The notes below the pieces were generated by a model. That model worked only from the letters and a program-made list of their open reading frames with translations, searched no databases and was not told where the DNA came from. Made by a program: the position numbers and the translations under genes. Shown here in pieces: positions 1 to 64,000 of a stretch of 64,000 nt of DNA. The stretch covers positions 1,723,251 through 1,787,250 of the forward strand of contig OY101118.1 in NCBI GenBank assembly GCA_956465555.1, read 5' to 3'. Position 1 is the first letter of the stretch, and each line of letters starts with the position of its first letter. Source of the stretch: Nitzschia sp. pyKryTriq1. Its lineage: Eukaryota; Bacillariophyta; Bacillariophyceae; Bacillariales; Bacillariaceae.

Positions 1-750
1 TAAATCGCTTTAGAAGTCGTCGAGCTCCTTGGGGTAGGCCCCAGCTACAGTAGATGCCCTAAAGCACGGTTAGACAAGACCAATGGTTCTCGAAAAGTTT
101 TCTCTGTTGCCGTATTCGCTCTCTTCAGCAAAACATGCACATGGAATGATCTCTCCAATGCATGCATGGCGAAATCGCAAGTAAGGCTACAGCGGTATCA
201 TACTACTGTAGAAGCTCATTGTCAAATTTGGACACGAGTTTATGTGTGGAACCCTCGACCTTTCTTGACCTCCAGAGAAGATAGCGATGACCTCACTTAT
301 CGCAGCGGGGAAAAGTTATTTAACAATTTTCGGAGTCTCATCCGAAACCGCCTGAAATAACCTTCTTGGCGGGAATCAAGGAACGAGAAATACATATGCC
401 ACCCCGTTTCACGAACTTTCTTTGCACATGTTGACTTTCAAGTCGGGGATAAGTCACGCCAGGGTCGCGTTCCGTTTGACTATAGCTAGTAGTAGAGCTG
501 TATGATGCCGGTGCAGTACTCAGCAGTATTCGTTTGGATCCTACTGAACTTCGAATTGTACGAATTTTGGGCGATGCGACGGCGGGGCACTGCACCACGC
601 TCCAAAAAACGGCTCACAAAAATCTGGACTACCAGCCACAATAAAAAATCATCGCTTTTGAGCTGAACTCTACGAGTACGCATCATCGCCATCACGCAAC
701 ATTTGATTTTCAGCCAACAAACGTCTTCGTCATTTCACATTGTCGACCGT
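1..750. other. Spacer, no supported gene
   Basis: No open frame here has recognisable protein features. The short frames of 64-86 codons show no domain and no codon pattern that I trust. The region should hold the upstream sequence of the Cys/His gene that follows. The first bases could be the tail of a gene outside the window, but nothing shows this. Confidence 0.5.
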
Positions 751-2193
751 ATGATCCCGGTAATATCAAGAGAGCATCCTTTCATGGCGCATCCGCCACG
801 GAAAATTTATCGACAAGTATGGTTTCCGGCTCCAGCTGTTGCTGCTGCCATGCGCCGACCTTGCCTGCCCAACTACACATTTCCTTCACTGCAACGCGTG
901 ACGTACACAAGCGCAGATGAGCTGAACGCAGCGAGTGTCCTACTCAATCTATCTCCCAGGCAAGCAGAGGAAACAAAGGCTGATCAAGAAAGCCGAGCCC
1001 ACGGTCAAGCAACGCACCCTTCACAGCCTACGGTCCCAGAGACCATTGCCATACCTTCTGCGTATGCCCGACGCTGGGAGCATGTCTACAGTTCGACTGC
1101 CACTGCAACGCACGAAGCATCGTCACCAAGCCAGGTCAGTGATAATTCTGGGGACGATGGTGAGGCTGGAAGCGATGCAAGCTATTCACAGGATGAATCG
1201 ACCTGTGTCGACGAAATGAGCATTGAGGCTAGCACCACTGCCGCGCCGCTGGTCCCTCTAGGATGTGATCCATCTACTGGTGGTTGGGCCCACGGCAGTG
1301 TCTCCCTTGCCCTTCCCGAAGACCCGGACGTACTCAGCCCGTTGCATTGCTTCATGAGACGGTACTGCGTTGAAGTATTCAGCGCAACACCAGAAGATGT
1401 TTCGACTCCTCGCTATGGCAAGTCTCATGGCGTTAAAGTTGTCGAAGGACAAGTCGGTATCCGGTGCTTGTACTGTAAGGACCGCTCACCTAGAAAGCGA
1501 CCAGAACGCGCTGTATGCTTTCCATCGTCGCTCAAAAACATTTATCACTCTATCGAGACTTGGCAACGCCGACATAGTCTGGTATGCACCGATATCCCTT
1601 CTTGGGTCCGGAAGAGTATTGTGGAACTGATGGAATGTTCCAAGTCACGCGCTGGAGGACGCCGGCAATACTGGGAAGATTCTGCACGTCGACTGGGAAT
1701 GATTGACACACTGCACGGTGTACGATTTGCTAGGACACCAGGTGACCTTGGTGTATCCCAACAAGTGACTTTACTGCAAGCCGATGGGCCATCGTTGCCA
1801 GTCGTCGACGAAAAAGACCACGAACTAGTGACTGACTATCTGTACCTCTTGATCGAGCAGATGGAGACATGCAGATTCACCGAAGAGGACCGCACAGGCG
1901 GTAGAAGCAAGATCAAGGACAACGAGGTTGGTTTCCCGGGCATGCAGTGCAAGCACTGTCAAGGCAAGGCCGGGTTCGGAAGATACTTTCCCACCACTGC
2001 GAATGCTCTGGCTCTCGCAAACTCGGATCGAAATATTTACAACCACATACAGAAATGCCGACGATGCCCTCAACATATAAAGTCAAAGCTTATTGAGCTG
2101 TCAAAGGAACAAGCACAATCGAAGAATCGAAGAGGTCTTCGAAAGATGTTTTTCCAAAGAGTGTGGAACCGAATGCATAACAAGAGTGGATAA
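751..2193 (+). CDS. Diatom-type Cys/His (zinc-finger-like) protein
   Basis: A single-exon protein of about 480 residues. The open frame extends further upstream, but only to a TTG codon, so the ATG at 751 or the one at 784 is the likely start. The N-terminal third is low in complexity and rich in Ser, Thr, Glu and Gln, with a short segment (NAASVLLNLSPRQ) resembling a linear motif. The C-terminal half holds two related modules. Each begins with a C-x2-C pair (GIRCLYC and GMQCKHC), continues with an aromatic and basic stretch (FPSSLKNIYHSI; FPTTANALA..NIYNHI), and closes with His and Cys residues followed by a basic helix. The two modules are spaced about 160 residues apart, so the C-terminus looks like an internal duplication. 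I associate this architecture with a multi-copy family in diatoms of unknown function. Metal binding and nucleic-acid or protein binding are inferences. The gene ends 50 bp from the convergent RRP36 gene. Confidence 0.8.
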   Translation: MIPVISREHPFMAHPPRKIYRQVWFPAPAVAAAMRRPCLPNYTFPSLQRVTYTSADELNAASVLLNLSPRQAEETKADQESRAHGQATHPSQPTVPETIAIPSAYARRWEHVYSSTATATHEASSPSQVSDNSGDDGEAGSDASYSQDESTCVDEMSIEASTTAAPLVPLGCDPSTGGWAHGSVSLALPEDPDVLSPLHCFMRRYCVEVFSATPEDVSTPRYGKSHGVKVVEGQVGIRCLYCKDRSPRKRPERAVCFPSSLKNIYHSIETWQRRHSLVCTDIPSWVRKSIVELMECSKSRAGGRRQYWEDSARRLGMIDTLHGVRFARTPGDLGVSQQVTLLQADGPSLPVVDEKDHELVTDYLYLLIEQMETCRFTEEDRTGGRSKIKDNEVGFPGMQCKHCQGKAGFGRYFPTTANALALANSDRNIYNHIQKCRRCPQHIKSKLIELSKEQAQSKNRRGLRKMFFQRVWNRMHNKSG

Positions 2194-2243
2194 TATGTTG
2201 TAGCAATTCCATTTTTTATAATCTACTTCTCCTCTTTGGTGCT

Positions 2244-3356
2244 TTACTTGGCGAATAAACCAGCATCTCGAGACTTGGCTTTTTGTCTACGCTTGGCCAT
2301 TGCCTTTTCTACTGCCTTGTGTCCCCCACGCTTGCGAAGCTCTTCCATCTTTGCTTCAAATTCCAGTCGCTGCTTCTCTTTCCTCTTCAAGAAGAAAACT
2401 CCACTCTTCCCTTCTTCAACCTCGCTCTGAAGCTTCCTCTTAACGGCCTGTTTGGCTGAACGCACCACCTTGCTTCTTTCAAAATCAGCTCTTTCTTGCT
2501 TCAGCTGTCGCAGACGTTCCTCGTCGTCTTCCAGACTGTCATCCGCGACAGAAATGTTGAGTTGGCGTCGCATTCGTTTACCCTTCTTTCCAGTTTTGTT
2601 CAGCGCTACAATTTTCTTTTTTAGCTGAGAAATTTCCTTGTTTCGCATATCTTGTAAAAATTCATAGTTCTTCTCAAACTGCTCTTCATTCAAATGCCCA
2701 CTTAAATTGGAAGTTCGAGGATCCAGCGGCTTGTAACGACGAGCTCCAATTTCAACACCCACACCACTTTCGTTGAGTCTAGGAGCACCTCTCCGATAGA
2801 ATTCGGATCGTTTAGACGAGACTTCTGTAGGTGCGTGCTTTGATTTCTTCTTCTTTTTCAGGGGACCGCCGTCACCACCACCCGTCGCATTTGGGGTTGG
2901 GGTTCCTTCCGCTTTGGACTTTTTGTATTTGGCAAGACGCTTATTAGCTATTTCCAGCGCACTACGCTTGCGTTCTCGTTGATTCTGCAGCGAGAGACCC
3001 TGTGCTTCTTTTCGTTGGATTCGCTCTTGGAGCGGCATATCAGCTTCATCATGGTGGTCCTCTTCCGAAGAAGGGTCTCCATCCCCGTCGCTCTCTTCTA
3101 GTCCACGAGATGAAGCTTGCTTCCCCGGCTCCTCGGTATCTGAAGACTCGCTATCTTCTTGCCCATCACCACTTGACGAGTCACTATAGCTGGCTTCCTC
3201 ATCCGAGTCGGCTGGTTTCAATTTATCGACAACTGCATGGCCGCCATGGGGAGATGCACTGGAAGAATCGTCATCATGATCACCACTGCTGTCCTCTTCG
3301 CTATCACTACTGCTCGCCTCATCATAAGCGGCGGACTCAACCCTTCGCCTTTTCAT
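2244..3356 (-). CDS. RRP36: rRNA biogenesis protein RRP36
   Basis: A 370-residue, single-exon protein of the RRP36 (DUF947) family. RRP36 is part of the 90S pre-ribosome/SSU processome and is needed for early cleavages that release 18S rRNA in the nucleolus. Residues 1-105 are an acidic Ser/Asp/Glu tract, typical of nucleolar factors. A Lys/Arg-rich segment follows (about 115-180). The family core begins near residue 185 (KRSEFYRRGAPR) and includes the diagnostic PLDPRTSNLSGHLNEEQF and KNYEFL motif. The C-terminus is a long basic helix containing GVFFLKRKEKQRL, also a family hallmark. Length agrees with plant and fungal homologues allowing for the longer acidic head. The start is the first ATG of the frame. 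It is convergent with the upstream Cys/His gene, with only about 50 bp for both 3' ends. Confidence 0.92.
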   Translation of the reverse strand: MKRRRVESAAYDEASSSDSEEDSSGDHDDDSSSASPHGGHAVVDKLKPADSDEEASYSDSSSGDGQEDSESSDTEEPGKQASSRGLEESDGDGDPSSEEDHHDEADMPLQERIQRKEAQGLSLQNQRERKRSALEIANKRLAKYKKSKAEGTPTPNATGGGDGGPLKKKKKSKHAPTEVSSKRSEFYRRGAPRLNESGVGVEIGARRYKPLDPRTSNLSGHLNEEQFEKNYEFLQDMRNKEISQLKKKIVALNKTGKKGKRMRRQLNISVADDSLEDDEERLRQLKQERADFERSKVVRSAKQAVKRKLQSEVEEGKSGVFFLKRKEKQRLEFEAKMEELRKRGGHKAVEKAMAKRRQKAKSRDAGLFAK

Positions 3357-3530
3357 TTTCTCTTGTCACTTGCTTTTGTGTACGGGTGTGTGAGAGGGAA
3401 TATATCATGGAAGGTATCTACGAACCGGTACCTTGACGAAACGAAGAAAAGCTCTCAATCGTTGTTCAAGAGAGCGAAGTCGTTGGTGGTCGGTGGGAAA
3501 CCGGACAGGTAATGAGTCATCATCGATGCA

Positions 3531-3821
3531 TGCAGTGTCCTGTCGACGTCATCGGTCCGTCCGTCCCTCCCTCGACGTCATCCTGACACTGCGTGACGTC
3601 ATAGCGTTCCTACTAGTCGTGACACCTCCGTCAATGACTACTGCATTTCATCTAGAGGCGATCCCTCCTTCACAAACTTCACAAGACATCCAAGATCGCC
3701 ATCACCACTACATTTATGATAAGTCGTTCGTGCCCCTGACACTTCACGACTACCTTACGATTACAAAAGATTCATCTCTCAAAAACACCCCAGAAAAATA
3801 GTCTCACTTCTTTTAATTTCA
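3531..3821 (+). repeat. 5' LTR
   Basis: The upstream member of the direct-repeat pair, bounded by TG and CA. A frame of about 90 codons runs through it in both copies, which is more likely chance than a gene. It carries three ACGTCA motifs near its 5' end. Confidence 0.85.
3546..3601 (+). promoter_or_regulatory. ACGTCA/CRE-like motif cluster in LTR
   Basis: ACGTCA occurs at 3546-3551 and 3575-3580, and the full palindrome TGACGTCA at 3594-3601. The same cluster is present in the downstream LTR. This is the core bound by bZIP/CREB-type factors and matches the CO2/cAMP-responsive elements described in diatom carbonic anhydrase promoters. A role as LTR enhancer is inferred from position and repetition only. 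Confidence 0.45.
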
Positions 3822-3831
3822 CTTCGCCAAC

Positions 3832-4731
3832 ATGAAAGAGCGCGTCCACAATTACGTCTCCCGCTGTGACTCTTGCCAACGTAACAAAAACACAGGCCAA
3901 GGATACGGTGAAGTCCCCCCGAAAAACGATGTCGCCGTCCCTTTCGAAGAAGTTGCCGTGGACCTTATCGGTCCGTGGGCCATCACTATCCCCGGCCTCG
4001 GCACTCTCTCCATTCGTGCCCTAACAATCATTGACACGTGCACTACTCTCTGCGAGATTGTTCGCATTGAAGACAAGCAAAGCGAAACAATGGCGCACCT
4101 ATTCGATGTGCAATGGCTATCTCGCTACCCTCGGCCCTTGCGATGCATTCATGATCCCGGCACCGAGTTCGTCGGTACCGCCTTTCAAGCCATGCTCGTC
4201 CACCATGGCATTGAACCTATCCCCTCTACCGTCAAGAATCCACAATCAAATGCCATCTGCGAACGTATCCATGCCACCGTCGGCGACATGCTTCGCACTA
4301 CCCTCAATACGGAACCTCCTCAGGACCTCCCAGCGGCCATCGAACTAATTGACTCCATTCTCGCCTCAGCTCAGTACGCTACTCGCGCTGCCGTGCACAC
4401 TACTATTGGTGTCTCGCCCGGCGCGCTCGTCTTTCAACGCGACATGCTCCTACCGATTCCGATTATTGCCCAGTATAACCAATTCCGCGCCCGCCGACAA
4501 GCACGCATCGACGAAAACGCGCGACGCGAAAATCTTCGCCGCCGCTTCAAAGACTACGAGCCGGGCGACGAAGTACTGGTCCTCTCCTACAAACCCGATA
4601 AGCTCGAACCTCGAGCCACCGGCCCCTTTGTCATTGCCCAAGTCCATGTCAACGGCACCGTCACTATTCAACGCAACGCCCATGTTTTTCAGCGCATTAA
4701 CATCCGGCGCGTCAAGCCTTACCTTCATTAA
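3832..4731 (+). CDS. Ty3/gypsy-type integrase (isolated)
   Basis: A 299-residue open frame starting at an ATG 10 bp after the 5' LTR. It begins inside the N-terminal zinc-binding region (CDSCQRNK holds the final Cys pair; the preceding His pair is missing). The catalytic core follows: VDLIGPW supplies the first Asp, CIHDPGTEF the second and NAICERIH the Glu, so the DDE triad is complete. The end (PGDEVLVLSYKPDKL...GPFVI...RRVKPYLH) matches the C-terminal domain seen in gypsy integrases. The frame has no stop or frameshift, which suggests recent mobility or recent formation. Without its own reverse transcriptase it could move only with help from a complete relative. Whether the ATG is used, or is simply an internal Met left by the deletion, cannot be decided here. 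Confidence 0.85.
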   Translation: MKERVHNYVSRCDSCQRNKNTGQGYGEVPPKNDVAVPFEEVAVDLIGPWAITIPGLGTLSIRALTIIDTCTTLCEIVRIEDKQSETMAHLFDVQWLSRYPRPLRCIHDPGTEFVGTAFQAMLVHHGIEPIPSTVKNPQSNAICERIHATVGDMLRTTLNTEPPQDLPAAIELIDSILASAQYATRAAVHTTIGVSPGALVFQRDMLLPIPIIAQYNQFRARRQARIDENARRENLRRRFKDYEPGDEVLVLSYKPDKLEPRATGPFVIAQVHVNGTVTIQRNAHVFQRINIRRVKPYLH

Positions 4732-4736
4732 TCTTT

Positions 4737-4746
4737 GGAGGCAGGA
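4737..4746 (+). other. Polypurine tract of LTR element
   Basis: A ten-base, mostly purine run lies directly before the TG of the 3' LTR, the usual place of the plus-strand primer. Confidence 0.55.
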
Positions 4747-5037
4747 TGCAGTGTCCTGTCGACGTCATCGGTCCGTCCGTCCCTCCCTCGACGTCATCCT
4801 GACACTGCGTGACGTCATAGCGTTCCTACTAGTCGTGACACCTCCGTCAATGACTACTGCATTTCATCTAGAGGCGATCCCTCCTTCACAAACTTCACAA
4901 GACATCCAAGATCGCCATCACCACTACATTTATGATAAGTCGTTCGTGCCCCTGACACTTCACGACTACCTTACGATTACAAAAGATTCATCTCTCAAAA
5001 ACACCCCAGAAAAATAGTCTCACTTCTTTTAATTTCA
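4747..5037 (+). repeat. 3' LTR
   Basis: The downstream copy of the 291-bp repeat. By eye I find no difference from the upstream copy, which implies that little time has passed since the two copies formed. Confidence 0.85.
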
Positions 5038-5752
5038 TCTACTTTAAATCACGAATTGAATCCCGTAACTACGAGTCGTTGCAATGCACATGAACTCTGC
5101 CTCGCTGGCGTGGAAAGTTCCAGTGTCGTCTCAGTCGTGTGTCTGGACTCTACCGGTATCTGGCGGACAGGCCCGATTGCGACGACCGATACACATGATT
5201 GAATGAGTCTGTTCATTGTACGTAACAATAAATATAAATATACACCTTATTTTAGAATATTTGGTAATATTAATAATGATTGATCATCAAAAAATTATCT
5301 TTGAACCAAACTACAGTAATAATTGATTCTTAAAAAACAAAAATTGATATCCCTCAGCACAGCAGCTTGGGATCGCCATTTCTTGCTGGTGCTTGTACTG
5401 TATGCATGCATGATAGTGGTCTACACAGAGAACCATGGTTCTCTGTAGAACCAGGTACCAGGTACCGGTACCGGTATCTCTCCGAGCGGCCGGAACGCCC
5501 CGCGTTTCTCTCATCGAGAGGGCGCGATTTCTGGCAGATAACAGATAACACGACGGTACTGTACGAATACCAGGTAGCGAGAGCGAGGGGATCACGAGCG
5601 AGCTTTAGGCCTCAACAAGCATTCTCATCTCTCTATCATTCAATCTTCATGGATCCGCCCTTCCCTACCACGGTACGAGCACAGAGGGTGAAAGAGACAT
5701 CCATTACTGACACTGCAGCTCCATCATATGCGACCAGGATTGTCGAGAGAAG
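5038..5752. other. Spacer with palindromes, no supported gene
   Basis: An AT-rich stretch (about 5220-5345) is followed by GTACC/GGTAC-rich sequence with overlapping palindromes around 5460-5476. A frame of 151 codons covers part of it, but it runs through these palindromes and has no protein features. The end of the spacer should contain the promoter of the next gene. Confidence 0.5.
5425..5446. repeat. Perfect 22-bp palindrome
   Basis: The arms meet at CCATGG. The same arms, with CATATG at the centre, recur at 46297-46318 inside a transposon-like element. Confidence 0.7.
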
Positions 5753-6757
5753 ATGCAAAAAGTCGATTCCAGAGTGGGCCTGTCAATTGGCAGCGGGTCA
5801 GCAAGTTGCGCGAGCGATTTGAGTGACTCGGAGGGGAGCTGGGCCGAAGAGCACCCACGATCCGTCTCATTGGATCAACTGTCGCGATCCGGCGATGGAA
5901 GGCTCCCCAGTAGCGTCGCGGGATTCGACCCACTACTGCACTCCGCTGTGGTGTTGGACCCGGATGGCGGCTCCTGGAGCAACCGAACAGGGGACGCTGG
6001 TGTTGTCAGGGATTTGCCGAGAACCCCTTCGTTCCGCAGCCGGATTCACCGGCGGCCAGAAGACGATGGAATAGAGGAGGACCTATCTCAAAGACGACGA
6101 ACGCGGCGACAAACAGCCAGCAGCTGGGACGACGATGTCCGTATTGCTCGGCATCCTCGAGCGCCGTCATTGCGCTTCTGTCTGACTCTGTGCACGCTGA
6201 CGCTGGTCCTACTGTCGCTCAGCAGCAGTAGTGATGCAGGAAACGGTGGTGGAAAAACAAGTATTCCAGAGCTGGAGATTCGGAGGGAAGAAGTAGTACT
6301 TCCCTTCCCTTCATCCCCAGAGGGTTCTCACCAAAGTCGGAAAAGGAATGCACGCAGGTCACCAGGACTGCGCTCGAAGTCACTTCCACATTACTACCTT
6401 ACAGATGAGGATCGCCCCTCTCAACCAAAAGAGACAACCAAGGACAGTAACCAAAGCAATCGAAAGGCTACAGGGACCCGCTCTAACCTGGCCATGGCTA
6501 GACCAGCGGAACGCCGTCCTGTATTTGGGGCTGGGGCGGGTCCCCAAGTGGAAAGATTCGTCCTGGACAATGCCCCGCCATCCAAGGCAGAGGAGGTCAG
6601 ATCTAGTGATGAGGAGTTGTCCTATTCCAATTTCTCTTCAAACTGGACGTCTTGGTTGGCAGCTGGAGCACTTATTGCTATGCTCGTAGAGACGGGCTAC
6701 AAGGAATATCGGCAATGTCGGATGGATGATTTCTTAGAAGCACAACGTCGACTATAA
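5753..6757 (+). CDS. Hypothetical membrane protein
   Basis: A 334-residue protein that I do not recognise. The N-terminal 140 residues are Ser- and Arg-rich and predicted disordered. A hydrophobic segment lies near residues 142-160 (FCLTLCTLTLVLLSL). A polar, basic middle part (about 165-285) follows, and a second hydrophobic segment is near the C-terminus (about 300-316, WLAAGALIAMLVETGY). The last 18 residues are charged. Two membrane spans with a soluble loop between them would fit. The start is the first ATG of the frame. It is supported mainly by its length and the ordered placement of the two hydrophobic segments. No homologue comes to mind. Confidence 0.6.
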   Translation: MQKVDSRVGLSIGSGSASCASDLSDSEGSWAEEHPRSVSLDQLSRSGDGRLPSSVAGFDPLLHSAVVLDPDGGSWSNRTGDAGVVRDLPRTPSFRSRIHRRPEDDGIEEDLSQRRRTRRQTASSWDDDVRIARHPRAPSLRFCLTLCTLTLVLLSLSSSSDAGNGGGKTSIPELEIRREEVVLPFPSSPEGSHQSRKRNARRSPGLRSKSLPHYYLTDEDRPSQPKETTKDSNQSNRKATGTRSNLAMARPAERRPVFGAGAGPQVERFVLDNAPPSKAEEVRSSDEELSYSNFSSNWTSWLAAGALIAMLVETGYKEYRQCRMDDFLEAQRRL

Positions 6758-7090
6758 TGTGGGCTGTTGTAACAAGAATTCCAAGAGACAGAGTCAAATG
6801 CTAGTGGCTGCTATTTGGCTCAAATCAATCAAAATGATAGACAATAAAGATGACATTCAACATAGATCACTCAACCAATCAGATGCATTTTTTCATGTAC
6901 TTTCACTACGTCTCGACGAACGATGTTCGACGTTAGAAAGTGTTTCTCTCTAGAAGCCGGGTATATTCCCTTCCATAGTACAAAATAGAGTAATCTAATG
7001 TAAAACATACTGCACCACATCTGGGAAATCTTCATTAACCAGTCTGCTAGCTCATTATTTTACATTTGAATGTGAGCAAGAGTTGATTAC
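6758..7090. other. Convergent 3' spacer
   Basis: AT-rich sequence between two genes that end toward each other. It should hold both 3' UTRs. I see no further coding or repeat signal. Confidence 0.5.
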
Positions 7091-8626
7091 TCAATACTCC
7101 ACTTGAGGGACCCTCTTTTGCTCGACGCTCCTGGGTTCCCATCTCTTGCGACGGTACTTGACTTCCGCACAAGCCAAAAAGCGAGATCCAGTGGGATCGC
7201 ACTCACGACAAGGATGAGTCGAGAAATGAAATGTCTGATTGTCTTGGACGGTCACGCGGATGGCAAAGTGGGCGAGTTGTTTGGGCCAGCAACCCGTTTC
7301 TCGGAGCGCCGCCCACTCGTCCTCCGTCACCAACTCTACCACAACATGATTCTCCCTATCCAACATGTCATTGAGTGAAGCCGGAGTATCGAGGCGGTTT
7401 GACGTCGGAGTCGCTGGGGTTTGGTAGTGTTCTTGCTGGATTTGAAGCATGGCCATTCGTTGGGTGGCCACTTCCGTTTGGGAAAATCCTGCAGCCATCA
7501 AGGCATTCACAGTCTGCAGATCCAGGGTGGGCTGAACACCCACTGGGACGGAAGTGAAAACTGAGGCTGGAGTTCCTGGAGACGTGGGAGAGAATATCTG
7601 CGCTGTGTCGATGGACGAGGAGGGTTTGACAGTGGACAAGAGTTGTGGGGTGCTCCCGTGGAGAAAAGCTTCCAGATGGGGAGGCAAGAGGGCATACTTG
7701 TGTGCATCACACAGCAATGCCGAAGAATCTGGTGGTACTGGCATACTGCCTTCTCCTGTCTTCATGTACCGACGCCATTGGTGGCACCAAGCACGCGGAA
7801 TGATCACATATGTGCCGCTTGTCAATGGGCAACGTTTTCCTGGGGTCGATATATTGTCAGTGTCTGATGTATCCGAAACAAGACAATGTGTTGGAACCCC
7901 ACGAGTTCTCGTATAAAATCTGCGAACAAAAGGGTGTGAAAGCGGCTGCTTGCGCTCCAGCTTTTCGTGTTCCAACCGGTCGTGTTCGTTTTTCCGCAAG
8001 GTTTCTGTTTCCATTAGACACTGAAGACACTCACCGCCCACCGACTCTAATTGGGTGGAGTCTGGATACAGCTTTTTGAGGATTTTCCATGCCTGTTTGT
8101 CCATCAAGCGACGTCGGCTCCTGGCCGCTTTGGCACCACATCGCTGTAGATTCTGATGACAGCATAGTATATCGCTGTTGGCGTTGGGCCAAGGAGGGCT
8201 TACTTCTGATAAGCGGCGTTCACGCTGACGTTGCTGCTTCTTATTGAGCCGTTTCTTGCGGGGCGGCTCATTCACCGTCTCCAGCCACAACAAGGTCTTT
8301 TTGATCCAAGCTTTCGAGACGTAAAAGCCTTGCTTGGGTTCGGGAAGCGATAAAACGCGTGTGACCACCGTTAACTCAATGTTACGAAGGTGTCCCAAAG
8401 AATATTTCCCTTTTTCGGACTTGACTATGTCCTTTGTATACTGCGGGCTATACACCTGATCTGCAACATACTGCACCAAGCTGTCAATCAAGTCTGGGTC
8501 GTTATAAAATCGACAGGTCTGTTGAACTGCCGAAAGATCGTATGCTCTCAAGTATGTGAGAAGATGCAGTTGCACTTCTCTTGGTATTGTCTGAAGGGTT
8601 ATCGAGGGCTCGGCGATGGAGCTCAT
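7091..8626 (-). CDS. F-box protein with C-terminal DUSP-like segment
   Basis: A single-exon protein of 511 residues. The frame runs 20 codons further upstream, but only to a TTG, so the ATG at 8626 is taken. An F-box-like motif lies near residues 9-45 (LQTIPREVQLHLLTYLRAYDL then AVQQTCRFY), which would link the protein to SCF ubiquitin ligases through SKP1. A basic stretch (about 120-145) and paired Cys residues (CCHQNLQRCG; CLQCL) follow. Residues about 265-325 contain YVIIPRAWCHQWRRY and then LLCDAHKYALLPPH. This order of aromatic residues and LLC-x2-H resembles the DUSP domain of deubiquitinases such as USP48. The C-terminus has VVELVTEDEWAALRETGCWP and a Cys-rich CRECDPTG motif. The F-box call is reasonably safe and the DUSP comparison is tentative. 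Substrate unknown. Confidence 0.75.
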   Translation of the reverse strand: MSSIAEPSITLQTIPREVQLHLLTYLRAYDLSAVQQTCRFYNDPDLIDSLVQYVADQVYSPQYTKDIVKSEKGKYSLGHLRNIELTVVTRVLSLPEPKQGFYVSKAWIKKTLLWLETVNEPPRKKRLNKKQQRQRERRLSEVSPPWPNANSDILCCHQNLQRCGAKAARSRRRLMDKQAWKILKKLYPDSTQLESVGGECLQCLMETETLRKNEHDRLEHEKLERKQPLSHPFVRRFYTRTRGVPTHCLVSDTSDTDNISTPGKRCPLTSGTYVIIPRAWCHQWRRYMKTGEGSMPVPPDSSALLCDAHKYALLPPHLEAFLHGSTPQLLSTVKPSSSIDTAQIFSPTSPGTPASVFTSVPVGVQPTLDLQTVNALMAAGFSQTEVATQRMAMLQIQQEHYQTPATPTSNRLDTPASLNDMLDRENHVVVELVTEDEWAALRETGCWPKQLAHFAIRVTVQDNQTFHFSTHPCRECDPTGSRFLACAEVKYRRKRWEPRSVEQKRVPQVEY

Positions 8627-9387
8627 TTTGTAGCCATAAGAAGATGAGAAAGGCAGTGAAGAATAGCGTACGTGTAGCAAGTTCAAAGTTGTTATTCGAC
8701 GTTCAGTAGCTGTAGTGTCAGCGTACAGTACGGGGTATAATCGAAAATGCAGGACGCAAGTAATTCAAAATTCGGGGAAAGTCTTACGACGCAGGCTTGG
8801 AGCTTTCTCCAACCTTAACCTTTGTACGAGTACCGGTTGAGAGAAAATGTCGTATTTTGAATGGACGAGTGAGTACAGTAGTACCAGTACTGTGCTCCAA
8901 GGCGTAGCAACAACGGTCCTCGCAATGTCAAATTATTGTAGGTACCTCTTAGATAACAAAGAATAAGAACGTCGCCCGTCTCCTGTTGACACAAGAATTA
9001 TTTTATTGATTGATTGGGGTTGATACAAAGATTCGACAGACGCCAACGATGATTCTTGTTCCGAGCCATAAAAGTACGAGTACTGGTACCAGTACCTCCG
9101 CATCTCCTGCCTCTTCTCGTCGCGGGGATGATGCCTGTTATCCATACCGGTACAAGGTACCTGGTACCTGGTACGAACTTGTAGCGTGCGTGTACGGACC
9201 GGTACAAGTACGCAGCGGTATGTGGTTTTGGGTCTGCTGATGATGATTATTATTTGATTTTTTGCTCAATGAGCTGACGAGATGGAGAATGGAGACGCGG
9301 CCGACGCGCCCCGCCCGCGCGCGGAGAGAAAGTTCTGTTTTGAAAAATGGAATCTTCGAAAAGGAATCTATCGAATACCAATCAATC
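8627..9387. other. Spacer with GGTACC/GTAC palindromes
   Basis: This contains several GTAC-type palindromes (for example around 9075-9090, 9145-9175 and 9198) and no gene I can support. The frames here cross the palindromes and have no protein features. Confidence 0.5.
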
Positions 9388-9898
9388 ATAAGCCGTGTCG
9401 CGCGGGCGCGGGTCACCGGAAATAATTTTTGCCACGAATTTTCTTCGTCTCGCCCACGCGATAACACGTGCTGTAGTAACTACCTGTCTGGCAATGTATC
9501 ACCATAACCAAATTAATCGACTGAGGTTACGAATCATCTAAGTATCTTTTGGTTGAACGTGCTGCAAGAGGGAAAGGACCTTCAGAGCTGATTATGATCA
9601 TATAGAGCTTGGCCAAATTTAACTAGCATTATCGCGAGGGACTCCCTCGTGATATTACTATGTAAAATGGGCCAAGGTCTGAAATGATCATAAACAGCTC
9701 TGAAGGTCATACCATTACACAGCACACTCTACCTAAACATACTTACCGACGATTCGTAACGTCAGTCGTTTAATTTGGTGACAGTGATCCATTGCCAGAC
9801 AGGTAGTTACTACAGCAGGTGTTATCGCGTGGGCGCGACGAAGAAAATTCGTGGCAAAAATTATTTCCGGTGACCCGCGCCCGCGCGACACGGCTTAT
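9388..9898. mobile_element. 511-bp full-length palindromic (foldback) MITE-like element
   Basis: The outer 110 bp or so of both ends are inverted repeats of high identity (from ATAAGCCGTG at 9388 to CGGCTTAT at 9898). The interior continues the same palindrome with about 80% pairing right to the centre near 9642, where GAGGGA meets TCCCTC. Among the internal paired blocks is an inverted copy of GACCTTCAGAGCTG. There is no transposase frame. The whole element could fold into one long hairpin. I could not find a clear target-site duplication, so the exact ends may be off by a few bases. Confidence 0.85.
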
Positions 9899-10570
9899 CA
9901 ACGTCATCGGTCGTCGACGACTCGATGATCTTATGAGATCCATCGGTCGTCTCACTTCGGTATGATACTTGTACCAGGTATCGGCTCAAAAATTGTGTTC
10001 GTTCGACTTCTTGTCTGTCCTTCGTTCGTTGGGGGTAGCCAAGACCAAGGTCTCTGTACCTGTGGTACTGGTACCGGTACGAGGGAGTAGTAAACCCAAA
10101 CAACTAGGATAATTTCCTTCTAGCACAGTATTTCTATCTACTTGTTCGTTCACTAGAAGCTAAATTATTAATCAATGCCTCTATTCGAACTCGTACAGTA
10201 GAGACCCCGTTAGTCAACGGAGGGGATACTGCTTCGGGAGCATGAGTAGACATGGAGACGCGGTGGGAGGAGTCGTTGTTGTTGTCGTCGTCGTCGTCGC
10301 CGTCTACTCTCTAGAGAGAAAGACAGTAGAGCAATACTTATAGTAGCATGGAGTACGAAGTAGTACAGTATCGTACTCTGCGCCTCGTAGACCGCTCTTG
10401 GATACTACAACTACTTTTCTCTTTGGACTCCGCCCCTATAACTTTGTTCACGCACATCTCCTAGTACTCTCACTCCTTTTCATCAGTACATTTAGTAGAA
10501 ACAAGAGTGAGCTATGGAATACTTGTTCTCTATTGTCACCTATTTGTACACTGGTAGTTTATAGGTTCCT
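9899..10570. other. Spacer, no supported gene
   Basis: This holds GTACCGGTAC at 10071-10080, a GTT/GTC trinucleotide run near 10274-10303 and several TAGTA/ACTAG-rich stretches. No coding signal is seen. Confidence 0.5.
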
Positions 10571-11653
10571 CTACCAAAACTTGTCTTTCATTGCCTCCTG
10601 ATACGCTTCTTCGGATCCCAGATCCTTTCCATCGTCGAGACGTTGCAGCAATGTCAGTACTTTATCTTTCAGATCGTACCCCCATTGGCCCCATCCGCAC
10701 AGAAACCGGTAAAAGTCACAAAAGGCTAGATTCAATGACTGTTGGAAGTGATCCAATGTTGGCGGTGTGATCCCCTGACGATTGAGTTGATCCTTCAGTT
10801 GGGCAAAGTAATAGTTCACGAGCTCGTCTTCCCAGTCTTCATCGCACGAGCTGCACAGAAAATACGCCAGATCTCGCGTCGGGGTTCCCTTTCCACAGTA
10901 CTGGAAGTCGTACATTGATATTTTGCCTTCGGAGTTCAATTTCATTACATTGGCTTCTTTTGGGTCTCCGTGAATGAGACATTGCATAGGGTCACGTTTC
11001 AGACACTCGTCCAACGCCTTTGCAGCTAGTTTCAGTCGACCTTGCCATCCTCGCTTCGACATGCCCGCGTGCTCATCGGGTCGTGTATCTAAATGCCAAT
11101 AACTCCCAATTTCTTGGAGACCCACCCGTTCAACAAGTTCATCAATGGTGCCCAGCCCCCAGTACGCTGCGTGGAAGTGCGCCAACCACCGCAATGTTCC
11201 TTGTACGTCCTCCCGACTTCCCGTCTGAATCCACGACCCTTGGAGGTAGGACATGCATATCGTGATTTCGTCGTCATTAGGTCCATATTCCACGACATAC
11301 GGAGTCGGCATCACCAGACAGTTGGGTGGACTTGTTGGCGGTGGAGACAAGAGTTCGGGGGCCACGTGCTTGTAATAGTTGGCCTCGACTTGATAACTTT
11401 TCGATTTGCGACGATCACCAAAGGATTGCTTACCGGGAGGAGGAGGCGTCACGTGTTTGACGACAAACTCCAACGTCTCGCCAACTGAAAATTTGTAAAT
11501 GGATCCCATACCTGCCCATAATCGACACAGTTGTTGTATTTTTACTCTCTGTCGTTTAGCCTCCACATCTTCCAATATACTGCTGCAATCGCTCCGATCC
11601 ATTTTTTCCAAACATTGTCGCGTTAATTCGATGGCTCGATCTTTCGGAAACAT
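10571..11653 (-). CDS. APH/CHK-type small-molecule kinase-like protein
   Basis: A single-exon protein of 360 residues with the fold of aminoglycoside phosphotransferase/choline-kinase-like enzymes. The ATP-binding N-lobe includes GETLEFVVKHV. The catalytic loop is LIHGDPKEANVM (HGD-x4-N; residues about 225-236), and the metal-binding Asp follows in MYDFQYCGKG. A Trp- and Tyr-rich C-lobe (AYFLCSSCDEDWE, FYRFLCGWGQWGY) is typical of the CHK/EcKinase-like branch. The substrate cannot be read from the sequence; choline, ethanolamine or another small hydroxyl compound is possible. No signal peptide or membrane span is seen, so it should be cytosolic. The start is the first ATG, and no in-frame alternative precedes it. 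Confidence 0.85.
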   Translation of the reverse strand: MFPKDRAIELTRQCLEKMDRSDCSSILEDVEAKRQRVKIQQLCRLWAGMGSIYKFSVGETLEFVVKHVTPPPPGKQSFGDRRKSKSYQVEANYYKHVAPELLSPPPTSPPNCLVMPTPYVVEYGPNDDEITICMSYLQGSWIQTGSREDVQGTLRWLAHFHAAYWGLGTIDELVERVGLQEIGSYWHLDTRPDEHAGMSKRGWQGRLKLAAKALDECLKRDPMQCLIHGDPKEANVMKLNSEGKISMYDFQYCGKGTPTRDLAYFLCSSCDEDWEDELVNYYFAQLKDQLNRQGITPPTLDHFQQSLNLAFCDFYRFLCGWGQWGYDLKDKVLTLLQRLDDGKDLGSEEAYQEAMKDKFW

Positions 11654-12867
11654 TTTCTCCTTCTAGAGATGAGTCGATAACGCTCGACAAAGACGAGAAA
11701 ATAGTCAATAGTTTACTTGTGATGATTTTAATCCTCTCTCCTCTCAACGGCAAGGCGAGTATTATACCAGGGTACTGTCAAAGTGTGGTGGTGATCGGTG
11801 GTCTTTTTTTGGAGTGGATGCTCCCAGTGTTGGTGTTGTGACGGGAAATAATGCCGAAATTCTGGCTGCAAACATGGTCGACTGTCTACCGGTACGGGTC
11901 TGCGCGCCTGTCGGACAAAGTGTGATCTATCGGGATCTTGGTTTTGGCGCGAGAGACGAGGGACGAATGTTCGTCGTTGCTCGGGAGGGGAGGCATACGG
12001 TACCGGTATGTGCCTTCGCACGAGATCTTCGGCAACTTTCTACCGAAGCAGGAATTCAACAGGGAAAGTTGCGAAGTCTATCACAGGAAGTGATGGGTGG
12101 TAAAGGAATGGCCATTCACACTTCGACGTGTAGCGTGGTGTCTACTGGTAGTATGGGAGCTAGTGGTACAATATCTCGGCGTCGTTCCACTGGGTCTGAC
12201 GCCGTGGTCACCTCACAGCTGACCAATTAGATGCAGTAGAGGCCACCATGACATCTGTCAGAGAGAAATCTCACAGAAGAAGAAAGGCCCAAACAGTGGG
12301 AGTACAAAAAAGAGATCCCAGTATGAGCTCAATAATTCAAATATTGTATCCGAAGTTCTAGGTGAGAATGACTCTGGCGCTTACCTCATTTTTCTGCAGT
12401 GGAATGGATCCCAAAGACATGGGAAGATGCTTTTTTATTGTGCTCTCGTGGCATTGCACCTAAAGAGTGGTCCAATGTCTTCCAGGAGGATCAGACTATT
12501 GGTAACCAAGTAAAAATAAAAGCTGAGATGGCATCTACAGTACTTTACTTTCGTACTACTAGTAGAGTCGAATGATTCGCTTCGGTTGGGTCTCGATGAT
12601 TGACTGGTAGGATTAATTTAATATTTCTGTCAGGTTTCAGTCATTAGTCAGAATTTTCCACGACGCTAAAATGTACCGTACCGGTAGCAAACGGGGTGGT
12701 GATCCTTCTGGGTCGTGGGTTTTCGTTGCATGTTTTATGCTTTTCAACTTCTTGCCAGGAAGGTTGATTGTATTTGTTGATTGTTGACTGTTGATTATTG
12801 TATCATTCAACCTTGCCATGTCGAATCGTACGATACCCCACTCTCCCACTTAAATTCCTTCTCCATA
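11654..12867. other. Spacer between divergent genes
   Basis: Apart from the doubtful spliced model inside it, this region shows only TACCGGTA-type palindromes (about 11887, 11998 and 12672) and the upstream sequence of the helicase gene. Confidence 0.4.
11814..12573 (+). CDS. Possible spliced gene, unresolved
   Basis: A 138-codon frame runs from 11814 to 12230. About 130 bp further on, a well-formed small intron seems present: donor GTGAGAATG after CTAG near 12359, and acceptor TTTTTCTGCAG near 12400. The phases join ELNNSNIVSEVL to VEWIPKTWEDAFLLCSRG. The downstream exon (about 12401-12573) reads like real protein (APKEWSNVFQEDQTIGNQ). I could not find a single splice model that links the first frame to the second, and the first frame crosses two TACCGGTA palindromes, which elsewhere mark spacer. 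A gene fragment or an incomplete model are both possible. No family recognised. Confidence 0.22.
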
Positions 12868-15800
12868 ATGACCGAGTCAACGATATCCTCTTTTGTCGCC
12901 GAGCAGCGAGAACTTTTGGCTCTGGAACTCCAGGCCGACGAAGAGCAAGACAGCGAGAATGACAAGGAGGAACGGGCGTCTCACCTCTTGGGCAATTTAG
13001 AAGCCTCAGATGTGACTGTGGGTTTGTACGGACGAACGGTGGTGCAACTCACAATGTGGTCCGAGAAAGTGACTACGAGTAGTAGTACTAAAATCTTGCC
13101 AGCGCACCGTTTGACAGTGGGGGATGAAGTGGAAATTCGATCGAAACAGAAACCCAAGAAGGGGCACCCCGGAGGCGTCGTCAGCGAAGTGTCCGACACC
13201 CATGTGGCAGTCGCGTTGTTTTCGAAAGGAAGTCCAACTGCAAATTCAAAACCTGGTGCTTCTAGTAATGATGACGACGACAACGACGACGAAGACGGTT
13301 TTGGGAGTCCTCCCCTGACTCTCGTACCAAGAAGTTCTGCCGAAGTGCATCGAAAACTGCTTCAAGCCCTGTCCACTCTGGAAAAACATGGTTTTAATCA
13401 TCCCGTCGCCGGTACAGTGATTCAGGCCATGTTTGATCCGCAATCGTTTCCTCCTCCGCCCGTATCTCCTACTACGGAGCCCTTGAATTCACGCTTGGAC
13501 TCAAGCCAAAACGAAGCGATCGCCTTTGGGTTGCAATCGGACCGACCGATAGCCTTGATCCACGGACCACCCGGTACAGGAAAAGTCAGTGCATGTCTGG
13601 CTTGCTGTTTCTCAATGGTCCACCATCCATTTGCTTGGTTTTCACTTACGCGTATGCTCACTTTCTTTCAATCTTGCAATGCAGACAACCACAGTGACGG
13701 AACTCATTCAACAGGCTGTCCATGTCCTCAAGCTCAAAGTCTTGGTGACGGCCCCTTCCAATGTGGCAGTGGACAATGTCTTAGAACGTCTCGTTGCTAC
13801 GTCACAATCTCAGATCACCAAAAAGAATCGCAAATCGTCAGTATCGTCGACCACTCCAAAGATACGGGCGGTCCGATTGGGACATCCCGCTCGTCTCAAA
13901 TCTAACATTTTGCCCTACAGTTTAGAGGCTTTGGTCCAAAATGCCGATGGAACGGAGATTGTGGCCGATGTTCGAAAGGAACTTCAATCATATCTCCGCG
14001 TCTTGTCGAATCCAAAATCGCGGGGAGGGGATAAACGTATTGCATATCGTGAATTGAAATCCTTGCGGCGAGAGATTCGTACGCGGGAAGAAAAGGTCGT
14101 ACAGGAACTCATCACTTCGGCCCAAGTCGTACTGGCCACTACAGTCGGTGCCGCCAATCGCATCTTGGATGGCGTGGACTTTGATTTGGTTGTGATTGAC
14201 GAGGCGGCACAAGCCTTGGAGGCCTCGTGCTGGATACCCATTTTGAGAGGGAAACGAGTCGTCTTGGCGGGGGATCATTGTCAGCTGCCACCCACCATCA
14301 AAAGTAAGCATGGTAGGGCTCAGCAAGGATTGGGTCGAACTATGTTTGAGCGTTTGATGCAATTGTATGAGGATGACAAGCCTACCAACGGCAGTCTTCC
14401 AAAAATATCGAGAATGCTGACCGTACAATACCGTATGCACGAACAAATTGCCAACTGGGCAAGCACGGTCATGTACCACGGACAACTTCAAACTCACGAG
14501 AGCGTTCAGACACGAACATTATCTCAGTTGGAAGGTTTCCAAAAAGCAGAAAATGAAGGTGATGATTTTTCCGAAACTCCTTTGCTTTTGATTGACACCG
14601 CTGGTTGTGACATGCATGAATTGGTCAACGCATCAGGGTCGAGATACAATCCTGGCGAGGCCACCTTGGTGGCAGAGCACGTCCAAAGACTGGTGGGAGC
14701 GGGAATGAAAGTGGGGCAAATGTGCGTCGTCACACCCTACAACGGGCAAGTAGAATGGCTTCGAAATCTACTTCTACCCACCTACCCCGCTTTGGAGATT
14801 CGATCAGTCGATGGCTTCCAAGGGGGAGAACGCGAGGCGGTGATTTTGAGTTTGGTTCGAAGTAGCGACCGGGGTGGTAAGGATGGAATTGGTTTTCTCA
14901 AAGACAACCGTCGCCAAAATGTGGCCGTCACACGGGCCAAGCGACACCTCGCAGTCATTTGCGATTCAGAAACAGTATCGCAAAGTAATTTCATTGCGAC
15001 GTTGATTGCTTGGATCGAAGAGCACGGGGTACAACGCTCTGCCATGGAATACCAATCATCTGCCTATCCGGATGAGGCAGATCTTCAGGCTGCCGAAGAA
15101 GAACTCTTAAAGCTTGTTGAAGCATCAATGTCCCAGGGAACTTCTACCGAGTCTCCACCAAAGAAATTCTCAACAAAAGCAGCCGAGCCTTCCAACATGG
15201 GTCCCGAGGCACGTCAAGGCCTCATGGATAAAATTGCCGCCTTTGCCGAGAAAGGACACCCCGGAGAAGTGATGGTACTCAGCTCGACTTTGACGAGTTA
15301 TGACCGAAGACTAGTGCATGAATTTGCTGAACAAATTGGACTTGAACACAGAAGTGAGGGCACCCAAGGGCAAGATCGAAGAATCGTCCTGACAAAAGGG
15401 GGAAAAATCGCCGATCCGTTGGTATCAGCAGCAACCGTAGTTGAAGAAGGATCTCGAAGCCAAGAAGATACGCTGTCCAAGGAGGAGGAATGTGAACCCA
15501 CTGCTTCTTCCACAGCACTGTCCTTCACTGCACTTGCTTTGGATGATAGCGACGAGAGTGACGCCTCAGAAAAGGATGACGAGGACCTTTCGCCCAATAG
15601 TGCGACCGGAGAGAACAAGACTTCAGAAAATGGCCCAGGTCCTAACTCTCTGCTAGGCACGTTGGCCAAGGAGAGAGCCGAGCGACAAAAAGTGCGGGCA
15701 ACTCCGGCTCCCGCAAAAGCTGCCAAGGTGGGTGGAAAAAATAAGCCCAAAGGTCAAAGGTTGGGACATTCCAAGAAAGCACAACCGAAGGGAGACAAAA

Positions 15801-16048
15801 ACTCAGACGATCTACTAGATGACATGGCGTTTCTGGATGCTCAAATCGACCGAGCCCAAAATTCTCATGGTCGTAAAGTCACTGCCTCGGGCAAGGGGTA
15901 CCGGACCATTGTCAATGGTATTTTGAATGCACGACCGGAGCCTCATGCAGCTCCCACGAACACTCGGGCGGCAGCTGCCTTGCAATCAAAACTCAAAGAA
16001 GCACAAAACGGAAGAAAGGCTAAAACTACGAAGAACAAAAAGAAATAA
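12868..16048 (+). CDS. IGHMBP2: IGHMBP2/SMUBP-2-type SF1B RNA/DNA helicase
   Basis: Two exons, 12868-13584 and 13685-16048, give 1026 residues. The 100-nt intron (GTCAGT...TGCAG) falls directly after the Walker A lysine, and splicing joins GPPGTGK to TTTVTELIQQAVH. All SF1 Upf1-like motifs are present: Ia (VTAPSNVAVDNV), II (VVIDEAAQALE), III (AGDHCQLPPTI), IV (TVQYRMHEQI), V (VDGFQGGEREAVILSLVRS) and VI (RRQNVAVTRAKRHL). An SH3/OB-like 1B region lies before motif I. A C-terminal R3H domain (about 625-690, including LTSYDRRLVHEFAEQIGLEH) identifies the IGHMBP2 branch over UPF1 or SETX. Human IGHMBP2 adds an AN1 zinc finger, which is absent here and replaced by an acidic then Lys-rich tail. 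The family is a 5'-3' helicase linked to translation and tRNA. An acidic DDDDNDDED insert sits near residue 135. Confidence 0.95.
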
Positions 16049-17347
16049 AAGATAGAATTACGCGAAGGAGTGTGATTGTTCTATACATCGGGAGTTAATT
16101 CTGCTTTGCCAGCGCAGCTCGAGATGCACGAATGCGTTTCTTTCCCTCGAAGAAAAAAGGTCGAATCATTAGACCTAGTCAACCCTGCAAACACCGTCCC
16201 AGCAGCTTGGGCCTGCAGCAGGTACAATTCGAAGAAGGTTGGCAGCTGGCATTGGGTGGCGATAGGATGTTGTTGTTGTCGTTGTTGCTATTGCTGTTGT
16301 TGTGGTTGACGGGAGGACGAGGCATGGTTGAAGAGGAAGCAGGTCTGCGGGGAAGGAAAGGTGGATGATAATCCATTAGGAAGGATGAGTAGAATGAAAG
16401 AAGGAAGACCTATATCACTTATGCTCGTATTCGTACTGACCTTTCTGTTGTTGGGATTGTCTGTGGTGCAGACGATATGTTCTTGTCGTCGGGTTTGCTA
16501 TGAGTAGCAGTGATTATTCTAATCCAGGATTGTGTTGTGGGGAGTTGAAAATGACAACGTGGTAGTCCTGGAGAGAGAAACGAGCAAGAGTTCATTCATC
16601 GGTTTCGGCCTCCAGAATTGGAAGCCATGAGTACATTAGTAGGAGTAACGTACCGTACACAAGGCCGATGCAGTCCTGGAGGAGTCGTCGTCGTCGTTGT
16701 CGTCTTGATGATTCTTGGTTCTTGGTTCTTGCCAACTGGTACGAATACACGAGGCAAAGAGCAACGGTCGAAACAATTCGAAAATACAGTACCGGTATCA
16801 CCAGTACCAATACCTTTACTACCGTACTTCAGAATACTGCAGGACTGTACCAGGCAGTGGATAAAAATGCTCGTACCAATCTCAATACTGGTATTGATAG
16901 TTGGGTGTTCTGAATTTCCGGTTCAAAAATTCACAGTTAACGATGAATCACAGTTTCGATTTATGTGTATCGCGCTGGGGGGCATATATAGTATCATCTT
17001 TGGTCAAAGAGGTTCTGTTACTCCTACTACTGTACCAGTAATACGTGACAACAACATGACGTCCAAGGAAAAACAACAATTTTCAACGATGAATAAACGA
17101 CTGACATGTGATGATGTCGTCGGTGTTTGCTTTTGTTCGTCGTACGTACCGGTGCAGGTCTTCCCGGTTCTTTGATGTTCAGTTGATTGACTCAAAATCA
17201 CACTACTTTACACGTACGGTGGTTTGTTTTCGTCGAGATCTCACAAGAAGCAGGGCGGACATTGCTGTTGGACAAGATTATCTTGATACTTTTGCCGATT
17301 TTGTTCCCGCGAGCGCAATATTGCTTCTCATCCAATCATCTCCAGAT
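16049..17347. other. Spacer, no supported gene
   Basis: This contains a TTG/TGT-rich run near 16265-16305, GTC repeats near 16682-16705 and several GTACCGGTA-type palindromes. One frame of 185 codons (16618-17175) is rejected because it runs through those repeats. Confidence 0.5.
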
Positions 17348-17926
17348 ATGTCTGGGGAATGGATGCATACGAGGAGAGTAGGTCGCGACTCTGTCGCAAT
17401 CGCAAAGGGACGACAAAAGTACAAAGCAGAAAAACAGAGAGAAGAGACGGCAAAACGTGAGGCCAAGCAACAGAAAAGGGAAGAAGATACCAGAAGGGAA
17501 CGAATTCGACAAGATCAGATGGAAACAAAACGCAGAAGAGAATTGATAAAGTACGAGGTTGAGCAACTGAAAAAGGAACAAGACGGGTCGTCAAAGGTTG
17601 CCGAGACAGATATGAAAAGCACAAAGAAGAAGCTTGCTCCATCTCTTATGAGTATTGATACCGATAATACCGATCATAGCGATTCTACATCAGATCTTCA
17701 ACGAGCTCGTACCGAAATCTCGGGATTGAGATCCCAAATTGATGAACGAGATCAACATCATAGAGACACTCTCTCGTCGCTACAATGCGAGCTTCAAGTC
17801 GCTCGGAATCGCATCATTGAGCTTGAATCATTCCTTGCGGAGTATAGATCTATTGCGACGAAGCAATCAAATAAGTTTTCTCAAATCCTTGCTGAATTTG
17901 AAGCCGAACTCACTATTCACAACTGA
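17348..17926 (+). CDS. Small coiled-coil protein of unknown function
   Basis: A 192-residue protein from the ATG at 17348. The frame is open further 5', but the upstream part has unlike composition. Residues about 15-85 form an extremely charged Lys/Arg/Glu helix (KAEKQREETAKREAKQQKREED and on). A Ser/Thr/Asp-rich linker (about 90-118) follows, and then a second coiled coil (about 120-190) with regular heptads (ISGLRSQIDERDQHHRD; RNRIIELESFLAEYRSI). Such proteins are often structural or adaptor-like. No catalytic motif, signal peptide or membrane span is present and I do not recognise the family. Confidence 0.6.
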   Translation: MSGEWMHTRRVGRDSVAIAKGRQKYKAEKQREETAKREAKQQKREEDTRRERIRQDQMETKRRRELIKYEVEQLKKEQDGSSKVAETDMKSTKKKLAPSLMSIDTDNTDHSDSTSDLQRARTEISGLRSQIDERDQHHRDTLSSLQCELQVARNRIIELESFLAEYRSIATKQSNKFSQILAEFEAELTIHN

Positions 17927-18451
17927 ACAACTCGGCGACGCAGTATGTGCTGTAATTTTGATTCGGAGAGACTGCATCTCTACTTTCTTCGCAGGTGGTT
18001 TGCATTGGGATGCTATTGTACTACTAGTAGTACAGTTTAGTATGTAGTACTATAGCTGTTTTTACTTTGCTCATGGTGCGACTTGTAGTGTACTCCTACT
18101 TTCCATCATACAAAGTACTTGTACTATAGCTACCGGTATACCGGTATGGTACGCTATACTCGTACAGATACAATGTCGATACCTCCTTGATCACAACAGG
18201 GGAAATTCAACACCTAAAACGAATTGATTATACTGTTGAAGGATAACAATACAAAACTATAGCTTTAGATGATGGTTGAGCCTTGTGCCCGACCATCGCT
18301 GATACAGTGATCTGAGGCTCGCTAATCGAGCCAGCCAGCTATACTAGTATAGCTAGCAGGGGACTCATCATTATACGGGCGGTCCCCGTGAGACGGCAAT
18401 GCAGTAGGTCCCACCTTGATTGCATAACCTCTTGCCCTTCAGCTCTGATCC
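17927..18451. other. Spacer with short palindromes
   Basis: Overlapping TACCGGTATACCGGTA near 18131 and CTAGTATAGCTAG-type palindromes near 18345 are the only structure seen. No gene. Confidence 0.5.
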
Positions 18452-19018
18452 TCAAAAACAAAACAAAAATATAAAAAAACATGTCATCATCTTCTCCGCC
18501 CTCACCATCAACGCATGTTGTGTCATTTGTCCTCGGACATGCTTGGAGACTCCTAGCCATCTGCCGGGATGTGTTTCGCCCAGTCCTGCGTTGTCCATGA
18601 ACCATACGCGATCATAAAAGCCTAAGTCTAGGTACTCCGAGATATCGATAGTCTCTCCGCATTCTCGCTGCGACGTCAAGACCACATACACGCTAGTGTC
18701 TAATTCATCTTGTGTCGGCGTGTGAGTTTCGCACACAATATTGGTGCCTGCCGTTCCAAAGGGAACGGTACAAATCCGTTCCAGGTCTTCCATGTAGAAT
18801 GGTGATCTGCTGAAGGGATCGTCTTGTATAGTAGTGTGGTACGCTTGCAACTGGTTGGGGTTAACGAGGCTGTTCGGCATAGAGCCTGGCATCCACAGTC
18901 CTTCGTGGATTACAAGGATGAAATCTCCCGTGTCTCTTGATCTGTCCACAATCGGTACACCTTTGACAGACTCGTAGGAGTCTGTGTATGGTGACACGTC
19001 GCATTCTCGACCAGTCAT
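18452..19018 (-). pseudogene. Copia-type polyprotein relic (protease/pre-integrase part)
   Basis: A 188-codon open frame resembles a section of Copia polyproteins common in diatoms, around and after the aspartic protease. The segments that look familiar to me are DVSPYTDSY..VKGVPIVD, DFILVIHEGLW, the MPNSLVNPNQLQAY block, and VLTSQRECGETIDI. The frame is closed by stops just upstream, so the part with the catalytic Asp is missing. Downstream the frame runs into a hydrophobic tail with no similarity. No LTR, integrase or reverse transcriptase is seen nearby. It is therefore a 5'- and 3'-truncated relic, although a domesticated single-domain gene cannot be excluded. Confidence 0.55.
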
Positions 19019-19872
19019 TGGGCAGAAGAGGAATATGAAAGGGATCTACAGTACGCGAAAGCCTTTAATGCATTTGTGGGGTATCGTTTATATGCAGTGG
19101 ATGAGGACGAAGAGGAGGAGGAGGACGACGAAGACGAGGAGGCGAATGATGGCAATCGCAAAACCAACAGCAACAATAACAAGAGACACAGTACTACTGA
19201 GTCTCTCAAGAAGGATAATGCTGGCGACGAGGTGAAAATGACCAACAACAATTCGAGTACCAGTACCGACTCCAGTGTATCAATGCAGAAGATGCCCCCA
19301 AGCTCAGAGGCCACCAACATGGCCTATGTTTTGATTCACAACTGTTTCCCGTCCAAGTCTTCCCAGGTGATGGACAGGAAGGTAAGCCCTGAGGCAAAAG
19401 ATCCATCCATGTCGCCATGAAGGACCAGAAGGGCCTTGGAAAGGACATCGGCTGTCTCCTTTTTTTCGTTGATGGTTGAGGAACAGGCTCTCTTAATAGA
19501 TCTATCGTTCAGATCCCTTGTTGTGCAACCTTGGCAGAACAGATCTTGCCCGTCTTGGTGTTGTTGTTCTGCCCAGGTAGAGATATCTTGACACCAATGT
19601 TGTAGGTTAGTTCCCTTACCCCACCAGTTCACTATTGTTGTCCAACCAAGCAGCAGGTCCATCATGTTTAGCAGTCTGATTAGTCATGTCAAGGCTTATA
19701 TACAGTAATATATTATTATATTATATTCAATGTGCACTCTGCCTACATCGGAACGAAAGATTATTATATAATATCCATCCATGAAGACAAGCAAAACACC
19801 AATACGATCCGGCGCACAAACATCGTGATCGCGTGGGGTAAATGGAACGGAGGCCACTGGAACGCATGTGTT
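19019..19872. other. Spacer with an acidic frame, no supported gene
   Basis: A plus-strand frame from 19076 to 19420 encodes a run of Glu/Asp and then Asn/Ser/Thr-rich sequence. It is low complexity (GAG/GAC repeats) and not convincing. It lies head-to-head with the Copia relic and may be part of the same degraded element. The last part should be 3' UTR of pyruvate kinase. Confidence 0.4.
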
Positions 19873-22191
19873 TCAAGGTAGAGGGATACTGACTGGACCA
19901 AACACTGTGGAAGTAAATGGGAAAACTTTAAAGTTAAAAAAAATGTGTGGTGGCCACTGGTGGCCGCCCGACTATACCTGACATTCCAGGTTTGAAGGAC
20001 TCGCCAAAGGGAAGGCCCGCCGTGACCACTAACAGATCATTGGGGTCCTGAACAAGCCCCTTCTTCAAAGCAGCGCGGCACGCATTTCGCAAAACCAAGT
20101 CCAAATCGTCGGTTGCGGATTCTACCATGGGTCGTCCATAATCGAACACTTCTTCCTCGTTGACTGTGTATCCATAGCTTCCTGCCTTTGGCTATGTTAT
20201 GGAGCCGAGACAACATGGTTAGAAACGCCCAGTCAATTCAAGAAAACGAACAAAACAATGGAGCGGAGACAACAAGGTTAGTCGAGCCCAATCAATTCAA
20301 GAAAACAAAACCCACCGGGCGACGGACGTACCAAGTCAGGATAAACGCCCCACGACAACGTGAGCTGCCGAGCAGTCTCCTTGAACGGGCACAAAGCAAG
20401 GATGGGTACGGAGGGTCTCTTCTTGGATGCACGATGAACGGTAGATCCTCGGAGAGAGAAACAAACGATGGCCTTGGCATTGATGGTCTTGGCGATCTGG
20501 CGTGCGAAGTGTGAGATGGTATCTGGTAATGTCACGAACAATGAACGAACGAACAAACAATCAATCCTTACTTGACGGGCCGCAACTATCATCGCATCCG
20601 TTGGAGTCTTATCGGGTTCGACCGTAATGGCATCAAGGTAGTTTCTGTAATGAGGATCGCTTTCAACGCGGTTGATAATGCGCTGCTGCATGGCCACCGA
20701 CTCTTCTGGGTACTAAGATCAAATGACAAATACAAATTCAAATCGTGAGCTGCTAACTCGGAACACCACTAACATCGACGATTCATTCTTTTCGAAGTTC
20801 TTACCATTCCTGCCGCAGATTCGGCACTCAACATGATGGCATCGGCACCATCATAAATGGCCGTAGCAACGTCGCTGGCTTCGGCCCGAGTAGGAGTTGG
20901 ACTTTCAATCATGCTTTCCAGCATTTGAGTAGCAACGACGACCGGTCGCCCTTGCTTGCGGCATTCATCAATAATTGTCTTCTGCAAAATCGGAACATCT
21001 TCAGGTGGGCACTCAACGCCAAGATCGCCACGAGCGACCATAATCCCGTCGCACTTAGTAACAAGTCGCTGCAGGTTGTCTCCATCAAAACAAGAGGGTT
21101 TCTCGATCTTCGCCATGACGCAAGGCTTGAAATTACCTTCCGGGATCTTGGCATCAATGATGGAGCGAATCTCGTCAATATCTGCTGGCTGCTGAACGAA
21201 TGAGAGAGCGACCCAATCGACACCGATCTCCAGCATGTAGTCCTGTACGAGTGTATGCAAGAGAGAATGAGCGTGGAACCTGATGGATACATTCATGCAT
21301 ACACGCAAAAACAACCCGACCATCCAAACTCTAATCTTTCTAAGAATTCCTCACCAAATCACTTCGGTCCTTTGGAGTCAAGGGACTGATCTTTAGGATC
21401 GAATCAGGGGTGTTGACGCCTTTTCGGTTGCTGATTTTACCTGGGACCTCTACGACGCAGTCAAGAAAGTCTTCACCCTTTCCTGTTACAGTAAGGCGAA
21501 CTTTTCCATCATCCACCATGAGAGTATGTCCAACTTCACTAGCGGTGATAATTTCCGGATGGGGAAGCATCACACGAGTATTGTCACCCTTGGCTTCATC
21601 CAAGTCGAGACGAAAACTCTGACCCTTCTCAAGCAGTTCACCTTTGGGGTTAGAAAATTCACCCACCTGAATAATAATAAAAACAAGGATGAGCCTTGTG
21701 CTCTTACAGTAGCATCACAATAACGAAACAATTCGACCCAAATACAAAATACCTACTCGCAGTTTGGGGCCTTGCAAGTCGCCCAGAATTCCAATAGGAT
21801 GAGCATACTTTTCCTCGATCTCACGAATAGTCATGAGCAGCTCCTTCTTTTGCTCCTGAGAGCCATGAGAAAAGTTGAGACGGAACAGATCGGCTCCTGC
21901 CAAGAACAACGTCTCGATCATTTCGCGCGACGACGAAGCCGGTCCCAGAGTGACCAGTTGCTTGGTGGACTTTCGCCATCGTTGAGCGACCTTGGGAACA
22001 GCCGCCACGGTGGTCTCCTTTGGAGCTCCCAGGGAGGAATTAATATCCAAGTCCGTGGCAACATTCAACGTAGTGCGAATATCTGTTTCCACTGAGCGGG
22101 TGGCCGTCGACGGCATGCCCCGTGGAACAAAGGATTCCGAGGCTTGAATCAAGCTCAAGGCAGCAAAAAGGGTGGCAGAAAGCTTCATCAT
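19873..22191 (-). CDS. Pyruvate kinase, predicted plastid-targeted
   Basis: Seven exons by phase and homology: 22191-21757, 21666-21355, 21242-20805, 20712-20572, 20496-20332, 20191-19978 and 19904-19873, about 578 residues. The enzyme makes pyruvate and ATP from phosphoenolpyruvate and ADP. Recognisable parts are [26 protein letters not shown] across intron 1, [13 protein letters not shown], the signature [32 protein letters not shown] and [16 protein letters not shown]. The first 20 residues look like a signal peptide, and ASESFVP resembles the diatom ASAFAP plastid cleavage motif with Phe at +1, so plastid import is inferred. Intron 5 could use either of two nearby acceptors; the one giving [12 protein letters not shown] keeps frame with the strong donor. 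The final tiny exon is the least certain part: reading through instead would end the protein at 19934. Confidence 0.9.
20199..20310. repeat. Tandem duplication inside pyruvate kinase intron 5
   Basis: Two direct copies, offset by 59 bp (20199-20256 and 20258-20310), with a handful of differences. They fill most of the 140-nt intron, which is the longest in this gene. Confidence 0.75.
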
Positions 22192-23780
22192 CTTGTTTAG
22201 TGTTGCAATTGTTTTTCGAAATGCTGCAAACTCTGAATTGTGTCTCTATCGGGTGAGGGGCAGTTCTGAGGAAGATTCGAATGAAGGGTATCTTTCTTTG
22301 TTGACTACGCGTCGCTGGGTGGAGGCAAAACGTGCAACCAAAAAGGGAAGCACTGATGGCGATCTTCCGACGACGTTCTATTAATTTCGTGGCGACATCA
22401 TCACAGAATCCGAAAAGCGACGATTGGCTCAAAAATGTCGACGACACAAAGATCGTCTCTGAGATACCGGTACCAGGTACCGGTAAAACTGTACCGGTAC
22501 ATACATACACGCATACACGTTGCCGCCTGGCGCCGTACAGACCATGCTATTTTAAAAAAGTTGTTGAAGGTTTTCGTCGGATGCGATGACGTAAACCTTG
22601 CACACTAGCATGCGCGGCGCAAATGGACGACGACGACGACGACGACTCAAAATTATTAAAGTATGTACATAGGGTGGCTCTGGCCGCCGCCCGCCACGCG
22701 CAGTAATAAAAGGGCTTGCTCGCTCAATAAGGTGTCGTGCGAGGTGCCGCGCACGTGCGCGTGCTTGGGTGAAATTGAAATGAGAAACGAGCGACGTGCT
22801 TTCTTTTGCGATGAAGTTCTGGTTCTGAATGAAACTGCGCGAGCCTGTCAGCCAGTTCCCAGCTCTGAACGGAAGCAATAATATCTCTGCCGCCACTATT
22901 TCGGCACACGAACGAGAAAACAGCGATCTCTACCGGTACATACAAAATAATGGTAGACCTCTTATTTTTCACACAACGCACTTGACACTACTTGACACCG
23001 CTCTGGCATGAGAGTTTTCCGCAACGCATCCACTCCACTGTCTGTATGAAGTATTCGTATGTGTGAGAACGTTCGGAACTAGCTACAGTAGGTGGACATT
23101 TTTAAAATCTGGCCATGCTTGCTTCAGGAAACTTCCTTTTCACAAAAGCATCTTAGCAGCACCGCTTTACGGGACATACTTCATACGAGTAAAGCAGCAA
23201 CACCGCAACTGTCGTCAACCAATACCTTGCCTGTACCGTGCTGAGATCATTGAGGACAAGAACTATACACGTACAAAGTGGTAAGCCCTATGGCAACACG
23301 AAGGCTGCAAAAATGTACTCAGGTGTGTCCCTCTACTCTAGCTAGAGCAGTAAACGATGGACGCCTTTGCATAACACTGTACATCACTCGTATTACTTTC
23401 CTTCGAATAGCTATGTTGTACTCTATCTAGTAGACTACTAGTAGTGAAGAATACAGGGATGAGTACCCATGGAAGTACTCTAGTCGCGATTGCTTGGGAA
23501 ATGTTTGATTTTTGTCAGTCAGCGAGCATAGCACAGCACAAGGAGCCATCGCCCAAGATCCTTCATAAGACTTTACGGTTTGCAGTAGTGGTCTTCCGAC
23601 TGCCCGTCTTCTTGGCCACACTCGTACAGCACTTGCTTTCCATAGTCCCTGATGTGCCTAGCGTGGACCAGGGAACGAGAGTAGCATAAAGATCGAGACT
23701 TGTCTGAAAAAGAGCTCATCAATCGTTGATGAATATCACTATCACGACGGGGTAACCACAACGATCAATCATTTCGTCCG
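22192..23780. other. Spacer, no supported gene
   Basis: Pyruvate kinase upstream sequence is followed by TACCGGTACCAGGTACCGGTA-type palindromes (about 22466-22500), a GAC run near 22628-22645 and about 800 bp without structure. Frames of up to 114 codons have no protein features. Confidence 0.5.
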
Positions 23781-24311
23781 CTATCTTGTCAGACCTTTGA
23801 AAAGGTTTGTAAACCAACCAATGGGGATACCAAGGCACTCATCTTCACTGCTCTTCGCGTGAACGTCGTATTCATTTAGCAAATCTTGATTCATTCTATC
23901 GTCCTTCTCCATCACACTTGATTCCATTCTGATTGACGATGAAGGTTCCGAAGCTTGTGGGCCATATACAACTCTTGTCAGAGCTTGTTGCACCTTCATA
24001 AGCTTCTGTTCCTCAACCGTGTCCACGCTGTAGTCAAGAGTCCCGCAAGAATCATCATCCGGGACAAAGTCACTCGTCCACGTGTCTTGATCAAGATCAT
24101 GCAAAGAGTCTTTCCTCGGAAGCCCACGATGGAAGTCGAGTTGAGGGAAGGTGTCGATCCTGATGTTCAACGAGATCCTTGTGGGAACCGAGTCTTTCGA
24201 TCGAACATTCACGATCGCATCTCGCGACACCAACGGGTATGGCTTTTCAAAGGCAGGGTCACAGAAGTAGAAGTCGCCATCCTCGGCGGTGACATTGGTG
24301 AGGTCTCTCAT
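23781..24311 (-). CDS. Hypothetical protein
   Basis: A 176-residue frame from a good ATG with no low-complexity bias. It is acidic, with a central stretch TWTSDFVPDDDSCGTLDYSVD, a likely helix (VEEQKLMKVQQALTRVVYG) and an aromatic C-terminus (LGIPIGWFTNLFKGLTR) that could be amphipathic. There is no signal peptide, no membrane span and no motif I can name. The Phe/Trp-rich tail and acidic body would suit an adaptor or regulatory protein, but that is only a guess. It stands alone between two long spacers. Confidence 0.45.
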   Translation of the reverse strand: MRDLTNVTAEDGDFYFCDPAFEKPYPLVSRDAIVNVRSKDSVPTRISLNIRIDTFPQLDFHRGLPRKDSLHDLDQDTWTSDFVPDDDSCGTLDYSVDTVEEQKLMKVQQALTRVVYGPQASEPSSSIRMESSVMEKDDRMNQDLLNEYDVHAKSSEDECLGIPIGWFTNLFKGLTR

Positions 24312-24635
24312 TGCGAAAGCGGGTGAGGTGGTACAGATCTCGATCCAAATGGGAACTGCTTCCGACTTGTGTCAAGATGGACGATCGTCAATCGAAAGTT
24401 GTGAGGTAAAAGCTCGGAAGTTCGTAAGCGGTGAGCGGTGAAGCGTGAAGCGTGAAGCGTTACCCGTACATACAAACATCGCGCCGTTCCTTCTCTCCAC
24501 AAGGGCGGGAACCAGGAACTTCGCGGGAGAACAATCCCGCAGAGGGAACCATACGGTACCAGCCAGGTACCCCGGGTACTGTAGTCTACTGTACCGGTAC
24601 GCATCTGACCAGGGATCAATAAATACCGGTATATC

Positions 24636-24762
24636 GTTGTTGAAATCTCCGTAGTCTGTTCTTCGTCAGCTGACTGATGACTCGTGGGACTACTTCTTCA
24701 GTCCCGTGTCGTGTAGTATTGCTAGTAGTTCGTCTGATCTTCCGATGCACGAACCTCTCTCA
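24636..24762 (-). repeat. Dispersed fragment related to 46960-47092 (ZNF598-like 3' end)
   Basis: Read on the minus strand, this is about 90% identical to 46960-47092. It covers the last 20 or so codons and the start of the 3' flank of the captured ZNF598/Hel2-like sequence found there. Several differences are at synonymous-looking positions. Homology stops at an AAAGT microsatellite. Confidence 0.7.
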
Positions 24763-24873
24763 AGTAAAGTAAAGTAAAGTAAACTTTCGTCTCAAACTCG
24801 AGATTATGACAATGTTATTCTACCTTTGATAACTCCGTTTGTTGGAATTGGATCTTTGCTCTCGCCGGTCAGT

Positions 24874-24987
24874 CTTGGAACTGCCGAATCCAATTAATCA
24901 TATCTTCCGCGATGAAGATACTAATATTCGCTTGGAACTGCCGAATCCAATTAATCATATCTTCCGCGATGAAGATACTAATATTCG
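24874..24987. repeat. 57-bp tandem duplication
   Basis: Two adjacent, apparently identical 57-bp copies (24874-24930 and 24931-24987). Degenerate relatives (CGAATCCAATT-type) occur near 25197. Confidence 0.85.
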
Positions 24988-25829
24988 CTCCCAACTGTCT
25001 ATATCTCTATCCCACATCCTTTCCTGTTATGGTAGTCTTTCGCTCCGTTTAGGGAATCACAATCGTTGGATTGTATTGTTCATTCTTCATGTATAGTAAA
25101 CAATAGTTTCCGCTGGAACGTCGCTTCCAAGACTACCGTCCGATTGAATCGCAGACTCATCCGATTGGATCTCCATTTGGGACTGTTTCTGTACATCGCG
25201 AATCCAATTCACGACATATCGTTACCTACTACTCTACCGTAGACTGATCCCTGTACAGTATCTGACGACAGAATTAATTTCCTGCACGCTCGACTTACTT
25301 AGAGGACCAGAGAACCTATGTACGTGCAGTATCTCGCTCGGAATCAAGAGAACATGAATCATCTGGAACCTTGATAGTTTTTTCAAGGATTTTTAGTCTG
25401 ATACTTGTACTCGTATCCGTACTGTACCGTAGCGGTAGGAAAAAGCGAGACATCACGGAAACTCGTTTGTTGAAGTAATACTCGTATCTCGCCCGTCAAA
25501 GGAAAAGGTGCCCACTTTTTTGCACAACTCGGGTAATAGGAAGGTACTTCTCAATTCGCAATAGAAGGAGTGAGGGCAGACTCGAGGAGTGCGGGCACTA
25601 CAAGTCTCTTGAAGCCCACCTCGCAGCAACCTCTCTACGGTAGCTGTAGTTATAACTCACGAAGTGCACGTACAAGTAGCGCCCTCTACCAAATCATTCT
25701 TGGGGGGCAGCACAATGGCAGATGCAAATTGATAACAACAACAGGCAATGTATACTCGTAGGTAGAGACGTCTTGGACTTGAGATAGTAGGTTGTCCTGC
25801 AACAATATTTATTTTAAGTTCAACTAGCG

Positions 25830-28737
25830 CTACTGCCGTGCTTCGTTAGGCTGCTGTAGTGATAGGGTGACGCGTACCAAGCGCTTCGGATTCACCTGTT
25901 GCTCACCGTTTACTTCGTGAATACATCCACCGTCAAATGCATCAGCATAGGCGGCCTGTGCGCTTTCGTCGTTTCCCAAAAGTGGCAGCGTTTCCTGCAC
26001 TTTCAAGTAAAGGTTCCGATTGTTTTCATTGTTCTTCCATGCGCTGGGTCTTGATGTCTTTGTGAATCGAGTAAATACCAGTGGGCGCGGCACGAACTTT
26101 CCATTTTCTTCCCACGTGGGGGCATCAACTACGTATTCAATCTTTCCATCCATCAGGTGCTCCATAGATGGCAAAGCTTTCTGCGCCAGGCGGAATGTTT
26201 CAGGGCAGTCAGCCTTTTCGCTAATGATCTCCGACTTTACAACCCATGGTCCGACGCGTGTTTCTTTGTCGTAAGGAACCGCTTATCAAAAAGATCATAC
26301 CAGAAGCATGTTGTGTCAGAAATCATTATTCCAAGCCAAATGGATACGACGAAACACACAACTCCGCTCACCTTGACCAACAAAAGTACCATACATGTCA
26401 TTTTTGGCAAACGGAAAACTGGATGGATATAGGACGTACACTTGCCCATCTTCTTGTAGGTAGACGGCGTAGTCGCGACGACATTGCAACCAACCAGATC
26501 GAAGCTTTGGTGCTTGCACTCGTTCCAAAAAAGACAAGACGCTCTTGTCGCTAAACATTCCAAAGCTAGCACTATGAAGTGCCTCGCGCAGGACGAATTT
26601 CCAAAAGAATACGGCTTGATTTTTCCAAGGTGCAGTTTCAAATACGATTCCCATTGGTCGACGTTTAATACGGTTGAGAAAAGGGCCAATCATGGAATTC
26701 TGCAGCAATGCCCTGCATTCATCACTCTCTACCGCAAGATTGCTCAAATTTTTCATGCTGCCTTCTCCATAGATCTCTTCCAGTAGAGGTATAAGTTGAT
26801 TCCGTAGTTTTCCTCGTGTTGACCAGTGGGGCGTTGTATCTGTCGAAGATGTGGTTGAGTTGCTGAATTCATTTCTATACTATAGGAAGCAATCCATGTG
26901 GTGTGAAAAATCAGATCCAGCGATACTCACCTTTAAAGTAGGGAACCCCAAATTTATGTGCATAGTCAAAGATAAAGGATTTCTCGAGTGGCAACAAGGG
27001 ACGATAAATGACCACTCCGTCGTTGCGTGACACCGCCGTCATTCCACTCAGATCCAATGGCCCACATCCCTTGTGCGCATTCGATAAAACATTCTCTCGT
27101 AAATCCCCCCGATGATGTCCCAGCATGACTCCGATGGCATTATCATGGTCCTTCAATCTTTCCTTGGCCAAAGCAAGGGTTTCTTTGTAGCTCGTGTATC
27201 GTAGATCTCGGGCAATCCGTTCGTAGTCATCCCGGGCCGTGATACCACGGGTGACTTCATCAATTAGTCGACACCTGAAGGAAATATTAAGACGTTCGCA
27301 GTAGCGTCCGACAAAATCAGCTTCCGCTCCGGATTCCGGACGATTGGCGTAGTCAATATGCACGGCCCAGATATCCAAATGGAAACCACAAGATTGGTGA
27401 ACATGAGCCAAAGCAGAAGCAATGACCATACTATCCACGCCTCCGGAAAGAGAGATGATGATTGGAGTAGCTGGCCCGGCGTGGTTGCCGTCCTTGACGG
27501 GTTTGATGCCCTGATCCGCGAGAAATGCTTGAATGGTCTTGACCACGGGATGATTACGTGCTGATGTCATATCTGCATCAAAAGGGAAGGTCTCCAAAAT
27601 ATCTTCATCGGAAAATGTTGTTGGCGAGGATCCATCATTCTCATTCTTATCATCCTCGTTTATTTTGACTTTGCTGTTTCCTGTCCGTCTAGCTTCGTCC
27701 TGCAATAGAGCCATCCTCCGGTTGGTAGCCTTTCGAAACCGTCCCAACATGGCATCCAGTTGTGTCGACAGCCCACCACATTTTTCAATCCGTTGCTGTA
27801 CAAGCTCCACAGTTTCAATAGTACTCGCATGTCGAAACGGCATTAGCGAGAAAATGTACATTTGCAAGGGGATCATCCCGCACCGAATCTCGTCGGCATG
27901 GTCGTCCACCAGCAGTTGCGCTGTTTTCAATGCCCACGCATCCAAGTGAGCCTTGGAAGGCAACAACACAAAAGAAGAAGAATCATCCGTCTTGCTTTCA
28001 TAGTGCCGTTGAATGTGTCTCGAGAATTGATCCAAGACGACAATGGCTGCAACTTTCCCCTGAAATCCGTAAAAACCGTCGTGGCACCATTCGGTCCATC
28101 GTTCCGTGGGTTCCTCCGCGGTAGATGAACCTGTACCTGTACCTGTATTGATACTGGTAGACCCCGCCAATTGTAATAGTAGGCTCTCGAACTGGTCAGC
28201 AATGTCTTGATCCACGCGCTGCCGCAGTGCCGCCGACGAATGAGCAATCATCCACAAATTCTTTTGCGATTCGTCTGGAGAGTACCTGCCGAACCAAAAG
28301 TGTAGCACTTTTTGAATGAGCTTTTGGTTCTCTCGAATTCGGTCTACTTGCACGAGTTGTAGCGCAGATTGCTCGTATGTCAAGTGGTTGTCGTTGATAG
28401 CTTTCGGAATGGATGGATCCTGTGGTTTTATGTCATGGTTGTTGTCGGTGCTTTTGCTGCTGCTGCTGCTGTTCCGCGTACTTGTACTTGTGTTCTCCAA
28501 AAGCAACAATTTCTGAATTTTCTTGCGTATCCATTGAAACACCAGCGGTCGTCGCCGCAAAAGGTTTCGTGCCGTTTCTCGATATTCAGCATCTCTCCAA
28601 AAGCGAAGAGCCAGCAAGAAGACAGCGACAACAGCAGTTCCTAAACCACTACCACCACCACCAGTCTCGATAGCGGAAGAACGACGTCGCAACAAAGAAT
28701 TGCGACGAGGTGGCGCGTACGGCGAAACTGCCGTCAT
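25830..28737 (-). CDS. DUF924 - tRNA(Ile)-lysidine synthetase-like (PP-loop) fusion
   Basis: Three exons (28737-26931, 26839-26372, 26281-25830) give about 908 residues. A hydrophobic segment near residues 29-46 may be a signal anchor. Residues about 140-345 match DUF924: VLHFWFGRYSPDES, then IVVLDQFSRHIQRHYE and MYIFSLMPFRHAST. From about 415 a PP-loop ATPase of the TilS class begins (IIISLSGGVDSMVIASALAH, the SGGxDS loop), continues with AVHIDYANRPES and the LGHHRGDLRENVL motif, and crosses intron 1 into FK-DTTPHWSTRGKLRNQLIP. The first two domains lie in one uninterrupted exon, so the fusion is directly seen. TilS-class enzymes adenylate a tRNA base, usually C34 of tRNA-Ile. In eukaryotes that role belongs to organelles, but membership of the class does not prove the substrate. 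The acceptor of intron 2 (GATAAG) is weak; its phase fits. Confidence 0.88.
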
Positions 28738-29375
28738 GGTGCGATGCTAGATAATGTTGTGCGTTGTGGGTTTACTGTAGAGCGGGAGGTCGTACCATAG
28801 GTACAGTATTGGTATTGTACTTGTGCTGAGCGCAGTACCAGGTACCGGGAAAGTAGAGGTAGCTCTGTCTCGAGACGAGTTCTTCGTCCTTACCGGTACT
28901 GGTACTTGTACCCACCGACAGCCTCCGCCCTCTCCCTCTCCCTCTCTACCGGTACAGCACAAGTGTTAAAATCCGTGAGTTCTCTCTACCGGTAGAGGCA
29001 GTGGCTAGCGGCTCAGGGATTCGGGCTAAAGGACTAATTTGACTGTGGGATAACGAAGTGCGCTATCTTAAGACCCCACCGAGCGAAATACCCGTACTTT
29101 TCGCGCGATTTTTCGCACAATTTTTTTTTTCAATTTCCGGGAAACGCTCAATTAATTTTGCGCATCCCCAAATTCGTTTTCCTCATTCTTTTGCGAGTTC
29201 GAATATGCAGCTGAAAGTTCTGTAGAGGGGGTTGAAGTAGTAGAGATCGAGGGACTAAAATAGTCGTTATTGCACAACATCACGCGGTTCATCGCGTGAT
29301 TTCACCGTGTTGAGGAGTCCAAAAATCGGTCATGGGTCATCAAGCAACAACACATCCGCATGACACACGACGCGG
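28738..29375. other. Spacer, 5' side of Copia fragment
   Basis: GTACCGGTA palindromes (about 28850-28995) are followed by AT-rich sequence with a T run near 29120. No gene. The point where the Copia fragment begins cannot be defined; it is at or before about 29370. Confidence 0.45.
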
Positions 29376-29813
29376 ATGCTGAAGCTCTACGGAAGCATCA
29401 TTATTCACACTGCGAAATCGAAAGCTCAAAAATCGATAACGTTGAGCTCATCGGAAGCAGAACTTGTTGCGCTATCGGAAGCTGCAAAGGAAGTCAAGTT
29501 CATCGCCCAACTACTGATGACTATGGGAATGAAAGTCAAGCTTCCAATAATTTGTCGCGTGGACAACATTGGAGCCATCTTCATGGCAGAAAACATTACA
29601 ACTTCCTCCAGAGCCAAGCATCTCGATTTACGGGCAAGATACATTACCGAATTCATTGATGATGGATTCGTCAAGATTATTTTCGTGAAGACTACTGAAA
29701 ACCTCAGCGACTGGTTTACGAAAAATGTGAGTTCGCTGATTTATGATGATCACAAACATGCATTCATCAAAGAGCGAGAAACTCAAAACAAGAAAGCAGA
29801 CGACGATAAATGA
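29376..29813 (+). pseudogene. Copia retrotransposon 3' end: RNase H fragment
   Basis: The last 145 codons of a Copia pol protein: ITLSSSEAELVALSEAAKE (the SSSEAEL hallmark of Copia RNase H), RVDNIGAIFMAEN, SSRAKHLDLRARYI and KIIFVKTTENLSDWFTKN. The frame is intact to its natural stop, but the rest of pol and the 5' LTR are missing, so the copy is 5'-truncated. It is followed by a polypurine tract and an LTR in the correct order. Confidence 0.88.
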
Positions 29814-29854
29814 GTCAGTCCTTCAATGGTTGAGTCTTACACCAACAGGAAGGG

Positions 29855-30134
29855 TGTTGCGATATGTTGATATCAGACTCATAGGACTAATTGAAATGGA
29901 CACGTCAGTCTATACATATCAAGAGTTCTAATATAAGGGAGCTCACCGAGAACCCTATGTGTTATCGGAGCCCGAGAACCCTTATGGGAACACATCGGAG
30001 AAACCCGAGAACCCTACATATGAGACACCCGAGAACCCTATAAACGAGAAGACATACACAATAAACGAGAAGACATATGGTACAGGAGAAAAAGACAAGA
30101 GTCTTGATAAGCTTACTCTTTTACAGACGCAACA
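29855..30134 (+). repeat. Copia 3' LTR
   Basis: This starts TGTTGC right after a purine tract (29845-29854) and ends GCAACA, a perfect 6-bp terminal inversion, 280 bp in all. The second half contains several imperfect tandem copies of a CCGAGAACCCTAT unit (about 29946-30040) and two copies of ATAAACGAGAAGACATA. No matching 5' LTR is in the window. Confidence 0.75.
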
Positions 30135-30551
30135 CTTGATAAGCTAAAAATACCATTTACTGCGATATACAAATAACGTGGTTGATCTTTCGTAACACGT
30201 GCGTTGGGGTGTAGTCGATCTAGTCTTTTTAATCGAGATAGTCCAATTTGGTATTCCATTGAGTCGTAGATGCACCGAATTTTTGCTTCTCCTGAAATCC
30301 CAGGGTGAAAATTCGGAATTTGAAACCGTCGTGTAGGTAACAGTACAGTACCGGTATGTACTTGTAGCATCGTAGACAATCGCATTGCATTTTTCGTTTT
30401 CATCCTCGACAACAACGTATTGTACACTGTCATTTCCCAACAGCTTCGCGCCATTTCTTTCTCTTTTTCAGACTAGCCTGCATACTTGTACAGTACTCAC
30501 TCCATCCGCACCCTCTCGTTGCTGTCGTTGTCCCTGTCCCTGATATCAGAC
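30135..30551. other. Upstream region of TOP6B
   Basis: No gene is seen. The sequence should contain the promoter of the topoisomerase gene; a GTACCGGTATGTAC palindrome lies near 30348 and a CCCTGTCCCTGA stretch precedes the ATG. Confidence 0.45.
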
Positions 30552-32773
30552 ATGGCCAAAGCTAAAGGTCCTGGCGGCGGCGGCGGCGGTGGTGGTGAAC
30601 AGCAAGTTCAGAAATCTCCCGCCGAGTTCTTTGCCGAAAATCAAGCGATCGCCGGCTTTGATAATCTCGGCAAATCGCTCTACACTTCCATTCGCGAACT
30701 GATTGAAAACTCGCTGGATGCCTGCGAAAGCATCGGCGAACTCCCCACCATCCACGTCAAAGTCCAGGAACTGACCCAAGATGAATTCAACAAAATTAGG
30801 GGAATCTCAGTGAGGACCAAAGACGTGGAGCTCTTTCAAGGCAAAGGCAGCAGTGGTGCTGGTGCTGGCAACGGCAGCAGCGCGGGAAGCGCCAAGAAGG
30901 CCAAGCGGTCGGCCGAAGGCTACTTTCGCATTTCCGTTCGCGACAACGGCTGCGGCATGAGCCACGACAAGATCCCCGACTTGCTGGGCCGCGTCTTGAG
31001 TGGCAGCAAGTACGGCGTTCGCCAGACGAGAGGCAAATTCGGCCTGGGCGCCAAAATGGCTCTGATCTGGAGCAAAAAGAGCACGGGTGTTCCCATTGAA
31101 ATCACCACGGCGCACCGACCCAAGGGAGGCACTGCTGTTCCGCCGCAGTATTCGACTTGCACTCTGGACATTGACATTGCCAAGAACATCCCCATTATTG
31201 TGGCGCACAAGAAACACCCGAATGCGATCAAAAAGTGGCTGGGGACCGAGCTGCAAATACTCATTGCGGGAAATTTCAGTACATACAAAGCCAGAATTGT
31301 GCAATATCTGAGGGAGTTGGCGATTGTGACGCCCTACGCCGCCATTTCTATGGAGTACGAGAATCTGATGGAACCTCATCGGAACTTGCAGATTCGCTAC
31401 GATCGTCGGAGCGAGCAAATGCCGCCTCCCGCCAAACAGGTCAAACACCATCCTTCCAGTGTCAACAATCTAGTGGTGCAGCAACTACTGAATCGTACGA
31501 AACAAACAACGATGACCAAGTTCCTGGAGAAGGAATTGTCGAGTGTCACTGGGCCGGTGGCCAAGCGAATCTGTAAGGAGTGTGGGTGGGACGACGACAT
31601 GGAGCCACATGATCTCACAGATCGGCAGATCACGAAATTGGTGCAAGTTTTAAGGACTGTTCAACTTTTCAAGGCGCCCGATGGATCCTGCTTGAGCCCT
31701 CTGGGAGAATACAATTTGAATCTGGGCATTCGCAAAGTCTTGGAACCGGACTACGTCGCCACCGCCAGGGATCGCCCTTGTGCCTACGAAGGCCATCCCT
31801 TTGTGGTCGAAGCAGCGGTCAGTTTGGGGGGCAAAGATGTCAAAGAAGGGATCAATGTCATGCGATTTGCCAATCGGATTCCTCTATTGTTTGAGTCAGG
31901 GGCTGATGTCTCGACACGTGTCGCTAACACCAAAATCAAATGGAGCAGCTACAAAATTGATCATAAACGAGACAAAATCGGGGTATTTGTCTCGATTGTG
32001 AGTACCAAAATTCCATACAAAGGTCTGTCTGTCTTTCTAGTAAATGTTTTGCTTTGTTTTGTTCGTCATTGCTGAATTGATTGGCATGACTAACCTTGTT
32101 GTCTCCGCTCCGTACGTACATAGGCACGGGCAAGGAGTATATTGGAGATGATATTACGTGAGTCGAGTCAAAGCTCCACGCAAACTTTTTTCGCATTCTG
32201 ACATTATGCGAAAAATTACTTTGTATTCTCACTCTTGCTTGAAACTATTTTGGATTATTGAACAATTGTAGGGAAATCTCACACTCGGTCAAGCGAGCTT
32301 TGCAATCCTGCTGCCAACAACTCAGGGCCCACTTACAAAAACGAAATGCCTTGCGAGACCAAAAGGAACGCAAATCTCGTTTGGCCAAGTATATTCCGGA
32401 TGTGACACGTTCCTTGTTTGGATTGTTAGAGGGAATGCAGCAACGCCATGAAGCCATTAACAACGATACGGCTTCTTCCTCGCCACGCAAACGACCTCGA
32501 CTCGGGACGCAGGAGCTCGCCAAAGTCCAGAATATGGTGGAACAACTACAAAAGGGTGTAATTACGAAAGAACTCATTCAGCAGCGACTAGAGGAAACCG
32601 TCACGATGCAGAATTCGCTGGAAGAACAGGAAGCAGCAGCCAAGAAGGATAATACCGGGACCACGCCATTGTATTTGATCCCTCTCTTTGACCAAATCAA
32701 GCGTGAAGACAATGTCGATGTGATTGATCATCCTCTCTTTAGCTTTCGCCCCCTTCGCCCTGTTTCACCGTAG
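30552..32773 (+). CDS. TOP6B: DNA topoisomerase VI subunit B
   Basis: Exons 30552-32022, 32124-32157 (34 nt) and 32272-32773 give 668 residues, close to plant TOP6B. Subunit B is the GHKL ATPase and transducer of the type IIB topoisomerase, which works with the SPO11-like A subunit; in plants and algae it supports endoreduplication and DNA unlinking in the nucleus. The Bergerat fold is complete: IRELIENSLDACES (N box), ISVRDNGCGM (G1) and GKFGLGAKMALIWSKKS (G2). A Gly/Ser/Lys-rich insertion lies between the N box and G1 (about 98-118), and the extreme N-terminus carries eight glycines. The transducer region ends in KIPYKG-TGKEYIGDDIT-EISHSVKRAL across the two introns, including the short central exon, in correct phase. 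The C-terminus has two charged helices. Confidence 0.95.
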
Positions 32774-33136
32774 CTGTTACTCTTCCTGTTACACTAGTCT
32801 ACTGTTACTATTGGTGTGGGAGAAAGCCTACCACCCAGGAGGTACCGGTAGACTACCGGCACCGGTACAGTAGTCTACGAATATGAAAAGTACAGTTGGG
32901 GTTGTTCGTAGGGGTTTCTTGTTGTAAAAAAAACACTAGCTATTCTACCGGTATGTACCTGTAGAATGGATTAGTTTTATATTAGGATAATTCATGATGT
33001 AGGTTATTGGTACAGTAAGGCATCTCGCTGTCCAGATAGCGAGTTGAAATGAAAAAGGAGTGTATTTTTAATCAGTGTCACGCACTGGTTCCATGACCTA
33101 AATTCCACCCACGATGGAACGAGCAACGATGCTCGT
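32774..33136. other. Convergent 3' spacer
   Basis: The 3' flanks of two convergent genes, with TACCGGTAGACTACCGGCACCGGTAC near 32843-32868 and another TACCGGTA at 32946. No gene. Confidence 0.5.
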
Positions 33137-36100
33137 TTACCATCCAAAAAAGATGCTTCGAACAGAAACGCTCAAGACAAAGTTTCCAGACTCGTTGGTA
33201 TTGGCACCCGAGACACGGATGTAATAGGTTTCACCTTGCTCCGTGGGCAAGGTCGCCACTCCTTGTCGACCACAAGCAAGAGTTTCAATCTCCACGCATT
33301 CCGGGTTGAAACAGGCGCCGGTGAAGATCGAAATCTCTGTAGCGAAGTCAGTGGCTTCAGAACAAGTACTGAATGAGAATTCGGCACCGTTGCCAACCAA
33401 AGTGTACCACACACCCACAGGCCCGGATATTGTGTCCTCTCCGTCCGCGCAGGCAACGGCTCTTCCCTCGGTAATGCCAGTTGTGGCTCCTGCATACGTG
33501 TTGGCAATAGGGGCAATTGGCAGTGCGTTGGCGCAAGCTGCGTTGCTGCTCTCTTCTGACAGAGTCAAAGAATAGGACCCCACTTCGTCGGCGCTAGCTC
33601 CGTGAACCAACAGGTGGTACTGAACCCCCGCAACGGTTTCGAATCGGGCAGTACCGGATGCCAATTCGCTGCAAGAAGCCGATGTGAAAAATTCGCAACT
33701 CAGGCTGGTGCATGTGCCCGTGAAAATAGAAACACGCGCGTCAAAATTGGTTTTGGGATCGCACGTCCAAATTGTCATGGGTTTACCAGAGCCCTCGACT
33801 TCGTACCACACACCACGGGCAGCATTGATGTTACCGCACACAGTGCTGACTTGAGAAGCCCCGACAGTGGAGCCAGATAGAGTAATGGTGCCCGATCCCA
33901 CAGAAATTGCCGTCGAGCACATCTCACCCGCTTGGGTTGCAGAGTCGGCAACCTTTAGAGCAAAGTCTCCGGTGCGCATGCCTCTACCGGAAACATAGAT
34001 CATATACTCGACTTCCAGCTCAGAGTACCACGAAACTGCGCCACTTGCTCCACAAGGAAGGTCTTGACCTGTGGATCCTACACATTGAAGTGCATTGCAT
34101 CCGTTTCGGAAAACTGAAATATGCGAGTCGAGGTCTGAGTTTACACCACAAGTCGTGGCGGATAGTAAATTTCCAGTTCCAGTCACAGAAAACCACATGC
34201 CAGGGGCTGTGTGGAATCCACTGCTACCACAAGCAGGAACATCGTGCAGTCTGGCCGAAGTGGTAGTGCTCGCAAAGGCGGGACCATTGACAGCCAGTGG
34301 GGTCGCAAACTCGCAAGTGTCTTGAAATTCCCAAGAAATAGAAAGATCAAAGTCACCTTCGGCTGTATTAAGTCCATTGACGAGAACATAGTAGGTTTGT
34401 CCACTTTGCGCCTTCCAGGCAAGACTTCCAGTGGTGCTCCCACCTTCACAAGCAAGAAGATTGCAGCCCACGCCGCTGTACACGGATACTTGAGGAAGGA
34501 AGCCTGTGTGACGGCTCACGGCTTCCGCACGAAGCCACCCATCGGTATCTTCAAGGACATACCAAACTCCAGGATGTTGCATAAGGTTGACATCGCCGCA
34601 TTGCTGCACGTCCGTGTCGAGGGTACCGCCGGTGGTGGTACCAAAGACAGTAGAGCCAGCAGAAACTGGCCCGACAGCCGAAGAACATTGGTCATTGTGC
34701 TCCGCAGGTTGCAAGGTAATGTCGAAATCACCTCGGGCATCACGGAAACCATGGACACTGATATAGTAGGTTGTACCAGCCTCCGCATACCAGGTGGCTC
34801 GACTTTGATCACCACATGCTTGGTCGTTGAAAGTGACGCATGTAAGCTGTTCGCAGTTCCATCCTGATGCGATGGTAATCTTGGTATCAAAATCGGCTCC
34901 ATCACAAGTGGAGGCCTCCATCAACTCGCTGGTCGTAGCCTTGAAGACGAACCAAGCAGCCCTTCCCATACTCATGAAATCTCCACATTTGTCGAGCGTT
35001 TCATCCCAGGATGATCCGATAGTAGTGGAGCTGTACGGAACTCCGGTTCGTTCGAGAGCCACTGCTCCAGTACAGAACTGGTTGTTTGTCGAAAAGAAGC
35101 CACCGGGAAAGATACCATCATCATTCAAACGATCATCGAACGCGTCGTCGCCTCCCGAAGCAGCCGCCTTTGTGCTTTCGTTGGAGTCCTGGACTCGACC
35201 AACCAGCAGCATTGATGCGACAGCAATGATCACCAAGAGCACGGCAATCACCCCACCATAGAAGCAAATCTTTGACCAGCTACATTTACGAGGCTGTTTT
35301 GGCTCGGGTTCCCGCTTCTTTTCCAAGGCATCTAAGATGGCTTCTCTGACGTGGTCGATGTGGGGAGGGTCATCTTCCTCGTCGGGGCTTGGCATGGTAC
35401 TCGAACCAAACCACTTGCTGGCCACCAAGGCGTTGAAACCCGGACTGTCTAGGGATGGAACGAACCTCTTTTCATTGACTTCCCAAGTTTCGGGTGTCGC
35501 AATGGAAGACGCAACCGTCGCATCCAACGGGTGACGAAGTCCGACATCTCGATCGCTGAGTACCTTGGCTTTGATGGGAGTGGAAGGTTTCTTGCTGTTT
35601 TCGATCCATCCAAAGAGTGTGCGGACAAGCTTGGGGGAATTATTCTTCTCATCATCTGGCTGGTCGTACGAACCATCTTCTGAATCCGGGCGAGGGGGGA
35701 AGATGCTTTCCTTGAAATCTTCGCGACAGTCGAAAGGAACCGACGAATAGGATTCCACCGGTGCCATCGCATATGGTACAGCGAGGTTCGACAACGGATG
35801 GTTGAGGATACTGGAGCTCCTTGTGTAGGTCGACTTTCGCAGGTTTCCTTCGGCAAAGTCATCGAGCTGAACACGCCTCTCTCGAGCCGGTTGGTCTCCC
35901 GAGAAGGAAAGCTTGCTGGGTTTCACCGGGGTTTCCTGGGAAGCCGAATCTCCGTCAAGCTTCGATCGTTCAAATCGGGACTCGTTTTCCGGAGGAGTGC
36001 TGGGGACGGGAGTTGCAAGGAGAGAGACATCTACATCCATAACTCTGCGTCCAGGTGCTACCGAATCGGGCGAGGGGATTGCATTCGCCAACTGACCCAA

Positions 36101-36370
36101 CAGCGTCACTCTGGACGAACTGGCAGCAGGAAGTCGAATAGGAGTGACAACAGAGTCATCATCGGTGTATACACTATCGACAGAAGCATCATCACTGCGA
36201 GAACGAGACTGCTGAAGTTTTTTCACTTGAAGATTCTCGGGGGACGCTCCAGTAGGCGTTTCGACGGCTGTCTCGGCGCTTGACGGTGCCGGTCGGTTGG
36301 CATCTTTCGCTGATGCAGGGGGTGTGACGACGACGTGATTAGTCGGGTTGTTTACAGTTGTTTGCACCAT
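33137..36370 (-). CDS. Receptor-like type II membrane protein with five extracellular repeats
   Basis: A single-exon protein of 1077 residues. The first 365 or so are Ser/Thr/Pro-rich and predicted disordered, with many possible phosphosites. One transmembrane span lies at about 369-392 (ICFYGGVIAVLLVIIAVASMLL), preceded by a basic KKREPEPKQPRK patch, which predicts a cytosolic N-terminus and an exposed C-terminus. The outer part is five repeats of 110-125 residues. Each starts with a Cys-x4-A pattern (CTGAVAL, CSSAVGP, CEFATPL, CSTAISV, CANALPI) and has an internal CG, a WY or WF strand, a TC or equivalent, an ISVFTG-C segment and a closing TYYISVHG..GDF strand. The regular Cys pattern implies disulfides. 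I know of similar repeats in secreted and membrane proteins of diatoms. Ligand and function are unknown; surface sensing or adhesion is an inference. Confidence 0.82.
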   Translation of the reverse strand: MVQTTVNNPTNHVVVTPPASAKDANRPAPSSAETAVETPTGASPENLQVKKLQQSRSRSDDASVDSVYTDDDSVVTPIRLPAASSSRVTLLGQLANAIPSPDSVAPGRRVMDVDVSLLATPVPSTPPENESRFERSKLDGDSASQETPVKPSKLSFSGDQPARERRVQLDDFAEGNLRKSTYTRSSSILNHPLSNLAVPYAMAPVESYSSVPFDCREDFKESIFPPRPDSEDGSYDQPDDEKNNSPKLVRTLFGWIENSKKPSTPIKAKVLSDRDVGLRHPLDATVASSIATPETWEVNEKRFVPSLDSPGFNALVASKWFGSSTMPSPDEEDDPPHIDHVREAILDALEKKREPEPKQPRKCSWSKICFYGGVIAVLLVIIAVASMLLVGRVQDSNESTKAAASGGDDAFDDRLNDDGIFPGGFFSTNNQFCTGAVALERTGVPYSSTTIGSSWDETLDKCGDFMSMGRAAWFVFKATTSELMEASTCDGADFDTKITIASGWNCEQLTCVTFNDQACGDQSRATWYAEAGTTYYISVHGFRDARGDFDITLQPAEHNDQCSSAVGPVSAGSTVFGTTTGGTLDTDVQQCGDVNLMQHPGVWYVLEDTDGWLRAEAVSRHTGFLPQVSVYSGVGCNLLACEGGSTTGSLAWKAQSGQTYYVLVNGLNTAEGDFDLSISWEFQDTCEFATPLAVNGPAFASTTTSARLHDVPACGSSGFHTAPGMWFSVTGTGNLLSATTCGVNSDLDSHISVFRNGCNALQCVGSTGQDLPCGASGAVSWYSELEVEYMIYVSGRGMRTGDFALKVADSATQAGEMCSTAISVGSGTITLSGSTVGASQVSTVCGNINAARGVWYEVEGSGKPMTIWTCDPKTNFDARVSIFTGTCTSLSCEFFTSASCSELASGTARFETVAGVQYHLLVHGASADEVGSYSLTLSEESSNAACANALPIAPIANTYAGATTGITEGRAVACADGEDTISGPVGVWYTLVGNGAEFSFSTCSEATDFATEISIFTGACFNPECVEIETLACGRQGVATLPTEQGETYYIRVSGANTNESGNFVLSVSVRSIFFGW

Positions 36371-37867
36371 GGTGGTTTCTCCTCAATGCGAGTAGTCGTA
36401 TACTGTAATATTCAATACCAAAGTATAATGCTAGTGTGCTGCACGATATCGTAGAGAAGAATGTTGATCTGTGAAGGAAGAAAGAATAATCGAAAGATCT
36501 GAAATTGTGAGAAGGATGCACGATAGTTTCGAATGGAGCACGCGGCTTGCCAGGCACATAGTATTGCCCTAAGTAACCTTCCGTCTAAAAATTTGTGTTC
36601 GCTGACTGGCTCGATTTTATTAAGTAATCTGACAGAAAAATGGCGCGCACACGTATTTAAAAGATATAATGGCCCCGTGTGTTCAAACACAAATCACAAT
36701 TTAGTGCGCACCTTCGAAAAAAACAGAATACGATGATACACGATCATCGTACACTTACATAGCTCATCCATGCCCACTTGTACCTGGTACCTGGTACCGG
36801 TACTTGTACTTGTACTCTTACGTAGTAGCTACAGTACCAGTTACCGTACAGTATTTTCTTGTACCGGCAATTTTTTTCGCCACCCCCTGGGCAAAACTTT
36901 TGATTTCCGCGAGTGAGTGCGGAAAGGTACGAGCACAAGTACAGTACTTCATCCATCCATCTACAAGTACCGGTACTGATCTACTTGTACCCGTACAAAT
37001 ATCATTATGATCATCATTATTTTATTGTTCATTACTATGGAAATAGGTGGGAGTTGCACACAGATACACGCAACGCATGGATAGCGCGCGAGTCCTTCTG
37101 TCCGCGAGGAGACAAATGTCAACGAAGATGCCAACCCGTATCACCTGCAGCCTTTGGCTTGAGTGAATGGTATGAGGCTTGAGCCCGACATTCTCGAAAG
37201 CTCAAGCAAGACCCAAGTCGTCGTCGTCCACAGCGAGTACTACAAGATTGGCGCGTGACCCACAGGGCGGGCCAGCACTATGTTCTGCCAGGGATGATAT
37301 ACCATACCACCAGCTTACTAGTAGAATTGTGGAAGAAAAGGGCGAGACTACAAAGGGGTTCGATGAATGGATAGCTAGAGCGCGCGACGTGCGAGCATCA
37401 TGTTCTAAAGTAGTCTCGATATATCGTATCTTGCGAAGAACGGCCGGTACGTACAGTACCTGGTACAGTACAGTACACCTACCGGTACAATTATTAAAAA
37501 AATACTCCATTGTCATCATTATTTTTTAGAGGAGAGAGTACCAGGTAGGCTAGCTGTCTACAGTACAGTACAGTACAGTACAGTACCCTCTCTCTCTCTC
37601 TCTCTCTGTACTCTCTTTCTACTAGCTAGAGAGATAGAGAGAGTAGAACGAAGAGAGAGATTGGTGCGAAGTAGACCGCACGTAGGTATTCTACTTGTAC
37701 GAAGTTGATCCCCAACAGAAGAAGTTGCCGTTTCGAACCAACCTTTTCCTTCTTCAATTGGACTGCTGCGTAGCACGTCTCGAGGAAAGCGGCCACCAAG
37801 GCCCTACTGCGAATTTGAACAGCCCGGAGGATGATTTCTATATTCAACAATAAAATAACTAATAGTA
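36371..37867. other. Spacer, no supported gene
   Basis: About 1.5 kb with dense GTAC palindromes (about 36784-36870 and 36967-36992), many ACAGTAC units and a CT/GA microsatellite. Frames up to 116 codons are repeat-driven. Confidence 0.5.
37557..37644. repeat. ACAGT and CT/GA microsatellite
   Basis: Five or more ACAGT units run into a CT run of about 20 bases. A GA-rich run a few bases later can pair with the CT run as a hairpin. Confidence 0.8.
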
Positions 37868-39046
37868 CTAGTCTGTGGTGATATCCATTTTGACTCCGTC
37901 CATAGTCCCATCCTTGCTTGTATCACGGTTGACGCATTTCCGGTAGAGCCCGGCAAATACATCGATTGCCTCCGGAGTGGTCAAGCTATCTAGCTCGGAC
38001 ATTTCATCACTAGTCAATTCAAAATCAAACACTTCAGCGTTCTCTTCCATGCGTTCTCTCTTCACCGACTTGGGGACATAGACAAACCCCTTCTGGACAC
38101 ACCATCGGCCCAAAATTTGAGCCGGCGATTTGGATTTGTCTTTCGCGATTTTAACAAGAGTCGGATTTTCAAATGCCTTGCCGTCCCTCAAACTTCGGTA
38201 GGATTGCATCACAACGCCCTCAGCCGCAAACTTGCCAATGGTATTCTTGCGATACAAAAAGGGGTTGATCTCGATTTGATTGACCAGAGGCAACTGTTCG
38301 ACTCCGGCCTCTTTGAGTTCCAGATAATCTTCCCATGCGTAATTAGACACGCCGCACCCTAGAATCTTGCCAGCCTTTTGCAGCTTGCAAATGGTTTTGT
38401 AAGCTTCCACATGCTTTCCCGGAACGGGCCAATGGATCAAATACAAATCGACATAGTCAGTACCGAGATCCGACAGTGTCTTGTCCAGTTGGGCTTCAAT
38501 AGCAGCAGGTCCTTTTTCAATGGTGGTGGTCCAGACTTTACTGCAAATAAAAAGATCTTTGCGGTCGATTCCCGATTTTGCAATGGCCTTGCCGACTTCA
38601 TGCTCGTTGCCGTAGAATTCTGCACATTCCAAAAACCGATACCCAACACTCAAGGCATCTGAGACGCATTCTTCGGCAGTCCGTTCTACGCCACCTGCGT
38701 TGCCAGCGACGGCGGCGGAAGCGGATGCGGGGATGAAACCCACCTTGTAGGTGCCAAAGCCAATCGCGGGCTGGGCCATGCCATTGCGAAGGGGAATGGT
38801 GGGGCAGTTGCTTAAACATACAGAAGACGACATTCGAAGAATCGTTGTGGATGATCCGAAGACTCCCGAGCCCTGGTGCTTGGAAGGGGTTGCAGTAGCC
38901 GTCGTTGACGGTACGAGTATTGATCTGGATACCGAGAAAGATACTTGTAGAGAAGAGGCAAAACGTGGTAGAAGTGCCGAGGACAGACGAGGACTGGAAA
39001 CGGCGCTGGCAACTAGGACTGTCACTTTCATCAGCAATGCTTTCAT
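37868..39046 (-). CDS. Aldo/keto reductase, organelle- or secretory-targeted form
   Basis: A 392-residue, single-exon member of the AKR superfamily (NADPH-dependent reduction of aldehydes and ketones in a TIM barrel). The domain runs from about residue 80 (CPTIPLRNGMAQPAIGFGTYKVG) to the end. The catalytic Tyr is in AEFYGNEHEVG, Lys in LFICSKVWTTT and His in DLYLIHWPVPG. The Asp of the usual tetrad (R-x-x-D-x-A-x-x-Y) is Glu here (YRFLECAEFYGNE). The cofactor region is recognisable (VVMQSYRSLRDG, YVPKSVKRERMEEN). The first 70 residues are an extension beginning MKALLMKVTVLVASAVSS, hydrophobic and then Ser-rich, consistent with a targeting presequence; I see no clean ASAFAP site, so the compartment is open. 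The loop FIPASASAAVAGNAGG near 105 is unusual. Substrate unknown. Confidence 0.9.
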   Translation of the reverse strand: MKALLMKVTVLVASAVSSPRLSSALLPRFASSLQVSFSVSRSILVPSTTATATPSKHQGSGVFGSSTTILRMSSSVCLSNCPTIPLRNGMAQPAIGFGTYKVGFIPASASAAVAGNAGGVERTAEECVSDALSVGYRFLECAEFYGNEHEVGKAIAKSGIDRKDLFICSKVWTTTIEKGPAAIEAQLDKTLSDLGTDYVDLYLIHWPVPGKHVEAYKTICKLQKAGKILGCGVSNYAWEDYLELKEAGVEQLPLVNQIEINPFLYRKNTIGKFAAEGVVMQSYRSLRDGKAFENPTLVKIAKDKSKSPAQILGRWCVQKGFVYVPKSVKRERMEENAEVFDFELTSDEMSELDSLTTPEAIDVFAGLYRKCVNRDTSKDGTMDGVKMDITTD

Positions 39047-39383
39047 GGCCGGTTCCTGTAGCAGTGGGTTGGCTTAGGAGGGGCAAAGAAGACCCTACGA
39101 CTGGAAAGGTTGGGGGCAGGTGAGAGAGCGCTGCTTTCAACCGAAGGACGAGATGATGAGAATACCAAATGGAATGAATATTTTGATAACAAGTTGCACC
39201 ACAAGGGTGCGCTGGAGCTTAGCATGATGGTTGGGGAAGGACGGAGTTTGTGCCTCTGGCAAGGTGGACCAACCCTCAAGCCGCAGTGGGGACAGAACGC
39301 CAGACGAAACACCAGTCATTCGCATATCCGGGTCTCGTTTAAGAGGTCCATCGAATTAGATAACATTCAATGAATTTTGTGGG
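39047..39383. other. Spacer between reductase and Copia relic
   Basis: No gene or repeat is seen. It should contain the upstream region of the reductase. Confidence 0.4.
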
Positions 39384-39818
39384 TTCCACAAAAGACGATA
39401 TCGGGTCGACCGCATGTTCGAGCCGAAGAGGCTCTCCGGCACCTTCGCGACCGACACGATGGATATGCGGTGCAACTCAATCCACGGGGAAAGATACTGC
39501 CAGGTATACGGCAACAAAGAGTTCTTTGCGCATGCTTACCCGATCGAGAAGAAGGCAGACGTGGACGAGACCCTGGACTGGTTCATCGAGGACTACGGAG
39601 CCATGGAGACCCTCATCAGTGACGGGTCCAAAGAACAAGTCGGGGTACACTCCAAGTTTCAGGCAAAGCTTTGGAAACATGGGATCAAGCACAAAAGCTC
39701 CGAGAAGGAAAGGCCGAACCAGAACCCGGCGGAGGGCACCATCCGAGAGGTCAGGAAGAGATCCGGCGTGGCCACACGTGTCAGGATAGGACGGTATGAG
39801 CCATCTGCAATGGTATGA
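39384..39818 (+). pseudogene. Copia integrase relic
   Basis: An open frame of about 145 codons matches the catalytic core of a Copia integrase of the diatom type: FEPKRLSGTFATDTMD (first Asp), YCQVYGNKEFFAHAYPIEKK, METLISDGSKEQ (second Asp) and NPAEGTIREVRKRS (Glu). All three catalytic residues are present, but the zinc-binding head, RT and RNase H are missing and no LTR flanks it. The frame reads on from 39384 without an ATG before 39414, as expected for a fragment. Confidence 0.8.
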
Positions 39819-40426
39819 GACCATGGTGACTCCATCCCACTTTTCTGTTATCCTTGTAAGGTTAGCTTTATTGTTACTACTGTGGACTACCACTAGCTAT
39901 CAGCTTCTAGCGTATCCGCCAACTTCAGATAGTTGGTCAGAGAGGATTAATTCGTGATTGATGATGATTCCTGATTCCCTCCTCTCGCTTTTGCCTACAG
40001 TACGGTACAACGTACCTGTACAGTACCATACTTGCACAGTAGTAGACTACCGGTACAGTACCTGCTGTACCGGTACCGGAGAGCTGCCACGAGGTCGTCC
40101 GAGAGGTCGATCCGTCGCGTCGTCGTTGAATTGATTTTTTCTCTCATCGTGCGTAGCCACTCTAGCCACAGCTCCAGTATTTCATATTGGTCCCATCGAA
40201 CATCGAACATCCATCCAACATCCAACAACTTTCCTTGCCAGACTTCTAAAACTTGTGATTTTGTGGTGAGTTCCGAGAGTGGAACGGACCATATTGATAA
40301 CCCCGCCTCATTGTGAAAAGCGAAAGAACCCAGTGTTCATTCATCTTTCGACCCTCGCCAAGCAGACATCGCAGCACACAACACGAGCAACAGAATTCTC
40401 GAAACCGCGGCAAACGGCAGGGAACG
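39819..40426. other. Upstream region of ubiquitin protease gene
   Basis: This contains dense palindromes GTACCGGTACCGG (40068-40080), ACTACCGGTAC and a GTACAACGTAC-like unit (about 40003-40078), and then the probable 5' UTR. An in-frame GTG at 40313 precedes the ATG but is not a credible eukaryotic start. Confidence 0.5.
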
Positions 40427-43123
40427 ATGAAATCCATAACTCGCCCGTCGACCCACAGCATATCCAATCTCGTACAACACCAACAGCCGCGTCACGATGA
40501 AGCACCCACGCCAACGATTTCCAACTGTGGGTCCCCCGACAAGTTGCCTCCCCCCTTAAGTCTTGGAAGTACCCGTAGTTGGCGTCTGGAGAACGTCCTG
40601 TCGGCAGCTCCACCCGCCTCGAAGAACAGCGCGCACAACTCGTCTTGCGATTCTCTTTCGTCGCAGGAGGCTCGCTTTTCCAGTCCGACGGCCGAACCGA
40701 TCAATATGAAACGACCTCTCTTGGAAGAAACACCAGTTAGTTTCTCTCCGCGTGTGGCTTCCGTGAGATCAAGCACCCGCCAACGACCGAATCCTCAACG
40801 GCCGCTCAGCAACAAATACAGACGAGCTTCTTCGTTGCCCCAAAAACTGGATGAGTATTCCTTGGCTTTAACCATCCATGACAATTTCAACTCGGTTAAT
40901 GGTGATGAGGTGGCGTTTTGGATCTCTCTGATTAAGCACATTATGCCATATACTCTACCATTATTTTGTGATCTCATCAAAACAGGAATGCCATATACTC
41001 TGCTGCAGAGAACAGTTTTGGCTTTGTGGCAGCGTGCCGTGATGGGAAATGAAATCCTGAAACCGTCACCTGTGTTGGACCATTCTCTCCCAAGGCGGCA
41101 ATCCACCGCCACTGCTCCAAGCCGTAACCTTTCCTTCTCGAATGCTCCTCACTTACGGCAGGGTAGAATTCAAGGCATCCCCAATTATGGACAAACCTGC
41201 TATATGAACTCCGTCTTGCAGTCCTTGGCGAGTCTCGAACCATTCTTAGCTTACTTAGAACGGATCCATCAAGTGCACCAGGATCGACTCACGATGACGC
41301 AGCTCTCGTCCTTATCGACGACAACAACTACTGCTACTGATCAACTCGATGCCCAGTCGGCAGACTTCGCGGAACAATTGTTACAGTTGTTATTGGCCGC
41401 CAACGGACTCGATTCCACACTGCACCCGTCCCACAAACAAAAGAATTGTAGCCGTCTCAGGATTGATCCTAGATCATTGTTGAGACGAATCGGGCAAGAT
41501 CATTCACAGTTCTCACGGAGGGGGGAACAACAAGATGCGCAGGAATATTTGCAGGCCCTCTTGGGAGTTGTGATTAGTGAGGCACAGCTGGATTCCATCT
41601 CCGCAGCATCCGATTTTATGATATTTACAGGGGAAAGTACTAACTGCGCGGAAGAACCAATCACGGCTGTAGTGGCGGGAGTAGAGAGACAGAAAGGAAA
41701 ATCCCCTTTTTGGGTCGAACCATCGTCTCTCAATACTCGCAATGTGCCGCGTGATCCCTACGCTGATAGTGTTCTTTCTCTTTCCTCCTTACTGGAACGT
41801 ATTGACGAAAATCAAAAGGCTAACAAGCTGCTACCGGCAACAATTTTGAAGGAAGGAACAGTCGGAACTGATTGCAGCAGTGTGTCCACTGCTTTGGAAG
41901 TGCCATCATCCTCGCAGAATAGGAGCAGTGGCGATGGTCAGAATCACCGGCCAGTGCCGGAAGAAAAGAAACAAGAAGATTTTGAAATCGCCGTTCCTTT
42001 CAATGCGTCCGAAGAGTGCTGGGAGGCGCTTGGCCACACATCAAATCCTCATCTTTCCGAAGTGATGCGCATGCATCCCAATGGAACAACGTCGACTGTC
42101 AGTGAATCGAGTTGGGAGTGTCCACAAAGTCAATCGAAAGCCATGAAAATTGTCCAGACCACCATTTCTTCCATAACACCTTCCCCGCTCAGTGGGTGGT
42201 TGGGATCGACTATTCAGTGTTGCGACTGCCAGCATATCAGACCCATTCGCAACTCTCCCTTTCTCGATATCCCACTCGTTCCAACTTCTGTACCCGGTTA
42301 TTTGGCAAGAGCTCACACGAAAGAACCCGGCCCTAACAGCTCCCCACTGCCTCCGTGTTCGATTGAACAATGCTTGGCGGACTTTACGAGCGTGGAACGT
42401 GTCCAAGATGTCGAGTGTCGATGTTGTACCATTCAATCTGAAATTGTAGAACGCCAGGAAGAAGAGATGTTGCTGGTTGGGGCCATTGAATCCACCGAAA
42501 AGCGTATCAAGGCCAAGGGGGGCGATCCATCGATGGAAACTAAGAGCCTGAAAGAGGAATTGATTAAGATTCAACTTCGACTTGTTAAGCTGCAAACCAT
42601 GGACCCCGACGACGAGGATCTTCAACTAGTGCATCAAAACAGTAGCAAAGAAGAAAGTTTCTTCTGGGGCGACGCCATTTCGACCAACGCCTCCAAAAAA
42701 CTCGCCCGTTGCGATGCCCGGAAATGTCTGTTCCTTACGCGGTGCCCGTCCATCCTTTGCTGCCATATTCAACGTCGGTACTACGATCCCTACTCGAACT
42801 GTATGGAAAAGTGTGTTCAGCATGTCCAATTTGAAGAGATCCTCAACTTAGCTCCATATTGTGCCTACAGTCCTGAGGCTAGTACTTCTTGGGTGGCGGG
42901 GAGTTCCCGCCACTCGCACCGTAGCAACACCAAGAAGTACAAAATGTTGTACCGCCTGGAAAGCATCATTGAACATCGGGGAACCGCGCATGGCGGACAT
43001 TACGTGTCTTACAGACGATTTGGAAAGTCGTGGTTCCGCGTGAGTGACAATGCAATCTCACATATTTCCTGGAGAGACGTACGCAATTGCCAGGCCTACA
43101 TGCTATTCTATGAAGCCATGTAG
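40427..43123 (+). CDS. Ubiquitin carboxyl-terminal hydrolase (USP/C19 family)
   Basis: An 898-residue cysteine protease of the USP family, which removes ubiquitin from proteins. The Cys box IPNYGQTCYMNSVLQSL places the nucleophile at residue 258. QQDAQEYLQALL follows as the QQD box. The His box near the C-terminus (IIEHRGTAHGGHYVSYRRFG, His 858; then WFRVSDNAISHI and AYMLFYEAM) completes the active site. A zinc-ribbon-like pair of CxxC motifs is present: CCDC before the finger region and CRCC in VQDVECRCCTIQ. The insert of about 350 residues between the boxes and the Ser-rich N-terminus of 240 residues are disordered. The fingers hold a coiled segment (ERQEEEMLLVGAIESTEKRI). Overall order resembles the USP30/Ubp15-like group, but assignment to one orthologue is not safe. 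The first ATG of the frame is chosen. Confidence 0.92.
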   Translation: MKSITRPSTHSISNLVQHQQPRHDEAPTPTISNCGSPDKLPPPLSLGSTRSWRLENVLSAAPPASKNSAHNSSCDSLSSQEARFSSPTAEPINMKRPLLEETPVSFSPRVASVRSSTRQRPNPQRPLSNKYRRASSLPQKLDEYSLALTIHDNFNSVNGDEVAFWISLIKHIMPYTLPLFCDLIKTGMPYTLLQRTVLALWQRAVMGNEILKPSPVLDHSLPRRQSTATAPSRNLSFSNAPHLRQGRIQGIPNYGQTCYMNSVLQSLASLEPFLAYLERIHQVHQDRLTMTQLSSLSTTTTTATDQLDAQSADFAEQLLQLLLAANGLDSTLHPSHKQKNCSRLRIDPRSLLRRIGQDHSQFSRRGEQQDAQEYLQALLGVVISEAQLDSISAASDFMIFTGESTNCAEEPITAVVAGVERQKGKSPFWVEPSSLNTRNVPRDPYADSVLSLSSLLERIDENQKANKLLPATILKEGTVGTDCSSVSTALEVPSSSQNRSSGDGQNHRPVPEEKKQEDFEIAVPFNASEECWEALGHTSNPHLSEVMRMHPNGTTSTVSESSWECPQSQSKAMKIVQTTISSITPSPLSGWLGSTIQCCDCQHIRPIRNSPFLDIPLVPTSVPGYLARAHTKEPGPNSSPLPPCSIEQCLADFTSVERVQDVECRCCTIQSEIVERQEEEMLLVGAIESTEKRIKAKGGDPSMETKSLKEELIKIQLRLVKLQTMDPDDEDLQLVHQNSSKEESFFWGDAISTNASKKLARCDARKCLFLTRCPSILCCHIQRRYYDPYSNCMEKCVQHVQFEEILNLAPYCAYSPEASTSWVAGSSRHSHRSNTKKYKMLYRLESIIEHRGTAHGGHYVSYRRFGKSWFRVSDNAISHISWRDVRNCQAYMLFYEAM

Positions 43124-43222
43124 CTCGTTTGTAATATGTTTGAAAAGTTTATTATTCGCTCAATGCCATTATTGTGAATTATATGAATTATAGATGCAGC
43201 GTCTGGATGTTTCATTCGACGC

Positions 43223-45220
43223 CTACTTGTCTCCGCGAGCACATCGAGCTGGAGAACGACGCAATAAAAAGTATGCGATATCCAAATGCCTTGCGGCAAG
43301 GAGAAATGGATCAAGCCCTGTGATTGGATCGGGACGATCCACACTATCCGGGTAGCACCGAACAAGTTCCTGGACGATGATTTGAACGGAGGGATCAACA
43401 TCGTCGTGCTCTCCCATGTACACCAAAATTGTGTGCAGTGGAAGACGACCCGTCTTGATCGGTTCTCTGGAAGCTTCTGGTTCCATTTCGAGAAGCTTGA
43501 GTACATGCTGCTTCCAATCCTGTGTATTGCTTTGGGATTCTTCAGCCGCACATTCAGATCGATTACGACTGATCGAGTAATGGAGAGGAACCATTCCATG
43601 TACGTCTTTCAACAAAACATGATGGCGATAAAGCCAAAGGAATAGCTCAATAAGAGGGCCTGGGATATTCGGGCCGTGGGTTGAGGACAGCTTGCACACA
43701 TTGTGCAAAAGGGTTGGTGACGAGGTTGCTGGAACGATAGAAGACGCTGCTGTCACTAGTAATGAAATCCTGTCCAAGAGAGACCCAAACGTATTACTGG
43801 CATCGTCCCGCACTTTTGTGCCCGGGCCCTTGATGCTAGCGCAAGTCTTGTCCTGGAGGATAACATGGTCAACGGCCTCTCGAAGCAAATCATGGTAGTA
43901 GTCATCCTGCTTGAAACAATGTCTTCGGAGACCAGACGGTTCTAAAGGGTAAAATGATCTCGTGCTGTAGAATCCTTGTCCGCCTTCAATGTGTCTAACC
44001 CATTCAAGATCGACCGGAGTGTAGCCTGCTTTGTTTACTGACCAGAGCAATGGGTGGGTAGAGAAAGGAGATCCTGGGTCAGAAGGCTTCCCAGCAGCGA
44101 TCGTGCAATCAACAATTCGTGAAAGGATTTCAAAGGGAACTCCTACCGAACATGCAACATGCAAGGGGAGATCTCCAAATATATTTCGGTGCGCCATCAT
44201 TTCGTTTGATCCTGGCCTTGAAGTGAGTACATTGATCAAGGGTAGATAATTTCCAAAGTTGCGCAAAGCAACGTGGAGTGGGGAACAGCCCGTCAGTTTG
44301 GAGTTCTTGAAGGTAACAGAAGGGTCAATTTCGACGAGGTATTTCGCGGCCTCGAGTATTCGACGGGCTTGCGAGTTCTGCTCGTCTCCAGAGGATTCGT
44401 AACCCAGAGAAGAGCCAATGGTGAAAAGTTTGATCAACAGAGAGCATTCGAGCCCCGTGGATAGTTTCTTCTGTGTCTTGTGGCCGAAGAACTCTTTGAA
44501 TAGCTCCATGGATTGGAGGGATGTTCCAAGCTGGACGCCCATCATTACGTGGTCCATGGGCAGTTGACCATTACGGTCCTTCTTGGCGAGAGCCGACATC
44601 GATTCATGTGACTCCCTACAGCAAACCTCCTCGGCATCAAGCAGAGTTCTCAACACTTTAGCGCTACAACAAGGATTCAATATGGCATCTCGTAATGGAG
44701 TGTGGTTAGGAATGAGCTGGCTTGCTCGAACCTGGAAAGGACATGCCACTATAAGTGCCGAAATGGCTTCGAATAACACTTCTGTGTCTAGATCACTAGA
44801 AGCACATGCTAGCCCCAGTGGAGTCTCGTAGTACAGCGAATCTGACCCATCAAAACCGAAGAAAGATCCCTCCACGCAGCGTTTCACAGAGTGATTGAAA
44901 AAGCGATTTCCGATTTGGTTTTCAGGAATTTGTTTTGGTATCGCTTCCTCTGGATTCGACCGACACCTTCTAATGACGTTCACCCAGTCTTTAGAACGAC
45001 ATAATTGCGTCAGGTTATTTTCGACCACTGCGTCAACTTGCGTGTGCTCCTGTCTCCTCTTATTCGATTTGTTGGTGGCACATCTTAATCTCGGAGCCGT
45101 CTTCGCAGTTTTGCTTTCCGCCAAAATTCGTCGCTCCCGACCAGAGTGGTCGTTTGCCCCTTCCATCGGTGAGGGTGCGATATAAATAAAGCTTGCTAAA
45201 CGTGGGTTTGCCTCCATCAT
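43223..45220 (-). CDS. Ankyrin-repeat-like protein
   Basis: A protein of about 665 residues, taken from the ATG at 45220 since the frame two codons further out begins with GTG. Several ankyrin-type units are seen: ETPLGLACASSDLDTEVLFE, HTPLRDAILNPCCSAKVLRTLL, CSPLHVALRNFGNYLPLINVL, DLPLHVACSVGVPFEILSRI, MVPLHYSISRNRSE and RLPLHTILVYMGEHDDVD. They are irregularly spaced by 60-100 residues, more like the loose ankyrin proteins frequent in diatoms than a tight stack. The N-terminal 60 residues are basic. No membrane span or enzyme domain is seen, so a scaffold role is inferred. It is convergent with the ubiquitin protease, 99 bp apart. Confidence 0.85.
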   Translation of the reverse strand: MMEANPRLASFIYIAPSPMEGANDHSGRERRILAESKTAKTAPRLRCATNKSNKRRQEHTQVDAVVENNLTQLCRSKDWVNVIRRCRSNPEEAIPKQIPENQIGNRFFNHSVKRCVEGSFFGFDGSDSLYYETPLGLACASSDLDTEVLFEAISALIVACPFQVRASQLIPNHTPLRDAILNPCCSAKVLRTLLDAEEVCCRESHESMSALAKKDRNGQLPMDHVMMGVQLGTSLQSMELFKEFFGHKTQKKLSTGLECSLLIKLFTIGSSLGYESSGDEQNSQARRILEAAKYLVEIDPSVTFKNSKLTGCSPLHVALRNFGNYLPLINVLTSRPGSNEMMAHRNIFGDLPLHVACSVGVPFEILSRIVDCTIAAGKPSDPGSPFSTHPLLWSVNKAGYTPVDLEWVRHIEGGQGFYSTRSFYPLEPSGLRRHCFKQDDYYHDLLREAVDHVILQDKTCASIKGPGTKVRDDASNTFGSLLDRISLLVTAASSIVPATSSPTLLHNVCKLSSTHGPNIPGPLIELFLWLYRHHVLLKDVHGMVPLHYSISRNRSECAAEESQSNTQDWKQHVLKLLEMEPEASREPIKTGRLPLHTILVYMGEHDDVDPSVQIIVQELVRCYPDSVDRPDPITGLDPFLLAARHLDIAYFLLRRSPARCARGDK

Positions 45221-45670
45221 CTTCACTCAATGGTTTCATTGAAGGATACCCTTGTGTGACAGCGGCATCAACTGTTGCTTCCGAAATCTTGGGATTTTTG
45301 TTCTGCGAAAGCTCATGAGGTGCTCGACGATCGACCGTGAGCGAGCGGCGAGTGAGCTACCGGGTACACGTACTGTATCGCCAACACTACCCGGACCTTC
45401 GGGAATTCGCTAAAAATGGCGAACTCGTTTGACCTCCGACCGTGTCCTTTCTCCCCGAACCGACGACTTCATCATTGGAGCTTTTCCTGACGTGTTTCGG
45501 GTTTTACGGAGAAAGGCTCAGGATTTCTCTTGTACTTTTACCTACAAAGCGCGTAAAACAAGGACTTTTCTTGTACTTTCCACGATTATGTACAGGTACA
45601 GTACCGGTACTGTACCGGTATGATACTGGTACAGTACACGTATTGTACTGGTACCGGTACAGTACCAGTA
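45221..45670. other. Spacer with dense GTAC palindromes
   Basis: Upstream region of the ankyrin gene, then a run of GTACCGGTAC and GTACTGGTAC-like units between 45590 and 45670 that abuts the inverted-repeat element. No gene. Confidence 0.5.
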
Positions 45671-45818
45671 CAGGAACATCCAAGGATCGAGCGATCACGC
45701 GCGCTCCACCTTCCTCCACTGAACTCAAAAGCGCGTTAAATCGAAACCGCGGTGTCTGCTTCTCAGCGTGGCCCACGGTTCTTGGCCTGGCCCACGGTTC
45801 TTGGCCTGGGCCAAGAAT
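45671..45818 (+). repeat. Left terminal inverted repeat
   Basis: 148 bp, ending in two direct copies of a CCCACGGTTCTTGGCCTGG unit. Outside the matching part the left side continues with more GGCCAAGAA units. Confidence 0.88.
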
Positions 45819-46278
45819 AGGCCAAGAATTCTTGGCCTAGAGCCCCCCTTTTGAAGTGACGGAGAGGGAAGGAAGGTCAGACGTGGGAAGGAAGGTCAGA
45901 CGTCCGCGACGAACGGAGAACAGACGAAACTTCCGGAGCCTCTCATCGGAGAGGCTCCAAGCAGCAGCAAGGAAGTCGATTCTGTTGTTCTTGTGTTTAC
46001 TCTTTTGTATTGCTTGTAACCATCCTGTCGAGGATAGTCACAAGCAATACTATAGTTCGTTCTAGGCTATCGAGCCTAGCGTTTCGAATGTTAAACCACC
46101 ACCGCCCCAGCCACCTTCGCAATCACGGAGGTGTGCGACAGGCGGGACTCCTACTAGTCCCGCTACTAGTCCCGAATTATGCCACACACCACCTGTTCTA
46201 GTCTAGACATGACGCACCAGCGATGCCACGCAGGTGGCGGTAGCCACTCTGTGCTTCCCCCCCCATTTTTTAAAAAAA

Positions 46279-46333
46279 TCTGTTGGTCATTCGGACCAGA
46301 GAACCATATGGTTCTCTGATTCGGACCAACAGA
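46279..46333. repeat. 55-bp palindrome with nested 22-bp core
   Basis: Arms TCTGTTGGT and ACCAACAGA enclose paired TCGGACCA-type blocks and a perfect core at 46297-46318 whose arms also occur at 5425-5446. Confidence 0.75.
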
Positions 46334-46352
46334 GCATACGTGCATATCTAAT

Positions 46353-47034
46353 TTGTTACAAGCCCCATCGATATCGGCGGTGTCGGCCAAGGCGACGGTC
46401 GAAGAAATCAAAGCATCGCTTGGACCAAACAAATTCAAACAGCTCAAACGACTCACCAAAGACTTTGCTGAAAGTAGTCTCTCCCCTGAGGGCTATGTCG
46501 ATCAATCCGCAGCCCTGTTCGATCGGGGCTATGCTGATCCAGACTTTTGGTCCTTCTTACCGTCGCTGTTGGAATCCTGCCCGAATTCCCAAGCTTCTGA
46601 ACATGCCCTGCAATACATGAACAGCGTCCGGCGACAACAATTTGCGGAAAAGAAACCGGCGGCCACGCGACCCAATCTTGCCGTCGCTGGCACTTCATCA
46701 TGGGGTGGAAGTGGCCCTGCTATCAGCAGGGTCGCGCAACCCCCCACTGTGAGGTCGTCGCCAGCAACTAGGACCAACAACTTCCCTGCCATGCCTGCCC
46801 GCCTAGCTCCTGCTGTAATGGGTTCCAAGAAGAAGATGGGGTGGTACCGGAGCCGCTACTGTGGTCCGAGCCAAGGCCTCACCAGGGTCCGTGGCAGTGG
46901 CAGCCGCCAATCAAGGCCCACAGGGAGGGAGTGCGACGAAATTCATGGCCAAGCAATTACTCGAGAGAGGTTCGTGCATCGGAAGATCAGACGAACTACT
47001 AGCAGTACTACACAACATGGGACTGAGGAAGTAG
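46353..47034 (+). pseudogene. Captured ZNF598/Hel2-like C-terminal fragment
   Basis: The first part (frame at 46353, no ATG) reads VEEIKASLGPNKFKQLKRLT, FAESSLSPEGYVDQSAALFD, then FWSFLPSLLESCPN and QASEHALQYMNSVRRQQ. This resembles the helical C-terminal domain of the ribosome-collision E3 ligase ZNF598/Hel2. Near 46838, after GSKKKM, the protein-like reading shifts to another frame and continues as WGGTGAATVVRAKASPG, GGSATKFMAKQLLERG and NMGLRK to a stop at 47034. The RING and zinc fingers are absent. The frameshift, the missing 5' half and the position between inverted repeats show a captured, broken copy. The parental gene is not in the window. Confidence 0.6.
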
Positions 47035-47092
47035 TCCCACGAGTCATCAGTCAGCTGACGAAGAACAGACTACGGAGATTTCAACAGATATC
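46960..47092 (+). repeat. Dispersed repeat shared with 24636-24762
   Basis: Inverted relative to the copy at 24.6 kb, covering the last codons and 3' flank of the captured fragment. It shows that this gene end exists at least twice outside an intact gene. Confidence 0.7.
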
Positions 47093-47108
47093 TTGGCCTG
47101 GGCCAAGA

Positions 47109-47256
47109 ATTCTTGGCCCAGGCCAAGAACCGTGGGCCAGGCCAAGAACCGTGGGCCACGCTGAGAAGCAGACACCGCGGTTTCGATTTAACGCGCTTTT
47201 GAGTTCAGTGGAGGAAGGTGGAGCGCGCGTGATCGCTCGATCCTTGGATGTTCCTG
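47109..47256 (-). repeat. Right terminal inverted repeat
   Basis: Reverse complement of 45671-45818 without a visible mismatch. Confidence 0.88.
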
Positions 47257-47854
47257 GTATTTCCTGCTATAGTACAGAGCTGTATCGTACGAACGGGTCC
47301 TTTCGTACAAGCATCCCTCATTACTACTTTATTCACTCTCTACTCGACACGGACGACGACGACGACGACGACGACGACTCGACCTTCCGGGGCTGGTTTC
47401 GTTCGTTTACAACAATTCCTTGGAATTCCTGGCATTAGCCTAGTTCTCGACCAAATGTCACCGATGTAATCGATTAGACCAGCTTTGTTGCTTTGCTAGC
47501 AATGTACTAGCCCAAAGAGCAATATTAGACTAGAATCTGGGCTTTACAACAAAGACCGTTTTCTATTCGTGTTCAACCATTGTGGTAAATGAAAGTGCGC
47601 CAAGTATCTCAAGTATGATGTCAACTATGCCACCGAGCGACTGTTTGGCGATCTGTTTCTTGATCCCATGTTTGACACCTTCCTTTTTGCTGATTCCCCT
47701 CCCCCCGTATAGAGCTCGAGTAATTGACGAAAGCGATGGATGCGCTTCCTTCCGTAACTTTTACCACAGCTACCTTCTTATGGTCTGGAATGAGGAACTC
47801 TTTCAACTCTGATGAGGCTAATCCACACAAAGGAAAGGATGATGATGGGATTTT
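47257..47854. other. Spacer with GAC run
   Basis: A run of about nine GAC units lies at 47351-47377. The rest has no structure and should include the 3' UTR of the glycosyltransferase. Confidence 0.5.
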
Positions 47855-49403
47855 TTACTCGTTTGATTTAGTTGCCCGTCCAAAAGGTTGTTCAATCGAA
47901 AGATATCCGTCCTTTCCAAACTTTGAACAGTGTCCATAAAAGTGTTCACTTTGGAATTTCCCAGGTCCGACATGGTTTCGACCCCAGCTGTGCTCCAGAT
48001 CGGCCCGTATCCGATGCCATTCATGGTGTAGTTTGCGGCAGAGTCTCTGTTGGATGACATCGCTATCCTGAGGAAGACATAACCATGGCTTCTGACACAA
48101 CGTAAAATGGGTTGTTACGACCTCAGCTAGAGGCCGATTCCGACAATCCTCGCACTCTTCCTGCCCTGTGCGACATCTTCCATGCGGGACATCATCCACG
48201 GTTGGTTTGTCTCTGGGGTTGTCCGCCATTTGATTGTAAACGCATCGATTCAGTTCCACGGCCTCGCCCGCATGCAAAACATCGTAATAGTACGGAATGA
48301 TCCCTTGAAAGGTCATTGAACCATAAAATGGACCGACAAGACCACCCCAACCACCATTTTTTCGGAAATCGCCCTTTTTGATTATTGCTACAAATTCGTT
48401 GTACACATCTAAGTCGGGTCGTAAGACAAGAAATCCTCCTTGGACTGGTTTGTACTTTCTTTCCGGACCCACCATGTTATCTTTGGAATAAAAAAAAAGT
48501 CGCAACGAGCACTGTGTCAGATATTTTCTCAACAGACGCTGGACGCGTGATACGTTAACGTGGGAGATGGCTGCACTGCTGACTGCTGCACTTACAATCT
48601 CTAGTGAAATACGCGTTGACTTTGGTAGGTTTTTCCATTTCGGGCCACATAATGGGGACCCCTTCTGTATCGTACTCCGCTTTTAGATCCTCTTGGTCCA
48701 CGAGCATCCAATCGAACAAGGCATCCAGAGGTTTCAAGATGAGGACATCTAAATCTAGATGGACCACGATGGGATGCTGCACCAATGTGTATGCTTCCAG
48801 CTTGACCAATTCCTTTTCCCCACAACATCCATTCTTTTCAATATTTTGTCGCAAAAAATCTCCTTCAATGTCTTTGACGGCTACAGGCGTTTCTCGCCGA
48901 ATGAGTTCGTAGCCCAAGTCTTTCAAAGGAGCCGCGCACCTGTCTCCGTCGGGGTGGTATATTGCATACATTTTGTAGTCGTAGCGCCCCCCAAGATCTC
49001 CGTGCACCGAGGCGAGATGAATAGCGTGTTTGAGGACTGCTGCCCCTTCCGTAATGGGATCCGCCCCGCATCCCGTCACAGTCACCGCAAAGCCGATTGT
49101 AACTCCCGTCGGCGTCACATCCTTCACCGGTACTTGTACTTTTACCGGAGGGGCGACGCCTCGGTCTTTTTGGATGATTTGCTCGGACAAACCGATATTT
49201 TGTTCTGGTTGTTCTAGTTGACCCCCTGGAGTATTGGGAGGATTCCCCAGAAGGACGATGTAGAAGGCAGCCACATATCCAATACAAACAAGACCCGTGC
49301 ACCCCAGCAGCAACCACTGAATGGAAATAACTCGACGTTGCTTCACTTCAAAGGGATTTGTAGGGTTGGGATTGCGCCTCCGACTTTGTGCTCCCAGTCT
49401 CAT
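47855..49403 (-). CDS. Golgi-type glycosyltransferase (GT-A, GT8-like)
   Basis: Exons 49403-48596 and 48480-47855 give 477 residues. A short basic head and one membrane span at about 28-52 (IQWLLLGCTGLVCIGYVAAFYIVLL) make it a type II membrane protein with a lumenal catalytic domain. That domain contains a DxD metal/sugar-nucleotide motif in VVHLDLDVLILKPLD. The intron (donor GTAAGTG, acceptor after a T tract) joins YFTRD to YNMVGPERKYKPVQGGFLVL, and then GGWGGLVGPFYGSMTFQGIIPYYY, which I recognise from GT8/glycogenin-like nucleotide-sugar transferases. A C-terminal Cys-rich part (CRTGQEECEDC..HFTLCQKPWLC) is expected to form disulfides. Donor sugar and acceptor are unknown. Addition of sugars to secreted or wall-associated proteins is an inference. 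Confidence 0.88.
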
Positions 49404-50046
49404 TTTAGCTTCTTATTCCTGCTGTATACTTGTACTGTAGTGGCAATTGCTTGTGCGGTACTTGTACAGTACTGTAGTCGCAAAAGGATGAGACATCCGA
49501 GTATTTGTACATACCGGTACCAGGTACCATATGCGAAATGCGAATGAGCTATTCCTTGTAGCGGTCAGCGGTCATCGTGAAGAAATCATCATCATCGTGA
49601 ACGAGACACAGCGACACACGTTGATTTTTCGCGGACATTCACTCGTGACTCGAGAAAAGATCGTATGGTCGTCTCTTCTCTTGCGCCTTCCGCCTTCTGC
49701 GCCTCTCGCCATCACCCATCACCCATCACCCATCACCCATCACCCATCACCATCTTCATTCTCATCATGATCGATGATTCGATGCATCCATGATGCTGTG
49801 TTGACTACTCCTCCTCCTCCTCCTTCTCACTTAGAAATTTTCGACGTAACGTCAACTTAGCAAACTCTCGGGCAAGTGCTCAAGCCGGACACTCGTGGTG
49901 ATTAGGATTGCTGATTCTTTTTCCTTGGCACCTGGCAGAACAAAACTCTGCGGAACGAATCGAATCATTGGGGAAGAATTTGGTTCACCTCGCTCCTTTC
50001 TACAGGCTACTGGCCGGTACCTGTACTGGTAGCCATACTCAATACC
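49404..50046. other. Divergent spacer
   Basis: This lies between two divergent genes. It has a TACCGGTACCAGGTACC cluster near 49513, an ATCACCC tandem run and a CTC run near 49808-49830. Confidence 0.5.
49710..49752. repeat. Heptamer tandem repeat (CATCACC)n
   Basis: Six or so perfect 7-bp units. The unit differs from the TTAGGG/CCCTAA telomere repeat expected for diatoms. Confidence 0.85.
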
Positions 50047-51768
50047 ATGTCAAACGACAGCACTTCTTTCTTCCTGCCCCATGCCTCCAAACAAGTGGCA
50101 AACCGCAACGCGGATGGAACTGGACAGAATCCTGCTGCACCTGGCACCGATCATACTTCAAGCCTACCGGTACTCGTAAGGCGTGGTCAGCCATCCAACA
50201 CCACCGACAGCTCTGCAACCCTACTGTCGCATCGAATTCGTCAGAAACAACTGAAACTTCAAGCACTTCGTGAGCATGCACGCAAGTGCCCGTCGCGTTT
50301 TTCGGAGGAGATCACATCAGCGCCGCCTGGAAGAAAACCCGCGACTCCTTCGGCGTGGACACCAAGGCCAAGCCACGGTGGAAAGCTAGCTTGCTCTACG
50401 GAGCCCAGTCTAAAAAATCCAGAGCTACAGGGGTCGCAATCCGCTCGAGAGCGAGAACGACCGTGTAGCGATCCAAAACCGTGGGGACGTGCTGTCACTT
50501 CAAACTTCGATCCTGCAAGATGTCGAGCGCTCCAGGCGGAATGGGCTTCGGTGCATGCCACATCAAAAGAGGCTCTGGAAATCGAAGCCAAAGCCAAGCG
50601 GCTAGATAAACTGCCAACCCTCAAGGCGTCACCAGAGGCCGCTCGGGCACTGACAGCACTGGCAAGAAACCACGAGCTCCAGCAGTTTGCACTCCCACGC
50701 CATTTCACCTTTCAGCAACAGGCGCCTCTACAGCCCAATCCTGCGACCACGCCTGGGGGTGACAAAAAATTCAATTCTATTCCCAGGCACCCCGAGGACT
50801 CAATTAGCGTGAACAACAAAGATAGTGATTCACCATTTGAGTACTGGGGTCTCTACATCTATCTTCTCATTATCGTTAATACCATGGGGCTCTTCCTCTC
50901 TCCCGACCCCTTGGGGGAATTCATTCAAGGATGCCAGCTTCTGAATTCACTTTTGTGGAATCTTGTTCAATTTGGTAGGATCGCTCACCACCATTGTACT
51001 CCCTGGATGCAGGTTGCTACCTTGCGATGCCAGTATACGCTGCATGAGACATACATCTTGTGCAGCCATATTTGGATTGCTTTCCATGGGGTGATTGGAG
51101 AGGCCAAACGTCGACAAACAGAAAGGGGCATGATTACGGAGAAATTTATCAGCATCAGTAGTGCAAAAGGCAGTACAATCGAGCTAATTGAGCTACTCGG
51201 CTACGATTTAGCCTCCCTACGAGATGGAGGGCTTGAAACCGTCGACCAACTGTCTCAAACTTTACACATCGCACCACAGACATTCAACTTGACCCTGGGA
51301 AACAAGGCATTCAGGAAAAAGAAAAATGGTTCTTTGGATTTGTGCAAGAGGGTTCCGATTGATGATCGGTATGCTTTCGTCCAAAACCATGATACAAGCC
51401 TTGAAGACATAATGTATGCATCAACTTGGCAAACCGTCCTCGATTCCTTGCCAACAGAAAATCAGTCGAGACAGGAAAACGCTCCTTACTTAAATGGGAC
51501 GGGTGCAGCGGAGCCTTTGGCAAGTACGGAAACAGGACTGGAACTGTCAAAGAATTTCTCAACGCCAAGTCTTATCTGGAGTGTGACTTCTCTAGATGCA
51601 CCAGAAAACGAGCCAATAGGAGAATTATTTGATCAAGTCATTGATTCTTACAGTGTCCAAGCGGGGCAATGGCTTAAAGCCCTTCGAAACGATCACGTTC
51701 GTGGTATTCAGGACCTTGTCAGAGGGGCGAATTGGATCACAGTTGGATCTGTTGTAGATGCCTCCTAG
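50047..51768 (+). CDS. Hypothetical protein with hydrophobic centre
   Basis: A 573-residue frame from an ATG. Residues 1-240 are Ser/Pro/Arg/Ala-rich and predicted disordered, with a basic helix (SHRIRQKQLKLQALREHARK). A hydrophobic segment at about 274-292 (YWGLYIYLLIIVNTMGLFL) and a second, weaker one at about 300-320 may span or touch a membrane. The C-terminal 200 residues look folded (IELIELLGYDLASLRDGG; IAPQTFNLTLGNKAF; IGELFDQVIDSYSVQAGQWL) but match no family I know. Length and lack of stops support a real gene. A TACCGGTA palindrome lies inside the first 45 codons, unusual for coding sequence here, so a later start (for example after 50880) is possible. Confidence 0.6.
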   Translation: MSNDSTSFFLPHASKQVANRNADGTGQNPAAPGTDHTSSLPVLVRRGQPSNTTDSSATLLSHRIRQKQLKLQALREHARKCPSRFSEEITSAPPGRKPATPSAWTPRPSHGGKLACSTEPSLKNPELQGSQSARERERPCSDPKPWGRAVTSNFDPARCRALQAEWASVHATSKEALEIEAKAKRLDKLPTLKASPEAARALTALARNHELQQFALPRHFTFQQQAPLQPNPATTPGGDKKFNSIPRHPEDSISVNNKDSDSPFEYWGLYIYLLIIVNTMGLFLSPDPLGEFIQGCQLLNSLLWNLVQFGRIAHHHCTPWMQVATLRCQYTLHETYILCSHIWIAFHGVIGEAKRRQTERGMITEKFISISSAKGSTIELIELLGYDLASLRDGGLETVDQLSQTLHIAPQTFNLTLGNKAFRKKKNGSLDLCKRVPIDDRYAFVQNHDTSLEDIMYASTWQTVLDSLPTENQSRQENAPYLNGTGAAEPLASTETGLELSKNFSTPSLIWSVTSLDAPENEPIGELFDQVIDSYSVQAGQWLKALRNDHVRGIQDLVRGANWITVGSVVDAS

Positions 51769-52166
51769 GTTCGTGTGTAGCATCCTCTTAGTAGGTAGAA
51801 CATGTTTACCTCTCTAGCTAGTAGCTAGTTGTACCGTACTTGTATTCCGTCCTACCACATGGTGAAACCAAAACTGCGATTTTTATCAACGATTGGCGCC
51901 TGTGCTCCTTTTGCCTCGGCTTCTCTTCGTTGATTGGCTGTTCGATTGTTCGGCTGCACGATCCAATTCTTGGATCTTTGCCTCCCGCTCTTGATGGATT
52001 GACAGCGGGACGCCAACAGTTTGTCGACACTCTCACTCTTTCTTCTTTCTTGACTTTGATCCGCTTGCAGTCTACCTTCGTAGACCTTGTCAGATTGTTG
52101 AGACTACTAGACTACTAGACTACGCATTCACTTTGCCCTTTTCTCACGCTGAATCCACATGTTGCC
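51769..52166. other. Spacer, no supported gene
   Basis: Short ACTAG/CTAGTAG repeats occur near 51815-51830 and 52105-52125. No protein-like frame. Confidence 0.45.
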
Positions 52167-52451
52167 ATGGCCACAGTGGGCAGAAAGAGAAGCGCCGCCG
52201 CTCCATTGGTAATCCCTGTGTCTGTGTCGAACAAACACCAAAGAGTTCAAGAACCAACAAAGAAGGCTAAGGCCTCCAAACTACCGGAAGGGATTACTTT
52301 CAATGTAATTTGCAAAAAGTGCCCCACATGCTCAGCGGTGGCAACTTTACCCTGTTACCCAACCATGAAGTTCCCTTGCTATGACATGCCTCCCCCGCTC
52401 TGCTCTCACCCGGTAGTTCTTGGCTGTATCAACCCTTCACTTGATGGCTGA
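52167..52451 (+). CDS. Short ORF truncated at a repeat boundary
   Basis: 94 residues from an ATG in good context (GCCATGG). The N-terminal half is basic and could be a nuclear localisation region (GRKRSAAAP; PTKKAKASK). The C-terminal half has many Cys and Pro residues (CKKCPTCSAV..LPCYP..FPCYDMPPPLCSH), which suggests a metal-binding module. The stop codon TGA is formed by the first bases of a 152-bp repeat, so the frame was probably longer before the repeat arrived. I do not recognise the family. Confidence 0.35.
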   Translation: MATVGRKRSAAAPLVIPVSVSNKHQRVQEPTKKAKASKLPEGITFNVICKKCPTCSAVATLPCYPTMKFPCYDMPPPLCSHPVVLGCINPSLDG

Positions 52452-52600
52452 GTCGCGAGTACGACCCCCCCCCGGTGGACTTACGAACGGGGAAACGGGA
52501 TCCGAGCTCTAGTAAATCCCAGTTACGCCCAACCACCAAATTACTCTATAGTACGTGCAGTGCAGGCCACTGACCAAAGGGGCGGAGCAAAGCGAGCCCC
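52448..52600 (+). repeat. 152-bp direct repeat, copy 1
   Basis: This starts CTGAGTCGCGAGTACGACC and ends GCGAGCCCC. It has about 10 differences from copy 2, one of them in a C run near 52466. Confidence 0.85.
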
Positions 52601-52802
52601 TGGAGGTCGGGAAGACTAACGGAACAAACGACCACTGATATTGAAAGAACTTGTCCGTCACCCGCCTCGCTGTGGCGCAACAGTGGCGAAGTGCAAATGA
52701 ACCAGAAGACAATGGTGTTGTACCAACGACAGTCATAAATCTGAAGTTGTTACAACAGCAATTGCTGTAAGTAGTTTAAACTCACCCACCCAGAAACCCA
52801 CC

Positions 52803-52952
52803 CTGAGTCGCGAGTACGACCTCCGCGGTCGACTCACGAACGGGGAAACGGGATCCGAGCTCTAGTAAATCCCAGTTACGCCCAACCACCGAATTACTCT
52901 ATAGTACGTGCAGTGAAGGCGACTGACCGAAGGGGCGGAGCGAAGCGAGCCC
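52803..52952 (+). repeat. 152-bp direct repeat, copy 2
   Basis: The second copy, about 200 bp further on; it leads directly into the minisatellite. Confidence 0.85.
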
Positions 52953-53415
52953 CACGCGATAGCGCTAGCAATATGGACATTATTGTACATTCATTCACGC
53001 GATAGCGCTAGTAATAGACATATTTCACTTTCATTCACACGATAGCGCTAGTAATAGACACTATTGTACATTCATTCACGCGATAGTACTAGTAATAGGC
53101 ATTAATTCACATTCGAGCACGCGATAGCGCAAGTGATCGACATTATTTATTTATTTTCATTCACGCGATAACGCTAGTAAAAGACATTATTTTATTTTCG
53201 TTCACGCTATAGCGCTAGTAATGGACATTATTGCACATTCATTCACGCGATAGCGCTAGTAGTAGTAGACATTATTGTACATTCATTCAAGCGATAGCGC
53301 TAGTAATAGACATGCATTTATTGTCATTCACGCGATAGCGCTAGTAATAGACATGCATTTATTGTCATTCACGCGATAGCGCTAGTAATAGCAAATCTTT
53401 CACGCGATAGCACCA
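52953..53415 (+). repeat. Minisatellite, about 12 units of about 40 bp
   Basis: Each unit has a conserved head CACGCGATAGCGCTAGTAATAG followed by a variable AT-rich tail such as ACATTATTGTACATTCATT. The head contains the palindrome AGCGCT. Unit length varies from about 33 to 45 bp. The last units shorten before a GC-rich stretch. Confidence 0.9.
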
Positions 53416-53928
53416 AGCACTATGAGTACGACGATGATATCTACGCTCGCTTCGCTCGCAGGGCAGAAAAAAAACCCGGCGACGCACGCGTCGTGAGGAC
53501 TACCGGGGCGGTGGCGGGGGCGCCAAAATTAAAAGTCTGAGACCGGCAGGCTAAAGCATGCTGGGATACTTTGAGAAATAAGAATGATGGGCGTTGTTGC
53601 GTGGCGCGAAGACATCATCGCCGAGAGACAGACAGTCGGTCTCTTGCTTCATCATTTTGGACTGTTTGCACTCGACTGCTTTTTTCGGATGATGATGATT
53701 GTTTGATTCTTCGCACAACAATACATTTGTCTGTGGATCGCCACAAATCAGTAACGAAACAGACGTAGGGAACAGAGGAAATCAGGGTGATTCCTCTGAA
53801 GCAACCACACCAGTAGGTACAAGGTAGAAGCACTCTTTTCTTGTCAAGAATTCTACTAGAGCATCGCTGAAGATTGCCTATCAATCGTCATTCAATCGCA
53901 TTGACACGTCAGTAAAAAAGTCGGAACC
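53416..53928. other. Spacer before SBP2-like gene
   Basis: GC-rich sequence with small inverted repeats (GCTCGCTTCGCTCGC; CGACGCACGCGTCGTG near 53480) and then an AT-rich leader of the next gene. No gene. Confidence 0.5.
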
Positions 53929-56784
53929 ATGACTTTGAGTTATGCTGAGGCAATGAAGAAAAAGAGTCCTCCTCCGGTCGACGATTCCTCCAAGCCTGAA
54001 AGAACATCTACACCGCAAATTTCTTTGCAGCAGAATTCTACAAGACAGCTTCAGCCACAGCCACAAAAACCAGGCGTCGCTAGTGTGCCCCAACCTGCAC
54101 ATCTTCGAAATCCAAGAAGCCCGTGGGGACAACCCGGACCACCTATGAAAGTAACCAGCAAGCGAGAAGAAGGCGGAATCAAGAACCTTTCAAAGGTTTC
54201 AAAGGAATTGGAACAAAAAAAGACCTCTGTTCAAATTCTTTCGAAAGAAAAACTGCCGAATCAATCGCCGTTGCCTTGGAAAACAAACAAAGCGAGCAAC
54301 GTACGACAAGCGCTCAAAACGGAGAAAGCATCGGCAACGAGTGGGCCCATACCCAAAGCCGCGCAATCAAGTCAGCACCAACCCAAGAGAAAGAAACCGA
54401 AGCCACAGTTGAAAGCCATGTCGATTGGTGATATGATAGCTGGACGTCCCAACCAGCAAAAGCCAAAGAAAGTACAACAACCACAACCACAACCCAACAA
54501 GTCGAGTCCAAAACCATTGATAGCTACAGACTCAATCAGCGACTTTCCCGCCCTTGGTGCGTCCCCTTCGATGAGACACACACCGAAACTAGCTCCACCC
54601 AAACCCTCCTGGGGAAAGCCAGCAGCTGCCTCAAAGTTGGCGCCAGGACCATCAGCGGCCTCTCAACCCAAGAAAAGTTCTGGAAAGCAGCCCATCAAAA
54701 AAGGTGTCACCAAGTCCGAAAGTGCTACCGCATCATCTGCCACCATGTTCTTCCAGCCTAAGTCAGATGCTCCACGGGAAGGGGACGAACATCAGTTGTT
54801 GCGTCTATTGCAAGATGGGAATGTTTACCAGAAAAAGGGTCGCCAACGTCTTCATCCTCGCAAAAAGAAATTCACAGCCCTAAAGAAAAAAGTGTTGCAG
54901 GAACGCCTACAGAAGTGGTATGAAATGCACCCTGAAGAGAAGAATGATGATACGACAACGACGGCGGCCGCAAATGCGACCCAAGCTTCATGCTCTGTTT
55001 GTATTTATAACTATGTTCATCCCGATGATTTGGAAGACGATGATGAATACAATGAAATATTGACTAATTTGCGGGATTTGACAAAGGCAAACAGATTGGG
55101 ACCCGTAAAAGAGATCTTTGTTCCACGGGTAGATCGGACCGATACGTATCCTGCCTTTGTCCGTTTCGAGTCTGCAAAGGACGCCGCAGCAGCACAAGCC
55201 TGCTTGGAAGGTCTCGTTGTGGGTGGAGAGGCGCTGCGAGTGATTCTAGTGACTGAGTCGGCCAACACAGGCTCGGATTGGAAAAAGAGTATCCTTTTAG
55301 CAGAGTCGTCTATGGCCTCGGGGGGGTCAACAGTTGCAGAGACATCAATTAAGGGAAATGCAGTCATTGAGCTGTCAGGGATCCTTACTGAAGACGACTA
55401 CGGGGATGAAGAATGTATGAGCGAAAGTTTAGGAGACCTCCGAGAAATGGCTGCGAAATTTGGAAAGCTACAGAGTCTAGAACCCAAGGGAACAAAAGAC
55501 GGTGGAGTTCTTCTTCAATACGAAGCAGGTCCCAAAGAAGTAGAAGCTATTTTTGAGGGTCTCAAGAATACGACGATTGGAGGCAAGCAACTTTCCGTCA
55601 CAACGGTGACGACTAGCTCGCGAGTTGGTCGGTCCGTAGTAGTTCTAGAGAACGTTTTAACCGAGGATGATCTGGAAGACGAGGACTGTCTGAATGAGTC
55701 AATTGGCGACATTCGAGAACTGGCAGGGCGTCATGGAGTAGTTATCGACGTGCAAGTTATGGATAAAGCAGTGAGGCTAATCTATGAAGGACCGCCTTCT
55801 GTGGCAGAGAACAGTGCTAAGCAATTGAATGGTATGACCTTGGCTGGCGAGCCAGTAGTCGCCCATGTTCAAACAGATCCGAATCCCGGAGAATCAATTC
55901 AGCAAGGAAAATATCTGTACCTTTACAATATACTCACCGAGGACGATCTGGAAGACGAAGATTGCTTACAAGAGAGTCTGAATGATATTCGAGCTCTGGC
56001 TTCAAAACACGGTACGGTTCGAGAACTTGGGGTCGTTGAAGAAGAAGGCACCAGCCTTGTGCGAATTTCTTACGCAGATGAAGAGGTGGGTGTGGTCAAA
56101 TCTTCCATGAAGGAATTCGATGGAATGGTCGTTGGTGGTCTTATTGTCACCGCAAGATCACGTCTATTGCTGGACCAGGAAGAAAAAGCTCAGGAGAAGC
56201 AGACCATGGCAGCGGATGAGGATGCTGTAAAACGCAAACCCGACCCTGAAAACGACTCACCAAGTAAGAAGGCCAGAACCGACGACATGAAACCCCTATA
56301 TTCTGGAGATAAACTCATTCCGGAGCGATTCGCCCAGGCGAAACGAGTTCCTAAAGTACCAACTGCGGCTGGACCTCGTGAATATGCGAACCAAGTGAAC
56401 GACGAGCGAGTGCGCCCACTTTTGACAGAGATGCTGGGTGAATTAATGAGACTCCAGAAGCGAGCGGTCGAGGAGAATAACACTAAAGCCAAGAGACGCC
56501 TCGTCTTGGGTCTCCGCGAAGTCGCTAGAGGAATTCGTTCGCACAAAGTCAAACTTGTTATCATAGCGAACAATTTGGACGAATACGGCGCGATCGATGA
56601 AAAACTCCAGGAAATTATCGATCTGGCACACAACGAAGGCGTCCCCCTTTTCTTTGAATTTACGAAGCGAAGTCTCGGTAAGGCGGTAGGAAAGAGTATC
56701 AAGGTTGCCGTAGTAGGTATCCAGAACGCGGAGGGAGCACATCAACCTTTCAAAAAGTTGGTTTCTCTTGCGCCTAAAATATGA
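53929..56784 (+). CDS. SECISBP2: SECIS-binding protein 2-like with four RRM/UHM-like domains
   Basis: A single-exon protein of 951 residues. The C-terminus (about 818-951) is the L7Ae-type RNA-binding domain of SBP2: LLTEMLGELMRLQKRAVEEN, KAKRRLVLGLREVARGI, LVIIANNLDEYGAIDEKLQE and LFFEFTKRSLGKAVGKS. SBP2 binds the SECIS element in selenoprotein mRNAs and recruits the Sec-specific elongation factor, so that UGA is read as selenocysteine. The N-terminal 290 residues are Lys/Pro/Ser/Gln-rich and disordered. Between them lie four repeats (starting near 355, 477, 568 and 661), each with an RRM-like betaalphabeta pattern. Repeats 2-4 share N/G-ILTEDDLEDEDCLxES and DIRELA..HG, the acidic helix pattern of U2AF-homology (UHM) domains such as U2AF65. 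A bipartite basic motif (KRKPDPENDSPSKKAR) lies near 770. The SBP2 domain is confident; the UHM reading is by pattern. Confidence 0.92.
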   Translation: MTLSYAEAMKKKSPPPVDDSSKPERTSTPQISLQQNSTRQLQPQPQKPGVASVPQPAHLRNPRSPWGQPGPPMKVTSKREEGGIKNLSKVSKELEQKKTSVQILSKEKLPNQSPLPWKTNKASNVRQALKTEKASATSGPIPKAAQSSQHQPKRKKPKPQLKAMSIGDMIAGRPNQQKPKKVQQPQPQPNKSSPKPLIATDSISDFPALGASPSMRHTPKLAPPKPSWGKPAAASKLAPGPSAASQPKKSSGKQPIKKGVTKSESATASSATMFFQPKSDAPREGDEHQLLRLLQDGNVYQKKGRQRLHPRKKKFTALKKKVLQERLQKWYEMHPEEKNDDTTTTAAANATQASCSVCIYNYVHPDDLEDDDEYNEILTNLRDLTKANRLGPVKEIFVPRVDRTDTYPAFVRFESAKDAAAAQACLEGLVVGGEALRVILVTESANTGSDWKKSILLAESSMASGGSTVAETSIKGNAVIELSGILTEDDYGDEECMSESLGDLREMAAKFGKLQSLEPKGTKDGGVLLQYEAGPKEVEAIFEGLKNTTIGGKQLSVTTVTTSSRVGRSVVVLENVLTEDDLEDEDCLNESIGDIRELAGRHGVVIDVQVMDKAVRLIYEGPPSVAENSAKQLNGMTLAGEPVVAHVQTDPNPGESIQQGKYLYLYNILTEDDLEDEDCLQESLNDIRALASKHGTVRELGVVEEEGTSLVRISYADEEVGVVKSSMKEFDGMVVGGLIVTARSRLLLDQEEKAQEKQTMAADEDAVKRKPDPENDSPSKKARTDDMKPLYSGDKLIPERFAQAKRVPKVPTAAGPREYANQVNDERVRPLLTEMLGELMRLQKRAVEENNTKAKRRLVLGLREVARGIRSHKVKLVIIANNLDEYGAIDEKLQEIIDLAHNEGVPLFFEFTKRSLGKAVGKSIKVAVVGIQNAEGAHQPFKKLVSLAPKI

Positions 56785-56871
56785 TAAACACAAATACTTA
56801 CGTTGCGACATAAACTACAAGCGAGCTTATTCTGGCATTTAGTGCACCCTGAGTACAACTGTAAGGTTTTA

Positions 56872-59797
56872 TTACCGACGTGGGGCTCCAAAAGGGCTAC
56901 TGGCGCTGCCTCCGCCAAACCCACCCGAGAACTGACTACTACCGCCAGAAAAGCCTCTTCCACCTCCCCCGCTGTTCCCAAAACCACCACCACTACCACG
57001 TCCACCACTACTATACCCACCACTACCACTCGCGCCAAAGCTACCACCACCACCACTGCTGCCGCCTCCCGTCTCATGCGAGAATTTGCATGAGTCCCCA
57101 AACTTGCATCGTCCCTGGGCAAAGAACCGGCACGGTGGTTTACCACCATTCCCGCGTCCGCCCCCGCCGCCAAAATTAGACATATTGTCATTATTGTTGC
57201 CACCACCAAACCCTCCTCCACCACTTCCGAATGGTACGCTATTGTTTGAAACTCCAAGTGGCGATGGATTGGAGGGTTGGACGGCACCAAAGGGCGATGT
57301 TCCGCTAGCTGGTGCGTTTGAGTTCCCACCAAATCCTCGACCACCCGACGAACTCCCAAACGGTGCGCTGTTTTTTGAAACTCCGAACGGTGACGGATTG
57401 GAGGATATACCACTACCGAATGGCGACTGCGCCGCGGTACCAGGAATAGAGCCATGACCAAACGGAGAAGGCGCAGCTCCAAACGGCGACTTCGCGGCCA
57501 GCCCTGATGAAACAAACGGGTTCCCAGCAGAGTTACTTGACGAATTCACAGAGGAGCCAAACGGATTGCTGGCACCAGACGAGGGGGCTCCGAAGCCTCC
57601 AGCTCCAGTCGGTGCCGCACCAAATGGGTTGCTTTGAGGTGTGGACTCGGCAGTCATAGCACCAAATCCACCGGTCGTGCCGGAGTTCGTTGAGCCAAAT
57701 CCACCCACGGTAGAAGAAGACACCCCAAATGGATTGGAGACACCCCCTCCATATGGTGACGCAGAAGAGGTTGAAGACGACGGCTGGGACGCGCCGCCGA
57801 ACGGATTGTTAGGAGCCGAAGACGGTCCAGTAGACGTCTCGAATGGGTTTGCGGAAGAAGTGGGTGCCTTCATGCTTCCAAAGGCACTTGTAGTAGAGGA
57901 AGCAACAAACGGTGCTCCTACGCCACTAGTGCTTCCATGAACTTGGGCTCCTCCAGCTCCGTAGTAAAGTTCTGACAGCGCCCGTTCCGGTAAAGTCGTT
58001 CGAAATTTCTCTAGCCCGCCCTCCATCAATTTCGCCAAACGAATGGAACTGGGTTTTCCAATGGGGCCTTCGTCTAACCGCGAGATAACGTCCTCGGTGA
58101 TCGTCTTTACATGCTTTTCAAAGGAGTCAGCATGCTTGTTCGCCAGCATGTGACCTGCAGCTGTCAAAAAGCCATGAAGGACGGGCGCAGTCAACAACGG
58201 TAGCGGTGCCGTGGGAGGAGGCGGAAGGAGGTCCAAGAATCGAGTCAACCAGTCGACTGCCCCACGATGACCTCCCAACAATACATGAGAAGATGGCAAC
58301 GAAGACATGATATTGGCAACCAACGCGACAATGTTCTTCAAGGAGGAAGGTAGATCAAAGCGAAGAGTAAGAGAAAGAACGCATACATCGGATCCGTGAT
58401 GTCATTATCCCAACGATACAACTCACCTCAGTTCGGCTCAGAAATCGATCAAACGTTTCATATTCTCCGTTTTTTCCTTTGAGCATACCGAGACTCGACA
58501 TGAGTTCTTCTTCGCTTGCATCTGAAGCAGGGGTGGGCAAGGTTGGAATAGCTGTCGGGCACACCGTATAAATATGCGCCGCCAAAATGGGTACCAGTTC
58601 CTTGTTTTCCAGGGAGATCATCGCTAACATGTTCGCCAGTGGGAACCCATCTCCTCGGGGCCCATTGAAGCCTTCTGCCTGGACTCTTTGAATCGTATTG
58701 GATGCCACAAGATCGACCAAATACCGTTTCCCCCGCGCCATGTCGGGCGTGAAACCTGGTTCTTTGCGCTCGAGCGCTTGCTTGATCTGTTCGTCTTCTG
58801 CCCGCGCTTCCGTTATTGCCCGCGACACCTCCGAGGCCACTTCTTGAATTTTGGCCGCATTCTCACTGAGGGTATTGATCTTTCCTCGGACAATCTTTTT
58901 CATACCGAGTCGTCGTTTGGAGACTGCCTTGTTGTTGTCGAAGGGTTCAATCGAGTCCCTGACCGCCACTAACTGGGTCACCAGCTTCTTAGCTTTGTGA
59001 ACGTACTCGTTTTTGGCCTCCCGCGCCTCGCGTTTTCGTTCTTCTTGACGCAATTTGTCCTCTTGTGCCGCTCGCCGCCTTTGTTCTTTTTCTTCTAAGG
59101 CTAGCTGATCTGCTTGCTGTTGTTTGAGTTGTTTTTCACGAGTGATTTTTTCTTCGTGTATTCGTTTTGCCGTCTCTTCTTGTTCGAGTTGACGGATCTT
59201 TAGAACATCGGCCGCCTCTCGCTCGAGTTCCAAACAAACGGTCTGAAGTGCTTTCGTGGTGGCTGCATGTTCTTGTTCCATGCGTTGTCGCTCGAGCTGC
59301 ACTTTTTGTTGGACGAGGCGCGTCGTTTCCTGGAAGGATGGCAGCGGGTTGGTGGGCGTGGGAGGAGGAAGTGTCGCCGTCAAGGACCCCCGTTGGAGCA
59401 TTCGCTGCAGCAACAGGACCTCGTCCTCCTCCATACTGATACCATAGTCTAGTTCAAGTTTTTCCTCGTCCGAAATTGGTGCTCGGTACTTTAGGAGCGC
59501 TGGCGTGGAGGCCGCCGGAATGTACGAGGAGAGAGGAGGATAAGTTTGATATTGGTGCTGGTGTTGGTAGGGAGTCATCAAAAAGGCATACTCGTCGTCG
59601 TCGCCGTCGTCAAGTGCGTAGGTGCTGCGTCCAGGAGACGTCAGGATCAAGGCCGAAGGAGGTTCCAATCCAATCCAGGTCCGGCCCCACTGCGCCAAGC
59701 CAAATCCGAGGGGATGTGCCGGCTCCTCTTCGTTGTCACCACAGCCGAACAAATCCTCACCCTCATCCTCGTCGTTGGAAAGACTGAATCGAGGCAT
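56872..59797 (-). CDS. GLE1: GLE1 fused to FG repeats and a NUP42-type CCCH zinc finger
   Basis: Exons 59797-58427 and 58335-56872 give 944 residues. The frame is open to a TTG further out, but the first ATG (MPRFSL) is used. Residues about 120-280 form a coiled coil with a strongly charged RRAAQEDKLRQEERKRE part. The GLE1 helical domain follows (KRRLGMKKIVRGKINTLSEN, GFPLANMLAMISLENKELVP, AHIYTVCPTAIP) and crosses the 91-nt intron as FDRFLSRTE-NIVALVANIM and GHRGAVDWLTRFLDLLP. From about 607 to 850 there are many PFG/NPFG repeats in Ser/Gly-rich sequence. A CCCH finger stands at 859-877 (C-x7-C-x5-C-x3-H). GLE1 with IP6 activates the DEAD-box ATPase DBP5 at the nuclear pore to release mRNA. 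NUP42 is normally a separate FG/CCCH protein that binds GLE1. Here both are in one reading frame. The gene is convergent with the SBP2-like gene, 87 bp apart. Confidence 0.9.
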
Positions 59798-60366
59798 GCT
59801 GAATTCAGTGCGGGGAAGCCAAGGTCGGCGACAGAGATGTTGTGCCGAGAGAGCGGTTTGCAATAAGTGTGAAGTGTGCAAATGACGCTGTACTTCGTAC
59901 CCACGAGACTACTGACTGTACACGTACAATACGGTTCTGGTACTGACTGACTCTACCGGTACTGTACTCTCTGTGAGTTTATAGTTTATGAGTACTCGTA
60001 GACTACTGGGCAGTAGTCTTTACTACTACTCTAGCTACTAGTGTCTGCAAAGAGGCACCGGACAGCAGGCCATGGTCAACAGAACGAACGAGGGCGTGCT
60101 GAGTGATGAAGGCAGGGATGTTATGTTACTGTACGATGGATGATGGATGATGGTGGTTCGTGAATTGAATCTATCTAGTCGTACACTTAGAGGTTATTGC
60201 TTGCTTCCTGCGCTTGCTTTCGAGAACATCATTCCAATTCTTCGTATTCGTTCTATCAAAATAAATATTGATGATTCAAAAGAGACGATGACGAAAACCT
60301 GCAAGGCAGACAGTCGCATCCACCAAGCACCAAGCACCACCAAGCACCACCACCACCACCACCACC
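59798..60366. other. Divergent spacer between GLE1 and SNARE genes
   Basis: This holds a TACCGGTACTGTACTC unit near 59955, ACTACT runs near 60023-60040 and a CAC run (about 60338-60366) that leads into the SNARE start codon as CACCATG. No gene. Confidence 0.5.
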
Positions 60367-61767
60367 ATGTCTTCACAACAACAACCCCCGCTATTTTCGG
60401 AGCCACAACAAGAGACCACTTACGAATACAATCGCGAAGAAGAGTACTCGTCGGCGCAACGGGCTGCGGTCGAAGCGACTCTTGTGGGGCGAGAGACTCT
60501 CGAGGCGGCCCTCCGACAGGGAGAACAACTACAGAACGCCGAGAATCTAGCTGACGAAACGGAATACAAATTGGACCGGGCCGCTCGCGTGCTGCGGGGA
60601 ATGACCTGGGCGGGGTGGTGGGCCAACAAGTTCACTCGGGACGTGGAACCACCCGAATACGCCACGGGAACGACGAACAGCACTCTGCCCCCCAAAGTCT
60701 ACGACGATGTTCCGCCCATATGTTCGACGGCGGCCCAAGCCGTTCAGAACTACCACGCCAATCTACAAGTTCTAGAATCATGCGAAACAATAGAGCAGAA
60801 GGAGACCTGCAAAGTAATCTGTGACAACATGTTTCAAAGGGCGAAACGAGAAATCGCGACGTTGCAGCAACGACAAGAGACGGCACAAGAAGGCTCGGGG
60901 GATTTTCCTTCCCTGCTAGGAAGAGACTTGAAAACACTGCGTGAGCGACAAGATCGAGCCGAAGAAGGCGCGACTTCCTCCTCGTCCAACTCGAGCCCTG
61001 CCATGCGGACGGCAGTAGCCAGCAAGTCCGCACTCTTCGAAGGCAAATCACCGGAAGCGAAAGCAGCCCCTAGTCCCAGTGACGAGGTTCAAATACAACA
61101 AGAAACCCATCTAGATTTCATGGCTAAGCATTTGGACGAATTGGGGTCGTTAGCCACCAATCTCAGCTCGTCGTTGGCCTTTCAGACCGACACACTCGAA
61201 TCGCTTGATGGAAAATCAGAATCTATGCTCTTCAAATCAAAAATGGTCACACGGCGGGCTGATCGAGTCATTCAAAAGAAATCATGGACAAGAGCTAAGT
61301 CTGAATTTTTGTACAATGCTTCCATCCGACACAATGCCACCGGTAAATACATTGCCGTCAGCTCCGCAAACGGTTCCCTCGGACTCTCCACCAAGTTCAA
61401 CGAAACGTGCATTTTCGGAGTCTGGCAACGACAAACAAGTTCAAAGGTGTTTGGACTACAAAGTAAATATTCAAATCGATGGGTTGGGCAGAATTTACTG
61501 GGACAATTGGCATGCTCGGCGTATTCCTTTGATCGACGAGAAGAATGGGATGCCGATGGTGCTGACTGGGCACACACCACTCTCCTGTGTGCGTCGGCCG
61601 GGTGGGGCAACGGCGGCTACTTGATGGTAAAGGAAGACGACGTCCTCACAATTGGCGGCGGGGGGCTGCAAGACAAGAAAAATGCCGATGCTTGGTGTAT
61701 TCAAGAATACAGGGCGACGAATGCCGCGGCCCATGCTCCGTCGACCAGCCCTGCCAATCGCAAATGA
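60367..61767 (+). CDS. SNAP-25-like Qbc-SNARE with C-terminal beta-trefoil-like domain
   Basis: A single-exon protein of 466 residues. Residues about 25-85 form a Qb SNARE helix (AAVEATLVGRETLEAALRQG, then EQLQNAENLADETEYKLDRA) with the conserved GEQL around the zero layer, followed by GMTWAGWWANKF as in SNAP-29-like proteins. Residues about 255-315 form a Qc helix (LDFMAKHLDELGSLATNLSS, then FQTDTLESLDGKSESMLFKS). Two SNARE helices and no membrane anchor are the SNAP-25/29/33 arrangement, which contributes two of the four helices to a fusion complex. The last 140 residues (FLYNASIRHNATGKYIAV, FGLQSKYSNRWVGQNL, TLLCASAGWGNGGYLMV) have the spacing and strand pattern of a fascin-type beta-trefoil, with three xIRx/GLQS/LLCA starts. 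The linker is Ser/Glu-rich. The SNARE call is firm; the trefoil call is by pattern. Confidence 0.85.
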   Translation: MSSQQQPPLFSEPQQETTYEYNREEEYSSAQRAAVEATLVGRETLEAALRQGEQLQNAENLADETEYKLDRAARVLRGMTWAGWWANKFTRDVEPPEYATGTTNSTLPPKVYDDVPPICSTAAQAVQNYHANLQVLESCETIEQKETCKVICDNMFQRAKREIATLQQRQETAQEGSGDFPSLLGRDLKTLRERQDRAEEGATSSSSNSSPAMRTAVASKSALFEGKSPEAKAAPSPSDEVQIQQETHLDFMAKHLDELGSLATNLSSSLAFQTDTLESLDGKSESMLFKSKMVTRRADRVIQKKSWTRAKSEFLYNASIRHNATGKYIAVSSANGSLGLSTKFNETCIFGVWQRQTSSKVFGLQSKYSNRWVGQNLLGQLACSAYSFDRREEWDADGADWAHTTLLCASAGWGNGGYLMVKEDDVLTIGGGGLQDKKNADAWCIQEYRATNAAAHAPSTSPANRK

Positions 61768-61770
61768 AGC

Positions 61771-61839
61771 ATCGCGATGGCAACTACAAGTACCGGTACT
61801 GCAGTATTAACATTATACATAGCCAGCATATCTGGAGAT
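61771..61839 (+). repeat. Direct repeat after SNARE stop, copy 1
   Basis: This begins three bases after the SNARE stop codon with ATCGCGATGGCAACTACAAG and ends GCCAGCATATCTGGAGA. Copy 2 (61904-62014) has the same head and tail with a 40-bp insertion between them. Confidence 0.7.
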
Positions 61840-61903
61840 TGGGGTTGACTGAGCTCTTTGTCATATACAGGGGCATCTAGTTGGGGTAGGGTCGCCTGGA
61901 CAT

Positions 61904-62014
61904 GAATCGCGATGGCAACTACAAGTACTCGTACTGGTAGCTGCATGTCGCCGTCCATCGTTGCTCTATTAGACTACAATATTTGCATGATACACAGCCA
62001 GCATATCTGGAGAC
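61904..62014 (+). repeat. Direct repeat after SNARE stop, copy 2
   Basis: The same head and tail as copy 1, with extra sequence in the middle. The pair suggests a local duplication of the 3' flank. Confidence 0.7.
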
Positions 62015-63821
62015 ATGCAAAGATAAGTAGCATGTCGAATGAAAAGGTATCAGTCGAGTGATCAGATCAGTGAAGGAGTTGGCGCAGATTGGAGACGAGA
62101 GACAGAGGCGCTAGCCAGTCTCTACTCGTCGCGTTTAGAGCGCTATAACAGAATCAAGCCAAACACCAATGGCCAGTTGGACCGACAGCACATAATGACA
62201 GTGACACGAAAATTAGCCGGAAGCAACGAGATCGATGAGGCCGAAGTCTCCACTCCCGGCACTCGAGCGATGACCGACGAATGAATGATTCTATTACTTG
62301 TCAAAACCATGATTCCTCCCGAGCCATTCATTCCACATCCCTGAGACTGCGAACTTGTTAATGTGCGTAATTTACCCTCGTCACGACTCTCAGTTCGGGC
62401 GACAACAGGGCGTAGGACTCGATCACTCGATATATGTGGTGATGACTGACGACAATCTGTTCAATAGAGGAGATCGAAGTCGTCACTGCCGATCCCGAGG
62501 GATCCACAAAGAAGATTGTTGGTCGACCGGTACCGTTCCCAGGCCCAAGTGTCGGGCTCGGCAGAGTGCCACGAGCATGCACATCAGATGCTCTACTTCG
62601 AACGGGGCTACACTCAAGGACGAGATAAAATGCATTGCGACTTCCCGAATGGCGGATGACATCTCCACTTCAATCAGCAACAACTCCCAGATTCGACACG
62701 GGAACCATAGCGAGCGCGGAGAGAACGAATCCTCTAGCGCAAGCAAACTCCACGCGGTTGCTACCATCGAATTCAAGATTGCTGGTGATTCACTCCCTTT
62801 CCAACAGGGAGTACTTGTACCGTACCGTGCCAGTAGCTAGGACATCCACTATACAGTACTCGTACTGTAGTCCTCCGAGTATTCGTAGTCCCTCGTTGTC
62901 GGGTCCACTGAAATGGCTTCTGGCAATACGAGTACTCGACTTGTATTTTTGCTGTCTGCACTACTTGCACACGCAGAGATATTGGACAACTCGAGAAGCG
63001 CCTTTCGATACCAGCAATCTTGTGATGGTGGTAACAGCAGTGACTGTTGTTGTAATTGCTTTGCTTTTGCTTTGTGGTACCTCTTTTCGTGAACTGTTTG
63101 TTTTTGTTGTGTCTAATCTGCCTCGGGGTACTTGTACAAGTACCAGTACGGTAGACCTACGAGTACCAGCATTAGAGAGATCATTGTTGGGTCGTTTGTT
63201 CATGTTACCCAATATACACTTCCCCATCCGGTGACAGTCTCTGGGTCGTGTGTAATACCGATGCTGCCAGGATATTCACAGAATGGATGTCAAAAGAAGC
63301 TGGTTCGGACATTTTCGATTTCCGCGTCGAGGCGAGACGAGCCCAGCCGAGCTGCGAGCCTCCACTGGCGATTTGGCCCCCTTCATTGTGAAAAATTGCG
63401 TGGCTACTAGTAGCACACCCATGTCGAAGTAGTACTTGTGGTTGCCGCAGCAGTGGGTGCTCTCGCGATTGTCGGTTGTTGTGCTTCCTCTGCTTGTTGT
63501 GGATTGTGCAAAGGGGTGAATAGTGATGAACAGTGATGAATAAATAAATAGTCTCTGATCGTCCATCTTCCTCGCTCCTCGTATCTTAGTGGTTTGTAGC
63601 TGTTGCTACTAGTGGTAGTACGATAGTAGCGATCATTCTTCGGGGTATCATAGTTTGTTCCTGACAGGCAAGATGAGGTGCAATTTGGCACACACAATAG
63701 TTGGGATAAGTTTTAATTTACATCTTACAATGGTGGGGTCACATTGGTCATCATGACCTTGATGAATTATGTTCTTTTTCCGGACGGCCAAAATGATGAT
63801 ATTTGGCAGCAACATCAGCCC

Positions 63822-63831
63822 TATATATATA
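63822..63831 (+). promoter_or_regulatory. TATA-like sequence
   Basis: TATATATATA followed by GGGGAAGG. It could be the promoter of a gene or LTR lying mostly outside the window. No start codon with a convincing frame follows within the remaining 170 bp. Confidence 0.2.
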
Positions 63832-64000
63832 GGGGAAGGTTGGAAAGGAGCAGCCGTGCGTCAAAGCACGCGCTTCCACGGTTGAGCGCGGGAAACCACG
63901 CACAACCGAGCGATAAAAGCGACATTACGGTCGTTCGCATCGCGCAAATCTGGGCGCAAGCAGCGTGCCAGTCCTCACTGTTTCAGTTCGCGATCCGATA

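Follow-up and report, generated by a model that had tools for sequence, protein, structure and literature searches.

A GLE1 protein with a C-terminal FG-repeat and CCCH-finger tail in one reading frame in Nitzschia sp. pyKryTriq1

The biochemical hallmarks of GLE1 are the binding of NUP155 through its N-terminus and the activation of DDX19/Dbp5. Its partner in animals, NUP42, is a protein separate from GLE1 that has FG repeats and a CCCH finger, and the finger stands at the N-terminus of the FG protein. Both CCCH fingers and FG repeats are common. An engineered yeast Gle1-Nup42 FG fusion was reportedly made by Adams, Terry and Wente in 2014. According to the relevant passage of a review, yeast that had lost the FG regions of Nup42 and Nup159 was rescued when the Nup42 FG domain was fused to the Gle1 C-terminus (PMC9132428). 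Yeast Nup42 and Nup159 are given as plain "FG" in the table of PMC4198930, and in the model outlined in PMC7553267 the FG domains of both bind Mex67-Mtr2 and position the mRNP for Dbp5. The sections of PMC5998080 on Nup42 describe a Gle1-binding motif at its C-terminus, which folds on Gle1 in yeast, human, and Chaetomium. Besides stabilising Gle1 in yeast and human, this motif serves to anchor the FG repeats near Gle1 (section 8). A 2026 preprint reports that Gle1 is almost lost from the pores of heat-shocked nup42-deletion cells, and a nuclear role of Nup42 is proposed there (PMC12918808).

By a count of the columns in the table of Neumann et al. (2010), Gle1 is marked for two diatoms and an oomycete, and Nup42 has 0 occurrences in the main text of that study (PMC2951903). 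Toxoplasma Gle1 was described as needed for mRNA export in a 2025 preprint, where Nup42 has 0 occurrences (PMC12407827). Among the best matches in the open-licence PMC literature, as far as their available text goes, none was found to describe a GLE1 that ends in an FG/CCCH tail. A scan for the GLE1 domain gave 10 pattern matches in viral contigs and 70 in prokaryotic genome contigs, with 0 confirmed in either, as expected for such collections.

The window analysed here (the whole 64-kb stretch of DNA) contains a GLE1 gene of two exons, and it is well supported that its 944-aa product is a GLE1 with a C-terminal FG/CCCH tail in one reading frame (Table 1). The order along the protein is an acidic N-terminus, a coiled-coil-like stretch, the GLE1 domain, the FG region, one CCCH finger, and a G/FG tail. 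The two exons and the intron at 58336-58426 proposed in the earlier note were reproduced to the exact coordinate. Splice pairs were examined with donors within 58400-58440 and acceptors within 58320-58370, which gave four GT-AG pairs. The frame stays open into the FG/CCCH part with two of these four, the 79-nt and the 91-nt introns, and the latter was taken because of its GTGAGT donor and the gapless alignment to human GLE1 at the join. The reading frame of exon 2 is open for 487 codons, compared with 11 and 21 stops in the remaining two frames of the same strand. None of the donors GTAAGT, GTGAGT, GTTAGT, GTACGT, GTATGT, and GTGCGT lies inside exon 2, and there are nine weaker GTNNGT sites, counting one GTCAGT near the exon end at 56936; an extra weak intron within exon 2 is unlikely. 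Since exon 2 holds the end of GLE1, the FG region, and the finger in the same frame, the join between GLE1 and the tail is independent of the intron, and the earlier claim of GLE1, FG repeats, and CCCH finger in one reading frame is shown from this exon alone. A single-sequence structure prediction of exon 2 alone was poor (mean pLDDT 38.6), with helices to residue 124 of 487 and none further.

Table 1. Features of the GLE1 gene in window coordinates; the start codon is at 59797-59795 and the stop codon ends at 56872
Feature	Coordinates	Strand	Description
Exon 1	58427..59797	-	ATG, acidic N-terminus, coiled-coil-like stretch (~151-285), first two thirds of GLE1 domain (residues 284-457)
Intron	58336..58426	-	91 nt, GT..AG, GTGAGT...TTGAAG, phase 0
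Exon 2	56872..58335	-	Last part of GLE1 domain, FG region, CCCH finger, G/FG tail, stop codon
C-terminal part of GLE1 domain and short stretch after it	57937..58335	-	Residues 458-590; alignment score 75 to human GLE1
FG-repeat region	57133..57936	-	Residues 591-858; 18 FG dipeptides
CCCH zinc finger C-x7-C-x5-C-x3-H	57076..57132	-	Residues 859-877; Pfam and regex
G/FG-rich C-terminal tail	56875..57075	-	Residues 878-944; 4 FG dipeptides

The earlier note had proposed a search of the translated model with the GLE1 and CCCH profiles, and both families were recovered on the spliced product. Pfam GLE1 (PF07817) matches residues 284-536 at 75.9 bits, where the cut-off is 24 (E 4e-21), spanning profile positions 12-249 of 250 (238 of the 250), and zf-CCCH_4 matches the finger (residues 857-877, E 3.7e-9). 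Exon 1 alone reaches 56.1 bits with PF07817 over profile positions 12-168. Exon 2 alone has no Pfam GLE1 match at E up to 0.1, and the seven families that it does match all lie on the finger. When residues 458-590 are aligned to the human GLE1 fragment, which is the same stretch that had earlier been matched by the spliced protein itself, the score is 75, while 2000 shuffles average 27 with a maximum of 53. As a negative control, the FG region scores 28 against this fragment, a value equalled or exceeded by 381 of 2000 shuffles.

PDB chain 6b4f_B (GLE1) aligns to residues 384-576 with E 2e-7. We take this chain to be human GLE1 and 3peu_B to be yeast GLE1, as the search output names the molecule only. 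The human label is supported by four residues named in PMC5998080 (H523, R569, V617, and I684), all of which land on the correct letters in 6b4f_B at a chain-to-protein offset of 381. Yeast GLE1 was absent from the matches of the single-sequence PDB search (maximum E 10); a profile of this protein and the human fragment matched 3peu_B with E 5.4e-10 and 9lt9_A ("mRNA export factor GLE1") with E 3e-4. The likeness to human and yeast GLE1 lies in the C-terminal GLE1 domain. Only 8 residues of the 317-residue human chain follow the aligned part, and the chain presumably stops at the natural C-terminus of human GLE1, whereas the protein described here adds a 354-residue FG/CCCH tail. Human R569 is conserved as R455, the third-last residue of exon 1. 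In the section of PMC5998080 that treats this arginine, it sits in an intramolecular network and is altered in disease. Section 9 of that paper names the IP6-pocket positions of GLE1, two of which can be aligned: they are S366 and H408 here, E482 and H523 in human, and K333 and R374 in yeast, the yeast numbering being our own, with R374 placed on the arginine of the aligned stretch and the other two named positions outside the alignment. These residues hint that the IP6 dependence of this GLE1 may be weak or absent. The DDX19-contact lysines named in the same source (PMC5998080) precede the part aligned to the human chain. Before the GLE1 domain, residues 151-285 comprise 14 K, 15 R, 23 E, 18 Q, 3 P, and 0 G, so that K/R/E/Q make up 70 of the 135 residues. 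The coiled coil of the earlier note stands as a K/R/E/Q-rich stretch, coiled-coil-like as judged by composition only.

Residues 591-944 contain 23 FG dipeptides, and 20,000 composition-keeping shuffles averaged 8.0 and never gave more than 19, so the dipeptides as a chance outcome of composition were rejected. One FG lies within the finger and 22 lie outside it. The context is PFG in 12 of the 23, and neither GLFG nor FxFG is present in these residues. In 34-residue windows wholly within 591-858, the proportion of G/S/P/T/N/A/Q is 73.5-91%, and it is at least 79% in those wholly within 879-944; it goes down to 50% over the finger and to 62% over the GLE1/FG border. The finger has the same spacing as given in the earlier note and also matches Pfam zf-CCCH (E 1.5e-7). 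In the PDB it comes closest to tristetraproline (E 2.2e-5) and CPSF4 (E 3.7e-4), among 35 sequences at E up to 1, and these matches say that it is probably a generic CCCH finger rather than one of the NUP42 type. The earlier description of an FG region followed by the finger, in reversed order relative to human NUP42, is true of the 18 FG dipeptides that come first, but it leaves out the 67-residue G/FG-rich tail, where four more follow the finger.

The earlier note had read the protein as GLE1 fused to NUP42. Its first half, FG repeats and a CCCH finger on GLE1 in one frame, stands, but the fusion with NUP42 is only partly supported. The likeness to NUP42/Rip1/hCG1 is in the plain FG repeats and a CCCH finger as in the animal protein, and an FG-repeat region is clearly present. 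In contrast to NUP42, the finger is not N-terminal, the tail is not a separate polypeptide but a covalent part of GLE1, and no Gle1-binding motif turned up. It was looked for in the 34-residue windows described above and by searching residues 572-944 against the PDB at E up to 10, which returned 11 matches, all on the finger and none named Nup42. As the motif is short and divergent and the search had no positive control, this result only leans towards its absence. Because this motif was not found, the protein is, on its sequence, classed as GLE1 and not as NUP42.

We read the protein as a GLE1 orthologue carrying its own FG/CCCH tail, which probably does in cis what the FG region of NUP42 does in trans. 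The FG dipeptides of the tail would capture Mex67/NXF1-bound mRNPs, and the CCCH finger may touch RNA. The tail would keep export-receptor-bound mRNPs beside the GLE1-activated helicase, so that the receptor could be stripped off next to the activator and a separately anchored NUP42 would not be needed to supply those FG repeats. As the tail is covalently attached, we propose that the Gle1-binding motif of NUP42 is no longer needed as an anchor. The cis reading is favoured by the GLE1 family match, the similarity to solved structures, the GLE1 and FG/CCCH parts in one exon, and the excess of FG. It is further favoured by the FG type, which is plain (not GLFG or FxFG) as in yeast Nup42 and Nup159, and by the engineered yeast fusion, which has the same topology with the FG domain at the C-terminus of GLE1; the protein described here is natural and additionally has a CCCH finger. 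Moreover, anchoring FG repeats near Gle1 is one role of the Nup42 binding motif (PMC5998080). Several points count against so simple a reading. The Gle1-stabilising role of the motif in yeast and human is left unexplained by it, and exon 2 alone is without a Pfam GLE1 match. NUP42 may also do more than FG tethering, given the loss of Gle1 from the pores and the nuclear role proposed in PMC12918808, and FG dipeptides might have some other function in a tail this rich in G/S. If the cis reading is right, nature has combined in one molecule the helicase activator of the final mRNA export step and an FG region putatively capable of mRNP capture. If relatives lack NUP42, the two proposed NUP42 roles, FG tethering and GLE1 stabilising, would become separable and testable in a non-model eukaryote.

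As to how the tail arose, there is a serious but not quite even chance that low-complexity FG repeats and a generic CCCH finger were added to GLE1 in separate events, in which case a normal NUP42 may persist elsewhere in the genome. Tandem repeats in the tail DNA (56983-57053) could have given rise to G/S-rich repeats, several CCCH families match the finger, and CCCH fingers recur in mRNA export factors such as trypanosome Mex67, where one is described at the N-terminus in the relevant part of PMC8421043. However, such independent gains must account for both NUP42 features landing on the very binding partner of NUP42.

Alternatively, a NUP42 gene, with its finger and FG part, was joined behind GLE1 and the binding motif was then lost as redundant, a true gene fusion that we consider conceivable though doubtful. 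The CCCH finger and the FG repeats do occur together, and the G/FG tail after the finger means that the finger-then-FG order is also present. Yet had a NUP42 with a leading finger simply been appended head to tail, 18 of the 22 FG dipeptides that lie outside the finger would not come before it; the Gle1-binding motif was not found in the tail, and the best PDB matches of the finger are generic CCCH proteins. In a 2005 survey, Gle1 and not Cg1/Nup42 is marked for diatoms according to our column reading of its flattened table, but the survey is EST-based and its authors caution that absence means little (PMC1257468). It is unlikely, in our view, that NUP42 is gone as a separate nucleoporin in this lineage, with its FG and finger parts moved to the C-terminus of GLE1, the binding motif lost, and GLE1 stable without its partner. 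If this were true, it would be a natural repeat of the experiment built in yeast, and the main job of NUP42 would be placing FG repeats next to GLE1.

Two overlapping products, the long mRNA plus a transcript starting inside exon 2 that gives a separate FG/CCCH protein, are very improbable. The sole support for them is that the tail portion of exon 2 has methionines at residues 612, 684, and 842, while exon 2 has no consensus GTAAGT/GTGAGT donor and the long product is expected anyway from GLE1 and FG in one open frame. That the tail comes only from an FG/CCCH mRNA of its own was discounted, since exon 2 has GLE1 and the tail in a single frame, although overlapping transcripts are possible.

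No second NUP42 candidate was seen within the 64-kb window. A CCCH-like regex gave four matches in it, and the three that lie outside the GLE1 gene are near no FG cluster. The one other FG-dense stretch (5 per 150 residues) is at ~54.2-54.7 kb on the minus strand, where it is antisense to the neighbouring gene and stop-interrupted. The window gave no tRNA, and no RNA family in it reached the gathering score. Elsewhere in the window, a retroelement integrase-like stretch lies at 3817-4728 on the plus strand (rve E 2.2e-7 and H2C2 E 2.7e-5, both slightly under the curated cut-offs), and topoisomerase VI subunit B (transducer domain E 5.7e-41) was identified at 30477-32072, also on the plus strand. 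At 26914-28746 on the minus strand, one open frame contains DUF924 (E 4.2e-11) and a TilS-type tRNA lysidine synthetase domain (E 1.5e-29). The gene at 53905-56784 on the plus strand (first ATG 53929) is convergent with the GLE1 gene, and 87 bases separate the two stop codons. Its single open frame joins a U2AF65-UHM-like sequence (PDB U2AF65 E 1.2e-5 at residues 365-449; NCBIfam U2AF_lg E 5.6e-19, under the curated cut-off) and a C-terminal L7Ae domain of the SECIS-binding-protein-2 type (E 1e-22), with three further similar UHM-like repeats found by regex at residues 494, 585, and 677. Such a pairing of splicing-type with selenocysteine-type RNA-binding domains is unusual.
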